Shown: piece by piece, positions 1-64,000 of the stretch | Layout: every line of letters begins with the position of its first letter | How positions within the stretch are numbered: position 1 is the stretch's first letter | NCBI GenBank assembly: GCA_009761415.1 | Contig: QUOL01000004.1 | Coordinates: forward strand, 1,674,001 to 1,738,000 | Direction of reading: 5' to 3' | Source: Sarcomyxa edulis | Lineage: Eukaryota > Basidiomycota > Agaricomycetes > Agaricales > Mycenaceae | Length of the DNA stretch: 64,000 nt | The notes under the pieces: model-generated | What the model was told of the DNA's origin: nothing | What the model saw: only the letters and a program-made list of their open reading frames with translations | The model's database searches: none | Translations under genes and position numbers: made by a program

Positions 1-261
1 TAGCAGAGGACCTGGTGAAAGTGAGTCGATCGATGACCAGGGCAAGTAAATTTCCGAGTCAGATTCAAAGCCTTTCAGATCACACAGGCGCAAGCAAGCT
101 TAATTATACCGCCGGCGCCCCCGGAGTCCAAATCTGTCTCAATTTCTCCTTGAATTCAGACGACAACATATACCCTCCCGCTGGGATCCAATCCAGGATT
201 CTATGGCTTTCAGCTGGCTAAGGTGATTCTAGATTGACTCTACGATGTCTCTCTCTGAACT

Positions 262-2822
262 TTGCACAGATGGCCGCGAGGAGGATCGAGTAGTGCGCAA
301 CCCGAGTTCACTGTTCGTCTTTATCCAATATGTTCAGCGTTCCATGTCCTGAAGCTTTGTCTAGCTTACTGCAGTCTCACTCGGGCTGCTTATTGGATGT
401 CTTTTATGTTTCACGAACCTTTACTTCGGTCTGCAGACGGGCTGGATCAGTATGTGCGTATTCAGCTTGAATCGAACGAAAGACCAGCCTTTCACAAGTG
501 CTCTTATCAGGATGTCTCTGCAATCAGCCTTGATTGGATTTCTGGTCTCAAAGCTGTTGCCCACACCCCTAAGCCCACAAGAAATCATCGTCGTGCAGAC
601 CACGGCGGTGGCGACTGGCACGGTTCGGCCTCATGTTTTCAATAATCTTAGTACGTAAGTAATAATGAACAAATTTCTAGATGCCACTGGCCGCCGGATT
701 TGTTGGTATACTGCCTGCTTTGGGGCTTCTTAACGAAGAAAGAGACGGATCTCCTCCGATCCATTTAACGTGGATGGGAGCAATAGGGTGGTCGTGTTCC
801 GTTGCATTCTTTGGGTACGGCATTGACGTCTAGGCTTTCTGCTTGACTAATTTTCAATAATAAAGTGTATTTCTCTCTCCTCCCATACGCAAGCAGGTCA
901 TTATCGAAGAGCAACTTGCCTTCCCTTCTGGAACGGCGACAGCACAGCTCATCTCCGTACTTCATCAATTACCTCCGCCTGACACCTCGATACGGCATCG
1001 CCCAGGATACACAGCATTAGAAACTGAAGAAGACGCACGAGATGTCGATGTACCACCAACCCCAAGTAACGAAAGCACAGACGCAGAGACAGCTGAACGA
1101 AACGTAGTTCAACAGGAAGGTTGGAAATCCCTCACTTGGAGTTTTGCCACTTCAAGCGTCATGACGGTGAGTTTCCTTGTATCTTTTGATTCTAATATAT
1201 GAATAACCAAGTATGTAGCTTGCAGCATACTTCTTTCCTATCATCTTCTCAATACCGCTTTTCGGGAATTATCTAGCTCGCGAATGGCTTTGGTCATTCA
1301 CTCCTAGCTTATCATACGTCGGTCAAGGTATCATTATGGGATATCCCACTACTCTGAGCATGAATCTAGTGAGTATGACGCGTCAATCTTGGTCCCTGCT
1401 GCTGCTGATCATCTATATAACAGGGCATGCTCGTAGGTTGGGGCATTCTCTCCCCAATATCGAAATTATCTGGCTGGGCTCCAGGCCCCGTCGGCGACAT
1501 GACAAACGGTGCACGCGGCTGGATACTATGGACATCACTGGCGATTATGTGCTCTGATAGTCTAGTATCCCTGTTCCCCGTCATCGCAGAGTTCGTTACG
1601 GATGCTCTTCGAAGTAGAAGAGAACGTGGTGACCATGTAGGTAACAAAGAAGACCACGAAGTTGAGACGGAGGATCGGCTAGTACCCTATAGCTGGGTTT
1701 TGGGTGGTCTATCTATCAGTGTTGTGGTAGGCACGATACTAGTGTGGGTGGTCTTTGGTCATGAAGGTATCAAACCTTGGGCAACCGTTCTTGGATTTGT
1801 CATAGGAGGAATGCTAAGTATCTTAGGGTCAGTCGACTGTTATCTTCTACCGCAGATCGAACTCAATATCTTCACTAGCGTTCGAGCCTTAGGGGAGACC
1901 GACCTCAATCCAGTCTCTGGTCTAGGAAAAATATCCCAACTATTTTTCGCATGGATCCAGCCCGGTAACATCGTAGCTAATATCATTGCAGGTGGTGTCG
2001 CGGAAGCGGGTGCCCAGCAGTAAGTCAATTCGCACAGTATGCCTTCTCGTAAACTTGGAAGCCTAATCCCCGTAAATTCCTCCTGCAGAGCTGGGGATCT
2101 GATGCAAGACTTAAAGACTGGACATCTATGCCACGCATCGCCAAGAGCCCAATTCTACGGACAACTCATTGGGTCATCTGTCTCTATTCTCGTTACCACC
2201 ACAGCTTACACGCTTTACAACCGAGCGTATACTATTCCAGGTCCTTCGTTCCCTGCACCAACTGCATATGTGTGGTTAAGCCTTGCACGACTGCTTCGTT
2301 CGTCACATCAATGTCCTTTCATCTCGCAGTTCTCTTCTCTGACACCCGTGTACGCACAGGTGATAGACAACTTCCGGAAAATAGCGGAGTATTTATGATA
2401 GCATTTGCTATATTCTTCGGGTTTGTATCTTCCTTCAAAACTTACGCTACCCGTCGACAATTGTCATACGCGAAATGGATCCCGTCTGGCGTGGTGGGTT
2501 TCATCTTTAATCCGAAGAGATACAGGAGAAACTGATAAGACCGCATCGTTAATCTTTCCACAAGGCCTTCGCAATTGGGTTTCTGAACACCCCTTCCTTC
2601 TCACTCGCCCGATTAGTCGGCGGAATTCTGGAGCACGTGTATCGGACACGAATCGCACGGAACAAAAGCGACATTCGGTTAATCGTGATTGCTAGTGGAT
2701 TTGTCCTGGGCGAGGGAGTGGTCAGCATCGTTTCACTTGTGTTGCGGACATTCGGTGTAGGCGTAGCTAGTTGTTGGGGATGTGGGCATGGCATGTGTGC
2801 AGGATGTCCTGCTGCTTCGTAG
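262..2822 (+). CDS. OPT-family (YSL-like) oligopeptide/metal-chelate transporter, 5' end unresolved
   Basis: A multi-spanning plasma- or vacuolar-membrane proton-coupled transporter of the OPT superfamily, which moves oligopeptides or metal-siderophore/nicotianamine chelates. The exons give the classic OPT blocks in order: EFTV then GLLIGCLLCFTNLYFGLQTG (near 393-455), MSLQSALIGF (near 512), TTAVATG then MPLAAGFVG across an intron (near 597-710), FPSGTATAQLI (near 920), LAAYFFPIIFSIPLFGNYLA (near 1220), and a final hydrophobic stretch ending in an ASGFVLGEG segment near 2690. At least seven short introns interrupt it. The frame is open to a stop at 2820-2822. The start is not settled: the ATG at 245 is out of frame with the EFTV exon, so a first exon upstream, perhaps outside the window, is likely. 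The YSL subgroup is inferred from FPSGTATAQLI. Family confidence is high, substrate unknown. Confidence 0.88.
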
Positions 2823-3042
2823 TTCCTATACTTATGTTGTGATTAGATGGTGGTTGGAATCTACTATAAACTTTTCTCATGCCTGTATGGTTGTAAGTTA
2901 TAACACCACACATTCAAAGACGAGTGCGCATCTTCAAGATCTATTATTAGACACGAATTCTTTGATGGTGGCCGTAAGAATTATCGCCTTCTCACATAAT
3001 GCTGTCAGATATCACTTACATTGAGTAATTTCGTCCGGACTC

Positions 3043-3708
3043 CATGGGACGTCGAGCAAAGTACTTGACCATCGCTGCCCAACGGGCTGCAGCTCGTCAA
3101 CGAAAGATCGCTTCGCGGTAAGACTGTCATTTAGAATTAATCATGTACGTCGTTGAGCTGAAGGGCATTCCAAACCCAGGGCAGCCCAAAAAATAAAAAG
3201 TAAACCTCTACCACGATTCGACACGAAATCATTGCCACCCTTACCGTCAACCCTCGTTGAACATGCATTAGAGCTTCTACCAGATGAACAGTCTAAATTG
3301 TTTTGGACTGCTCTGCACCGTCCTCAGGCTGCACTGATTGACGAGAACGAGCTCGCAGGCTGGGATTGTGATCCTCCATACACAGAGAAGGAGAATACCG
3401 ACACTGCCGAGTCATTAGAGAGGTTGGTTGAAATAATGCACGGACGAAATCTACGGTTACAACGTTTGCACGATAATGAACGCGAGGATTATTATTCAAG
3501 TGGCCATGGTAGGGTGGAAGATTATTGGGACGAATTGCGGGAACGGATAGTTGCAGAGGTCGTAGGTTGGAAAAAGCTCGTCAAATATATACCAGAATAC
3601 AAATTGACAGCAGGACCGCGGGAAATGGAGATGGCGAGGCATAGGTTGCAGTGGCGCGCTAGGAGAGCGTTTGGGTTGTACCGACGTCTAGAGATGCTAT
3701 GTTATTGA
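3043..3708 (+). CDS. small hypothetical protein with basic N-terminal tail
   Basis: A two-exon gene: exon 1 3043-3117, intron 3118-3179 (GTAAG...CAG), exon 2 3180-3708, giving about 200 residues. The first 35 residues are rich in Arg, Lys, Ala and Gln (starts MGRRAKYLTIAAQR), resembling a nuclear-localising or nucleic-acid-binding tail. The rest is acidic to neutral and probably helical (ELLPDEQSKLFWTALHRPQ, then Arg/Glu-rich helices ending RRLEMLCY). No catalytic motif, membrane segment or signal peptide is visible. The start was chosen because the splice keeps the frame and joins the basic tail to the longer open frame. I do not recognise a named family. It lies 220 bp downstream of the transporter on the same strand. 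Confidence 0.6.
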
Positions 3709-3824
3709 TGTGCATATCATATTGGGGTTGCGGACAAAAAAAGGGACACTAATTCCACGTTGTCTTTGCTGATTTATGTATACAAAAGCCTGATTGCAAT
3801 CGCCACCACCGAAGAGTCAAGATC

Positions 3825-5840
3825 TCAACCAAGTATCACCTCTTGATCACTGTCATGAGAAAACCCGACCCTGTCTCTCTCCTCTTTCAAAACCTTCTTC
3901 ATCCACAGCAATCCCACATTAGGTCCCATGTCATACCTAGCGGTCGGGTCCGGAGACTCTTCATCGTGAGAGCCTAACATTCGTCTCGTAGTGTCTTCGA
4001 TAGGCTCACGGATCACGAGTGGATGGGAAATGGGGAACACGACGACATCCTCATCCCTTTGTTCAGATGCAGACGCGTACGGAAGGATGATCGGGGATTG
4101 GACGCCGGGGGCGAGGTAATCTGTAGGCCTAGTATCAGCATGAGCTACAGGACCGATGATGGTTATAGGTATTTGGGCATGGAGACTGTCCGTGATCAAC
4201 GAGCGACTGGAGACGCGAGGAGATCCGAGCGGAGTGTGCATTTCCCATAAACCCTCTTCTTCAACATCTTCGTCAGGATCTTCATCTTCGTCGACTAAAT
4301 CAGGATACATACACCTCCTGACCTCAGGCGGGTGCACAATGCCTAAGTTGATCTGTATGAAGGCTTCGGAAGAGGCGTAGTAGGTGCGGAACGTGCGCAG
4401 TGCACCGTGTTGTACCTTGACCTCAAAGTCATACCATTCCGTAGTGTTGGCGTCGGTGTCAGAAGTGTTGGGAATCTCGATAGACTGACTCGGTCGACGA
4501 TCCCATCCATATCTACTGCACGGACCATCAAACATACGTGAGTAGGCTCTTCCGGAAGGGAGGATTTCCTGTGTATAGCTATCCATTTCATCCCAGAAGG
4601 AGCAGGAGGTCATGCCGGGAGACCCTGCGACGTCTCCTCCTAGTGTAGCTTGCGATTTCGCCCAATGATGATCTCGGATTGTCATGACATCGAGATCGAG
4701 GCTTCGAGCGATGGTGAAGCCGGGAGTCAGACGATGAATTGCAATTTTGCCTTTGACCGTTTCACCTGTACATGGACGAACAGGTTCAGCATCAGAACCG
4801 CCAATGATAACAAAGACATGATCAAAACAGAATTCCGAGTCACTCACCTTGACGTACAACATTTCCACCGTCAAGAACGACTTCGGCGCCGAACGTGGTC
4901 GCCTGTACGTTCGCTTTGCATTGCAGCTCGCTATCGTTATTGCCACAAGAGCGACTCTGACAATCCGAGCTTTCGTAGAAAGTTGACTGCGTTCTGAAAG
5001 GCCAAGGCTCCACAGACTTCAAGGGAACAAATTCGGGAATAAAGGTTGTATACCCTGCAGGTATCTCGATAGTGCGCCCACTGGAAAACTCGACTATGGC
5101 GGTATAGTGGTATGAATGCTTGCTTGACGCGGTTGTTCTGCCGTATGAATCCCCTAAGGACCAGGTCCACTGGTCGATGCCCGGTGGGTAGTTGACATCG
5201 GGGAGATGTACGATGAATGGGAGTATGAGGGGTTGGTCTAGAAGTATACATGAGAAGTGAGAGCTGGAGTAGGTGACTGTGATACGCACCGATCGTAATG
5301 GGGCCCTTGAGCAATGTTGTTTCGGTTTTCCAGACCTGACGTTCTTCGGCGGCAAGACCCCATGACGAAGGATCTTGCACGGCTTGTTGGTACGTGTGCC
5401 AGTAGTCGTCGTTGCAAGTCGGGCTCGTAAGAGTGGTATTGATGAGAGGTTCCGGGCATCCGCAAGGAAGAGGTAAGGTAACATTCTCATTTCTGCGGGA
5501 AGGGGAGAAGAAGGTTAGTCACATACACGTCCACATTTTAGGATGATTGACTCACAGATATTTGACCTGACTGAACTCGTCCAGCTGGAGCTGGAGAGAA
5601 ACGGCTGTGACGGGGTCAGTGCATGACGGGTTGATCTTAATACGAAGATCTCCTGTTCGATGAGCCGTTTTGTTATAACGCGTGCATGCTAGTGTGTATT
5701 GGAGATTGCGTACCGTGTCTTATCGTATTTGGGGAGAGGTCCTCCGCCCGAACCCACGCTTTAACGGTGCATTCCAAGCTTGAACGTGCGTGTGCGATAC
5801 CGGTAAGAGTTAGTACTATGTATGAAAGACGACCGCGCAT
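3825..5840 (-). CDS. conserved secreted/lumenal protein with arrestin-like beta-sandwich resemblance
   Basis: Read on the minus strand, the start at 5840 gives a short hydrophobic leader (MRGRLSYIVLTLTGIAHARS) that looks like a cleavable signal peptide. Then follow exons with CTVKAWVRAEDLSPNTIRHG, a CTDPVTAVSLQLQLDEFSQV block, LPFIVHLPDVNYPPGIDQW and HYTAIVEFSSGRTIEIPAG. These alternating beta-strands and Pro-Pro turns resemble arrestin-type sandwich domains, but no named family can be assigned with certainty. A third part has paired Cys (CQSRSCGNN). The C-terminal exon (3825 to about 4780) ends in an acidic DEDEDPDEDVEEE tract and a low-complexity tail. Introns are near 5655-5712, 5500-5560, 5232-5290 and 4770-4850. 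A signal peptide on an arrestin-like fold would be unusual, so the resemblance may be only structural. It diverges from MED19. Confidence 0.55.
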
Positions 5841-6329
5841 CGTTGTTTGGGGGTTTACGACTCGGTTCTTCGTCTCTTATAAGTATCCACTTGATGGCTT
5901 CTCGAGGAGTACTGCCTTGATCAAACCTTGCCAAGGACCCAACAAGGGCCAGAACACCGGAAATTCCTTATCAATTTTGGTGTGGCATACCAGTGAATAT
6001 AGTTGATTTGATAGATGTAGACATCAAAATGATTCGCCGTTGAAGTGCGATACCAGTGGCATTCTAACCAGCGCAATGTTCGATGAGTGGGCTTGAATGA
6101 GTACCGCCATGATAGGATCAGTGCTTGAAGCAGGAGAGTCTCAGATTTCAGGATCCGAGGTTGTGAGAACAAAAAAGATGTCCGGCGATGGGTCCGGCGA
6201 TGATCTGGGTGGATTTCCGGACTTGGAATTGTGAGCGGCGACGTTGTCACTCACCAACAACATCGACCTCGACATCGACCTCGACATTTTCTTCGACAGA
6301 GCTCATCGCACTCGACAGCGACAAGAGTC
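5841..6329. promoter_or_regulatory. divergent intergenic promoter region
   Basis: This 489 bp space lies between two divergent start codons (arrestin-like gene leftward, MED19 rightward) and must hold both promoters. It contains a short direct repeat of CCGGCGATG (6182 and 6194) and a CGACCTCGACAT repeat (6263-6290). No TATA-like box is evident. The minus-strand gene could have an additional upstream exon here, since a frame on that strand stays open between about 5870 and 5940. Confidence 0.4.
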
Positions 6330-8185
6330 ATGTCAAACGATGCTCTCATTCCCTCAGATGCATTTGCAGGCAACGCAACAGCAGGTCCTTCAACTCCCCC
6401 CACACTACCAACCGTAACGCCACCAATTTTGCTTTACCTACCTCCCCCAGGCAAGTCTCATCTCTTCTAACTTACCATCCACTTCTATCAATTACATCAC
6501 ATACACAGGTCCACCACAGGGCCCAGCATATCTCACAAGCACACAAGACCTTCTTTCTCGTTTTCTTCTTCTCCCAGCTTACGACAAGTATGTTCGTCCG
6601 GCGACTTCACCCCAGGAAACCGGCCTAGACATCCCTCCCACCCCCACTCTTGATAAAGGCAAGGGTCGTGAGGTAGATACTCCTGGAGATGGTCATGATG
6701 GCTCAGACGATCACGATCACGACCATGAAGGCGGCGACAAGGGAGCAAAGAAGAACAAGAACAATTATAAACATCTCATCAAAGGTATTCCAGGTGCGTA
6801 TCGCTCATTATTCAGATTGAAATCCGTCTACGATTCAACATCGACACCGTGTAGGAAAACACTCCATGAAAAAAGACGACTACCTCACGACTATAATGCA
6901 AATACCCCCTAAACAGCGCATCGCTATCAAAACCTTTGATCAGCGTACACAGAGGGAGGCATTCTCCGTCAGTTTAGAGGGGTTGAAAGGGGTCAGCACT
7001 TCCTTCCATCGCGTCTTTTTTTAGCACTCGACTAAATTGACCTTGTCAGTGGAATCCCAACGCCCTCGTCCTTGAATCCGCGCAAGCGCGCGAAGACCGT
7101 AAAAAACGGGTACGTCCTTCCCTACTGTCCACTTGTCTCCACTCTCTCACAACGATCTGAACTTTCCGTACTTTCATGCATTCCAACAGAAAGAACTCAA
7201 ACGACTGGCCAAAGCACAAGCACAAAACCCACAGTCCCAACCACCTGCACCACCCCCACCATTATCCGCCTCAGTATCAACACCCGGCCCAACCTCATCC
7301 TCTTCTTCGATTCCACCGCCTCTACAACACACGGTATCAGCTCCAGTCCCTCTTCAAGCCAGTGCAGGTGGCAGTGGAAGCAGTGCGGGGACACCTCGGC
7401 CTGGTGGTGTAGCAAGATCTACTGGGGGCACTCCACGGCCCGGATCAGGTACGCCTCGGCCAGGTAGTGGTGTACCCCGTCCAGGCTCCGCTCGACCACC
7501 ACCCCCACCTGTCCAAATACCTCCAACGAATGCAAGGGTTGGTACGCCTCTTCGGACTGCAACGCCCACGTCTGCTCGGACGCCTACATCTGCAAGGCAT
7601 GCAACGCCTATACCGGGATCTAATGTCAATGGGATGCGAACTTCTACGCCGGTGGTGGCTGCTTCGAATCCGTATCCGAATGTCAATGGGGTACAAAGTG
7701 GAAACGGAAACGGAGTACATGCCGGCGCGCATGGAAGTGCCAATGGAGTACATCCTGGTGCCAATGGGGCATATGCTGGTGTCAATGGAGTGCATAACGC
7801 CGGGGCTAATCAGGCACAGAAGGGACTTGTACAGGACAAGAGGGGGAAGAAACGGGAGAGGGAGAGGGATGGGGATGGCAGTGTGCATGGGAACGGGAAC
7901 GGGAACGGGAACGGGGTACGGAACGTGAATAGTAACGGTAACAATACGAATGCAACTGGAGGAGGGGGCGGAGGAGGAGTACCGAAACCGGTTGTTAGTG
8001 CTCGAGCGGGGATAGCTGGGGTTCGACCGAGGCCAGTCAAGAAACAGAGGATGGTAATTAACATGAGCACCCTTCTTCCTTGGATTTGGCTCACCTTCTT
8101 TTTGCGGGAAATATAGGACATCCAAGGTCAGGCGAGGGATGTTACTATACAGCAGCAGCCTACGCCTACGCCTCAGGGCGTCTAA
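6330..8185 (+). CDS. MED19: Mediator complex subunit 19 (MED19/Rox3 family)
   Basis: A subunit of the Mediator head module, which links transcription factors to RNA polymerase II in the nucleus. The diagnostic fungal Rox3/Med19 block is spread over three exons: an HLIKGIPGKHSMKKDDYLTT segment (about 6771-6885), PPKQRIAIKTFDQRTQREAF (6907-6966), then SLEGLKGWNPNALVLESAQ (6973-7085) and REDRKKRKELKRLAKAQ (7090-7220). The N-terminal 110 residues include an acidic/His stretch (DGHDGSDDHDHDHEGG). The C-terminal half is low complexity: Pro/Ser/Gly repeats (GTPRPGSG type), Asn-Gly repeats, a Gly tract and a basic KRERERD patch. The last intron (about 8053-8115) is followed by a short exon ending TPTPQGV and the stop at 8183-8185. 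The start at 6330 was preferred over the in-frame ATG at 6231 because it avoids a His/Arg-rich leader. Identity is strong, start less so. Confidence 0.85.
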
Positions 8186-10214
8186 ATTTAAGTTGGTGGG
8201 ATGGGAGGCATAGGACATACCCTTTTTGGGGCGGTGTTGGCGGGTCTGTGGATTTGGGGTTGAGTCGGGGTTTCCTCGGTCGTTGATTTCATCTCAGCCA
8301 ATCTCAATGTGCAGCGTTCAGATGCTCTATCGATGACGATCGCATAACACGGTCACGGACACGGTATCGCGGAGCATCGCTCCCAGATGGAGACGTCTTC
8401 GGGCATCGTAGGCTACACCCATGGGACCTGGTACTCGAGTATCAATGTCAATGACATTATAAGTGTCTGTGCTTCAAAACACCTTCCACGGACCACCCAT
8501 ATGCATCGACATATCCTATCACCACCTTGACATTATCCGAATATATCCTCCGATTTAACTTTTGCAGTGTATATACACCATCATCCTTTCATCCTCATCC
8601 CCATTGTCATCAATCCTCCTTCCACTTCCACTTCCACTTCCAATTTCCATCCACCTCTACCTCCAATTTTTCCACTTCCACTGCTCTCCCTGCTTCCCCT
8701 GAGTTTAGACGTTAACGCATCTGTTCTAGTTACACGATGGTTCTAGTTTTCTTTTCATCCTATCCACATACTCAGTATCTGTATATATTCTTGTTTTCGT
8801 CCTGATTATATTGCAGGTCGGTGAGGGTGGCGGTGCACAACTCCCTTTTTATAACTAGCGCTCGTAGTCTAGCCTGGTTTCCAACTTAGCGGAACAGAGG
8901 TATTTCTCTCCCCCAACTTTTCCAGTGCTAATCACCATTTGAGTCCTTTGGCGCAGGAGCTGTAATGTCACATCACGGTATGTGACTAGCCGCGTTTGGT
9001 TGAGAGGTGGAGTGACGCGCTGCGACGCGTCTTCATTCACGTACACACACTGACTCTGCAATATGTTGCTATTACTTCACTCTATCATGGTATCCACTCT
9101 TTTAGAGCTGCTTTCGAGATTCTAGCATTCTGCCTTCTCTTGGTCTGCATGTCAGGATCCGGAGAACTTGAAGAGGGCCCTAGTGTTTGTTGTTCAGGAT
9201 GGAAACATTGCGACCTCCGCCCTACTGGTAACACTTTCGCTCAATGACAACGAAGCGCTCAGCAGCTTCGTGTATGGTAAAAGGCATCCGGGCGATACAA
9301 AGCATGAAGTCCGAACGGTGCTTAGTTCGGTTTTCCCTCCTGCTCGTTTCTTTGTACTGACCCTTCCAAAGGGAGTTAGAAGAGACTCCTGGCACTGATA
9401 TAGACACATACAAGCAACCCTTGCCTCTCCACAAAACAAGAGTGTCTATGAGAGTGAGTGGAACAGGTCTATATTGGAGGGTAGAGAAATGCTCAACATT
9501 GTGATTTGTTCCTTGAAACCGAGTGTAGCCTCCATCATCCCGATCTTGGGAACTGCGATCCTAGATCATGATGGCAAGGTCGAGTAAGAACGGCCACTTG
9601 ACATGATGCTTCTAACTCAAATGTTTCGGTATACACTATGGCTTACATGGCGTTCCTTGGATGACGCTCCGCAAGACCTCATCTCCACTTCATCCGTCCG
9701 TAGTCTCTACATCAAACGAAAAGAGCCTGGTCATGACTCGGCTTGACCGCCGAGATAGAGCCTCACAATCTGTCGACGAGATTCTCTCATCTAAAAGACT
9801 CGCTAGTAGATGTTTGCAGCTTATGGTAAAGCCCGTCCCAGTCGTGATGATAGTATCCATTATAAGCATCATGTCCTCTATTCGCTGAATCTCAAAGACA
9901 GACTCACGACGGACCTTCATCAGATTGGAGAGTACCAGGATATTGACAGAGACTTGAAATGATATGGCTCAGAAGCGTCAAAATAATATAGCAAGCCTGG
10001 TAGGAAGACACATACAAAACAGAGCGAAGGAATTATTAGGTAGAAATATATGTTTGTATATACAAGAGGTGTGTATACAAGTTGTTCAAAGCGAGGAGAC
10101 CCAGGGTATCGAAAGCAAAAAAAGGATCAATATCGATATCAGTTCGAGGAAGTATAAGTAGTGTCATAAAATCATCAAAATCGTACCGCAACATCAAATC
10201 CATATCTCATATCC
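8186..10214. other. 2 kb intergenic stretch without a supported gene
   Basis: Several open frames of 60-85 codons occur here on both strands (for example 8996-9247 plus, 9194-9439 minus, 9690-9920 minus). None shows a recognisable motif, a plausible intron chain or biased composition. The first few hundred bases are presumably the MED19 3' UTR and terminator. 9960-10200 is AT-rich and would be the 3' flank of the minus-strand I-BAR gene. A non-coding transcript cannot be excluded. Confidence 0.5.
8618..8690. repeat. imperfect TTCCAC microsatellite-like tract
   Basis: A pyrimidine-rich low-complexity tract with several consecutive TTCCAC units (about 8620-8642), followed by degenerate CCAATTTCCA, CCACCTC and TTCCACT variants. 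It sits in the non-coding space downstream of MED19. Confidence 0.6.
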
Positions 10215-13200
10215 TCACCGTCTGCTTAGATTTGTCACACTCCCACTACCTTGATAGTTTCTCCTTCCGGCACTTGGCCCCATCCTTCCATCCTCCTCAG
10301 CTCTTAAAACCCCAACTCCCTGCGCCATTAGAGTAGTCGAACTCGAGTTCCTCTTCCCATCCAACGAAAATACATTCTTCTTTCCCAGTCCCCCTTCTAT
10401 TCCCTTTTGTGACGAGGAAGACGAGAACGCGTTCATCCCAACCGGCATACTGAACCTCCTCATCCAACCCTTGGGTTTCTCGGGCTGTCGAAGCACGATG
10501 GGTGGCTCCGGGGGTCGGCGGAGGTCTTGTGAAGACGCAGATATAGGAGAAGAGGTGTTGTAATGGCTAGCTGAACAGGCTTCGCAGGTGCAGTACATGG
10601 AGTGCTCGGTGTGCGAAGACGATGCACGGGAGACATTGCTGCTGTTGTGCGCTTCGGACTGCACGGGAGGGGGTATCAAATGGGTCGTGCTGTAGGAATG
10701 TATTTTGCTATTCATCGGAACGTTGTTCGCCGTGTTAGAGTTCAGACTGAGGTCTAACTGCGAGCGAGGATGGAATGATGTCCGTCGTTGCCTTGGGAGG
10801 TTGTCATTATCACTGATAGCTCCTCCTCGGGTACTCATCGAAGCAAAATTAGCCCGATCCCTCTCCAAGTCTCTCGCTTTCAGCTCGATTTCGAGCTCTC
10901 GTTCTCGAAGCTGTTGTGCTTTCTCTTTCAATTCGAGATCTGCGAGTTCCTCCATCCTTTGTTGACGTCTTCGTTCGCGTTCGTCATTATCGTCTGGTCT
11001 GGCAGATGGTGAAGACGGTCCAGATCTATACCCTCCTGTGGTGACATCGCGGCGTTCCTGGACAGTAGAGTATTTATCCAGAGAAGAAGGGTTTGGAGGT
11101 TGGCGAGCGACTGCAGGTGGGGAAGCAGTCCTGATTCTTGGAGATGTTGGAGAAGGAGATGAATTCAAAACATTAGTGTCGATCGTTTGATAGCGTGTTG
11201 CTAGATCAGTTACACTGAATGGGAGAGGGAGACGGGGGACTTCTTTCGTAGGAGGGGGCGATATTGTTCCGGACTATGGAGAATGACATAGAACGTCAAT
11301 AATCGCAGAAATAGAATGCAAAGTATAGTATACATGTCAAAACTCACGCTGTTCGAGTAGCGATGTCGCATTGCAGCGACGATACTTCCTGTCCCACTGT
11401 TTCCCGTATCGCTTCGTTCAAGATTCGCACTAACGGGCGCCTTGACTGTATCGGGACCAGAGTTGTTGCTCCCTGATTTCGACTTCCCAGTCATGCCAAA
11501 TTCATCCTGACTAGGATTGTCAACTCTGCTGATGCTGCTGGGTATCTGAGTGCTAGAGTCCGAGGGTAAGGTTGTTTTACTAGGGACTCGAGACTCAGAT
11601 ATCACTTCCATAGTCTGTGATCTCTGTGGTGGTGGTCGTCGTAAGTCAGGCGAAGAGGTTTCGGATCTAACCCCCTCGACATGAGGCGAGCCAGACGAAG
11701 AAGGTGGCAATCGTGGGGGCGCAGGCAATACTTGTTGAGGAGTCGAAGTACCAGCGCCAGTTTCCGTAGCCTGCACATCAAGAGGAAGATCAGACCGTTT
11801 CTCGGGCAACGGTGATTCGGTCAATCGAGTGGTAAGACTTGGACGACTGGCAGATGCTGAAGAGGAAGACACATTACGCGACTGAGGCGACTGCTGGGAT
11901 TGGGACACGGAGGGTTGTCGGAGGGGAAGAGAAGGTATAGGGAAATGAGTGGGAGGTGAAGGGAAGGCGGATAAGGAACGAACTGAACCAGTATTTGGAT
12001 CTGTGAGAGGTCGTGGAGGCTCGAATGAAGATGGAGGCGGCGAGCTACTGGCGAGTCCGGCATTAGAGCTAGGGCCCTGAGTTGCTGAATTATATGGCTC
12101 GCGACCTGATGCAATACCAAGAGTAGATAAGTCTCGTTCACTTTGCCATGCATAGCGGCCTTCCGAGAAGTTTTGCTCGGGCGGGTCATTACCTACATTC
12201 CTCATGGTAGTGGCAGGCGTAGATTGGTTATCTTCAGGTCGCTTAGCATCTCCTTGGTCCTGCTGGTCAACGTCTGGCAAATCTTGGGGTATCGATCCAG
12301 TCCAGCCTCCTTCACAGTATGAGCGCCATTCTCCTAAAGGTCCAATCGTTGGCGAGAATCGCCGGACACCTTCACAAGCCCGTAGCCACTCTGCGTCTGC
12401 CAATCTGGAGACGCAAGCAGCTACGCTGTTTGTAGTAGCAGTATGCCGTTGAGTTATCTGCAATGAATGGTTACTGCAGAAGAAGTCTGATGAGAGAACG
12501 ATTGTATGAACTTGAAGGTGCAATGAAGGTACAAACTATTTCTCCTGGGACATCTCTGGTCCAACAGTGCTGAGTATATTGATATATCGAGCATGCTCTT
12601 CACCTGCATCGCGAGGGTTCTTCTTGGATTTCTTTTCGTATGCCTGGCCTTTGTAATACTATCAGGCCATGCTATCGAGGCACAAACTAAGAATTCACCA
12701 GCTTGCTTGATCTTAGTATTCGCGTTAGATATCTTATCATCGTGAGCTTTCTCTTCTTTCTGAAAGTGATACGTAAAGTTCAGTCGATTGAGTTTCAATG
12801 GACGCGTTGAAGGAGCTTACAGCAAGTTTCTTGAACCATTTCTTCACTTCCCCACTGATACCGTCGTACTCCTGTATGACAATTCCATAAATAAAGATGT
12901 AGAAAGGAGGCTTGTACGTACCTTGTCTGCATACTTTGCGAACTTGGAGTCTATCTCTGATAGTGCTTCGAATATAGTCGCGCTCGTATTCAGAGCATTC
13001 CCTACAAGAGCTTAACTACGTTGCGACGAGTAGGAACTAATGCACTCACCAGCAATATCGCCGGTCACTTTCAGACCAGCGGTTTCACGTAGAGCCTTCG
13101 AGAGTTTCTTCTGCAAAGTAACGACAGCCCCCGCAGCTTCGCAGTAGTCATTCAAGATGTTAAGAAGGGTCTCCAGAGATTTACAAGACTTGTGGACATC

Positions 13201-13242
13201 GCCTCGTTCGACCAGCATTGGTACACCAGGGCCGCTGGCCAT
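10215..13242 (-). CDS. I-BAR (IMD)/Ivy1-like phospholipid-binding domain protein
   Basis: A likely membrane-curvature or phosphoinositide-binding adaptor acting at plasma or vacuolar membranes. The N-terminal 200 residues, over five exons (13242 to about 12330), form helices typical of the fungal I-BAR/Ivy1 class: KSCKSLETLLNILNDYCEAA, QKKLSKALRETAGLKVTG, a TIFEALSEIDSKFAKYAD helix, VKKWFKKLAKEEKAHDDKI, then WLRACEGVRRFSPTIGPLGE. The remaining 600 residues are Ser/Pro-rich and probably disordered. Near the end are a charged coiled coil (RQQRMEELADLELKEKAQQL), a small Cys pair (CTCEAC) and RRFSMPVG. The ATG at 13242 is the first in this frame; the frame stays open upstream for about 20 codons (LPNISLQLSSSSLELDHLA), so an upstream first exon is possible. 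The stop is at 10215-10217. Confidence 0.72.
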
Positions 13243-14160
13243 GGCTAGATGATCGAGTTCCAGAGAAGATGAGGAGAGTTGGAGAGATATGTTTGGCAAC
13301 AGACTGTAGTGGGGCCTGGACCAACATAAACCGATCGAGCCTCTTTTGGCCTTCCATCTTCAAGTTACTCTCGTACCACGAGCTGGATCAATATGCCAGA
13401 GATGACACGAATGTCTCCAGTTACATGGAACTCATCCTCTTAGACCTTGGCGACGAAGGATTGGCCGGCCGACGGAGGTACTACCAGACGCGACGCTTTG
13501 TCTGGGCCTAGGATCGACAATCAATTGACTCTCGAATCGATACCTTTGGAGGACGAACATGATTAGATTGAGAGCAACGAGTCGACGACAGCTTATCCAT
13601 GAGTAGAGAACCTCGCAATTGTTTCCGACCCATCTCGACGTCTGCTTTCGGGTGCTTAGTATAAGGTGCGTATCATCTTGTATCTCATCAAAAATAAATG
13701 TACTCATGCTGATCTGGAAAATTGCCTGTAAGCCTCACGGAGCATTTGGTCTTTGTCCTGTCCACCCAAGCACTCCTTGGGTCCAAATTGCATATATAGG
13801 GCGAGTTTCTTGGATGAACGAACCGGATGTCTCTCACAAGCAGAGAAGATATGCTCATTGCTTTGTGTGGATGAAGCTGCATAAAGCGTCAATTCAGCCG
13901 CTAGCGGCTCGTCGTACTCTGTTGTTGCTCCTTTCCTTGCAGTGTCATGTGACGTACCCAATGCCAAGGGAATAGATCTTATCTGATTACCAAGTGACGA
14001 TCAGACGATCTCACGGACATGAACCGTATCCAATGTCATTTCTTATCGCGCCATCCGTCTCTTCATCCCACGTTCCCTTGAGGCCTTGGTTGAGCAAGAC
14101 TCCACCGCTGTGGCCTCTGGTCGGTTTTCCTGTCTTTTGCGTGACTCTCACTATTCGAGC
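13243..14160. other. intergenic, probable 5' regions of two divergent genes
   Basis: The region holds the promoters or 5' UTRs of the minus-strand I-BAR gene and the plus-strand MFS gene. It may also hold a first exon of the I-BAR gene, because the coding frame is open across 13243-13320. Minus-strand open frames at 13432-13707 and 13704-13967 show no recognisable motif and are not annotated as genes. Confidence 0.45.
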
Positions 14161-16655
14161 ATGGATGCCAATCATAATAACGACGAAGGTCAAATGGCCC
14201 CGTTGTTAAGCCCAACAACAGTAAACCTCGTTCCGTCCGATTGCTCGAATAATCAGCGCGCCTGGAGGTTGGATGCACATCCCTTTTGGTATGTCTCCTG
14301 GATTTCTCGATCCGAGAGCATTGCTGACTTTTGTATCGTGTATTTAAGGTTGATACCTGTGGTGATCATCGTTTCGATGTGTGTACGTCTGTACCACCTT
14401 TTTCTTCCTAGCCCTGCATGAAGTCGTTATTGACGAAATACTCGGTATGCAGCGTGGCATGACATTAGCTCCTCGCATTCAAGTCTATAATGACATCGCA
14501 TGTCGAGCTCTCGCCGAAGAATCTTCCCATAGAACCACTATAGACTCTCTGGGATATATGTTGAATTTAGCTGCACCGAGTACTTGTTCATCCCCTGCTG
14601 TTCAAGCTCGAGCCGCTCAAATACAAGCATGTGAGCACGCTTTTTGAGGAACTTATCAACATCTCGCACTAACGCTGCTTTGGTCGAACGAACTAGCCGT
14701 TACCACTGCGATGAGCATATTGAGTGCGATCACGACTGGATTATGGAGCCGATTTGGAGATATACATGGACGAAAGCCCATTCTTTGTCTTACAATTTTT
14801 GGAGCATTAACTATGTACGCGCAAACCTCCATTCGTTTTCACGGGTAGATTCATCTCATACACTCATTAGGGAGGTCGTTTTCATTCTAGTAACCACGAC
14901 TAAACTGTTTGGCGCATATGCCGAACAGTTCATTATATTGGCCCCGTTTCTTGAGGGTATGACGGGCGGCCACTCAACATTCAACGGTGGGCATTTCGTC
15001 CTTCGCGTCCCCTTCTTGTTTCTCAATCTAGTTGTCTGATTCTTCATCTCGGTCAAATCGCTGTGTTGGTGAGTATCCTCAATGTCGAATAACGATTGTC
15101 ATAGAGTTGATACTCTGTCATTACGCAGAATGGCTCTCCTACCTATAGGACACGTGTATGCGTACGCATGGAAACTCACCATCCTCATCCTCCCAGATTG
15201 TGTACTCATTTTACTTGGAATTTTATCTAGCTATACGTCGGATTGTACTCCACATGGCTCAAGGTACGCCGTTTGTCGAAGTCTATCGACATTCTCTCTT
15301 AACTGCGTTCTAGATCAAAAATATTTTCCACTCTTCAAGGACTCGTGTTCATTGGCCTAGCTTTAGGCCCGTGGGTGAGTGTGGTGATGCTCCTCCAGGG
15401 AATACAAGTCTGAGGTTCCTTTCTTATCAGATCGGCAGTTTCCTCTCCTCCCTTCTGGTCCCCCAAGAACACTCAGGGAAACCTATGTTCTTCATCAGCG
15501 CTACTCTTTTGATCCTACTACTCACCTTCGTATCGATAATTCTCCCTGAATCACTGCGTCGTCAGGTTGCACCAGAAGGCACAGAGAGTACTCCTTCACT
15601 TGAAAGCGATCCCAAGAAGCCGATTCTACGAAGAATATACAGCAGAATGGAAAGGTTTGGTATACTCATGATGTCCCCGATCACTTTATTTGCTCCCCGG
15701 CCAAGTCCTGGTGGTTCGTCGAAGAAGAACTACAATTTGACGTTCCTAGGTGTAGGACTTTTCACCTACTTGATATCCATTGTGAGTCGATCTGATCCTC
15801 GACAAATGGATACCATTGCTCATTCGATTCTCCAGGGAGTCTATCAAATAAAATATCTGTACGCAAAGCATATATACTCTTGGACAGCGGTAGAGGTGAG
15901 ACATCGTACCCTAGATAGCCGCAGATCTTATTCTGACAAGAGGTCCAGCTCGGGTATTACATGTCACTTCTTTGGACATCGAGGGCGATAAACCTCCTGC
16001 TCATCATGCCTAGTAAGCTCCATCTCCCATGATATAATCAAGTCCTCGAACGATACTGAACGAAAATTGGATGTACAGTCATCGTATCGTACACTAAACC
16101 TAGCTTCTCTCCTGGCGTCGTTGCCTCCGATAACATCTTCTCGGAGATGCGCTTCGACAAGCGCCTCGCACAATACTCGCTATCCGTAGATGGTCTGGCA
16201 GACGCCCTCGTCGTCCTTGCACCCGTATCCTCACAACTATCTTTCGTGGCATTTTCTTGTCTATCCTCATTCACATCCGGTGCCAATCCTGCTATGCATT
16301 CTCTCGGTGCGGTCTGCCTTCACGCAATGGGCCGAGGATCGGAGGTAGGTTCCTTGTACGGTGCTATGGCCGTACTGTCTGCAGTCGCCCATACGATATC
16401 GGTGAGCGAAGAGCTGCATTCGTCGAGGGACATGCTAACAAGGATCAATTTCAGCCAACGCTTTATGCGATTCTGTATGGGTCCACAGTGGCAACGTTTC
16501 CAAAGGCCATATTCTGTCTCGCTTCTTGTTTTTTAGTGCTCGTCGTGTTGTCGTTGAACGGGATTCGAACGGATCCTGAGAGACAATATTTCCCCGTGGA
16601 TGATACGGAAGCATATGTTGAGCAGGCTGAGGATCCAGAGGAGGAGATTATATGA
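14161..16655 (+). CDS. major facilitator superfamily transporter (TetA/multidrug-like)
   Basis: A 12-TM-type plasma membrane drug or metabolite exporter, inferred from the family. The start at 14161 opens a hydrophilic N-terminus (MDANHNNDEGQMAPLLSP). Exons then carry DAHPFWLIPVVIIVSM, an extracellular Cys-containing loop (CSSPAVQARAAQIQA), TTGLWSRFGDIHGRKPIL (14735-14793; the MFS signature between TM2 and TM3), GMTGGHSTFNG (14958-14990), YTSDCTPHGSR (15232-15262) and a FSTLQGLVFIGLALGP block near 15315-15370. The C-terminal half has SSQLSFVAFSCLSSFTSG, GAVCLHAMGRGSEVGSLYGA and an acidic tail (EQAEDPEEEII). About ten short introns interrupt it. I saw no frame break in the parts checked. The arrangement matches a common Agaricomycete MFS family; the substrate is unknown. 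Confidence 0.82.
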
Positions 16656-16855
16656 TTTTTTTAATGCCACTCTGGCGCTCCCATCCCGAAAGCTCAAATT
16701 ATGATATACAACTCTGCATTCTGCGATCAGAAGTATCATAGCAAGTACAATTGCAGGTGTATACGTGGTGACACGTTGCCATTGACGGTACGTGCGAGTA
16801 CAAAGCAAGTGACTGGCAGTCTCGCAGACAGCTGCGTCTTACTCGCTTTCTTCCT

Positions 16856-17895
16856 ATGTCTCGTGTAGAATTATCTCGCATCCAAGCGCTCACATTCTAC
16901 AAGGATTCCGAAACATTAGCCAGGCGAACTAGCCCTATCCCACAACTCAGTTGTTCTGGGAAAGCCTGCGAGCTTTATACTCCCGAAGTAGTCCGTTGTG
17001 AGAATATTGGTTCTACTGGACGTGCAGAGGTGGATTGGAAGGTGAGTCGTCCTCAGCACCCCTCATTGATTTTGCATCTACTGACACAATTTACTAGTGT
17101 GAAGCAGACCTTCCTGAGACGCTACGATTCGGACGAGTGGAGGTTTCGTGTGAAGGCTGGTCGGGGCCTGGTGATCCATATATTCTGAAAGGTCAGTTTC
17201 TTCTCCGGTGTATATCATCTAGCAAATCTTATACTCGTGTTGTCATTAGGCTCTTGTGGTCTTCAATATCGCTTAGTTCAGATTCCTGATTCGTTGCACA
17301 AACCTTCGTCCCACACATCTCTGCGTAAGCAATACATCAATTCTATGACGCTTATTCTTTCTTATCATGCCTATGTCTCTTAGCATTCGATGCGTCTGGC
17401 ATAATCTTTACAATTGTTTGGGTTGCTTTCCTTGTCTTCATCCTCTGGGGACTATTGAAATCATGTCTTCGAGATAATCCGAATCCCCTTGCCGGGTCTA
17501 CGCGGCCCCCAAATTACCGTCCAGGTGGTGGTGGTGGTGGTGGTGGTTGGTTCCCAGGTGGTAATGACCCTGACGATGCACCACCTCCGTATTATGCCAA
17601 ACCCTCTGGACCTTCTACTAGCACTAGTGGCTCTTCAGGTTGGCCGACTTTCTTGACTGGGGCAGTCCTTGGAGGTCTTGGGACTCAGTATTTCAATAAT
17701 CGAAGACAGCAACCGCCACCTCCTCCTTCTACCAGACCTTGGGACTGGGAACGGCGAACTCAGCCTCAGCCTTCTGCAAGTACATCGTTCTTTAGCCGTA
17801 GAAGCACAGCGAGCAACGAAGATCGTGGCGAGGGCCCCTCGAGCCTTGGTGCTATGCGGCGAAGTACTGGGCTTGGTGGGACGACTGTCAGATGA
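16856..17895 (+). CDS. SARAF-like store-operated calcium entry regulator (TMEM66 family)
   Basis: A single-pass ER membrane protein related to animal SARAF, which dampens store-operated calcium entry by interacting with STIM1; the fungal role is less clear. Visible family marks are SRVELSRIQALTFYKDSETL (from 16856), RRTSPIPQLSCSGKACELY, PEVVRCENIGSTGRAEVDWK, CEADLPETLRFGRVEVSCEG, GPGDPYILKGSCGLQYRLVQ, then one membrane helix (GIIFTIVWVAFLVFILWGLL, near 17398-17457). The cytosolic tail is Pro/Gly-rich (Gly tract near 17523-17550, PPPYY, GGLGTQYF). The expected N-terminal signal peptide is missing from this frame; a hydrophobic stretch lies just upstream in another frame (16802-16855). About three introns; stop at 17893-17895. 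Confidence 0.85.
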
Positions 17896-18297
17896 AAAGG
17901 TTTGTCTCCATAAATCTTTACTACCACCAAGGAATAAAAGTTGAATTCCAATAGTCCTTCATGCCAGTGAAATGGATGGTTATTTCACATTGATTTTGTC
18001 TTTTCCTTTGCAACGTAGATCTCTACTTGTTCTCGAGCTTGTAACACTTCAACTCCTTATTACCGAGATTTTCTTTGTACGAACAACTTCGAGATGACAC
18101 GGAATTAACCAAATTTGTAACTGTAATATACAAGTTTCTTCATTGTTATTCATTTGCTACTTGTCTCTGACGTGGACCCAAGAGCAAGAACGAGACCGTC
18201 ACCGTCAGTCTTGCCCCAAGGCAATTTGAGCCCCATGCGTGTCGAGAATCAGCAACACTGTATTTGCCAATTACAGTCACCAAGTATTAGTCCGAAT

Positions 18298-20418
18298 CTA
18301 CTCCTCTGCCTCTCCCGCAGTGATGACATCGTCTAAGAAACAAACGTGAGTTCGACATTCCCGGAAATTGAAATAGAAAAAAAGGCTCACCGATTTTGAG
18401 TACAGCACGGACCAGCTAAGTGAAGGAAACACAGATGGGTCAGAGGAAAATCGCGAACGAGAATTCAAGATCAACATACTTGTGTTGCCAAGAGATACTG
18501 TTGTCTCTTGGAAATGAGAGGGTCATAGACGAACTGTTTCTTCATGTCTAATCCATATGATCAATACTATGAGCGACAAAAAGCAAGAGGCGTGCATACC
18601 ATTCTCCCCTCGGCCGTTACAATCGATTCCCAACTTAGAATCATGCTCCTTTATCTGTCGGCTCTTCACATCCGCAAGGGTCTCTATTGGTCCTAAACCG
18701 CTGTTCTCTGCTAGTGCTAGAGGAATAGCGTCAAGTGCTGAAGAGAATGCGCGCATGGCGTATTGCTCAATTGATGGGATCTTGTAAAAAAAGAGATGTC
18801 AGTCACCGTGTTCAGAATTGGCCATAGATGGTGAAGCTCACTTCATCGGCAGCCTTTGCTACGGCGATTGCACAGCTGATATCGGCTGCACCTCCTCCAT
18901 ATACAACACGGTTGTCTACTACAAGGTTGCGGACGACGCAGATAGCGTCATGGAGAGCTCGCTTTGCTTCATCAACGATCTGAGAAATAATATTTGAGTA
19001 TGAGGTTCACGCAGCAAGTCGGGAACTACGCACCATCTTGTTGCTACCTCTAACAAAGATAGTGACAGCACGAGTGTTTGCACATTCCTCGATGACAAGC
19101 ATTTTATCACGGGTGGTTCCAAAGGAGACCTCACGCACGATACCAGCCTTTCCGAGTTTTTCGGCCGTGAGGTCCTCGAATCGAGGAACGATGCGGCCTT
19201 GTGTTGCAATAGCGATCAACTCGATCTCAGGTCCTCCCACCCATCTCACTGCAGGAAGGTCATTCTGCATCAATAGATGATTGGCCTCATCGTCAAAGCC
19301 CCACTGGCAAATGACAAGATTGGCACCGGTATCTTTGACCCTCTTGATCATATCCGAGAACTTCTCCTTCTCGTACTCCTTCAGCTTCTTGTACTCTTCA
19401 ACGCTCGTAATGTCCAACTTGTGCTTGGTCTTGGGCCGTGGTGGTTCAAATGGACAAGTGAGGATGGCGAGGCGGGCGTCTTTGACGGAATGGGGCATTT
19501 GTGGATGGGACATGTCTTTGTCGATCAAAACTCCTTTGATAAGGGTTGTGTCGGCCAGCGACCCTCCGACCTTGCCATCGACTTTGATCAGGTCGAAGGG
19601 TACATCTCGTCGCTCCAGATCAGCTACTGCGAGGACTGCATCGACGGCAATCTGGGCGAACTGTCTATGTTCTTTCGAGACGCTGGAACGAGAAAAAGAC
19701 GTGTTAGCTTTGTAAGACAACAGAATCGAGATACTCACATTTTACTGCCCAAACTGGTCATGGAAGCCTTGAGTAGATTTTCGGTATCATTTTTGGAAAA
19801 CTCGACACGATCGGAAATGCGGTCGAGCTCTTCGACTGCTACTGCACAGGCGCGATCGAAACCATCGGCAATACGGATGGGATGAATCCCTCGGTCCAGC
19901 AGGGCTTCACTTTGTTCTAGGAGAGCTCCCGCGAGAACGACAACACCAGTCGTTCCATCACCAATTTCATCGTCTTGACTTTTGGATAACTGAACGAGAA
20001 GTTTGGCAATCTGATGTTCTACCTCCATCTGGCCAAGGATCGTCGCACCGTCATTAGTGACTGTTATTTCACCATCTGGTGAGATGAGAATTTTGTCGAG
20101 ACCTGTAAAGTGTTAGATGTGGTTATAAATCAAAAGTAGGTTTCTCACCTCTTGGACCCAGCGAAGTCCGCACGATGTTTGCTACAGTCTTTGCAGCTAG
20201 AATATGTGACTTTGTAGGTTTAGGACACGACATAAAAGTCCCTGGTATGAACAAGACACACTTTGATTGCTTCTACGCCATGAGTCCTCGTTTTTCGTGC
20301 TTGTTCTCGGACGATAATAAAAGGTCGACCATACTGTATATAAAATTAGCTGATGGATATTTCATCCAAAATAACATACCTCGTCAGTAGCATAAACGGC
20401 CTGAGGTTGTTGAGCCAT
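18298..20418 (-). CDS. CCT5: T-complex protein 1 subunit epsilon (CCT5)
   Basis: A subunit of the cytosolic type II chaperonin TRiC/CCT, which folds actin, tubulin and other proteins using ATP. The minus-strand exons join to a near-complete protein: [18 protein letters not shown] (start 20418), [49 protein letters not shown] (the GDGTT nucleotide-binding motif), [30 protein letters not shown] (epsilon-specific), [48 protein letters not shown], and a last short exon ending AGEAEE with stop at 18298-18300. About nine introns, the last (about 18325-18390) just before the final codons. The KTKHKL and [12 protein letters not shown] blocks separate it from other CCT subunits. Its start is 163 bp from that of PP2A. 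Confidence 0.95.
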
Positions 20419-20581
20419 GGAAGGAATACGCAAGAGACTGTTTTGGCGCGTCGCGATTTCAGGGCAGTCCGGCAAACGCCGCCGCTGAACAAGGTCAACT
20501 TGAAATTGGTACCAGAGCTCCCATCAACAGCATTACATCTTCACTCCGAAACCCTACCCGTCCATCCTCAAAAAACAGATC
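20419..20581. promoter_or_regulatory. compact bidirectional promoter (CCT5 / PP2A catalytic subunit)
   Basis: The two start codons face away from each other with only 163 bp between them, so both housekeeping promoters and 5' UTRs must share this space. It holds moderately GC-rich segments (GCGCGTCGCG, CGCCGCCGC) and no obvious TATA box. Confidence 0.55.
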
Positions 20582-21983
<1,402 letters not shown>

Positions 21984-22285
21984 GCTCTCGGTCCTCTTTG
22001 TTAATATCGTACATACTGCGTGTACATTTATCTCATGATTATTGAGACGTTTCCTTCCAAACCATCCCGCATATCTCCAAACTTGTCCTCACGAGCCCCT
22101 TGCGAGACCCGCAACGCACATCCAAACTCCTCGCTCCTCGACGTCTCTTGCAATACCTACTTTCTAGTCTCTCGTACTGTTCGTTCGTACTTTTTTCAGT
22201 CCCGCCTCACCACATCTCTCAGCACGTTGCACGTACTTGACACGATTTCTACGAATAGTTTAGTTTAGACTCGGACAGCTTTCGA

Positions 22286-23870
22286 ATGGCCAAAAAGAAA
22301 CGAACTCCAATGTTGAATAATAATCTTCCTGTTTACTCTCGATCCGGGCGCTTTGACAACCTCACTCGCAAGGTATATAAGATCAGCTTAATCTGCCTGG
22401 CTGCCTGGGCTCGGACGTACTTCAACGTCTTACTGATGGGCTGATTTACTGCCATGAACTCTCCTGGTGATTTACTTCCATAGACAAGACGTTAATACTT
22501 TAGCTAGCTGACGGAGTCTGGGCAGCGGGCTGGCCTCGGGGGTCAGCATTCCAAATCGGGACTGCCACAAATCTGGGTAGACGCGGCTCTTTGGCACACG
22601 AGTTTAGTTTTGTGAGCTGCTATGGACGTTCCATTTGCGTTCAATCCAGGGCCCTGGGGCTAGTTAGAACTATCTCATGCTACCTCAGCACCTCCCTTAC
22701 TCGATGAAGATTCAGAATAGCCTTACGCTCGTTTGAGTGCCCGTTTCCAGCTATCGTTTACCTTCCGACTTCCTATAGGTATTATTCGACAACCCCGAGT
22801 TACTGCTAGGTACGCTGATTCTGGGTCATGTTCCGATATGGAACGAACTAGCGCAATTGACGAGTTATCGCGTGAATTCATATCACCTTTCTTTCATTTG
22901 GCCTGACCAAAGACCAATTTTCGGTGATCTTAGACGTGGCTCGGGCACATCTTGGGACTAAGTCTACGTTTACTTCTACCATTTCCCCCATTTTCTAGGT
23001 ATACTTCGATAACGACCTGATGATTGGGCTTGAAGCTAACTGCCGTCAAAACACGCTGCAAATGCTCCTATTACGGTCATGTGCCGTAGTTCTGCCGGTA
23101 TGCCCTCTCGACTCTCATTCGAAATTGAACACCAGGGCTTCCATGATCCCGGTGGTTCTCTCAAGAAAAGTCTACCTCAGAATATTCCGGTGTCCGGTCG
23201 CATCCAGATCGCCAGGCTGACGTCTTTCTCCATAATTCTAGGAGGTTGTGAAACCAGTAAGTACCCTCTCGTGTCATCTCCGTCTCTTCGATCCGCTGAG
23301 ATCTCTACGTATCCTCGACAGACTGGAATACGCGGGGAAGACACTTCTAGACTACCCCTTTAACCTTAACAGATCAACATATCTTTGCTGACAAGCATTG
23401 TCGTCTTACATTACCCTCCGTTGATTTTCTTTCCCCCCAGCCATTCCTTCCATCATGTTCCTATCGCCACCCCCTCTTTTGGACGGCTCGTTCGTTTCCC
23501 TCTGTTGACCATGACTAGGGTACTGACATACTTTCCTATCTCTAGAGTCTGACTAATGAGTGGCCTGTCACTTGTGAGTGTGGCACGGACCCTACGTAGT
23601 ACTGATATATCTGCTCTAGGTAGACCGCAAATCATAATGTCGACGCCGTGAGATCTATTCGAACCTTCCCGACTGGAGGTGCATTCGCTCAACCTTTACC
23701 TACTAGCATGCTATTTCTTTGTATGTTCTCTCTAGCTAATCGAGTCACTGTCTTGCTCACTTTCGATTCCTTTAGTCATACCGTCCAATATCGTCTAATC
23801 TGAATGGCTTTCAGGATCACGTTGAGTCCGTGCGTGACACGCCGAGAATAGACACTGAGCAGTACTGAAG
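22286..23870 (+). other. doubtful multi-exon gene region
   Basis: An ATG at 22286 opens a basic peptide (MAKKKRTPMLNNNLPVYSRS) up to a good donor GTATAT at 22373. Further open segments with splice-like borders follow: VLFDNPELLLGTLILGHVPI from 22780, VYFDNDLMIGLEANCRQNT from 22998, MPSRLSFEIEHQGFHDPGGS from 23100, and IIMSTP near 23630. The two VxFDN segments resemble each other, suggesting a duplicated exon. I could not join these into one frame with confidence and recognise no family. It may be a real short-exon gene or decayed coding sequence. Confidence 0.22.
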
Positions 23871-23930
23871 TTCCCGGCCAATAAACTTCTCATTGTTGCA
23901 CAGATACGTAAAGTGTAGAGCTCGTTAGCA

Positions 23931-26140
23931 TTATATCTTTCTAGGAGACAAGATAATAGGTAGAACACCTTTCTTAAATATGAAGAAATCCTCTAAATCC
24001 TCCTCCCAGTCCACGGGATCATAACTAGGGGAGAACCTCATATCAAACCTCTGCATCATCAGGCAAATAACCATACGCATCTCCTGTAGAGCTAAGTTTC
24101 TTCCGACACATATAGCCGGCCCAAAGGAAAATGGAATGAACGCTGAAGTGTTATGAATAACGGCATCGCGGTTGAGAAATATGGTAGGCTCCAGAGTGAT
24201 TTGTTCTTCGGAGGAGAGCCATCTCTCCGGCAAAAAGGCAGCAGGCGTGGGGGAGAAGTTGCGGGGATCGCGATGAAGGGAGTAAAAGTGTATCACGGCA
24301 GTCGTATTTTCTGGGATAAAGCTGTCAGACGTTAATCATTGTTAAGTTTTGCATTCTCAGAAGAAAGAGAGACGGCATACTAAGGACCGATCATTTTTCC
24401 AGATTCGACTGTGGCACGATGGCTCCCGCTAGGTACTGGAGGAAGTAGACGCAGTGCTTCATTACTAGAGGAGAACAAATGTGAGCGAAATACTTCCGAG
24501 AGACATGACGATGGTGATACTCGCATGACGGCGTTCAGATAATGCATACGAGCATGTTGAGCGGTATTGACCAAGTCGTTTCCCAAAGCATCCACTTCCT
24601 TGCGAAGCCTATTATAGCATTTGGGATTTTGCAGTAAGTACCAGAATATATTGCTTAATGCAGTCGATGTCGTATCGGAGCCCGCTACAATGGCTAACAT
24701 GCCATCAGATTCAACCTCTTGTGGAGTTGGTGGGGTCGGCTCGATGCCGCCTTCGTCAATCTGGGAAGTTGTATCAGAGGAAAAAGGAGTGAACTACAAT
24801 TACACCGAGAAGTGAATCACTTACGAGATGGTAAAATAGATCCTTTCTTTGAGAGCCTTCCTTCAGTCGTTTAGCAGCGCGCTCTCTGGTGAAAGCACCA
24901 AAAGCCTTTCGTGTTTTTCCTATGGGGAGCATGCGAATGTACGGAGCCATCCACGGGACAAGACCGACTACTGTAGCTATCCTAAAAAGAACAGAGATCA
25001 ATGAGTCGCAGATTCGCACCCCATATAAAGCTGAATGAACTGCTTACGGCAAACTGCCCTCCAATAGATGCCAAATTCCACCAATATCTCCGTCGCGCAT
25101 CATCTCTGATCCACCACCAAAGCTAAACAAGCGCTTCAAAAACTGACTCAACAGAAACTGAATGACAAGCTTACGCCATATCGCTCATGAAATCGTAACT
25201 GATCAAGGACAGTAGAACAATCAGCCCATATTTCTCCTAGTAAGAGAGAACCAATGAGACTCACGTAAAATAGCTTAGCCATTTAGATAGATCCACTACG
25301 CCGTCTTGCTTTGCAAGATGATCCAGAAGTTGATTAGCCCTTGCCTCGATTATTTCCTCGTAACCTTTCAGGGCCTCCGTATTGAAAGCACGGTTCCACG
25401 GTCTACGTCTCCTAGAATGCTCAACAGGATCTCGCAGAGAGATCATCGGCGGGGTACCGCCGTTCGGATTCCGTGCTGTCAAGACTGAGAAACCATCATA
25501 CTGTATCAGGAGAGTGCTAATCAGAGAAGGAAAAGTGATCAAGCACTCACAAGGTCCCTGAGGCATACCAGTAGGACCCATCATAGGGGCAATTGCTGCT
25601 GGATCCCGTATAGACAGGGAGTTGGGGCCTATATGATTGATCAGCAAAGATTAAAGTACCAAGAAGTCGATACTTACCGGTCCTAACGATATCGCCGTAT
25701 TTATCGTGCAATTTCTGGTGGTAGATATGTTCTTTGCCTCCTAGGCCAATTCTACCGATCCAAAATGCAGAAATCTTGCCCAATGTGGGGCCAGGGTACC
25801 GAGCCAGAGGATGGAACGGAGAAAGACGGTATACTACGATAGAGAGGGACGTGATAGACAGATACAGTGTAAGAATGACAGCTGTGGAGACTATGACGTT
25901 CTGGTTGGGAGGTGCCAGAAAGAAAGTCAATAGTCCAGGGATGCCGAGTAAGAGATAAGCGTGTACGAGGGGTCTTGAAGGTTCCAAGCGATTGAAAATA
26001 GCATGGCATCCCTACATAATCTGCCGTATAAGTGGAATATTAAACGATAGTTGGACATAACTTACTAGCGCTGCGCCTGCAATAGCAGGAAAAGTACGCC
26101 GAGCTGTCAGAAAGGACAACATTGCGATGAGATGGTTCAT
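23931..26140 (-). CDS. cytochrome P450 monooxygenase
   Basis: A membrane-anchored haem-thiolate monooxygenase, probably in the ER. The minus-strand model starts at 26140 (MNHLIAMLSFLTARRT), followed by two hydrophobic N-terminal segments (VHAYLLLGIPGLLTFFL and a second one) and the Pro-rich hinge PFHPLARYPGPTLGK. Further exons show SRRRRPWNRAF (helix C), LAIVAGSDTTSTALSNIFWY (I-helix, AGSDTT, near 24640-24700), ExLR as EALRLLPPVPSGSHR (24425-24460), PERWLS, and the haem loop FSFGPAICVGRNLA (24078-24119) with its Cys. The join near 24395 works with donor GTATGC and gives GPYFIPENTT; reading straight through would give a false stop. About nine introns, stop at 23931. It resembles the large basidiomycete P450 clans; the substrate cannot be told. 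It looks intact. Confidence 0.9.
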
Positions 26141-27206
26141 GATCGGTGTCTTGAAAGAAGAGAGGGCTGTGGATGATGTGGTTTATGTAGATGAGGGATA
26201 AGTGAGTCAAGAGTTAAACGATATGACAGATACCATCAGTTGTGCGAGAGGGTCGGTATAGAAGGTCACAAGGGATTGATGAATAGGAAGGCGTCCGTAG
26301 AGATATTTCCCACGTTTTGCGACGTTGCGATACTTATGGTATCGTACACATGTAATACACAATATAGGCCTTGAGACCGAAGGGATCGGTATCCGCGTCT
26401 CATTGCTTCGAATTTGAACAATCGTCATGAATAATGAGTCGGAGCTGCGTCTTTTTTGGCTAGGTTAAAGACGGGCGGAGAGATCAGCCTAGTATCTGAG
26501 TTTCGTATGGCTTCTGTCGATGAGACCAACACGTTGACACGGTCGCTGATATTGACCACATGACCCGGCGCGTGCTCAATTTTCGACACTGATATGGACG
26601 CGTATGAGCTTGTCTTTACGGTCGACAATGGACAAGACACACGTACTGTGTTTTTTTTTCACATACTCATCTGTTTATCAAGCACGATATCTGAGTCAGA
26701 TTGATACCTTTCATCTCCTCTTGGGCACAGGTCCGCAAATACTTTTGCGACTCGGGTCCCTATCCACCTCCGAATCTTCTACATCCCTCGGAACACGATG
26801 AGGAATGCATACAGAAGACGCATCATCGGAGCCCGAGAACGCTTCAGCAATGTGCTTGGTCCCCTGCTCGATCATGGATGTCTTGACCCCTTGACCATCG
26901 CCAATTCAATTACTTTGGTCGCGTCATCAACGTACTTCTCCCAGTCGTCTTCTCGTTCGTACTCGGCCTCAGCATTGGGGTTAGAAGATCAAGAGATGAC
27001 TTTCTCCCTTTTCGCGGGATGTTCCGATAGTCAAGCTGGAAGTTCAAGGGACCCGGTGTCATCGCGAGGTCTCTTCAGGACATTCGAAGGAGGAAGTGCA
27101 ATCGAAGTGTCCTCTGATCAGAGTGAATGAACTGACACAACACAAAGGAGGGATAGACAGATGCCTGGGTCACGCGGATCAGTGAAACTTGGGACAGACG
27201 ACACGC
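26141..27206. other. intergenic region with a possible small plus-strand gene
   Basis: This contains the P450 promoter and, further right, open plus-strand segments at 26604-26801 and 26798-27130. The latter gives 110 residues starting MRNAYRRRIIGARERFSNVL, Ser-rich towards the end. An upstream ATG near 26595 (MDAYELVFTVDNGQDTRTVF) could be a first exon. No motif is recognisable, and splicing was not resolved. Confidence 0.25.
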
Positions 27207-27227
27207 ATGTCCGCTGTTGCTTCGAAG
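27207..27227 (+). other. candidate first exon of the FMN-dependent dehydrogenase
   Basis: ATG at 27207 reads MSAVASK and ends on a donor GTACA at 27228 in phase 0. The first recognisable exon right of the transposon starts at 35971, also in phase 0 (PSDYQTEIYT), after an acceptor CTCTAAG. Joining the two gives a sensible N-terminus. If right, the whole nested transposon sits in intron 1. The un-inserted intron would be about 290 bp, long for this genome, so a further small exon may exist. This is inference only. Confidence 0.35.
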
Positions 27228-27473
27228 GTACAATACACAATGTCAGGATGATATTTGTGGCGGACTTCACGGCTTTCAGGCATCAAGACAAAGGAAAATC
27301 AGCTAATACACCAATAGAGGGTAGGTAGGGACACACCTTCGGCGAAGGAACACACTTGTCTCCCTGGTTTGCATTGGAGGCAAGACATTTGCAAAGACGC
27401 CTTTTGTGCGAGTTAAGTGGTGAGTTGGGTGTGCGATATAGTGAGGTCCAGACATCGTGAGGATGGTAGGATA

Positions 27474-27498
27474 CTGGGCATGACCCAGTAACGAGTCA
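27474..27498 (+). repeat. terminal inverted repeat, outer copy, 3' end of element
   Basis: Reads CTGGGCATGACCC then AGTAACGAGTCA, directly after the TA target duplicate. It lies on the side downstream of the transposase gene. Confidence 0.92.
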
Positions 27499-27670
27499 AG
27501 TCACACTCATCTTTTGATAACTTTTCTTTGACTGTAGATAGCGCTACTCTGAAAAGACAGAACCTTTAAGAAATGGGTTTTATTGCATTGTATGTGTAGC
27601 TTCTATTTTTGAGAGTTCAGAGGGGAACAGGATGAATATTTTTCTAAAAAGATTGGGAATTTCGTCTAAG

Positions 27671-27686
27671 GGATAGTAACGAGTCA
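27671..27686 (+). promoter_or_regulatory. subterminal copy of TIR core (outer copy, 3' side)
   Basis: GGATAGTAACGAGTCA lies about 200 bp inside the terminus, in the same orientation as the adjacent TIR. The same 16-mer sits 1 bp inside the opposite terminus (31259-31274). Mirrors are at 35245-35260 and 35884-35899. It is a likely second transposase-binding site. Confidence 0.5.
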
Positions 27687-27752
27687 AGCTTCGGCAAAGC
27701 CCGATCACCACTGTAGGCGCCAGTCTATGAGTGTCGACCTCTGCCTACTCGT

Positions 27753-30172
27753 CTATCTCAGCTGAGGATCAATCTCAAGGTCACCGAAGACTCTTCTTGG
27801 TGCATTACTCTCTGCTCCCAGCTCCTTTTCTGGACCGCCTGGCGCTATGCCTCCCTCAGATTCACCATTTTCGCTGGTCACTGGTGGACTCTTGGCTCTT
27901 CGAGGCAAAGGACGAGGACAAGGACAAGGACGTTTGAGAGGTGGGTTATCGGGGTCTGCAGAGGCAGCTTCTGGAGGGTTATTTTCTTTGGTTGTGGTAA
28001 GCGGGTGTTCCTTCCGCTTCTTCGATGTTCTGACCTTTTCAGCCTGCTTTCGAGCTTTCTCAACCGCCTTTTCCTCATCCTGGATCATCTTCAACCTCGC
28101 TTTCTCAACAGCCTTCGATCTCTGCCTCTCCATCTTCTCCCCATCTGAAATCACCTTTTGCCTCGCCTTCTCTTCCGCCTTCTCTGCTGCTGCGACTTCC
28201 TTTGCCCGTGCCCTCTCTTCTTTCTCCTCGGCCCTCTTCGCATCTGAAATGGCCTTCAATTCAGCCCTCTCCAGTGCTCTCTGTGTCGCCAAACCGTCCT
28301 TCTCCCTCCGTTTCACTTCCTCAGCCTTCCTCTTCCACTCTGATTCGTAAAATGCCTTCATCTGTTGGTAATAAGCATTTGCACGAAGCTCCACATGTGC
28401 GAGAGCAATGGAAGCCTTCCAGTCCACTAGGGCCAATGCATCGAGTGTTTCTCCATCCGTCATATGCCTCGCACCAGCGCCTCCGACTCTCTGCTTCTTC
28501 GGCTTGTTTTTCTTCGCAAACAACTGTTCTCGGAGCCTCTGATTTTCGGCATCCATCAACTGCTTTGAGGCAAAATCGGCCTCAATCTGGGCTTTGGCAT
28601 CCGTTGCCCACTGCTGCAGCCTGTTTGCATGTTCCCGGAATGCGTGTCGCGAGGAATTCGGAGGAATAGGTGGTGGAAAGTTACGGAGGCAATACTCGGA
28701 CTGGGATGACGCGTCGGGTTCTGGTGTGGATCGTCTACTAGCAGGGGGGGATAGTACCAGGTCTGGTGCATCAGGAGAAGATGAAGCAGAGGGACGGACG
28801 GATGAATCGGGGGCTTGAACAAGTTCGAGGAGATGGGACAGAGTTGCGGGGACGGGTTGGGCACTTTGTGTTGTAGTATTCAGAGCTGGGAGGAACGCTT
28901 CATCTTCAATGATGTCTCGGTCAAATGGCCATATTCCTGTAGTGCGAAAGGAGCTTCGGATTGTTGATGGAGTGAAGGCCTTGACGCGTGCCACGGCGTA
29001 GTACTCCAGCAGGTTGTATTTGTTGATTTTAATGAATTTCCTTGCTGCTGCCATAACTTCACCTTTCCATGCTGAAGCTAGGGGCCCGAAAACACCAACA
29101 TCACATGGCTGGCAACGGTGAGTAGTATGGGCAACAAGGCAGACTACGATGATCTTGTTTGCTTCAGCAAATGCACAAAATCGGTATGTGCAGTGCGAGT
29201 TATGACCATCAAGAATGAGAAGTCGGTATCCCCCACTGGTGTTCCGCTTCGCAGTAGCTGGTTCAAAGTCCTTGATGAGCCATTTCAGTCCAAGCTCGTT
29301 GTCAGTCCATCCTTTCGGCGAGAACGAGATGCTGCCCAGAGATTCATAAGTAAGCACTGTGTGCACCTGATGACTCGACATAGAGCTGACCTTGCTTTTG
29401 CAGGGTTCCTCCGCCCCCATTCAAGGTCGCGTGTCTGTCCTTTATAGATGACCGAAGGGTGGAGAGATGTTCCATCAGCGCATACTGTCTCAATAATTGT
29501 GACAAGCTCGCGATTTCCATCCTCAACGTGATAGACAGCTCCCTTTTGATCTCGATCCACTAAAACCATGGTACGTTTTCCAACCCCCATCTGAATGCCT
29601 TTCTCATCCATATTGTAGATATTCTCCGGTGGAATATTATATGTCTTTAGAACGTCCTCTAGCAGGTCGAAGTACTCTGACACCAACGCTCGATTGAGGC
29701 ATTGGGCTCTGCAGCTCTCTAGACCTGTAGTCCATCTTGCATGTAAGTCTGGGTGTCGGACTCGAAAGCCTCTTGCCCAGTTGACAGACACTGCCTCCTC
29801 CACAATGACAGCTGCATACTCAGCAATAGCTTGATATGACAGTGGCACTCCTCTCCGACCCATTGCTTTTATCCAAGCTTTCAAAACTGATTCTTGTGAA
29901 GGACTCAGCTTTTGTTGGGACTGATGTCCTTCAGTACGCGTAGGCCTTCCGTTCCAGCGTGCATTGAGTGCAGATCTACTGACACCATAGTACTTGGCAG
30001 CTGCTCGGATGGATAACGATGGCAATCCTTTTGGAGTAAGGCCGGAATCGAGTACAGCTTGGAGAGCCTCTTGAAGAAGCTCCTCTTTGGCCGCAGAAAT
30101 TGCCGTGGATGACATAGAGCGCACCATTAGTGAGTGGGGAGACGACACAAGAGTGCTAATTGTAGTAATCAA
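27753..30172 (-). CDS. pogo-type transposase, outer copy (spliced)
   Basis: The translated frames match the inner copy residue for residue. Exon 1 is 30172-29391, the 59 nt intron 29390-29332, and exon 2 29331-27753. The coding region is undamaged, but its upstream leader has been moved 4.2 kb away by the inner insertion, so its transcription may now depend on sequences of the inner copy or an internal promoter. DD35D residues and both HTH regions are as in the inner copy. Confidence 0.9.
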
Positions 30173-30455
30173 TATTTATTCCAGGCCCCACAGCGGAGAA
30201 CAGACGCGACGAGTTGGTAATGAGTTCACCAGGGGCATGTTTGTCACTGTTTGGTAGCCAAGTCAAATGCTCAAAAAAGCGTGTTTTCTGGCGTCAATTC
30301 ACATTTTGGATAAGGTTTTATATACCAAGTACGTGTAATATCATGTTCTAAACATACTCTAGGTATCAATTTCTGTTCATTTATGGTCCAAAAATCACAA
30401 TTGCGTCAAACATTTGAGTGACCATTTTTCGTGTGACAGTTCTTGTCACATCGTG

Positions 30456-30479
30456 TTAGGCGCGACGCGTCGCGCCTAA
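30456..30479. repeat. 24 bp perfect palindrome inside transposon (outer copy)
   Basis: The arm TTAGGCGCGACG is followed at once by its reverse complement, with no spacer. It lies between the end of the accessory gene and the transposase gene. The mirror copy is at 32452-32475. Confidence 0.85.
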
Positions 30480-30492
30480 TTAAGCCTCTCCA

Positions 30493-31082
30493 TCAATTCT
30501 CCTCTTTTTTTGCTGTGTTTTCAATCTCGATCTCATCTCCAGATCCCTCAAGATTATGGGTCCGCTTGTTTCCTTCACCGATGCCCCCTTCTCCGTCCGA
30601 TTCCGCACTGTAATCTGCCTCCTCATCAACAGCCTGCTTCCATGCCTCCCTAATCTCAGCAAATAGATGCGACTGGATAGGCTGGTAGATGTGATGACCA
30701 TCCATAAGGGCCTCTAATAGCTCTACCTCATCATCATCTTCTGGACCCCATCTCCGCAACCACCGCATCTGCTCAATAACAGCAGATGAAGGCCATTCCC
30801 TGTTGACCCATGAAGGAGTCGGAGAAGGAGTTTCGAGGCGAGGTAAGTCCGTCAAATCCTCAGAACTATCATTTCTATGATATAACACATATACGTGAGC
30901 GTTGATTTAGATCCTGGGGACACAAGTAGATAGCTAACCTTGAATTGGTAGCAGAGCTGCAATCAGAAGTGTCCGCATCGCAAAAGGAAGGTTGTGTGCT
31001 CGACAGGCTGGGTAGGACTATATTACTTCTGTCAGATAAGTCAAATTCGATTCAATGAGGTGCTCGTACCATTGCTGTTCAT
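30493..31082 (-). CDS. accessory acidic protein of the transposon, outer copy
   Basis: The mirror of the inner-copy gene (exons 31082-31070, 31017-30939 and 30874-30493), with identical translation. The inner element is inserted 150 bp upstream of the ATG, cutting off the native leader. The two accessory genes now point away from each other from the insertion junction. Confidence 0.58.
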
Positions 31083-31232
31083 TGGGAGCTCGTGTTGTGG
31101 GTGAAAGAGACAAAAGACGAGCCAAGGTGCAAAATCCCTGAAGTTTTGTATTCGGCTGGTTTCATCTCCCTAATATATCAAATAAAATAAGGGAAATATA
31201 GGGCAACCTTTCTATATGTCCTCCGATCACTA

Positions 31233-31257
31233 CTGGACATGACCCAGTAACGAGTCA
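31233..31257 (+). repeat. terminal inverted repeat, inner copy, 5' end of element
   Basis: Reads CTGGACATGACCC then AGTAACGAGTCA, directly after the TA. It differs from the other terminus by one base (A for G at position 5). Confidence 0.92.
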
Positions 31258-31258
31258 C

Positions 31259-31274
31259 GGATAGTAACGAGTCA
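31259..31274 (+). promoter_or_regulatory. subterminal copy of TIR core (inner copy, 5' side)
   Basis: GGATAGTAACGAGTCA follows the TIR after one base, in direct orientation, so AGTAACGAGTCA occurs twice within 42 bp at this end. At the other end of the element the two copies are about 170 bp apart, which gives asymmetric ends. Confidence 0.5.
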
Positions 31275-31848
31275 CCGCGCTTTTTCTCTGCCATTTGGCC
31301 TTTTGCACCATTTCTGAGTAGTACAAGAGGTTCATGTACATATAGAGATGCTATAACTAAAGAAGTAGCATAAATCCGGTGCTTTTGAGTCCAACAGAGG
31401 ATGTGCGCGAGGACCTGTTGACGAAAACCGTGAAATATTACCTTTTTGGGTCTCATCCCAACAGTTGTTCATTCCGGGATATGGCTACTTGCACTTCGCT
31501 GCATTATCAGGTGGTATAAACTGCTCAGGAGATGCTAATGCATACTTCCAATATATTGTCCCCCAAAGAAGTGCCTTGCAACGCTCTAGCTACAACAAAT
31601 CCAACATTTTTCCTTTTTGAGATGTGGTCCTCAACATCTTGTCCGTTTCGACTCTAAGATCCTTCGTCAATGCCCGGTATCCAGAATTTATGGTCCTATA
31701 GTGATCGGAGGACATATAGAAAGGTTGCCCTATATTTCCCTTATTTTATTTGATATATTAGGGAGATGAAACCAGCCGAATACAAAACTTCAGGGATTTT
31801 GCACCTTGGCTCGTCTTTTGTCTCTTTCACCCACAACACGAGCTCCCA

Positions 31849-32438
31849 ATGAACAGCAATGGTACGAGCACCTCATTGAATCGAATTTGACTTATCTGAC
31901 AGAAGTAATATAGTCCTACCCAGCCTGTCGAGCACACAACCTTCCTTTTGCGATGCGGACACTTCTGATTGCAGCTCTGCTACCAATTCAAGGTTAGCTA
32001 TCTACTTGTGTCCCCAGGATCTAAATCAACGCTCACGTATATGTGTTATATCATAGAAATGATAGTTCTGAGGATTTGACGGACTTACCTCGCCTCGAAA
32101 CTCCTTCTCCGACTCCTTCATGGGTCAACAGGGAATGGCCTTCATCTGCTGTTATTGAGCAGATGCGGTGGTTGCGGAGATGGGGTCCAGAAGATGATGA
32201 TGAGGTAGAGCTATTAGAGGCCCTTATGGATGGTCATCACATCTACCAGCCTATCCAGTCGCATCTATTTGCTGAGATTAGGGAGGCATGGAAGCAGGCT
32301 GTTGATGAGGAGGCAGATTACAGTGCGGAATCGGACGGAGAAGGGGGCATCGGTGAAGGAAACAAGCGGACCCATAATCTTGAGGGATCTGGAGATGAGA
32401 TCGAGATTGAAAACACAGCAAAAAAAGAGGAGAATTGA
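31849..32438 (+). CDS. accessory acidic protein of the transposon, inner copy
   Basis: A second gene on the transposase strand, upstream of it. The proposed exons are 31849-31861, 31914-31992 and 32057-32438, with introns of 52 and 64 nt (GTACGA...ATATAG and GTTAGC...CATAG). This gives about 157 residues starting MNSNVLPSLSSTQPSFCDAD. If unspliced, an ATG at 32043 alone gives 131 residues. The middle part is helical and tryptophan-rich (SWVNREWPSSAVIEQMRWLR, then RWGPEDDDEVELLEALMDG and HLFAEIREAWKQAVDEEADY). The C-terminus is acidic with a small basic patch. It has no catalytic motif and no family I recognise. Identical preservation in both copies suggests it is a functional part of the element, perhaps a transposase partner; that role is inference. 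Confidence 0.6.
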
Positions 32439-32451
32439 TGGAGAGGCTTAA

Positions 32452-32475
32452 TTAGGCGCGACGCGTCGCGCCTAA
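32452..32475. repeat. 24 bp perfect palindrome inside transposon (inner copy)
   Basis: The same spacerless palindrome as at 30456-30479, 14 bp after the accessory gene stop and about 280 bp before the transposase start. Confidence 0.85.
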
Positions 32476-32480
32476 CACGA

Positions 32481-32499
32481 TGTGACAAGAACTGTCACA
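32481..32499. promoter_or_regulatory. hairpin next to the palindrome (inner copy)
   Basis: TGTGACA, a 5-base loop AGAAC, then TGTCACA: 7 bp arms only 5 bp from the 24 bp palindrome. The mirror is at 30432-30450. The pair sits in the gap between the two transposon genes, where a 3'-end signal or the transposase promoter would be expected. Confidence 0.45.
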
Positions 32500-32758
32500 C
32501 GAAAAATGGTCACTCAAATGTTTGACGCAATTGTGATTTTTGGACCATAAATGAACAGAAATTGATACCTAGAGTATGTTTAGAACATGATATTACACGT
32601 ACTTGGTATATAAAACCTTATCCAAAATGTGAATTGACGCCAGAAAACACGCTTTTTTGAGCATTTGACTTGGCTACCAAACAGTGACAAACATGCCCCT
32701 GGTGAACTCATTACCAACTCGTCGCGTCTGTTCTCCGCTGTGGGGCCTGGAATAAATA

Positions 32759-35178
32759 TTGATTACTACAATTAGCACTCTTGTGTCGTCTCCCCACTCA
32801 CTAATGGTGCGCTCTATGTCATCCACGGCAATTTCTGCGGCCAAAGAGGAGCTTCTTCAAGAGGCTCTCCAAGCTGTACTCGATTCCGGCCTTACTCCAA
32901 AAGGATTGCCATCGTTATCCATCCGAGCAGCTGCCAAGTACTATGGTGTCAGTAGATCTGCACTCAATGCACGCTGGAACGGAAGGCCTACGCGTACTGA
33001 AGGACATCAGTCCCAACAAAAGCTGAGTCCTTCACAAGAATCAGTTTTGAAAGCTTGGATAAAAGCAATGGGTCGGAGAGGAGTGCCACTGTCATATCAA
33101 GCTATTGCTGAGTATGCAGCTGTCATTGTGGAGGAGGCAGTGTCTGTCAACTGGGCAAGAGGCTTTCGAGTCCGACACCCAGACTTACATGCAAGATGGA
33201 CTACAGGTCTAGAGAGCTGCAGAGCCCAATGCCTCAATCGAGCGTTGGTGTCAGAGTACTTCGACCTGCTAGAGGACGTTCTAAAGACATATAATATTCC
33301 ACCGGAGAATATCTACAATATGGATGAGAAAGGCATTCAGATGGGGGTTGGAAAACGTACCATGGTTTTAGTGGATCGAGATCAAAAGGGAGCTGTCTAT
33401 CACGTTGAGGATGGAAATCGCGAGCTTGTCACAATTATTGAGACAGTATGCGCTGATGGAACATCTCTCCACCCTTCGGTCATCTATAAAGGACAGACAC
33501 GCGACCTTGAATGGGGGCGGAGGAACCCTGCAAAAGCAAGGTCAGCTCTATGTCGAGTCATCAGGTGCACACAGTGCTTACTTATGAATCTCTGGGCAGC
33601 ATCTCGTTCTCGCCGAAAGGATGGACTGACAACGAGCTTGGACTGAAATGGCTCATCAAGGACTTTGAACCAGCTACTGCGAAGCGGAACACCAGTGGGG
33701 GATACCGACTTCTCATTCTTGATGGTCATAACTCGCACTGCACATACCGATTTTGTGCATTTGCTGAAGCAAACAAGATCATCGTAGTCTGCCTTGTTGC
33801 CCATACTACTCACCGTTGCCAGCCATGTGATGTTGGTGTTTTCGGGCCCCTAGCTTCAGCATGGAAAGGTGAAGTTATGGCAGCAGCAAGGAAATTCATT
33901 AAAATCAACAAATACAACCTGCTGGAGTACTACGCCGTGGCACGCGTCAAGGCCTTCACTCCATCAACAATCCGAAGCTCCTTTCGCACTACAGGAATAT
34001 GGCCATTTGACCGAGACATCATTGAAGATGAAGCGTTCCTCCCAGCTCTGAATACTACAACACAAAGTGCCCAACCCGTCCCCGCAACTCTGTCCCATCT
34101 CCTCGAACTTGTTCAAGCCCCCGATTCATCCGTCCGTCCCTCTGCTTCATCTTCTCCTGATGCACCAGACCTGGTACTATCCCCCCCTGCTAGTAGACGA
34201 TCCACACCAGAACCCGACGCGTCATCCCAGTCCGAGTATTGCCTCCGTAACTTTCCACCACCTATTCCTCCGAATTCCTCGCGACACGCATTCCGGGAAC
34301 ATGCAAACAGGCTGCAGCAGTGGGCAACGGATGCCAAAGCCCAGATTGAGGCCGATTTTGCCTCAAAGCAGTTGATGGATGCCGAAAATCAGAGGCTCCG
34401 AGAACAGTTGTTTGCGAAGAAAAACAAGCCGAAGAAGCAGAGAGTCGGAGGCGCTGGTGCGAGGCATATGACGGATGGAGAAACACTCGATGCATTGGCC
34501 CTAGTGGACTGGAAGGCTTCCATTGCTCTCGCACATGTGGAGCTTCGTGCAAATGCTTATTACCAACAGATGAAGGCATTTTACGAATCAGAGTGGAAGA
34601 GGAAGGCTGAGGAAGTGAAACGGAGGGAGAAGGACGGTTTGGCGACACAGAGAGCACTGGAGAGGGCTGAATTGAAGGCCATTTCAGATGCGAAGAGGGC
34701 CGAGGAGAAAGAAGAGAGGGCACGGGCAAAGGAAGTCGCAGCAGCAGAGAAGGCGGAAGAGAAGGCGAGGCAAAAGGTGATTTCAGATGGGGAGAAGATG
34801 GAGAGGCAGAGATCGAAGGCTGTTGAGAAAGCGAGGTTGAAGATGATCCAGGATGAGGAAAAGGCGGTTGAGAAAGCTCGAAAGCAGGCTGAAAAGGTCA
34901 GAACATCGAAGAAGCGGAAGGAACACCCGCTTACCACAACCAAAGAAAATAACCCTCCAGAAGCTGCCTCTGCAGACCCCGATAACCCACCTCTCAAACG
35001 TCCTTGTCCTTGTCCTCGTCCTTTGCCTCGAAGAGCCAAGAGTCCACCAGTGACCAGCGAAAATGGTGAATCTGAGGGAGGCATAGCGCCAGGCGGTCCA
35101 GAAAAGGAGCTGGGAGCAGAGAGTAATGCACCAAGAAGAGTCTTCGGTGACCTTGAGATTGATCCTCAGCTGAGATAG
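32759..35178 (+). CDS. pogo-type transposase, inner copy (spliced)
   Basis: The transposase cuts and joins the element ends in the nucleus. Two exons, 32759-33540 and 33600-35178, are joined across a 59 nt intron (GTCAGC...GGGCAG), giving about 786 residues. Unspliced, the first frame ends after 295 residues. The N-terminus has a psq-like helix-turn-helix (LSIRAAAKYYGVSRSALNAR, about 53-72) and a CENPB-type HTH (residues 88-150). The DDE catalytic core shows D189 (NMDEKG), D302 (ILDGHNSH) and D338 (CQPCDVGVFGPL): 35 residues between the last two, so DD35D. The splice restores NPAKASISFSPKGWTDNELG. After residue 480 comes an unusually long Lys/Glu/Ala-rich coiled coil (AKEVAAAEKAEEKAR), then a basic Pro-rich tail. 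The true start may be the internal Met16 or Met20. It is intact. Confidence 0.92.
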
Positions 35179-35432
35179 ACGAGTAGGCAGAGGTCGACAC
35201 TCATAGACTGGCGCCTACAGTGGTGATCGGGCTTTGCCGAAGCTTGACTCGTTACTATCCCTTAGACGAAATTCCCAATCTTTTTAGAAAAATATTCATC
35301 CTGTTCCCCTCTGAACTCTCAAAAATAGAAGCTACACATACAATGCAATAAAACCCATTTCTTAAAGGTTCTGTCTTTTCAGAGTAGCGCTATCTACAGT
35401 CAAAGAAAAGTTATCAAAAGATGAGTGTGACT

Positions 35433-35457
35433 TGACTCGTTACTGGGTCATGCCCAG
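35433..35457 (-). repeat. terminal inverted repeat, inner copy, 3' end of element
   Basis: The complement of the 27474-27498 terminus, followed by TATA, where the first TA is the duplicate and the second belongs to the interrupted outer copy. Confidence 0.92.
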
Positions 35458-35900
35458 TATAGGACCATAAATTCTGGATACCGGGCATTGACGAAGGATC
35501 TTAGAGTCGAAACGGACAAGATGTTGAGGACCACATCTCAAAAAGGAAAAATGTTGGATTTGTTGTAGCTAGAGCGTTGCAAGGCACTTCTTTGGGGGAC
35601 AATATATTGGAAGTATGCATTAGCATCTCCTGAGCAGTTTATACCACCTGATAATGCAGCGAAGTGCAAGTAGCCATATCCCGGAATGAACAACTGTTGG
35701 GATGAGACCCAAAAAGGTAATATTTCACGGTTTTCGTCAACAGGTCCTCGCGCACATCCTCTGTTGGACTCAAAAGCACCGGATTTATGCTACTTCTTTA
35801 GTTATAGCATCTCTATATGTACATGAACCTCTTGTACTACTCAGAAATGGTGCAAAAGGCCAAATGGCAGAGAAAAAGCGCGGTGACTCGTTACTATCCG

Positions 35901-35925
35901 TGACTCGTTACTGGGTCATGTCCAG
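35901..35925 (-). repeat. terminal inverted repeat, outer copy, 5' end of element
   Basis: The complement of the 31233-31257 terminus, followed by the TA at 35926-35927 and then host sequence TGTGTTCACAAC. Confidence 0.92.
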
Positions 35926-35970
35926 TATGTGTTCACAACAAGACAGACCAGTGACAGAAATACCTCTAAG

Positions 35971-38063
35971 CCGTCCGACTACCAGACCGAGATATACACA
36001 AATGGCTTGAAAGGAATCAATCCCCGTTTCACTTTTGATGTCTCACAGTACGTTCCAGTCAACTCGCCATCTTTATGTTGACTCACTGTACTCAGGTGGG
36101 GTCCTCAAGCCAAAAGAATTCTCTCCGCGAACTCATGGGGTAATTTGTCGTGTTGAGTATCAAAAACCCATACAACTCAGTTGATTGTTCTTCGCGTACA
36201 GGTTACGTTCACGGCTCTGCCGGTGCTCGTGAGACAGACGACAACAACCTTGCTGCATTCAGGAAGTGGGGTATCGGCAAGCCACTTCTCAAACAAATTG
36301 AAGCATTGAAATTGAACATGCACCTGTAGTCCCTAATCGCCTCGTTCCTACAAAGAAGCCCGATCTGCGAACATCCATCTTGGGTTTAGACTTGCCTTGT
36401 CCGATTGCGTTGGCACCTGTCGGAGTACGTGACCGCGTCCGCACCTGCTAGAATACTGAACTCACGTCGAATGCCATACAGGTCCTCCAAATTTTCCATG
36501 AATCTAAGGAAATTGGCGCAGCATCCGCTGCAGCAAGTGTCGGCGTACCGTACACCCTCAGTACTGCGTCCGCTACAAGCATTGAAGACGTGGCAAAGGC
36601 GAATGGGCATGTGCATGCCTTTCAGTACCCCTTTATGGTTGCTCACAGTCGACTCACTTATCATACAGGCAAGGCATACGGTTCTATCAGCTGTAAGAGT
36701 CATTATCTGTGTCTCATTCGGATACATTTACGGTTCCCCCAGGTATTGGCCCTTGAACGAACATAACGACATCACTGCCTCACTTTTGAAGCGAGCGAAA
36801 AAGAATGGATATACGGTCTGTCGTCTCTCTTCCGTGGAATATTCACTCGCTCATAAATTTTGTAATTTAGGTTCTTGTAGTAACTCTTGATGTGCGTCTT
36901 TTCGTTTCTTCCTTCAAAATTGTTGTACTCATCAAGTCTGTTAGACCTACATTCTTGGATGGAGACCCGATGATGAGAATCACGGGTACAATGTATGCGT
37001 TTTATTCGTTATCCGCTATTTTTCTTTCGGTTCTAACTACGTCGCACAGCCTTTCCTTAAACCAGACAGCATTGGCGTCGAAATCGGGTTTACTGATCCT
37101 GTCTTCCGTGGTACGAAGTCTACTCAGTTCTCCTCCTTCACTGTTTACTTACCAATTTGACTGCCTTCTATAGCCAAATTCAAGAATGAAACCGGAAAAG
37201 AAATCGAAGAGGATATGGGTGCTGCCGCTGTAGAATGGGCGCATATCGTATTTCCAGGTTCGTTCTGTCATTGCTCTGTTGAGCACATTTTGATTGCAAG
37301 TCCAGGATACTCGCATAGTTGGGAGGACATTGCGTTTCTCAAGCAGCACTGGGATGGTAAGAATCTACGCTGTGCTCCGATCATATCTGATCTTGACCTC
37401 TAATTCCAAAAATATAGGTCCAATCGTCCTCAAAGGCATCCAAACAGTGCGTGATGCCAAGAAAGCCGTCGATGTGGGTGTACAAGGCATCGTCGTGTCC
37501 AACCGTATGCGATTTTCTACACACTTCGCATACAACTCATTGACGTTATGATCGTAAAGACGGAGGAAGACAAGTAGACGGCTGCATCGCTTCTTTAGAC
37601 ATGTTACCTGAGATTGCAGACGCTGTTGGTGATAAACTTGATATTTGTACGTTTGTTCTTGTCTTCCTATTCCGTTCCATTCCTTACGACGACGACATGC
37701 ACCACTCTTTCAGTGTACGACTCTGGAATTAGGAGTGGTGCCGACATAGTCAAGGCTTTGGCTTTAGGTGCAAAGGTTTGTGCCCTGTTCTCGGGCCTCC
37801 TAATTTTGATTCTCTTCTCACCTTTTAATAGGCGTGTCTCATCGGTAGACCATTTGTCTATGGACTGGCTTTCGGAGGCAAAGATGGTGTTGAACATGTC
37901 TTGAAAGGTATGCCATTGTATTTCACATTTGCTGATTATCATTAGTCTGACGAAGTGGATAGCCCTACTAGGGGAATTAGACCTGACATTGCAATTGTCG
38001 GGAATTCCATCGGTGAAGAAGGAACATTTGAACCGGGACTGCTTGAGGAGAACGAACGCGTGA
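35971..38063 (+). CDS. FMN-dependent alpha-hydroxy-acid dehydrogenase / lactate 2-monooxygenase-like (5' exon displaced)
   Basis: A flavoenzyme that oxidises 2-hydroxy acids such as lactate, using FMN in a TIM barrel. Exons from 35971 give PSDYQTEIYTNGLKGINPRF, LDLPCPIALAPVG (36391-36423), ASVGVPYTLSTASATSIEDV (36535-36590), YWPLNEHNDITASLLKRAKK (36742-36803), LGWRPDDENHGYN (36956-36996), PFLKPDSIGVEIGFTDPVF, HSWEDIAFLKQHWDG, PIVLKGIQTVRDAKKAVDVG (37411-37470; the KGI catalytic Lys), IVVSN with GGRQVDG across an intron (37491-37580), YDSGIRSGADIVKALALGA (37718-37774) and GRPFVYGLAFGG. The last exon ends at 38061-38063. About a dozen introns. The frame begins right after an acceptor 43 bp from the transposon, so the start codon lies on the far side (candidate 27207). 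Lactate-monooxygenase-like rather than glycolate oxidase is a guess. Confidence 0.85.
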
Positions 38064-38378
38064 ACAGGAGTTTTGGTGGTGGTGGTGGTGGTGTGAACGG
38101 CACGGTCCCATTGAGGAACAGCCGGTTTCCTGGTATGAAGTGAACATGGACTTGGACTTGAACTTGTATGATTAGGACTACGATAGATCGACAGCCTTTG
38201 TAACGTGTACAAGTAGGAAAATGTTGTAGTTTCGTAGAGATTGGACTTGATTGCCCTTACGATGTTACCTACCGTTGGCGTAAGCCCTTGGTAAGCCCAG
38301 CTGCATGTCACGATCGCGTGCTGTCACAACTGTGACTCCTTTTTCTCGGTCAAGACCTTGTCAAGACCTTACACCGTC

Positions 38379-40550
38379 ATGCACAAGCAAGACAACCCTC
38401 CAGATTTTGTGGTACGTACAGCATGAGCGGATATAAGCATTTATCGTTGGGAGTCTAATGAATCCCGTATTGACATCCGAACGATGATCCATACAGTTGT
38501 TGTCCAAAAGAAAGCGAAAGCGACACGATCCTGTCGATCCATGTCTCGGTTTCTATTCTCTTTCTCCTCTTCGTATTGATAGAGATATCATTACAATATC
38601 AAAAAAGACATCCGAGTCACATCAACCACCGCGACAGAATCGACTGCGTCCGAGTGCAGCCGAGTCGAGTCCCAGCCACATGGAGACGAATGTCAATTAT
38701 GATGTTACTGCCATTGATCCAGCACCTCTGGTCGCTCTTTCTGAACATCAAGTACTCGTCTCTTCCCCAAGCCCAGGACTAGGACCAGAAACAATCGTGA
38801 CTGTCGAAGCCTTCTTGCGTACCTCGGCTGGAAAACCACCGACGAAGAACTATGGTCGCAGTCGCAAGAGAAGACGCGTCGTGGACCTCGACAAACACCC
38901 AGACTTTCCACCTTGTCGAACTTGCAGTCATTCGGACTCTTCTCCTTACCTACCTCCGATCGAGACCTTATCAGGTTCGCAGCCGGATGACACTCCTAAA
39001 ACACCATCTCGTCAACGTCGTCCTCGCAAGAAAGGTCGGAGTGCATTAGCTGGACGACTCCGTCGTGCAGCCATTCTGTCTCACGGAGAACCTATCGAAA
39101 GTATTAGCATGGAATCGATGGACTCACTGGCTCCAAATCGATCGTGTCGTTCCCTCCATTTCGTAGATGTAGCCAAAAGTTCAAGCTCTGCAACATCTAA
39201 GCGTCAACAAGCATGGGCTCTCGTAGATCCGCGGAACACTGTTCCCTTCCGCCAGGCATCTTTCGCATATGGTAAAAACCACGAGAAACTCGAGTCGACT
39301 TCTGTACCTGTGCCCATCAAGCGTAAACCCCTTACGAGATGGACAACTAAATGCGATGAACCGTGTCCTACTAGACCAGAGCTTGAAGACCCAAATCTTC
39401 CTCGGAAGAACATCAAGAATCGCCCTGCACCGAAAGCAGCGCCTCAGCAGAGTTCAAATCGTCCCGCATTGATATTCGTTCCTCTTCGCGAGGCTGAAAC
39501 GTCATACGCTCCGAAACATCCCAAGTACGATTGATTATCTCATCTGTACATTGCATATATGCGTCGTGCTAAATCTCATCTTACCCTTGTTGTAGCCGCA
39601 AGACACCCCAAAATCTTCCTGTGCCCATGACATGCCTACCACTTTCTTTCAGACCTCACAGCCCCGAAACACTCTCGATTTCTCGCAAGATAGTCCAGTT
39701 CTCGTCGCCTCTCGTATCAGCTACCAGAGCTTACAAAATGCCTCCGATTGTCACGCCTGCCGAACCGACGTCCCAAGGACTTACGGAGCCTTCTGATCAA
39801 ACAGAACCAGGATCAGGACCTGTTTGTGCCACCTCCCTTTCTCCTACCCGGAAAGCACTTTCTTCAGAACCAAATATCGTGGACTCTTCTTTGTCTGGGT
39901 TTCCCGCCTCTGTCTCGAAATCTTTTCGTCCCTTGAGACCATTAGCGTCTTTCTTAGATCAATTTCTAGAAACTGCACGACTTGCAACAACGTCAAGCGC
40001 ATCTTCTCATGCTCATGCTCGTCCTCGTCCTCGTCTCAGGAGCTCGGTTCATACACAGAAATTTGGCTCAACTGCTGGAGATCACTTTGTCGACAAACCA
40101 CTGAATACGATCAATATCCAATCCTTCTTTCGTTGTTCCTTACAAAGTCCTGTCTCTTCTAGTCCTCCTCCCGTCGGGCTTCGGAGACTCACGGCTTACC
40201 CTCAGACTGATTCCACGCAGATGTCCCCAACGAGCACCGACGTCATAGAGACTCAGCCAGCTTTTGACTCGAGTCTTGTTCGTCGTTCTGTTCGAAACTC
40301 AGGTTATACGCAGCTCAAGTTACCAATTTCCGCTCCGCCCAGTCTGTTACCTCCTCTCATGCAAGATACGATAGAAAACCCCTCTCAGAACGCGCTCAGT
40401 CCTTTCCTTGCCACCACTCATGTTTCATTCAGTCCAAATCCCGATCGCGAGATCGTACCCGCTCTACAACCAGGACTACAATATCAGATCCTTCTTTCCT
40501 GCGATCCGTCCGTTAGCTCGAGTCAGCTGACATCCTCGTTTGTTTTCTGA
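38379..40550 (+). CDS. Ser/Pro-rich hypothetical protein, probably disordered
   Basis: The start at 38379 gives MHKQDNPPDFV, then an intron (38412-38495), then a long exon 38496-39521 beginning LLSKRKRKRHDPVDP. A second intron (39522 to about 39596) leads to an exon ending at the stop 40548-40550. The total is about 660 residues. It has several basic clusters (KRKRKRH, GRSRKRRRVV, RQRRPRKKGR), which suggest nuclear location, embedded in Ser/Thr/Pro-rich sequence with a short Cys pair (PPCRTC). The C-terminal half has Ala/His/Arg low complexity (SSHAHARPRPRLRSS). No folded domain, enzyme motif, signal peptide or membrane segment is visible. I do not recognise it. Splicing was chosen because both joins keep frame; without the second intron the first frame stops at 39534. 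Confidence 0.6.
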
Positions 40551-40881
40551 TGGATGACCTCCCGGTAGATTACCTCGATGTTTCCACATCTCGATATGCA
40601 TTTTCTGTAAGTTCCTGATTTTTTCGTATGCATGATGTTCTTATATCTGCGCTTTATAGAATATCCTCTAGCACTGGTGACCATCGTGTTGTATACATGT
40701 GTATTAGGAGGTTGCAATCCTGACCTTGTCGCCACCAATTGCATCTTGGGTCACTCGCAGTACTTTGTTCAGTGGCGTTCATGATCATCTTGATAGCTTG
40801 AGCGGTCACGGGCGTTAGATAGGCGATTGACCATGAGCGTCTATTGAACTCGTCTCGGACCCTCACCCTAACATTGACAGG

Positions 40882-42491
40882 ATGAGACTGATAATAAAAA
40901 CCTTCACAGGGAAGAGCATCGATCTCGACATTAATCCCACGATCACTGTAGCGGACCTCAACATTCAAAGGCAAAGCAAAGGTCGCAGTCGCCTACAAGG
41001 GGCACGAGCTTCGCGACCATCGTCAGATATCACATTATGATATCCCTCCAAGGAGAGACCCTCAACATTCGTGAGTCTTGATACATTCGGTATATCATTG
41101 TGCTTGGCCTAATCATTTTGGTGACAGCCCCTCCAAGCTCGGAGACTGGTATCACCTCAGAAGTCCAAGCGGAGGATGACTCGTCTTTTCTTAGCCTAGC
41201 TGTACCGTCCGACACGAGCATCGCCCAAATGAAGAAAGCTATATTTTACGAAGAAAAAATGGTGGTAGCAGAAATGAAGATCAGTTCGACAGGCGAGCTC
41301 TTGACGGACAACAATTTGTCCTCGTTGCTATCAGATCTTGCCGAGAACGAGGTCATCGTTTTCTTTGTTGATTCTGAGCTCATTCATTATCATTTCGTGT
41401 ATGCTGATTCTGTATGACAGGAGCGCCTGCATCACAAGGTACGACTCACATCATACCTCAGATACTCACTAATCACCAAATGCTATGTTGTAGAGTCGCC
41501 CTTTGATGTAATCGTCGTTGTTGATGGCCGCTTGTTGAATGTTTCGGTCACAGCTTCTCAAAATCTACAACAGTTCAGGGATTCGACGAAATCTCAATTC
41601 GAAATCGACTTATCGCCGTATTTCCTCGTCTTGATCGGCCGTGAATTGAGAGGCGAAGACAAGACTCTTGGAGATTTGGGATGCCGTCCTGGAGTCACCA
41701 TCCATGCACGTAGGTCACGACTTATTGAACAAAGTCCAGTCATGTCCTGATTCCTCTGTAGTGCAGAACATGCATGTCAGGATGACTACTCCGTTGAGTG
41801 CTCTTGGTAGTGTAGCCGAGTTGAACGTCCACCCTTTGACAAGGCTGTCCGCAATCCGTAAAACTCTGGGAGTAGATATAGAAGGCGAGCAACCCTTGGA
41901 TCAATACATCTTCGTCTCCGAGGACGGAAAACCCTTCAATGAAAATGCGACTTTGTGGGATCTTGGCGTTTCCTCCGGAAGCGAAATTAGGCTCTGTATG
42001 TTTTATCGAACTCGTTGATTAGACACTGAATCACGAATCCACTAGGTGGATGTCATCTCTTATTCCGTTCCAGATAAAAAGCAACTCCGGAGAGTGTTCT
42101 GAAGTATATGCAGAGCTCGATGAAACTGTAAACGACCTCAAAGACAGGATAGTGATGACCCCGCTGGACGCCCTGTTCGAGGGCATCGTGACTGCCAGGC
42201 TATTTTTCCGAGACAAGAATCTAGCACAAGACGGTGGCAAGACACTGAGACATCTTGGCTGTCTCGGAGGCGAGACTTTTTATATTTTTTCAGTGACGGC
42301 AGCGAGCGATAGGCTTCGGGTTGTATGTACTGCCGGCTTCATTGACACTCTTCTCAGCGCTGACTATGTCCATCCAAAAGCACATGGTGCCAGAGCCAGA
42401 ACGTGAAGGCTCAGGAGCTGTTGAGGTAGATGAGGATACAGTGCCCGACACCAGCACTGCAACGATACACCTTGACCATGAGCTTGAGTAG
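40882..42491 (+). CDS. tandem ubiquitin-like domain protein (about five divergent modules)
   Basis: Successive exons each resemble a ubiquitin beta-grasp fold. Module 1 (40882-41078) starts MRLIIKTFTGKSIDLDINPT, close to ubiquitin, with YKGHELRDHRQISHYDI further on in another frame. Module 2 (about 41130-41400) has SLAVPSDTSIAQMKKAIFYE. Module 3 (about 41494-41710) has FDVIVVVDGRLLNVSVT and LGDLGCRPGVTIHA. Module 4 (about 41760-41997) has LWDLGVSSGSEIRL. Module 5 (about 42050-42300) has LDETVNDLKDR and LRHLGCLGGETF. A last exon ends in an acidic tail (HMVPEPEREG to HLDHELE; stop 42489-42491). No terminal Gly-Gly is present, so it is not a conjugated polyubiquitin precursor. Module 1 needs two frame changes, so it is decayed or the start lies elsewhere. 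It may be a scaffold or proteasome/Cdc48 adaptor; function unknown. Confidence 0.62.
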
Positions 42492-42948
42492 GATGGATGT
42501 TCATTGTATATTCAGTGTATATACTTCTACCTAGCAGTACTTATTGTGGCTGCCGAGCGTTTGTTGTCTTTGAACCGGTAGTAAGGGGTTTTCTCGAAGG
42601 CCAATGCTGGACGGGAAAAAGCTGGTAAGTAAGTGAACAATTGGTTGCAGGGGACCAGATTGTAGTGACGGGGTCAACATCGAAGAGAGATTTTGTCCCG
42701 ATGGAAAACAGATCAAAATCCATCCTGCATTCTTCTTTCTGGTCAGCCCAGCCTGGCTAACTTCCGTCGAAACGTACCACTCGATGCCCGTGACTGAGGG
42801 TAGCGTTGACAGACCAAGACACGAGTGAACAATGCGGACATCGTTGCGCAAAGTTTCAATATATTGTTTCAATATTCAGGGTTCGACTTACAGTATCGTA
42901 CTAACATTAAGTAGGGCTGTAAACGAGTCGTAGAAAGATATGATATTG
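42492..42948. other. intergenic, convergent gene ends
   Basis: This lies between the 3' ends of the ubiquitin-like gene (+) and the Hsp20-like gene (-). A minus-strand open frame of 113 codons (42531-42872) shows no motif. The region is presumably two 3' UTRs. Confidence 0.5.
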
Positions 42949-43907
42949 TCACGATGATCGCGTATGGTGCTCTCGGGACCTGGAACGGGGCTCCGAACGA
43001 CCATGATGGAAGTGCATGTTAGGATACGTCAACATTAGATATCGTCCGTTCATGGCTGCTCGGATATCCTCGAACTATACGGTCAAAGAAGGAAATCAAC
43101 ATCGCAAGGGTGATCCTGAATTGATTAACGAAGTGAAGCATGTCTTACTCTCGTTCCGTCAGGCAGAGGGATGGTACGGTTATACGACCTTTCAATCCTC
43201 TCTCTGACAATCCGCCCGTCTTCTTCTTTCTCCGAGACTTGGACTATATTCCAGCTGATAACGAGACAATTTCTTTGGAAACTGACATGCAAGTCGTTCT
43301 TCGTAAGCCCCGGAACATCAAAAAAAGCGATCGTAGAACGACCGTCTGCGGAGTCACGGAAGGTAGTGCTGCAAGGCAACGCAGCATAATAGATCAGACA
43401 TCATTTGAGGGACGGCATTGTATTTACCTACATGGACTTTTTCTTGCGCAGAGTGTGCTTTGGTACGGGTGTGGAGACAGGGAGGTCGGGAATGGGAGGA
43501 TCGGGATCTGAATACCGCTGGATAGGTACATCTGGGGAATATTCTCCAAAGGATTCTATTTTGAGAGGATCTTTGGCCATCTTGCGTTCCTTCTTCTGTC
43601 GCAAAGTACTCCATAGCTCATCTAAACTGTGCTGACTCTCGGAGGAGTTGACGGGTTCCATGTGGTTATCAGATGTGGAGGGAACACTAGCGTGACGGAC
43701 TTCAGATGCGCCGAGCTGGAGATTGGCCATTGAGTAGAGTAATCCGGCTTTATTCCGATCCCGCTCTGAGATGGTGTCGACAGGTGAAGGAAATACGATC
43801 CCAGTGACCGCTGGGGTGATTGGGGATGGGAGAGGTTTGTCGACGTCCAGGGGTGGGAAGACGTCTCGAGAGCGAGAGGTTTTATGAGCACTTGATGAAG
43901 GCGGCAT
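42949..43907 (-). CDS. Hsp20 / alpha-crystallin-type small heat shock protein
   Basis: An ATP-independent holdase. The minus-strand start at 43907 gives a long Ser/Pro-rich N-terminus (MPPSSSAHKTSRSRD; about 160 residues, including SLDELWSTLRQKKERKMAKD and YSDPDPPIPDLPVSTPVP). An intron (about 43385-43442) follows, then the alpha-crystallin core: TTFRDSADGRSTIAFFDVPG, LTKNDLHVSFQRNCLVISW, an acidic EKEEDGRIVRERIERSYNR segment and TIPLPDGT. A further intron near 43075-43140 leads to the last exon with IRAAMNGRYLMLTYPNMH, equivalent to the usual NGVLTLTFPK strand, and a basic RSEPRSRSREHH tail. The stop is at 42949-42951. The N-terminal arm is longer than in typical 16-25 kDa Hsp20 proteins but common in this basidiomycete subgroup. 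Confidence 0.78.
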
Positions 43908-44899
43908 GAGTCCGTCGAGTATGCAGATACGTCGCAGATGACAATATCGATGAGAAAAATAAACAGATGTAGAGACAACAGAGAAACAAGGATCAAGACA
44001 AGTCGCAATCGATGTGGCGAGTTTTGTTCCAAGGCAGCGTGGCGTCACGGTGTATGTCGGACACATGCGTTCAAATGTTCACGAGATGCAAGCGACGTAC
44101 AAGGTGTTGATTGTACGGATTTGATCGGTATGTACAAGGATAATACGCCTTATCGATGTATCTCAGACATGCATTATTCGGGGGTAAATGCTGGACTCGG
44201 ACCACATCCAGAACTACATCTGATCAGGGGGTATGCCACCCACAGAAAATCGTACGAATGATTCTAAGAAGTCCGAAGGTGTGAGTTTCGCGTCCACTTC
44301 TTAGGAGCTATGGAGTAGATATGATGGAGGGCCTGACAAGATCGCGAAGGTAGGAGGAACGAGGACACAACGAGGCTGCAACGTGGAAGAGGACAGGACC
44401 CCGGACCCCAAACGTTCCCATAAAATTGCAGACCTGGCTGTTTTCTTTTTCATGTTCCAACCTCGTCCAGCAAGCCAGATCAATCGTCCTTTCCAAGACG
44501 TGAGTTCATCTTTCGATGTTGCTCTGTCATGATGGGCCTTGTGCCGTTAGTCAAATAGCATGTTAGACTACCAATGCACCTTCGGGGCTGCGGAAAATCG
44601 ACTTCTGAATTCTCCTCTTTGTCTCACGAGATTCAGTTGCACGATTCTAACAACAATTTCTCTGCAGGTCCCCAAGCTTAAGCATTCTCCCGTATATACT
44701 TCCCGGAGTGTGGCGATATACACCATTGATTATCTCAAGATGTCCTGTGGCGTATCGGCCATGTTATCTTTCTAAAATTGTCGTCACTGTTATTATAAAT
44801 ACTACTAAGTACTACTATACACCTATTGCAATCAAGTTCATCGTGAGCAAAAAAAACATGTCTTTCAAGCTCCTGAAGTTGCCAAATTCCTTGTGATCG
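43908..44899. other. intergenic, about 1 kb, no supported gene
   Basis: It contains the Hsp20 promoter on the left and the Srs2 3' flank on the right. Short open frames (44301-44496 minus, 44560-44896 plus) lack motifs. 44780-44880 is AT-rich. No classical HSE array (repeated GAA/TTC) was obvious by eye. Confidence 0.45.
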
Positions 44900-47800
44900 C
44901 TATAGTATCGGTCGTTTGAACTTCTTGTTCGAATATCCTACGACTGGTCGCCCCATTCCCAATCGCCGTTTCGCACCTGCAACTTGTGCAAGGGCTGCTG
45001 GTGGAGGCATGATGCCGCTAGTGATGGGTAGTGGGTCAGGATTCTCTGCAGGAAGTCGTGGAACAGATGTCGAAGGGCAGGTATAGATCTTGCTCGTGAC
45101 GCTTCCCGATGTATCCGATTCAATTCCAGGCTGAAATGGCATGGTTAATCTTGGAAGCATTCGTGATGTTTGTCGTGGCCGTGAGGATGCAGATGTTGTC
45201 ATCGAGGCCGAACCGATAACGGTGTTGGGCTTGAAAGCCAAAGGAGGATGACGAGACTTCCCATGTAATACAGCGGATGCTGCTTGAATGTCAGGTAAAA
45301 TGGCTGTACAATGAATTAGAAACATGAAGAGGGGTCAATGTCAAGAGACTACTTTACATTGAATAGTAGAACTGGACTTTGAACAAGTACTCGGATGCTG
45401 TATTCTAGTCGGGGACGATCTTGGCTCTGGCTCTGGAGAGCGAGAGCTTGAGGCTCTATATCGCTCATTGCTAGTGCAAGTCAGAACATGTCGTGAGCGA
45501 TGAAGAGGAGATGGATTCAGTTGGGACATACAGTTCAGCGACTCGTCTGATCACCTCCGCGTCATCAGGTGCAGACCGACCCAATACTTTTGATAATAGA
45601 GCCCTATCCGGAGGCGTAAAGTGAGGAATTGTCTTTCTGAACAGTGTCTATATAATTGGTGGCTCAGAAGGGTCAATCAGTTGCAACGGAAGATAACGCA
45701 CATGGTCCCGTTTCAAAACCACCTCGATAAATTCGGAAAGCTGTTTTGTTCTCTGGTCTCCTGCAAATTTTCTTTGTTTCGAGTGTGTGAGGTATAATAG
45801 TCCCTTTGCACGCGTACATGCCACGTAAAGTAATCGTCTAGATTTTGCTGTGAGCAGGTTCTTTTCTACATCAATGGAACACAACATTACCTTTCCTCTT
45901 CAATATCCTCAGTTCGATGGAATGGAAATGTGCCTTTCTCGACTAAGACACAAATGAACATCAGACCATGTGGTTTCGATGTATTTTATCGAGGAAACTC
46001 ACCGGAGGGGATCATGATCACAGGCCATTCGAGCCCTTTGGCGGCATGGCAAGTCGCTATCGTGACTTTCTGCAGGGATAGTACAGATAAATATGACCAG
46101 GACAAGAGACAGAGACTCAAAGGACATACATTTTTGCCGTCAGCCTCACTGCTACTATCTCCTTCCGAAGACAACATTGAGGTCTGCAGGAACGATCGAA
46201 GAGGTGTCATTCTATCGATCAACGTTAACGTAGCATGACTGGTATGTTGAAGACTTCTCTTACCGTTCCGTTTGGCTGGGACTCAAAGGGACAGCGGCCA
46301 GAGATTCCGTTTCTACCTCGGTAGCAAAAGTAATTAATTCCTGCACATTCTCCCATCTACTTTCCCAATCCGGTTGAGTCTTTTTGAGATGATCTTCATA
46401 TTGTATCAATTTGAGCAAACGACGGATAAGGTCAGCGGGAGAAGTGCCCTGCGATGGTGATAACTTTCATCAGGAAAGACTACAGTCAATGATGCAAGGT
46501 GGAATTGACCTTTTCAGCTAAGTCTCTCAGGATCCTGACGACCTTTATGAAGGGTACTAGCTTTCTTTGGGCTGCAGGTTTAATATCTGGAGCTTTACCA
46601 TCGCAGATCTGTTTGGCTACGGCCAAGGGGGATAGTTTTGTCTTGCCAGCTCTTGATCTGAGTTCAAGCAGCGTCTAAGAGGAGAACACAAGGTATGGGT
46701 CTTCATTATCCGAATAAATATGTGGATTCTTACCTTGTCACCAATCCCCCGAGTTGGTACGTTCACTGCACGTGTAAACGCAGGCTCAAAATTGGGATTG
46801 TCAGTAAGTTGTAAATATGCCAATACATCCTGGATCTATAAGACATAATTTCTAGGAGATCAGACTAGATCTAGATAGAGGAAGGATGGAAGACTAACCT
46901 CCAAACGGTCAAAAAACTTGTGACCACCCAATATTTTACTTGGTATGCCCTCTTTCTGAAGGGCATTTTCTATTGCACGGGAGAGTGCATTAAACCGTAC
47001 TGTAACACCGGAGACGTTAGCCCATAGTTGAGTAGTACTTAAACAGAGTTGTCTTACGTAGCACGGCAAAATCTCCCCATTGAAGCATACCTATAGATAT
47101 AAACAGAAAAGGGAATAACGGATGGAACATGATCTAGCATGAAATTACCGTATACGTACCGCCCATATGAGCCACCAATCTCTTGGTCTCCATAGCGATG
47201 AAGCTGGCTTCCTCGTTCTCGGTACTGAACAGACGTAGCACTGGAACGGAACCTCCGGGATGAGAGGCATGCAGTAACTTTGGTATGCGGGAACAGTCTT
47301 GACAAAAGGTCAATCAAAGGTCGGTTCAGACTAGCATGCATACCTTCTGCCACAATGGCCAGACTTGCTCTAAGAATCGAGGAAGTCGATCGGTAGTTAT
47401 GCTCTAGCAGAATTTGCTCTGTCTTTGGGAAGTCTGGAAGAATTATTAGGGGAAGAATGAGCTCGAATTAGTTTCGACTTTACCTCTTCTCATATTTGAT
47501 AGGTTCGCGATCTCGGCAGAACGCCAACCATATACTAATATGTTGAGCGTAAACTGTGTTCTCGTAATATGAAGGAGGATGAGTAGACGCACTGGACTGA
47601 TCAGGATCGCCGACCACAGTAACACATCTGTGGGGAGCTGCGAGTGAGTGCATGAGCCTATACTGAGTAGTGTTCGTGTCCTGGCTATCGAAACGACACG
47701 GCGATCAAGATCTCATCAGACGAGATATGGATGGAATAGAGCTGAATACATACAATTCGTCAACAAGAACGTGTTTGCACCACTTTACAGTCTTGTTATG

Positions 47801-48784
47801 CTGCGAAAAAAGTCTTTCTCCATAGATCAAAAGATCATCAAAATCCAGACTATTGCTCTGTCGTAGGAGACCCTCGTATTTCTCATATATTTCGGTCGAG
47901 ATGTGACTGATATCGTTCGAGGACGAGTTCATCTTTTGGGGATTCGCTTGTGCGGCGTTTCGGGTGAGCATAGTCATGATCTCCTCCGCACTATGCCCCC
48001 TTGCCTTGGCCTTGGAGATCCATGAAATCACGTCTCCTGCCTTGAGTGCTGCAAAAAACTTAAACAGCGTACATCGACAATGCAAAGTGTAACGAACTGA
48101 TGTTGTTCGATATAAGTTCTGTATCGTACGTCTTGAGAAGAGTCACGATCATCTTCTTGCTGTAGAGATTGAGTTCTGGACGTCCGAAAGAGCCCAGGAT
48201 AACGAAAGAGCATACCTTGCATCCGCACTGCAAACAGTAAAATTCTCCTCTACCCCCACAGCAGTACCGTAAATCCTGAGGAATTGGGCACATATAGAAT
48301 GAAATGTTCCCAGTTTGACAGCTGAGGTCATCTCATTTCCAATGAGTTTTGCAAGTCTTTCTCGCATCTCGTTGGCAGCCTTGTTTGTAAACGTGACGGC
48401 ACAGATGGATGACGGTGGCAGACCTCCATCGAGGATCAAATGCGCAATTCGAGAGGTCAAAACCTGTGTATACGCGTTTTGTAAGATAAATAGATCGGTT
48501 TGAGGTCCTATCTAATCACGCTTACAGCTGTTTTGCCACTTCCCGGACCTACAACGACGATGAGCGAGAGGCTTGAAGCGATGCTCTCAAAGTCGACAAC
48601 GTACCAGCAAGGATTTGGAGTGGTACATCTGCAGGATGAGTCACAGCTAAACAGGCCAGTATTAGATGTATGTCAACGACGTATACGCAGCAAGAATACT
48701 ACCTTGTCGTTGAGCAGGGTTGAATTTTTCCAGAGAATCGGATGCCCAGGCAGGAGTAGTTCCAAGTATCCTAGAGGTAGACAT
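44900..48784 (-). CDS. SRS2: UvrD/Rep-family 3'-5' DNA helicase, Srs2-like
   Basis: A nuclear superfamily 1A helicase that removes Rad51 filaments and limits homologous recombination. The minus-strand start at 48784 reads MSTSRILGTTPAWASDSLEK then FNPAQRQ (Q motif). Next come AVTHPADVPLQILAGPGSGK across an intron (Walker A, near 48530-48640), TSRIAHLIL, AVTFTNKAANEMRERL (motif Ia), GTFHSICAQFLR, SNSLDFDDLL, VDEFQDTN (motif II, across the intron near 47690-47760), VVGDPDQS (motif III), ILLEHNYRST, GGHKFFDRLEIQDVLAYLQL (motif IV), ATCHAAKGLEWPVI (motif V, near 46030-46068) and EERRLLYVACTRAKGLLYL (motif VI, 45790-45870). A low-complexity tail of about 200 residues ends KKFKRPIL at the stop 44900-44902. 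More than fifteen introns. All helicase motifs are intact. The fungal context favours Srs2 over bacterial-type PcrA. Confidence 0.88.
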
Positions 48785-49346
48785 TGGCTTGCAATGCCAG
48801 TGCAAGATTGACTTCCACGGATGTGAGGGCTTGAGCATTCACTAGCACTAGCGTAAAATGTTGCGTCGAACGTTGAAGCCAAGAACGATGTGGTCACGGG
48901 AGCCAGAATCACGGTGGACACGAAGACGCGTGGTGTCACTACGTGACACCGTGACATCGCGTTTGACCCGCCTTGGAGCAGGCCTCCTGCATCAGCAAAT
49001 GAAATTCTCTATGGTCTGGCCTCATATGATGTTCCCCTTGGTATATAAGAGTGATAATGTGCACTAGGTTTAGCTTAGGAAATCGTGGTCAAGCCTCAAT
49101 CGAAAGATCAACCATTCTTGGATTGACCCGCGCGTATATATGTTCGTCGTCGTGGTATACAGGAATAGAGATGGCACACCTTGTTCTCAGATATGGAATC
49201 AAGACTTGGATCTTGGATCTCTGCGACGGCTTCGATTCTCAGTCACATGTATATGGCACATCATGCATCATCTGTGGTCTGGGGAACATTGTTTGTAGCA
49301 TTGAATAAATAAGAATGTACGGATGACAAGAGGGAATGACAGCAAT
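48785..49346. other. intergenic: Srs2 promoter and metacaspase 3' flank
   Basis: It holds the Srs2 upstream region, including an imperfect hairpin of GTGTCACTACGTGACAC (48931-48947), and a dispersed repeat copy (see the repeat at 48999-49100). No gene was identified. Confidence 0.45.
48999..49100 (+). repeat. dispersed repeat, copy A
   Basis: It shares TTCTCTATGGTCTG (49005) and TTTAGCTTAGGAAATC (49069) with 59185 and 59249. The spacing is 64 bp in both places, with a GTATA box between. This suggests two remnants of the same element. Confidence 0.55.
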
Positions 49347-52009
49347 TTAGCAAATGAACATGATGTTGGTGTCCTGCAAGACAATTGTCAATGGTTTTAC
49401 CTTAGGTAAAAGAACAAGGAGGCTTACCATCGGGTGAGAACTGGATAGCTATTGAGAGATAGAACGTCAGGTTGTGAAACACGATTGGGGGGAGGTATTT
49501 GGCGTACCTGAGGCTTCTGACTATATTTACTCTTCAGGATATCCCTGATAGTGAGAGACGTTGGCCTTGGAATTCTAGCATCAGGCACGATGTACGACAT
49601 ACCTGAGACCGACCAGGAGGCTTTGATAGCTTTGTTGTGGGTTTTGACTGAGGACAGAGATGAATGCCTGATGAGAACATCGACATTTAGCCGCCGTCAG
49701 GAGATCTAGAACGGCATTGGATGACTACGCACGTAGCTCATTGCGCCTGTGGCATTGCCGGCTTCTTGAGTATCCGCACTAGTCTGCGAATCCTTACAGC
49801 CACTCCAGGAGATCTGGGACACAAGGTCAACAATCGCTACAAAAAGGACGAATGCGTAAACGTACGACATCGGCAGGACTCGTCCTCGTAGCTCTAGCGT
49901 AAGTCTCAGCCTTCTGTGTGTTTCCTGTAGCAGTCTTGACAATGCCCATGGCGGACTTGAAGACTCCGCTCATATCACCTTTAGCGTACGACGATACGGC
50001 GGAAAGGAGGCCTTGGCCTGCTTCGGCTGCTAGGTTGGGTTCCTTGATCTTGCCCTCTGTAGAATACTACGCATAGATGTTACATGATGGTGTCTTTGCA
50101 AAAGTAGGCTAGACGCACGATGTAAGGAAGGTCTGGAAAAGAAGAAGATGAGTATCGATCACTCTAAATATGAAATCGATAGGGAACTTACCGAGAGCAG
50201 AACCTGAATGACAAGACTGTATTCAAGACGGGGTTAGTGAGTTGAATGGCGTCATTGATCATCAAGATGGCTTCGCACATCGAAAATAGCAGTGAGTCGA
50301 CAACCTGCGGGAAGAGGTTTGACCATGATCTCATGCATTATCTACGTCATGCATTGATTAGTATCTGGGATAGAAGAAATATAACGGGGAAGCGTACATC
50401 GTCGACGATGTGTCCGTTGGTGTCGAAGTCAACAGGATAGATTACTGGAATAGATGCGACATCAGGATGTGTTGTAGCTAACGAGGTTAGTATAGAACAG
50501 ACCTTCATCGTAGCCATCCGCCTCGTCACCGTCGAGATCTTTAGTCTGACCTCCATGTCCCGAGTCTACATTGACTGATGTGAGTGGGTCGAGGCGTAGG
50601 AAGGATTCGAGCCACTGACAATGGAAGAACAAAGAGTCGTTCGGTTGGGCGCCACGAACGAGCCATTGCATCGCGTTCATGATGTTTTCTTTGGTGGGAA
50701 TCTGCCGCGGGTTACTAGCATCATCTGTAAGCATGACTATGTCATCTTGTTTGTAGCCAAAGTGAGCTGACGAGGAAAGGCGTAGGTTAGCTGAACGTCT
50801 GAATCGAACTCTTGATATTTCGACCTACTGCAAAGGAAGCGTTGTATATTATTAGCATCATTGATGCACCCTCTCAATTCCGCGCTCTGTCCCACGTAGT
50901 TGATTCCAATCTGAGTGAAACAGCGTGAGTTTATCGCGACACAGCTGTAACTCGGAGAGACGGACACAAAGGGCTTTCTTCTTCCCATTGCACTGAGAGT
51001 ACTGGAAGTATGGCTGCTGCTGCTGGTGATTTGCGTTTTCGAATTGGGGGCCGTACTGTTGCTGCTGAGTGGGAGGTCGCGGAGGAGGACCACCTGTGAA
51101 AGATCAATGATGGAGAATCATGCCAACGATCAAAGAACTGACTGGGTGCTTGATATACTCTCTGGTTTGCCCTGAACGTCACAGAAATCAAAGTCGTGAA
51201 CATCAATCAAACTACAAGAGCAGGACGAACGAAGCTGGTGGAGTGTATTGGCTTGTATATTGGCCAGGATATCCACCATGTTGTTGCTGTTGATGTTGCT
51301 GTGGCGGCTGGTGGTGCTGGTGATGTTGCTGCTGGCCAGGATAAGTGTCTCTGGGAGGACCCGGGGGTGGGCGGTATCTGGACAAGAAGACATGAAGGCC
51401 ATCATCATGACTGGTTGACACGTGGATCATGAAACGTACGAGTTTTGGCTCTGGGGAGGTGGACCAGGAGGTGGACCGTATCTATATCATTGCAAGAGAG
51501 TTCAAACATCCGAAGAAACGAGACCAAGGGCAGGTACGTACCCAGATGGTCCGGATGGCATTCCATAGCTATCCACGGTATCAATTGAGCATATCTCCAG
51601 ATAGAAACTCGGGTATACTCACCCGTGAGGTGGAGGACCTGGAGGCGGCCCATACCTTCACACAGCATCATCAATGTGGGACCGAAATCACAGTAAGCTA
51701 GACATAATGCATACCCATTCGGAGGGGGACCCGCCGGAGGACCATACGATGGTGCGTAACCAGGATTATAACCACGATCTGGCGGACCATCTGGCGGAGG
51801 ATAACCACCTCTACGAAGACAGTGATCAGCTATCACTCTGGAGCTTTCAAGTCCGGCCTATCCTCACGTATTTGGGCTGGGAAAACCGAAACTGCGTCCA
51901 TCGATATCTAGTCAAGAAGGCTTTAACGTCTAGACAGTCCGCATACGTACGATGGAGGTGCATTATAGTTGTTTCCAGGAAACTCCGGCCCTGAACGGTT
52001 GTTCCACAT
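49347..52009 (-). CDS. metacaspase (type I, caspase-like cysteine protease)
   Basis: A calcium-dependent Arg/Lys-specific protease of clan CD, involved in proteostasis, aggregate clearance and stress-induced death in fungi. The minus-strand start at 52009 reads [21 protein letters not shown] prodomain follows, made of [12 protein letters not shown] Pro/Gly repeats and Gln/His runs ([16 protein letters not shown]) over about 51900-51050. The core shows [30 protein letters not shown] (50850-50910), [20 protein letters not shown] then [12 protein letters not shown] (catalytic His, split by an intron near 50575-50620), VIYPVDFD, and AIFD joined to SCHSGSAL (catalytic Cys about 50213, also at an intron edge). 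It ends with AMSYAFI-type strands and MDTNIMFIC at the stop 49347. About fourteen introns. Both catalytic residues are intact. It corresponds to yeast MCA1/YCA1. Confidence 0.9.
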
Positions 52010-52894
52010 GACGAAAGAACGCCTTTATCGACTGGTGTATCCAACTGAAGCTGAAGTTTGAGTAGTGCTTGGTGGCCGCGAGATGAAGGTAACTTGCAAG
52101 AGATGGAGTGAGGCTAAATGCCGCGCAGTCTTCTATTGAAAGAACACAGCCACAGACGGACTGCTCCAATTCCGAGTCCGAGACCAACGACGTTGACATC
52201 TATAACACGGTCCGTCGATATCTCCAATCCACACAACTCCAAGGGAAGGGTTTCTTGTCAAAACGAATCTACAGGCCTATATCGACCTCGAGCTCGAACT
52301 TGTCTGGGAATGGCTCTCAATCTAGCCAAAATTATTTTTACTGAGACGTGTATCCATTGATTCCTCGTCAAGTTCTCATGTAGACTTTGCAGGACTAATG
52401 CCGTCTCTGAGCTCTTCACTATTCACAAAAGGTTGCGGAAGGTGGTTGAACACCGTCGATCCAACCTAATGCCACAGAGGTCAGATTCGGCCGCCTTGAC
52501 GCTCATGCATTTCTCCAGGTCCCTCATCTCGAGAGTTTTGAATGAAACCACGAATCCCCATTCAGACGCGAGGTGACATCGAGTCCGCCCTATCTGGCTC
52601 CGATATCGATGGCACTCTCGTCCTCAACACACCGGCGCGGCGGAATGTCGGGATATATGGGCCGGCCTAAGATACGGATCGTGCGTATTTTCAAAGGAGT
52701 TCCCTTGCGGGGGCCTTTATGATATCTCAAATTGTTTGGGAAGTCACGGAATTGTACCCATGACTTGCGATCGCGTAATGGGATAACTATCCCGCCTCGT
52801 GCAGGTACGATGAGCGCTCTGATCCCACCCAGGACTATAAGAGAGCGAGCTTTCGTGCGATAAGTCAGGACCGTGAATCCCCCCACTCATCAGT
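52010..52894. promoter_or_regulatory. divergent promoter region, metacaspase / hexose transporter
   Basis: 885 bp between divergent starts. The right half is GC-richer, with CGGCGCGGCGG (52632) and CATGACTTGCGATCGCG (52760). A minus-strand open frame at 52590-52886 (98 codons) lacks family marks and is probably fortuitous. No verified binding site can be named. Confidence 0.35.
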
Positions 52895-55800
52895 ATGGTT
52901 GCAGTTGACACAGGAGCATATACGACGACTCGTCGAAAGTCACTTGCCGGCGAATCAGGATGGGTGAGCTACCGTTTCCTCTGGTTCTCTCCTCTGGATG
53001 GCACTGAATTGTACTGGAAGGCCGGCCTTGTTCACAATCGTAGGATTTTTGCGATTGCAGTCTTCGCGTCTCTTGGTGGCCTGTACGTCCTCTTCTCCTC
53101 TTTGGCGTATCCTGTCTCATACTAACTCGACCGTCTCTATAGATTATACGGTTAGTTCAAACGTATCTACCGCATGGACACATATGGATACTGAAGCAAC
53201 GTGACCTTTCATTAGGTTACAACCAGGTAAGTCCAATTCAGATACTTCTCATTTTCAAATTACATTGAACATGTTATCAGGGTGTATTCTCTGGGGTACT
53301 CGGGTAAGCGTGTATTGGTATTACTCTCGCGTACCACGACCTCATGCTGCGGACAGGATGTACTCTTTCGATCAGAAAATGAACTCTGCGGTTAGCCATT
53401 CCGGTAAGTCGCACTACTCAAAATCTTGACGAGTTGTGTCTAAATATCCTTATTCACCAATAGGAACCAAAGGATGGCTCGTGTCAATTCTTGAACTGGG
53501 TGCTTGGTTTGGGGTGCTTGTGACAGGTGAAGAACGTTCAAAATGCTGCTGGCTGCGATACTGACTTCGGGGTACCAACAGGCTACTTGGCGGACAAACT
53601 GTCTCGCAAGTATACTATCGTTCTAGGTGAAGTCTATAATATCTCGCATTCGGCCGGACATTAAACCATCTTATTCACAAGCTGTGATCATCTTTTGCGT
53701 CGGCGTCATTGTACAAACGGCAGCGAAAGACCCTTCGTCGATTTACGGCGGTGCGTTCGACACCGTCGTCAGTAGTATCATTCATATCTAACATATAAGG
53801 TTTACAGGACGATTTGTCACGGGTTTAGGTGTCGGCTCGTGCGTATTTTTCTCCTCAGGGAGCTAGTTGTATTGGCTGATATTTATCTCTAGACTGAGTA
53901 TGGCCGTGCCCCTTTACAATGCCGAGCTCGCGCCTCCCGAGGTGCGAGGTAGTTTGGTTGCACTTCAGCAACTAGCTATCACTTTCGGAATCATGATTTC
54001 TTTCTGGATCGACTATGGAACAAATTATATCGGCGGCACCGGCACTGGACAACATGAGGCCGCTTGGCGTATCCCACTTGCTCTACAGCTTGTTCCTGCC
54101 TTGATTTTAGGTGTCGGCATTCTGTTTATGCCCTTCTCGCCAAGGTAAACATATCCTTAGGTTCGTGCACATCTAGTTTCTTAACAACAAACTCGCAGAT
54201 GGCTAGTCAACCAAGGAAGGGATGACGAGGCGCTTATTGTTCTCAGTAATGCGCGTAGACTCCCTCCAGATTCAGAGCTAGTGCAAATCGAGTTCTTGTA
54301 AGCCCTCACTTCATGGTTTTTAGTGCGGATTTAACCTTTCGACGTACAGAGAAATCAAAGCACAGTACATCTTCGAAAAAGAAGTCTCAGAAGTCAACCA
54401 CCCAGAGTACCAAGATGGTTCTCTTTCTTCGAATTTCAAACTTGGGTTATACGCCTACCTCAGTTTATTCCGCTCGCGGACTCTCTTGTACCGTGTGGCT
54501 GTTGGATCATTGTAGGTTCTTATTGAACGACGCGGGATCTTTCTCATCAAGTCTTGTCAAGGACTATGTTTTTCCAGCAATGGACAGGAGTAAACGCAAT
54601 TCTGTAAGTTACTTCGCATTAGCGATACTACAGATTTCATCACTAACGAGCATGGGTAATCACAGATATTTCGCCCCCAGTTCGTTTTCCTCTATCATCT
54701 GTTTGTGTTGTATTCGCGAGGTCTTATCTTCTACTCCTAGGTATTTTTGAGTCTTTGGGACTCACGGGTAATTCGAATTCTCTCTTGGCGACTGGAGTGG
54801 TTGGGATTGCGTACGTTTTCACTGCTATGACTTGAATACTTCGCTGAGACGATATGTGTAGCATGTTTTTGGCCACGATACCTGCCGTCATCTGGGTTGA
54901 TAAGATCGGGAGGAAGCCAGTCTTGATTTCAGGAGCGTTCCTTATGGCTGGGTCAGTGAACGACTTATATTTCATTCTTCTCATCGACTTATCCTGACTA
55001 CTATCAGCTGCCACATAATTGTAGCGGTTCTCACTGGGCTTTACCACGATTCTTGGGCTGAGTCAGTATCCCTCTTTTCTACATATCGTACTGGTAGTTG
55101 ATACTTAAGTAACCTTTAGACACGTCGGTAAGTATCCGAAAGTCAGGACCTCCGACTTTTGTACATTGATTGAATAACAACAGCTGCCGGATGGGTTGCT
55201 TGTGCATTCGTCTGGATATTTGCTATGGGTGCGTGTAATGACTGAAATCTACTTCCGGGCGTGGACTTACTTTGTGCACCCCTAGGCTTCGGATACAGTT
55301 GGGGTACAAGCTTCGCCAGGACATCGTGATATTATGCTTAGTTTTTTATCTAGGTCCTTGTTCGTGGATCGTCGTGGCTGAGATATGGCCGTTGAGTATT
55401 CGGGGCAAAGGAATGTCGATTGCTGCATCATCGAATTGGGTGAGCTTCCAAAATCTCTGAACCTCATAACTCTGGATCTGATGCACCGTCAACAAGATGA
55501 ACAATTTCATCGGTAAGTTGCGACTCGAGTGGTTGTTGATACAGAACACTAATCCGTATGTTCGCATTAGTTGGACAAGTAACTCCCACCATGCTGGCCC
55601 ACATTGGATTCGGGACGTTCGTTTTCTTTGGGGTACGCAAATGAACTGTTTTCTCAAATTATAGCTGTCTAACGTCACTCACTACATCTAGGCTTTTTCG
55701 CTCATGGGAGGACTCTTCGTTCTTTTCTTTGTGCGTTCAACTTTCTGTTTACATCAAGGGAACATCTTACCAATTTGTCACAATTTCCTAGGTTCCCGAG

Positions 55801-55992
55801 ACGAAGGGACTCACGTTGGAGGAGATGGACGATGTATTTGGCGATAGCGAGGGTCTCGGAGCTGCTGATCTTGAACGTCAAGCTGCGATCCACCGACGAC
55901 TTGGGCTACTCGTGGACACATATGATAAGGATAAAGATACAGAGAAGCACTCGACTGAAATGGTGGAGATCCACACAAAGGAGTCTCTGTAA
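52895..55992 (+). CDS. MFS sugar transporter (hexose/quinate permease type)
   Basis: A 12-TM proton/sugar symporter of the plasma membrane. It starts MVAVDTGAYTTTRRKSLAGE (52895). After an intron come IFAIAVFASLGGLLYGYNQG (53040-53230), GWLVSILELGAWFGVLVTGY, LADKLSRKYTIV (the D-R/K signature, 53588-53627), GGRFVTGLGVG, SMAVPLYNAELAPPEVRGSL (53899-53958; the PxxE-ApxxRG signature), QQLAITFGIMISFWIDYG, PFSPRWLVNQGRDDEAL (PESPR equivalent), a QQWTGVNAILYFAP block (54570-54680), IWVDKIGRKPVLI (54891-54930), GPCSWIVVAEIWPLSIRGKG (55352-55411) and VPETKGLTLEEMDDVFG (PETKG, 55795-55845). The hydrophilic tail ends EIHTKESL at 55992. About sixteen introns, three of them in the first 400 bp. All the sugar-porter signature motifs are present; the exact substrate is unknown. 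Confidence 0.92.
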
Positions 55993-56283
55993 AGCCTGAG
56001 AAGAGGAAGTCTATGACCGTAAGTACTACGTAGTCGAATTATTATCAGTAGGACAGAAAATGTCTCTTTTGAGCTGTCACAAAAATCGATCAAAGGTGTG
56101 ACTCAGCGAAAATTTGATTAGTTCAACTGCCTGACGCGAGTCACGTGCACGCGACGTTCAAATTTCCAGCGTGTCACACACTGGTCACAGAGCCGCCACT
56201 CCTTCAAGCGCATCTCCACCATCCACCCAACTCAATTTCGCTCACATTGGAAGAAACGAATCACCTGTATACTTACCTTCGCT

Positions 56284-58392
56284 ATGGCTAACCCGCTGAG
56301 ACTCTGGTATCTACTTGAGGGCGTACGGGCGGAAAATTATGGCAGGGTGGAATTGTCCTCTGACCTTGAAGTCTTGGATTTGAAGCAAGCTATTTATGCC
56401 GAGGATAGACGGTTTTTGGAAGCAAATGGTATTGATGCACGCGACTTAAGTATTTGGAAGGTATGTCCAGTGTGGTCGTAGATGTCGCCTGATACTGGAC
56501 CTTTTCAACAGCTCAACGATCATGTGGCTTTCAACCCAAGAAAGACTCTCATTGAACGCATTGAATCTACCATTACAGAGGACCAAGAACCGTTGCCCGC
56601 TGACGATTTACTGTCGACTCTGTGGCCAGAACAACCTCCGCGTGGAATTCATATCTGGGTCACTCTTCGTCGGCCACCAGTACTTCCTGGTGAGTGGTTC
56701 TTCTTGAAAAGACAATTACCACCATTTTGCTGATCTATAGATAGCTATCCAATCAAGTGACTCGCGCTCACTCGTTCCCGTGTTCAAAGACGAAGAAACT
56801 TACCGTGAGTTACTTGTACATTTTATTCTCCTCCTCGTCGATTGGTATCCTCTTCAGGACGTCTAAATATCATCGAAAGGGCCAAGAAACGTCGCAGCCC
56901 ATCGACTGATGCACGAAACTCTAATCTAATGAGCATTCAGAATGTCGCTCGGGACGACGCTTTGTACAACGGAAGACCATATTCCCTTGCGCCTCCACCA
57001 ATCGCCATCTACGACCCGGTCTTCGCTTATTTCTCTCGTGAGCTTTCCGCTGTCCCGAACATAGGTGACTTCAGCAAAGAAGAGCTTGAGCAGACACGAA
57101 ACTTCATCACCCTATCTCTCGATTTCTACCAAGATGAAAAGCGTCGTCAGCTTGCGTTGGAGTCTGTTGTGGCACAACTATTGGGGGGCAGAATGGCCTC
57201 TCTTCAGTCGACCGATATTATTCTAGGCTCGAATACCATTGTCCCGGATGGCCATCATAGCTGTGCTTGCCCAGCTCTTTCTATGGGTGGGAGACCCATC
57301 TTTACAGAGATTTTCATCGACAAATTGAAGAATGGCCCTGGAGATGGCGGGTGCGACCCGGTGGCTCAAGCGGAGTGCTGTTATGTCTCCATGTGTTCCT
57401 CTGATAAGGTATGTGTTGTCATTCTTCACCCGTCTCCGCTGAATATCTACGTTCATTGGGTTAAATAGTTCAAGCCCGTGCTCGAGGCATGCTGCTTCCC
57501 TGTATTTCTTATCGGCATTCTCGGTCCTTACATTTCCGTCGGCGGGGCTGTTTTCGCCGACAGGCTCATTAGCCAACGTCTCACTGACTACGAATATGTG
57601 GGTTCCACTGACTGCACTGCCGATACTGACGAACGCATTCTACGTCTTGCACACTTGTTCCGAACCTTGAAGAAGGCTCTCGACCGACTGGAACACTTCT
57701 ATGCCACCCTCACGCCTCCTCCTCCAGCCCTACTGAAATCTAAAGAGCGACTGGGCACTTCTAAGGCCTCCGTTAATAGCAAGATGATAGATTCTTCCAC
57801 TCGCACTCTCACGGCGGCCCCTCCCTTCTTCGGACCACATTTCCAGACCTTCACAAAGGACGGCGTGCAGTACAAGCTCAAGTATACGGGACGTCTTACT
57901 CCCGAGACCGTTTCGAAGCCTATATTCTATGCGACAATGACTTGCAATTCGAATTCCGACTTCAGACCCCAACACGTCGTCGTCAAATTTTCCAAGCACT
58001 ATTCCAAGGAAGCGCACGACCTCCTTATAAAATCAAATTTTGCACCCCAACTTTGGTTCTGCGAGAAGGTCAAAGATGTCGGAAATCTATGGGTTGTGGT
58101 GATGGATTTTATCAATGTGCAAAAGAAAAAGATAAACGGGAGCAAGCTGAAGGAAGCCATTCGTATACTGCACGAAGCTGGTATTGTCCACGGAGACCTG
58201 CGAATTCCTAATATCTTGTACACGAGCAAGGGCCCTATGCTCATCGATTTCGAGTGGAGCGGGCCAGAAGGCGAGTCGCGTTATCCCTTGAGTATCAACA
58301 AGAGTATCGATTGGGCGGTGGGGACGGGGCCTGGTCAAGTGATTACAAAAGAGCACGATTTGGCTATGCTCAAACTCATGGGCGTTGTATGA
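56284..58392 (+). CDS. Crinkler-like protein: ubiquitin-like header plus kinase-fold C-terminus
   Basis: Exon 1 (56284-56463) and the next (from 56512) give a Crinkler-type header of about 110 residues: LWYLLEGVRAENYGRVELSS, DLKQAIYAEDRRFLEANGI, DLSIWKLNDHVAFNPRKTLI, ERIESTITE, then LLSTLWPEQPPRGIHIWVTL. This matches the beta-grasp header with the LSIWK/LxLWK motif that defines fungal Crinklers. A middle part of about 300 residues has a Cys-rich stretch (CDPVAQAECCYVSMCSS). The last 190 residues look like an atypical protein kinase: VVVKFS (57976-57990), VVVMDFI hinge, HGDLRIPNIL (58189-58218; catalytic loop HGDxxxxN) and IDFEWSG (58242-58262; DFG equivalent), then a truncated C-lobe ending at 58392. 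Some members of this family act as secreted effectors, others inside the fungus. No signal peptide is visible. Activity is not established. Confidence 0.72.
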
Positions 58393-58819
58393 CGTGACTT
58401 TCGGTGTAATCCACGCCTACCTACTTGTGTAGTATGTACTCGAACGGTACTTGTATCTAAACCTGACTGGAGCAATTCGTGAGGTAGCACCTCGGTTATC
58501 AAGGTTAGCGGACTTTACACGGTCTTTCCTCATGATCAAGTTCCCCCGATTTAGTATCACATTGTAAATTAGACACGTACAAAGAAAGCTTCACCGCCCT
58601 CGTGTAAGTTCCATCCAGGATGTTTGCCCTATATAGCCGATGGTGCTAACCACGTCTTTGCATTAAGCCACTATAGGGTCAACAGCACCTAATACCTCTA
58701 TAGTACTTACATAGAGGCCATAGGGCACTTATGTGGTTTCACTGTAATACACTATATCATGATAGGGCTCTTGCCTTGGGTACGTGCCATTCAAAACCCA
58801 CTATCCGCACTATCCCTCA

Positions 58820-59115
58820 ATGAAGGATTCCAGCATTGAAGCTCACCATCGAGTCCATCGGTGCTTTCACATCTCGGCCCTCTATCCACCCCATTGGGGA
58901 CTTCACCTCACAAATGCGCTATTCCCTCGATCGAGGCTTGCTGCACAGGGTCGGAGACTATCCACATCCCTTGATGAAGGCTTCTACCATTGAAGTCCAC
59001 CATCGGGCCCATCGGTAGTTACACAGGTCGACCCTCCATCCGTTCCATGGGGAACTTCACCCCACGAATCCGCTATCCGCCAGTATCCGCCCCATCGAGG
59101 CTTGCTCACTTCTCT
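58820..59115 (+). repeat. tandem duplication, 154 bp period, about two copies
   Basis: Copy 1 starts at 58820 (ATGAAGGATTCCAGCATTGA) and copy 2 at 58974 (ATGAAGGCTTCTACCATTGA). They share, in order, CACCATCG, CCATCGGT, TTCACAT or TTACACAG, CTCTATCC or CTCCATCC, GGGGACTTCACC or GGGGAACTTCACC, and CGAGGCTTGCT. Similarity looks like roughly 80 per cent by eye. Confidence 0.7.
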
Positions 59116-59178
59116 AGCACCGCCACCGCGAAATCCCGAGCATCCCTCCTCCTCGATGTCGGGCTCCCGCCACGGGAA

Positions 59179-59280
59179 ACGATTTTCTCTATGGTCTGAC
59201 ACCACAGAGAGTCTGACATAGTATACATAAATTAGATTGTCTATCTCCTTTAGCTTAGGAAATCTTGGTTTAGTCCCAGT
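59179..59280 (+). repeat. dispersed repeat, copy B
   Basis: It matches copy A at 48999-49100 in two blocks of 14 and 16 bp at identical 64 bp spacing, with further scattered identities (GTATA, TGT). It abuts the 3' side of the 154 bp tandem duplication. Confidence 0.55.
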
Positions 59281-59493
59281 TGAGTCTGGGAGACAAATGG
59301 GAGATTTGCCTTTTTGGGCACGGGCACTGCCACCCTCGCACGAGGACTTCGCGTCGACGTCGTTCACGTTCACGAGTATCGTTCAGCAACAGGACAGCGT
59401 TACAACCTTCTTTTACTTGCCAATGCTCTTTGTTCTTCCCCTTAGTTTCAATCCATGTTAGACTGCCACCTAGCACTCATAGCGTCAACTCTG

Positions 59494-60174
59494 TCAATTT
59501 ACATTCTTCCTCCTGTCCACTTCTGTATAATCAGAGTTCCCTTCTGAAGCCGCGCCATACCATTTCCAAGCGTTCTTCTTTACGAACTCCTCGTAGGACC
59601 ACAGCTCCGGGTGCAAATTCGACAAGTCGTGGAAGACATACGCATCAGCTTCTATGGGGGCAGCGAGCTCGGCAACCGCAGGTAGAGGCTCTGGTTTCGA
59701 GGGAACGATATAAGCGCCAGATGATTCCTCGATGGTAGTAAGGGGTCCCAATGGATGGACGAGCACCCGGTCACGCGAGTATTCCTGTATAATCATTAGA
59801 ACGATTTGTGGATAGATCAGAGGCTCTCACAGATCCTTCGAACACATCCAAGAGCACAATATCCTTGCTTCGTAATCCTGTCACATAAGTTCCCCGCACA
59901 GACTTTTCTTCGGGTTCCAATTCCCTATCAATGATTGTTTTACCTTTCGAATATGGCACTATTCCAGGGTAATCGCCGTTCTGCGTTGTAAATCATCAGT
60001 AAGTTGAGATAGTGATTACAATTTACTTACCTTGACGTGATGTCTTGTATAATCCAAGAGGACTGCAGGACAAATCTGCAAGTGCGAAGCATCGTTATTG
60101 ATAACGCGCTTCAGAATCTCTGGGTGCATGAGTGTGCCATAGAAAAAGGCAGACGCGGTTGTTGTTTCGCTCAT
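59494..60174 (-). CDS. AIG2 / gamma-glutamylcyclotransferase-like protein
   Basis: A small cytosolic beta-barrel protein of the GGCT/AIG2 superfamily; relatives release 5-oxoproline from gamma-glutamyl peptides or amines. The minus-strand start at 60174 gives MSETTTASAFFYGTLMHPEI (YGTL is the substrate-loop motif, 60130-60145), VLLDYTRHHVKNGDYPGIVP, RGTYVTGLRSKDIVLLDVFE (59840-59905; the Glu after VF is the usual catalytic position), then across an intron EYSRDRVLVHP, ADAYVFHDLSNLHPELWSYE and a WYGAASEGNSDYTEVDRR end at 59494. Three introns. At about 190 residues it has the usual size. The family call is firm, the biochemical activity inferred. It is flanked on both sides by repeat-rich sequence. 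Confidence 0.85.
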
Positions 60175-60922
60175 CGTTGCTAGTCCAGGAGGGGGTTTGG
60201 AAGAGAAATGTTATGTGGACAAGCCTCTTTCGACTGCTGCAGCGATACGAGTGGATACGAGTTAGATCCGCCTTACTTATCTCTGTAAATTTCACATCCT
60301 ATAAATACGGCCCCAATTGAAGTCGATTATCAGATATCATGGAATCGCACCTTTGTTATTGCCTTGCTAAGCGCTAAGCCTGTATAGAGTCGGCGTAGAG
60401 GACATAATGTTTACGCAGCATAGGCGACTAGAGATGGAGAGAAAATTCGAAAAACTTGAAGCAAAGACAAAACGGAACCGTGACTGTAACGAATTCGGAC
60501 ATCGAACTTGACGAACCGAGTCAGTCGGACTCGTCGTCAATTCCATATCCTCCTACATTACACATTCTACATATCCTCTCCTCTATCGTATGTTTTCTGA
60601 ACTATCTAATATATTACAAGGAATAGTCGAACCATCCCAGGTATATCGGGAAGGAACGGAACCCCGTTCCCAGTAGTATAAAGTACAGTAGATTAGATAG
60701 TTTTTACCTTAGTGTTCTTTCGAATACGAGACTTTACTCCAGTTATCTCACTAACCCCTAAGACTCTTACATTCGGAACTCATTCTATTTCGTGTGTACG
60801 GATACTCGACACCAAACGCCGACTTCCGCCACATATTTTTAACTTGTAATTTTTTCTCGTAACTGGACGACGTATCGACGGTCTGATCACCCTCTACCTA
60901 CGTCTACCTACCCCTCCGACAA
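60175..60922. other. upstream region of LTR retrotransposon, probable 5' LTR and leader
   Basis: It precedes the Gag frame and follows the GGCT start by 750 bp. It holds a TATAAA at about 60677-60682 and an inverted repeat GGAACGG/CCGTTCC (60653-60670). LTR borders cannot be set because the 3' LTR is outside the window. A TGACTGTAAC near 60481 is a possible but unproven left edge. Confidence 0.35.
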
Positions 60923-63900
60923 ATGGCACCAACACGTTCTGGCGCCGATTTTCGGTATTCGGCTGGCCAACAGAATCCCGATGGTTCTGCGTCACTCGAG
61001 TCCGCTGTTGTTCCTGCTGGCGCTGCTGGTAATTCAACACTGGACGAAGAAATCAATCAAGGTGAGCAAGTAGTCTCTGAGTCATCGGAACTTACCCCAC
61101 TTGATTCTCTAGATGCGGCTAGCTTCGCGCTGCCGCCATCTGAGCAGGAGTTGTCCAAATCGGACATAGACGGGGCGACCGCTGAGTCGATCCCCGTGCA
61201 AGGCGTCGCGAACGTCTTGCCAGAGCATCCCCGAGCTTCGTACTCGAGTGTGGTTGCTGACCGGTCCAATGTCGGTGACGGCTTGGACGCAGGTTCCGTG
61301 GAGTTGTCGCGAGACTCACGGCAGAAGATTTCAGACCACGAGAGGTCTGACGAAGAGGGATTTATAACCCCTCGGTCGGTGACAAGGAGCCCGAGTCGTC
61401 CTAGCAAGGCGGCGTCTCCAAAGCCACAATCTTCGAAATTCTTTCCTAAATGGTTTGAAAATGCTCAAAAGGGATCTTCGAAGGCTCGGACTATTTCTGA
61501 CTGGGCTGACCTGCCAGATGATGGGTTGGGGGAGATTCCAGCAGAGTGGACACATAACATTAAAGTAGAGAAAGATACACCTCAATTATATACACCTATG
61601 AATGAGGTCATCAGCAAAGTTATGAGTGCTGCTGATGAAGAAACACGGCACTTACTTGAACGACGTCTGCGCCATGTGTTGGCAACTCCTGGGAAAGGTA
61701 TGGAAAGTGATTCCTCAGACTCAGGAGTGACAACGAGAAGTGGTGGAAGGCGACGTAGACGTAGCAGTCGTCGATCGAGTCCGTCGTCTCGGGGTGGGAA
61801 AGAAAAAGCCGCCCGTGATGACAGGGCCAGTGTATCGGGACGGAGAATCCCGGCGTCGGCGAAAGGCAAGGGTGTTGATCCCCTCGAACAAACTGGGATA
61901 CCGCCTTCACCGTTGACGGAGCAGACTACAGGAGACTCGGAGGATGAATACGATGCACTGCTCAAACAAGACTGGGAATTAGCGAATGAGCTACAACAGA
62001 AATTAGATGCAGAGGATGCAGCTATGCTGTCACTCCGAGAAGACTACTTACGGCGTGAACGGCTGAAGATGCAGGAAGCAGCAAGGTTGCAGCGCGAAGT
62101 AGATGCTATTCAGAAACGTATGCGTCAGAAAGCTCGAAGGGTGAAGGGAAAATCAGGCTTACCGGTGCTGGAAGAGATTGTAAAATCAAATCCAGTCATC
62201 TCCAAAGTCGAGATTGGCTCTACGCCAGCGAGAATGCACCGCGTTTCTGTGGTTCAGCCTGATCCGGTCTTACCCAAGCCCAGTGGTCGATTTGACAAGG
62301 CGTCTTCGCAGTTGCCAACATCGAGTCGGTTGCGTCGTGCGATGGAAGGTCGAGATCAGGATAATGGTGGATCATCTGGGTCTGAATTGCTGTCAGGTGC
62401 ATCACTCGGTCGTGGAGATAAGAAAGGAAAGAAGAGTGGTCACCTGTGGTCATCCGGGGATAGCGAAACATCTGACATGTTTCCTGAAGCACCGGATAGT
62501 GTGCATTCTAGTGATTCTGAACCTACGAAGTCACGAAAGCGTAAGCTCAAACGAAGGTACAATGATAAGATGCTACGATTGAAATATCAACAAGGTTTCT
62601 TGAAAGTAGACCCACCTTTCGTGTACAATGGGGAGGTACGAGCGGACCTATACAAAAAGTGGGTCCAGGAGGTACGACTGTTCACGCGGCTTGGTGGTCT
62701 GAAAGTAAGACAGAGCTTGTTAATAATGGGGAAGTATCTCGGAGGAAGAGCTTATCATTGGTATGATCGTGAGATTCGAGGAACGCGTAAGAATTACACG
62801 CTCGCGCAATTTTTCACAGGGTTATTCGACCATGTATTCCCTCCGGACTTTCGAGCCCAACAGCGTGATCTGTTTGATGTTTGTGAACAAAGAAAACGGA
62901 CGGTACGCGATTATCTGCAAAATCTTCGAGACTTAGCGAATACTGTTGGGAATCTGACGGATCAGGATATCGTACTCGGTTTCTGGAGGAGAAGTGAATC
63001 TTACCTTCGAATAGAATTCACGAAAGCTGGATATGATGCGGAGACCTTGACACTCGCTATGCTGGAAGATCTCGCAGTTAAGTACGAGAGAGTTCATGTA
63101 TTGGCTGAGAGAGAGGCACAACACGACAGAATTTCTAGCGGGAAGAACAATGGACGCTTGTTTGGAAATCGTGGGAACAATCGAGAGACAGATCGTTCGA
63201 ATTCCGGCAAGGAGTGGAAGTCGAAGACAGACTACCGTGTAGGCGAGAAAACAGCTCCAGCTGCAGTTGTTACTAGGTCTAATGGTGGTTCAGGTATCGC
63301 GCCGAGGCCTGTGGATAATAGAAAGGACACTGCAGGCAGTGAGGGGCGGAAAATAGCACAAGAAAAGAAGAACCGTTTGCGGTCAGAAGGTCGTTGCTTC
63401 CAGTGTGAGTCGAAGGAGCATATGCTGAAGGACTGTCCCAAGAGGCAACAGGTTCGTGCTCCAGCTGCTCGGGCAGTGCGGGTAGACTTTGGTGAGATCG
63501 AGAGACTGCGTGCGGTGAAAGTTGCAAACTCACTCGGACTGATGGCAGCAGTACCGGTACAGCATACAACTCTGAGCGAGTTTGAGGTCACTAGTGCACA
63601 GAATGAAGTGTTGGTACTGCGTGCTCTATGTATACTGAATGATGCCGTACCTTTGCCGTTTGATAATCTTGAAGGTTCGCGGTCTCCGTTGGATCTTGAG
63701 AGATTTGACATGTACCTAACCACAGATGAGGAGTTTGTGCTGACAGATCACCATTCGGGAGAGACACACCTGGTTCTGAGAGCTGACCTGATGAATCCCA
63801 GCTTCGATTTGGTACATTGGCTGGTGGTGCAGAAAGCGAATCGATTTGAGGAGCTTGAGACTGTCACCCGAGAGGTTCCATTCCACTATCCAGACTTGTT

Positions 63901-64000
63901 TGAAGACGAGTGGGATGACCTGCCTGCACTGCAGACTGTTAGTGACTCAGATGAAGAGTCTGAGCCTGAGATGGAGACAGAAACGAGCTGGACGGACATT
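60923..64000 (+). CDS. Gag (-Pol?) polyprotein of a Ty3/gypsy-type LTR retrotransposon, 3' truncated by window
   Basis: An uninterrupted frame of 1,026 codons from ATG 60923 (MAPTRSGADFRYSAGQQNPD) to the window end, with no intron and no stop. The N-terminal 560 residues are Ser-rich and charged, with a KWFENAQKGSSKARTISDWA block and a coiled coil (ELANELQQKLDAEDAAML, about residues 350-415). A retrotransposon-gag core spans about 565-735: FVYNGEVRADLYKKWVQEV, YLGGRAYHWYDREIRG, FFTGLFDHVFPPDFRAQQRD, VRDYLQNLRDLANTVGNL. A CCHC zinc knuckle, CFQCESKEHMLKDC, lies at about residue 825 (63391-63435). Beyond it is an acidic region leading towards the expected protease. The codon pattern is clean, suggesting a young copy. 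Reverse transcriptase and integrase would lie beyond 64,000; the Ty3 assignment rests on the Gag and zinc knuckle only. Confidence 0.85.
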   Translation, partial: MAPTRSGADFRYSAGQQNPDGSASLESAVVPAGAAGNSTLDEEINQGEQVVSESSELTPLDSLDAASFALPPSEQELSKSDIDGATAESIPVQGVANVLPEHPRASYSSVVADRSNVGDGLDAGSVELSRDSRQKISDHERSDEEGFITPRSVTRSPSRPSKAASPKPQSSKFFPKWFENAQKGSSKARTISDWADLPDDGLGEIPAEWTHNIKVEKDTPQLYTPMNEVISKVMSAADEETRHLLERRLRHVLATPGKGMESDSSDSGVTTRSGGRRRRRSSRRSSPSSRGGKEKAARDDRASVSGRRIPASAKGKGVDPLEQTGIPPSPLTEQTTGDSEDEYDALLKQDWELANELQQKLDAEDAAMLSLREDYLRRERLKMQEAARLQREVDAIQKRMRQKARRVKGKSGLPVLEEIVKSNPVISKVEIGSTPARMHRVSVVQPDPVLPKPSGRFDKASSQLPTSSRLRRAMEGRDQDNGGSSGSELLSGASLGRGDKKGKKSGHLWSSGDSETSDMFPEAPDSVHSSDSEPTKSRKRKLKRRYNDKMLRLKYQQGFLKVDPPFVYNGEVRADLYKKWVQEVRLFTRLGGLKVRQSLLIMGKYLGGRAYHWYDREIRGTRKNYTLAQFFTGLFDHVFPPDFRAQQRDLFDVCEQRKRTVRDYLQNLRDLANTVGNLTDQDIVLGFWRRSESYLRIEFTKAGYDAETLTLAMLEDLAVKYERVHVLAEREAQHDRISSGKNNGRLFGNRGNNRETDRSNSGKEWKSKTDYRVGEKTAPAAVVTRSNGGSGIAPRPVDNRKDTAGSEGRKIAQEKKNRLRSEGRCFQCESKEHMLKDCPKRQQVRAPAARAVRVDFGEIERLRAVKVANSLGLMAAVPVQHTTLSEFEVTSAQNEVLVLRALCILNDAVPLPFDNLEGSRSPLDLERFDMYLTTDEEFVLTDHHSGETHLVLRADLMNPSFDLVHWLVVQKANRFEELETVTREVPFHYPDLFEDEWDDLPALQTVSDSDEESEPEMETETSWTDI

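Follow-up and report, generated by a model that had tools for sequence, protein, structure and literature searches.

The window, by which we mean the whole stretch of 64,000 nucleotides analyzed here, lies about 1.7 Mb into contig C34 of an assembly of 35,647,914 bp in 40 contigs, and it contains a 4,225-bp transposon interrupted by a second copy of itself. The outer copy lies on the minus strand and consists of a left part of 3,757 bp (segment B; 27474 to 31230), identical to the reverse complement of the matching part of the inner copy, and a right part of 466 bp (the reverse complement of segment S; 35460 to 35925, minus strand), which the inner copy separates from B. Segment B is completed by one TA of the inner duplication (31231 to 31232), and the outer element as a whole therefore comprises 27474 to 31232 plus 35460 to 35925. 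The inner copy is complete, occupies 4,225 bp on the plus strand (31233 to 35457), and is inverted relative to the outer one. Each copy ends in terminal inverted repeats (TIRs) of 25 bp that match each other with one mismatch, at 27474 to 27498 (plus) and 35901 to 35925 (minus) in the outer copy and at 31233 to 31257 (plus) and 35433 to 35457 (minus) in the inner copy. Both copies are flanked by TA, the outer one at 27472 to 27473 and 35926 to 35927 and the inner one at 31231 to 31232 and 35458 to 35459; each pair is a target duplication, and the target of the inner insertion can be read in the inner copy, where the site is not interrupted.

A 12-mer, AGTAACGAGTCA, occurs four times per element, never more than about 215 bp away from an end. 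In all four TIRs, the outermost 15 bp is nearly palindromic with TA on both sides; an example is TA-CTGGGCATGACCCAG-TA, from the left terminus of the outer copy (27474 to 27488). The flanks of the pair (26200 to 27473 and 35928 to 37100) each have one match in the assembly, namely, themselves. About 1.4 kb to the right of the outer element, a frame at 37294 to 37551 matches FMN-dependent dehydrogenase (Pfam FMN_dh).

The two copies are identical. When the outer copy was rebuilt by script (27472 to 31230 joined to 35458 to 35927) and set against the reverse complement of 31231 to 35459, all 4,229 of 4,229 letters were equal, that is, the 4,225 positions of the element (4,225/4,225) plus TA on each side. 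Raw BLAST alignments of the copies contain two mismatches and one gap-plus-mismatch because they overrun the junctions by a few bases, and a self-comparison of the window gave two inverted matches besides the identity line. An earlier, sequence-only reading of this DNA had described the copies as identical, and the mismatch count over 4,225 bp is indeed zero; its figure of 8,452 bp for the outer footprint (27474 to 35925; 2 × 4,225 + 2) was correct on recomputation, and its mirror sums of 62,931 and 67,158 follow from the coordinates.

The uninterrupted target, as read in the inner copy, is GATCAC-TATA-GGACC, and the inner element entered at the first TA, which became duplicated. This entry point, 466 bp in from one terminus of the outer copy, lies upstream of the start of the outer transposase by about 1.1 kb; that much upstream sequence is thus kept before the insertion point, and both transposase genes are still intact, in divergent orientation. 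Chance does not produce an exact 4.2-kb repeat whose four junctions all have TIR and TA. The four correctly oriented TIRs and the two TA duplications are explained by the reverse insertion of a whole element into a copy identical to it, and we found no other reading that explains them. The sequence-only reading had arrived at the same order (B, S, rc(B), rc(S)), with a reversed element at a TATA site of another, TA duplicated at the inner junctions, and an intact outer TA pair, and all of this holds. A simple palindrome or inverted-duplication artifact was considered and judged unlikely, as the junctions fall on TIR ends with TA duplications.

The inner transposase gene, modeled from reading frame, GT..AG borders, and relatives, has a first exon at 32804 to 33540 (plus; HTH_psq, HTH_Tnp_Tc5, and the first catalytic aspartate), a predicted intron of 59 bp at 33541 to 33599 (plus; GT..AG), and a second exon at 33600 to 35178 (plus; DDE_1, the second and third catalytic aspartates, and the stop). 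Removal of the intron yields the run SISFSPKGWTD common to the nearest relative. The outer gene (27753 to 30127, minus; predicted intron at 29332 to 29390) mirrors these coordinates with the sum of 62,931 and is identical to the inner one, and both genes have the same intact frame, as expected from the identical translations reported before. With its predicted start codon and the one intron removed, the protein has 771 aa. It matches DDE_1 with an E value of 1.3e-22 (Pfam), and both HTH_psq and HTH_Tnp_Tc5 score above their curated cutoffs, the latter only just (22.4 versus 22.2 bits). The catalytic residues are D174, D287, and D323, with 35 residues between the last two (DD35D); D174 and D287 do not vary among the ten aligned sequences (10 of 10), of which this is one, and D323 hardly does.

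A search for related proteins found 251. Among the matches listed, the two best relatives show 54% identity over 93% (Mycena alexandri) and 56% over 77% (Leucogyrophana mollusca), and for the matches listed (120 of the 251), identity does not exceed 57% wherever half of the transposase or more is covered. We take the organism-named relatives among the matches listed to be basidiomycetes, except for one from Colletotrichum tabaci. The genome itself is basidiomycete-like; when an ORF of the window was used as a query, the minority of hits that carry an organism name came from basidiomycetes. A PCNA-binding (PIP-like) motif is known for the pogo transposase; one strict pattern did not find such a motif here, and none of the papers listed in a literature search bore on it.

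Upstream of the transposase, each copy carries a perfect 24-bp palindrome, TTAGGCGCGACGCGTCGCGCCTAA (30456 to 30479 in the outer copy and 32452 to 32475 in the inner copy). Its 20-bp core is not matched exactly anywhere else in the genome, and one place on contig C3 matches it with two mismatches. The palindrome includes ACGCGT, known as a cell-cycle box; this hexamer occurs 21 times in the window, and we therefore draw no inference from it. Each copy also has an open frame of 131 aa upstream of the transposase (32043 to 32438, with its mirror at 30493 to 30888), which had no Pfam match at an E value of 1 and may be a second gene, a 5′ exon, or nothing.

Domains, lengths, and the TA duplication together identify the element as a cut-and-paste pogo-type transposon. 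In PMC7386202, the pogo superfamily is given a total length of 1.2 to 5.2 kb and a transposase of 300 to 977 aa, ranges that include the 4,225 bp and 771 aa found here. By the same source, the likeness to the Fot family extends to DDE_1 with DD35D spacing, to the presence of both HTH_psq and HTH_Tnp_Tc5 (either or both being expected), to the size of 4.2 kb and 771 aa, and to the target duplication, which is TA at both insertions, as in FotC and FotD, rather than TAA. The difference lies in the TIRs, which have 25 bp here versus 40 to 60 bp in most Fot elements or about 100 bp, mainly detected in FotC, lengths that are typical and not defining; TIRs of 40 bp or less form Type 1, found in most pogo families (PMC7386202). 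The TIR is short for Fot; the assignment to pogo holds, and that to Fot is likely.

We searched the rest of the assembly with two DNA queries that jointly span the element. The first (31231 to 32730) gave three rows, all three of them 100% matches at this locus; the second (32700 to 35459) gave four, two at this locus (100%) and two of 65 to 66% identity on C6 and C39. The genome-wide search for the element that the sequence-only reading had proposed thus gives 100% matches at this locus alone. A scan with the outer 22 bp of the TIR, allowing three mismatches or fewer, found nine sites (four ends here, two on C10, and three on C23), and the backward control found none. By the two DNA searches and the TIR scan, there is no further full copy in the 35.65-Mb assembly, and by the TIR scan there is no second nested composite; these counts are lower bounds, since repeats collapsed in the assembly or absent from it would escape.

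The five outside ends belong to three diverged relics, one on C10 and two on C23. Two are about 1 kb long with both ends (C10; C23:123417), and the third, with a single end, is interrupted by 16.9 kb of other DNA. They match the element at their ends, and two of the three also match it over one inner stretch of 67 to 109 bp at 71 to 73%; their aligned parts differ among themselves by 4% to 13%. Given their size and the lack of a match to the transposase, they are apparently non-autonomous. In the split relic (L038/L039; G000:C23:2223374-2240967), the first 411 bp is 87% identical to the C10 relic, and the next 247 bp (82%) follows 16.9 kb further on. The intervening DNA begins near CATCAGCAAAC and ends near GTTTGCTGATG, which form 11-bp inverted ends, and includes a gag-like frame, so named by eye; it may be one large DNA element or several insertions stacked together. 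When 330 aa of the transposase served as a protein query, nine rows resulted, two here and seven at 58% identity or less. Distant transposase relatives were seen at L019 (G000:C6:404965-405909; 50%, with one TGA in frame) and at L020 (C39:635811-636794; 58% and 45% in two pieces, without stops).

Zero differences in 4,225 bp set a 95% upper bound of about 0.07% on the divergence of the two copies. The description of both copies as probably very young in the sequence-only reading stands as such an upper bound (<~0.07%, 95%) and falls short as an age, because close inverted repeats may undergo gene conversion, which could maintain the identity of the copies and hide the time elapsed. A very recent nesting event is compatible with the identity, which limits age only loosely and would need a mutation rate to give a date. 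As both transposase frames are intact, it is possible that the element is active at present. The ratio of observed to expected CpG is 0.71 in the element (31233 to 35457) versus 0.91 in the whole window, and CA/TG is higher in the element; this may be a trace of past methylation of the element's lineage. Repeat-induced point mutation (RIP) was rejected: the TA/AT ratio is lower in the element than in the rest of the window (0.64 versus 0.73) and the CA+TG ratio is higher (1.40 versus 1.12), so that there is no RIP mark.

The explanation that we favor, with a probability of roughly 60%, is that one ordinary cut-and-paste event made the nested pair at this locus with a sister or allelic copy as the donor. 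The starting point would have been one Fot/pogo-type element at this locus. While the DNA was replicating or just afterwards, transposase would have cut the element out of one sister chromatid (or would have cut out the allelic copy carried by a partner nucleus or by the homologue), and the freed copy would have gone back in, inverted, at the TATA site that lies 466 bp within the element of the other sister. Whichever chromosome inherited this target would then carry two exact copies, one inside the other. As no third donor is apparent, the simplest source of the inner copy is the sister (or allelic) copy of the outer one, and we infer both this donor and the single event. Either donor would make the copies exactly identical and, once segregation had taken place, would leave the structure observed. 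A single-copy element landing at random would hit its own 4,225-bp target in a 35.65-Mb genome with odds of about 1.2 in 10,000, which favors proximity, although the figure is not a test, as the locus was chosen for its oddness. Excised reversed Ac ends insert into the sister chromatid during replication, according to PMC3744419, and local hopping is described for Sleeping Beauty in PMC3952818. The same paper states that Sleeping Beauty autointegration is not associated with local hopping, and this counts against the explanation that we favor.

Among the other explanations, the one that survives best, which we nonetheless consider unlikely, takes as the donor of the inner copy a third, unlinked one, since lost or situated outside the assembly (in a gap, another nucleus, or another strain). 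The old relics on C10 (one) and C23 (two), which have nearly the same TIR and are 4 to 13% apart, indicate that relatives of the element were mobile in this genome at an earlier time. DNA transposons are lost through excision and drift, which also speaks for such a history. Yet the searches of 35.65 Mb brought up no second full copy, and an extra loss following a recent event would be required. More doubtful still is an origin of the pair elsewhere or in another species, followed by arrival as one 8.45-kb composite by means of the outer TIRs, perhaps through horizontal transfer. This would explain two identical copies in a genome without single ones and agrees with the intact outer ends and their TA duplication, but it requires a mobile composite with a 3.76-kb internal inverted repeat, the TIR scan shows no second composite in the genome, and no close source is apparent, identity being 57% at most among the matches listed (120 of 251) that cover half the transposase or more. 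An inverted chimera arising in assembly or amplification appears highly improbable: two identical inverted 4.2-kb copies are hard to assemble, but one would not expect a chimera to change over precisely where the TIRs end and to show a TA duplication at TATA, and the locus is far inside its contig between single-copy flanks. Suicidal autointegration, in which an excised molecule inserts into itself, is an established outcome for Sleeping Beauty and piggyBac and has been reported for mariner. It can be set aside almost entirely here, and in its simple form is excluded by the two complete copies present, as it turns one molecule into two deletion circles or one inversion circle (PMC3952818).

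The pair is perfect and comprises the only full copies of the family found in the assembly, so that its source can be narrowed unusually well, and it offers a test case for a pogo-type element reinserting into the sister or nearby. A further and considerably bolder proposal, which we rate as rather improbable in its entirety, is that the pair is a self-sufficient natural "double Ds" in a fungus, in which a lone-copy element jumped into its own sister and in one step produced four compatible ends and two working transposase genes, with four units and a possible role as long-TIR origin and silencer. By choice of ends, units of 4,225, 8,452, 7,984, and 4,693 bp are computed that could be released; the 7,984-bp unit would have exact inverted ends of 3,759 bp and the 4,693-bp unit exact inverted ends of 468 bp. 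If the proposal is true, these two are ready-made foldback or long-TIR elements, and self-nesting may be one origin of long-TIR variants, with a one-step route from a short-TIR element. Long-TIR pogo elements (392 to 856 bp) exist in insects (PMC7386202), as does a Bari1 variant with identical long TIRs (PMC4877112). In the literature searched, which included few subscription papers, we recognized no earlier self-nested pogo/Tc1 element in fungi and no precedent for a perfect, fully coding self-nested fungal pogo-type pair without another full copy in the genome.

Two systems of maize invite comparison. Mu killer likewise involves an inverted transposon duplication, and the 3.76-kb inverted repeat here is similar in size to its read-through hairpin RNA of about 4 kb, proposed as a siRNA source in PMC3440606. 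By analogy, RNA reading through both 3.76-kb arms would fold into a hairpin, and the repeat could serve as a Mu killer-like silencer of the element's family. Mu killer differs in that its inverted duplication is partial and is read through from a gene at its flank, whereas both copies are complete here.

The closer parallel is the double Ds of maize, in which one element lies inverted inside an identical copy. The likeness to this member of the hAT superfamily is in the identical inverted nesting with target duplication and in the four ends at one locus. Ac/Ds elements make a target duplication of 8 bp, and their hAT ends and 8-bp duplication contrast with the TA duplication and DDE_1 transposase here, so that the pair shares the arrangement and is not a family member. 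According to PMC3260210, nested Ds elements gain chromosome-breaking properties, are probably selected against, and are thought rare on account of the breakage, and chromosome-breaking double Ds was not detected in B73. A second difference from double Ds is that both copies here encode a full transposase, and the pair, if it works, would need no helper. The kind of arrangement is already known from the double Ds, and the pair described here is a case of it in another superfamily.
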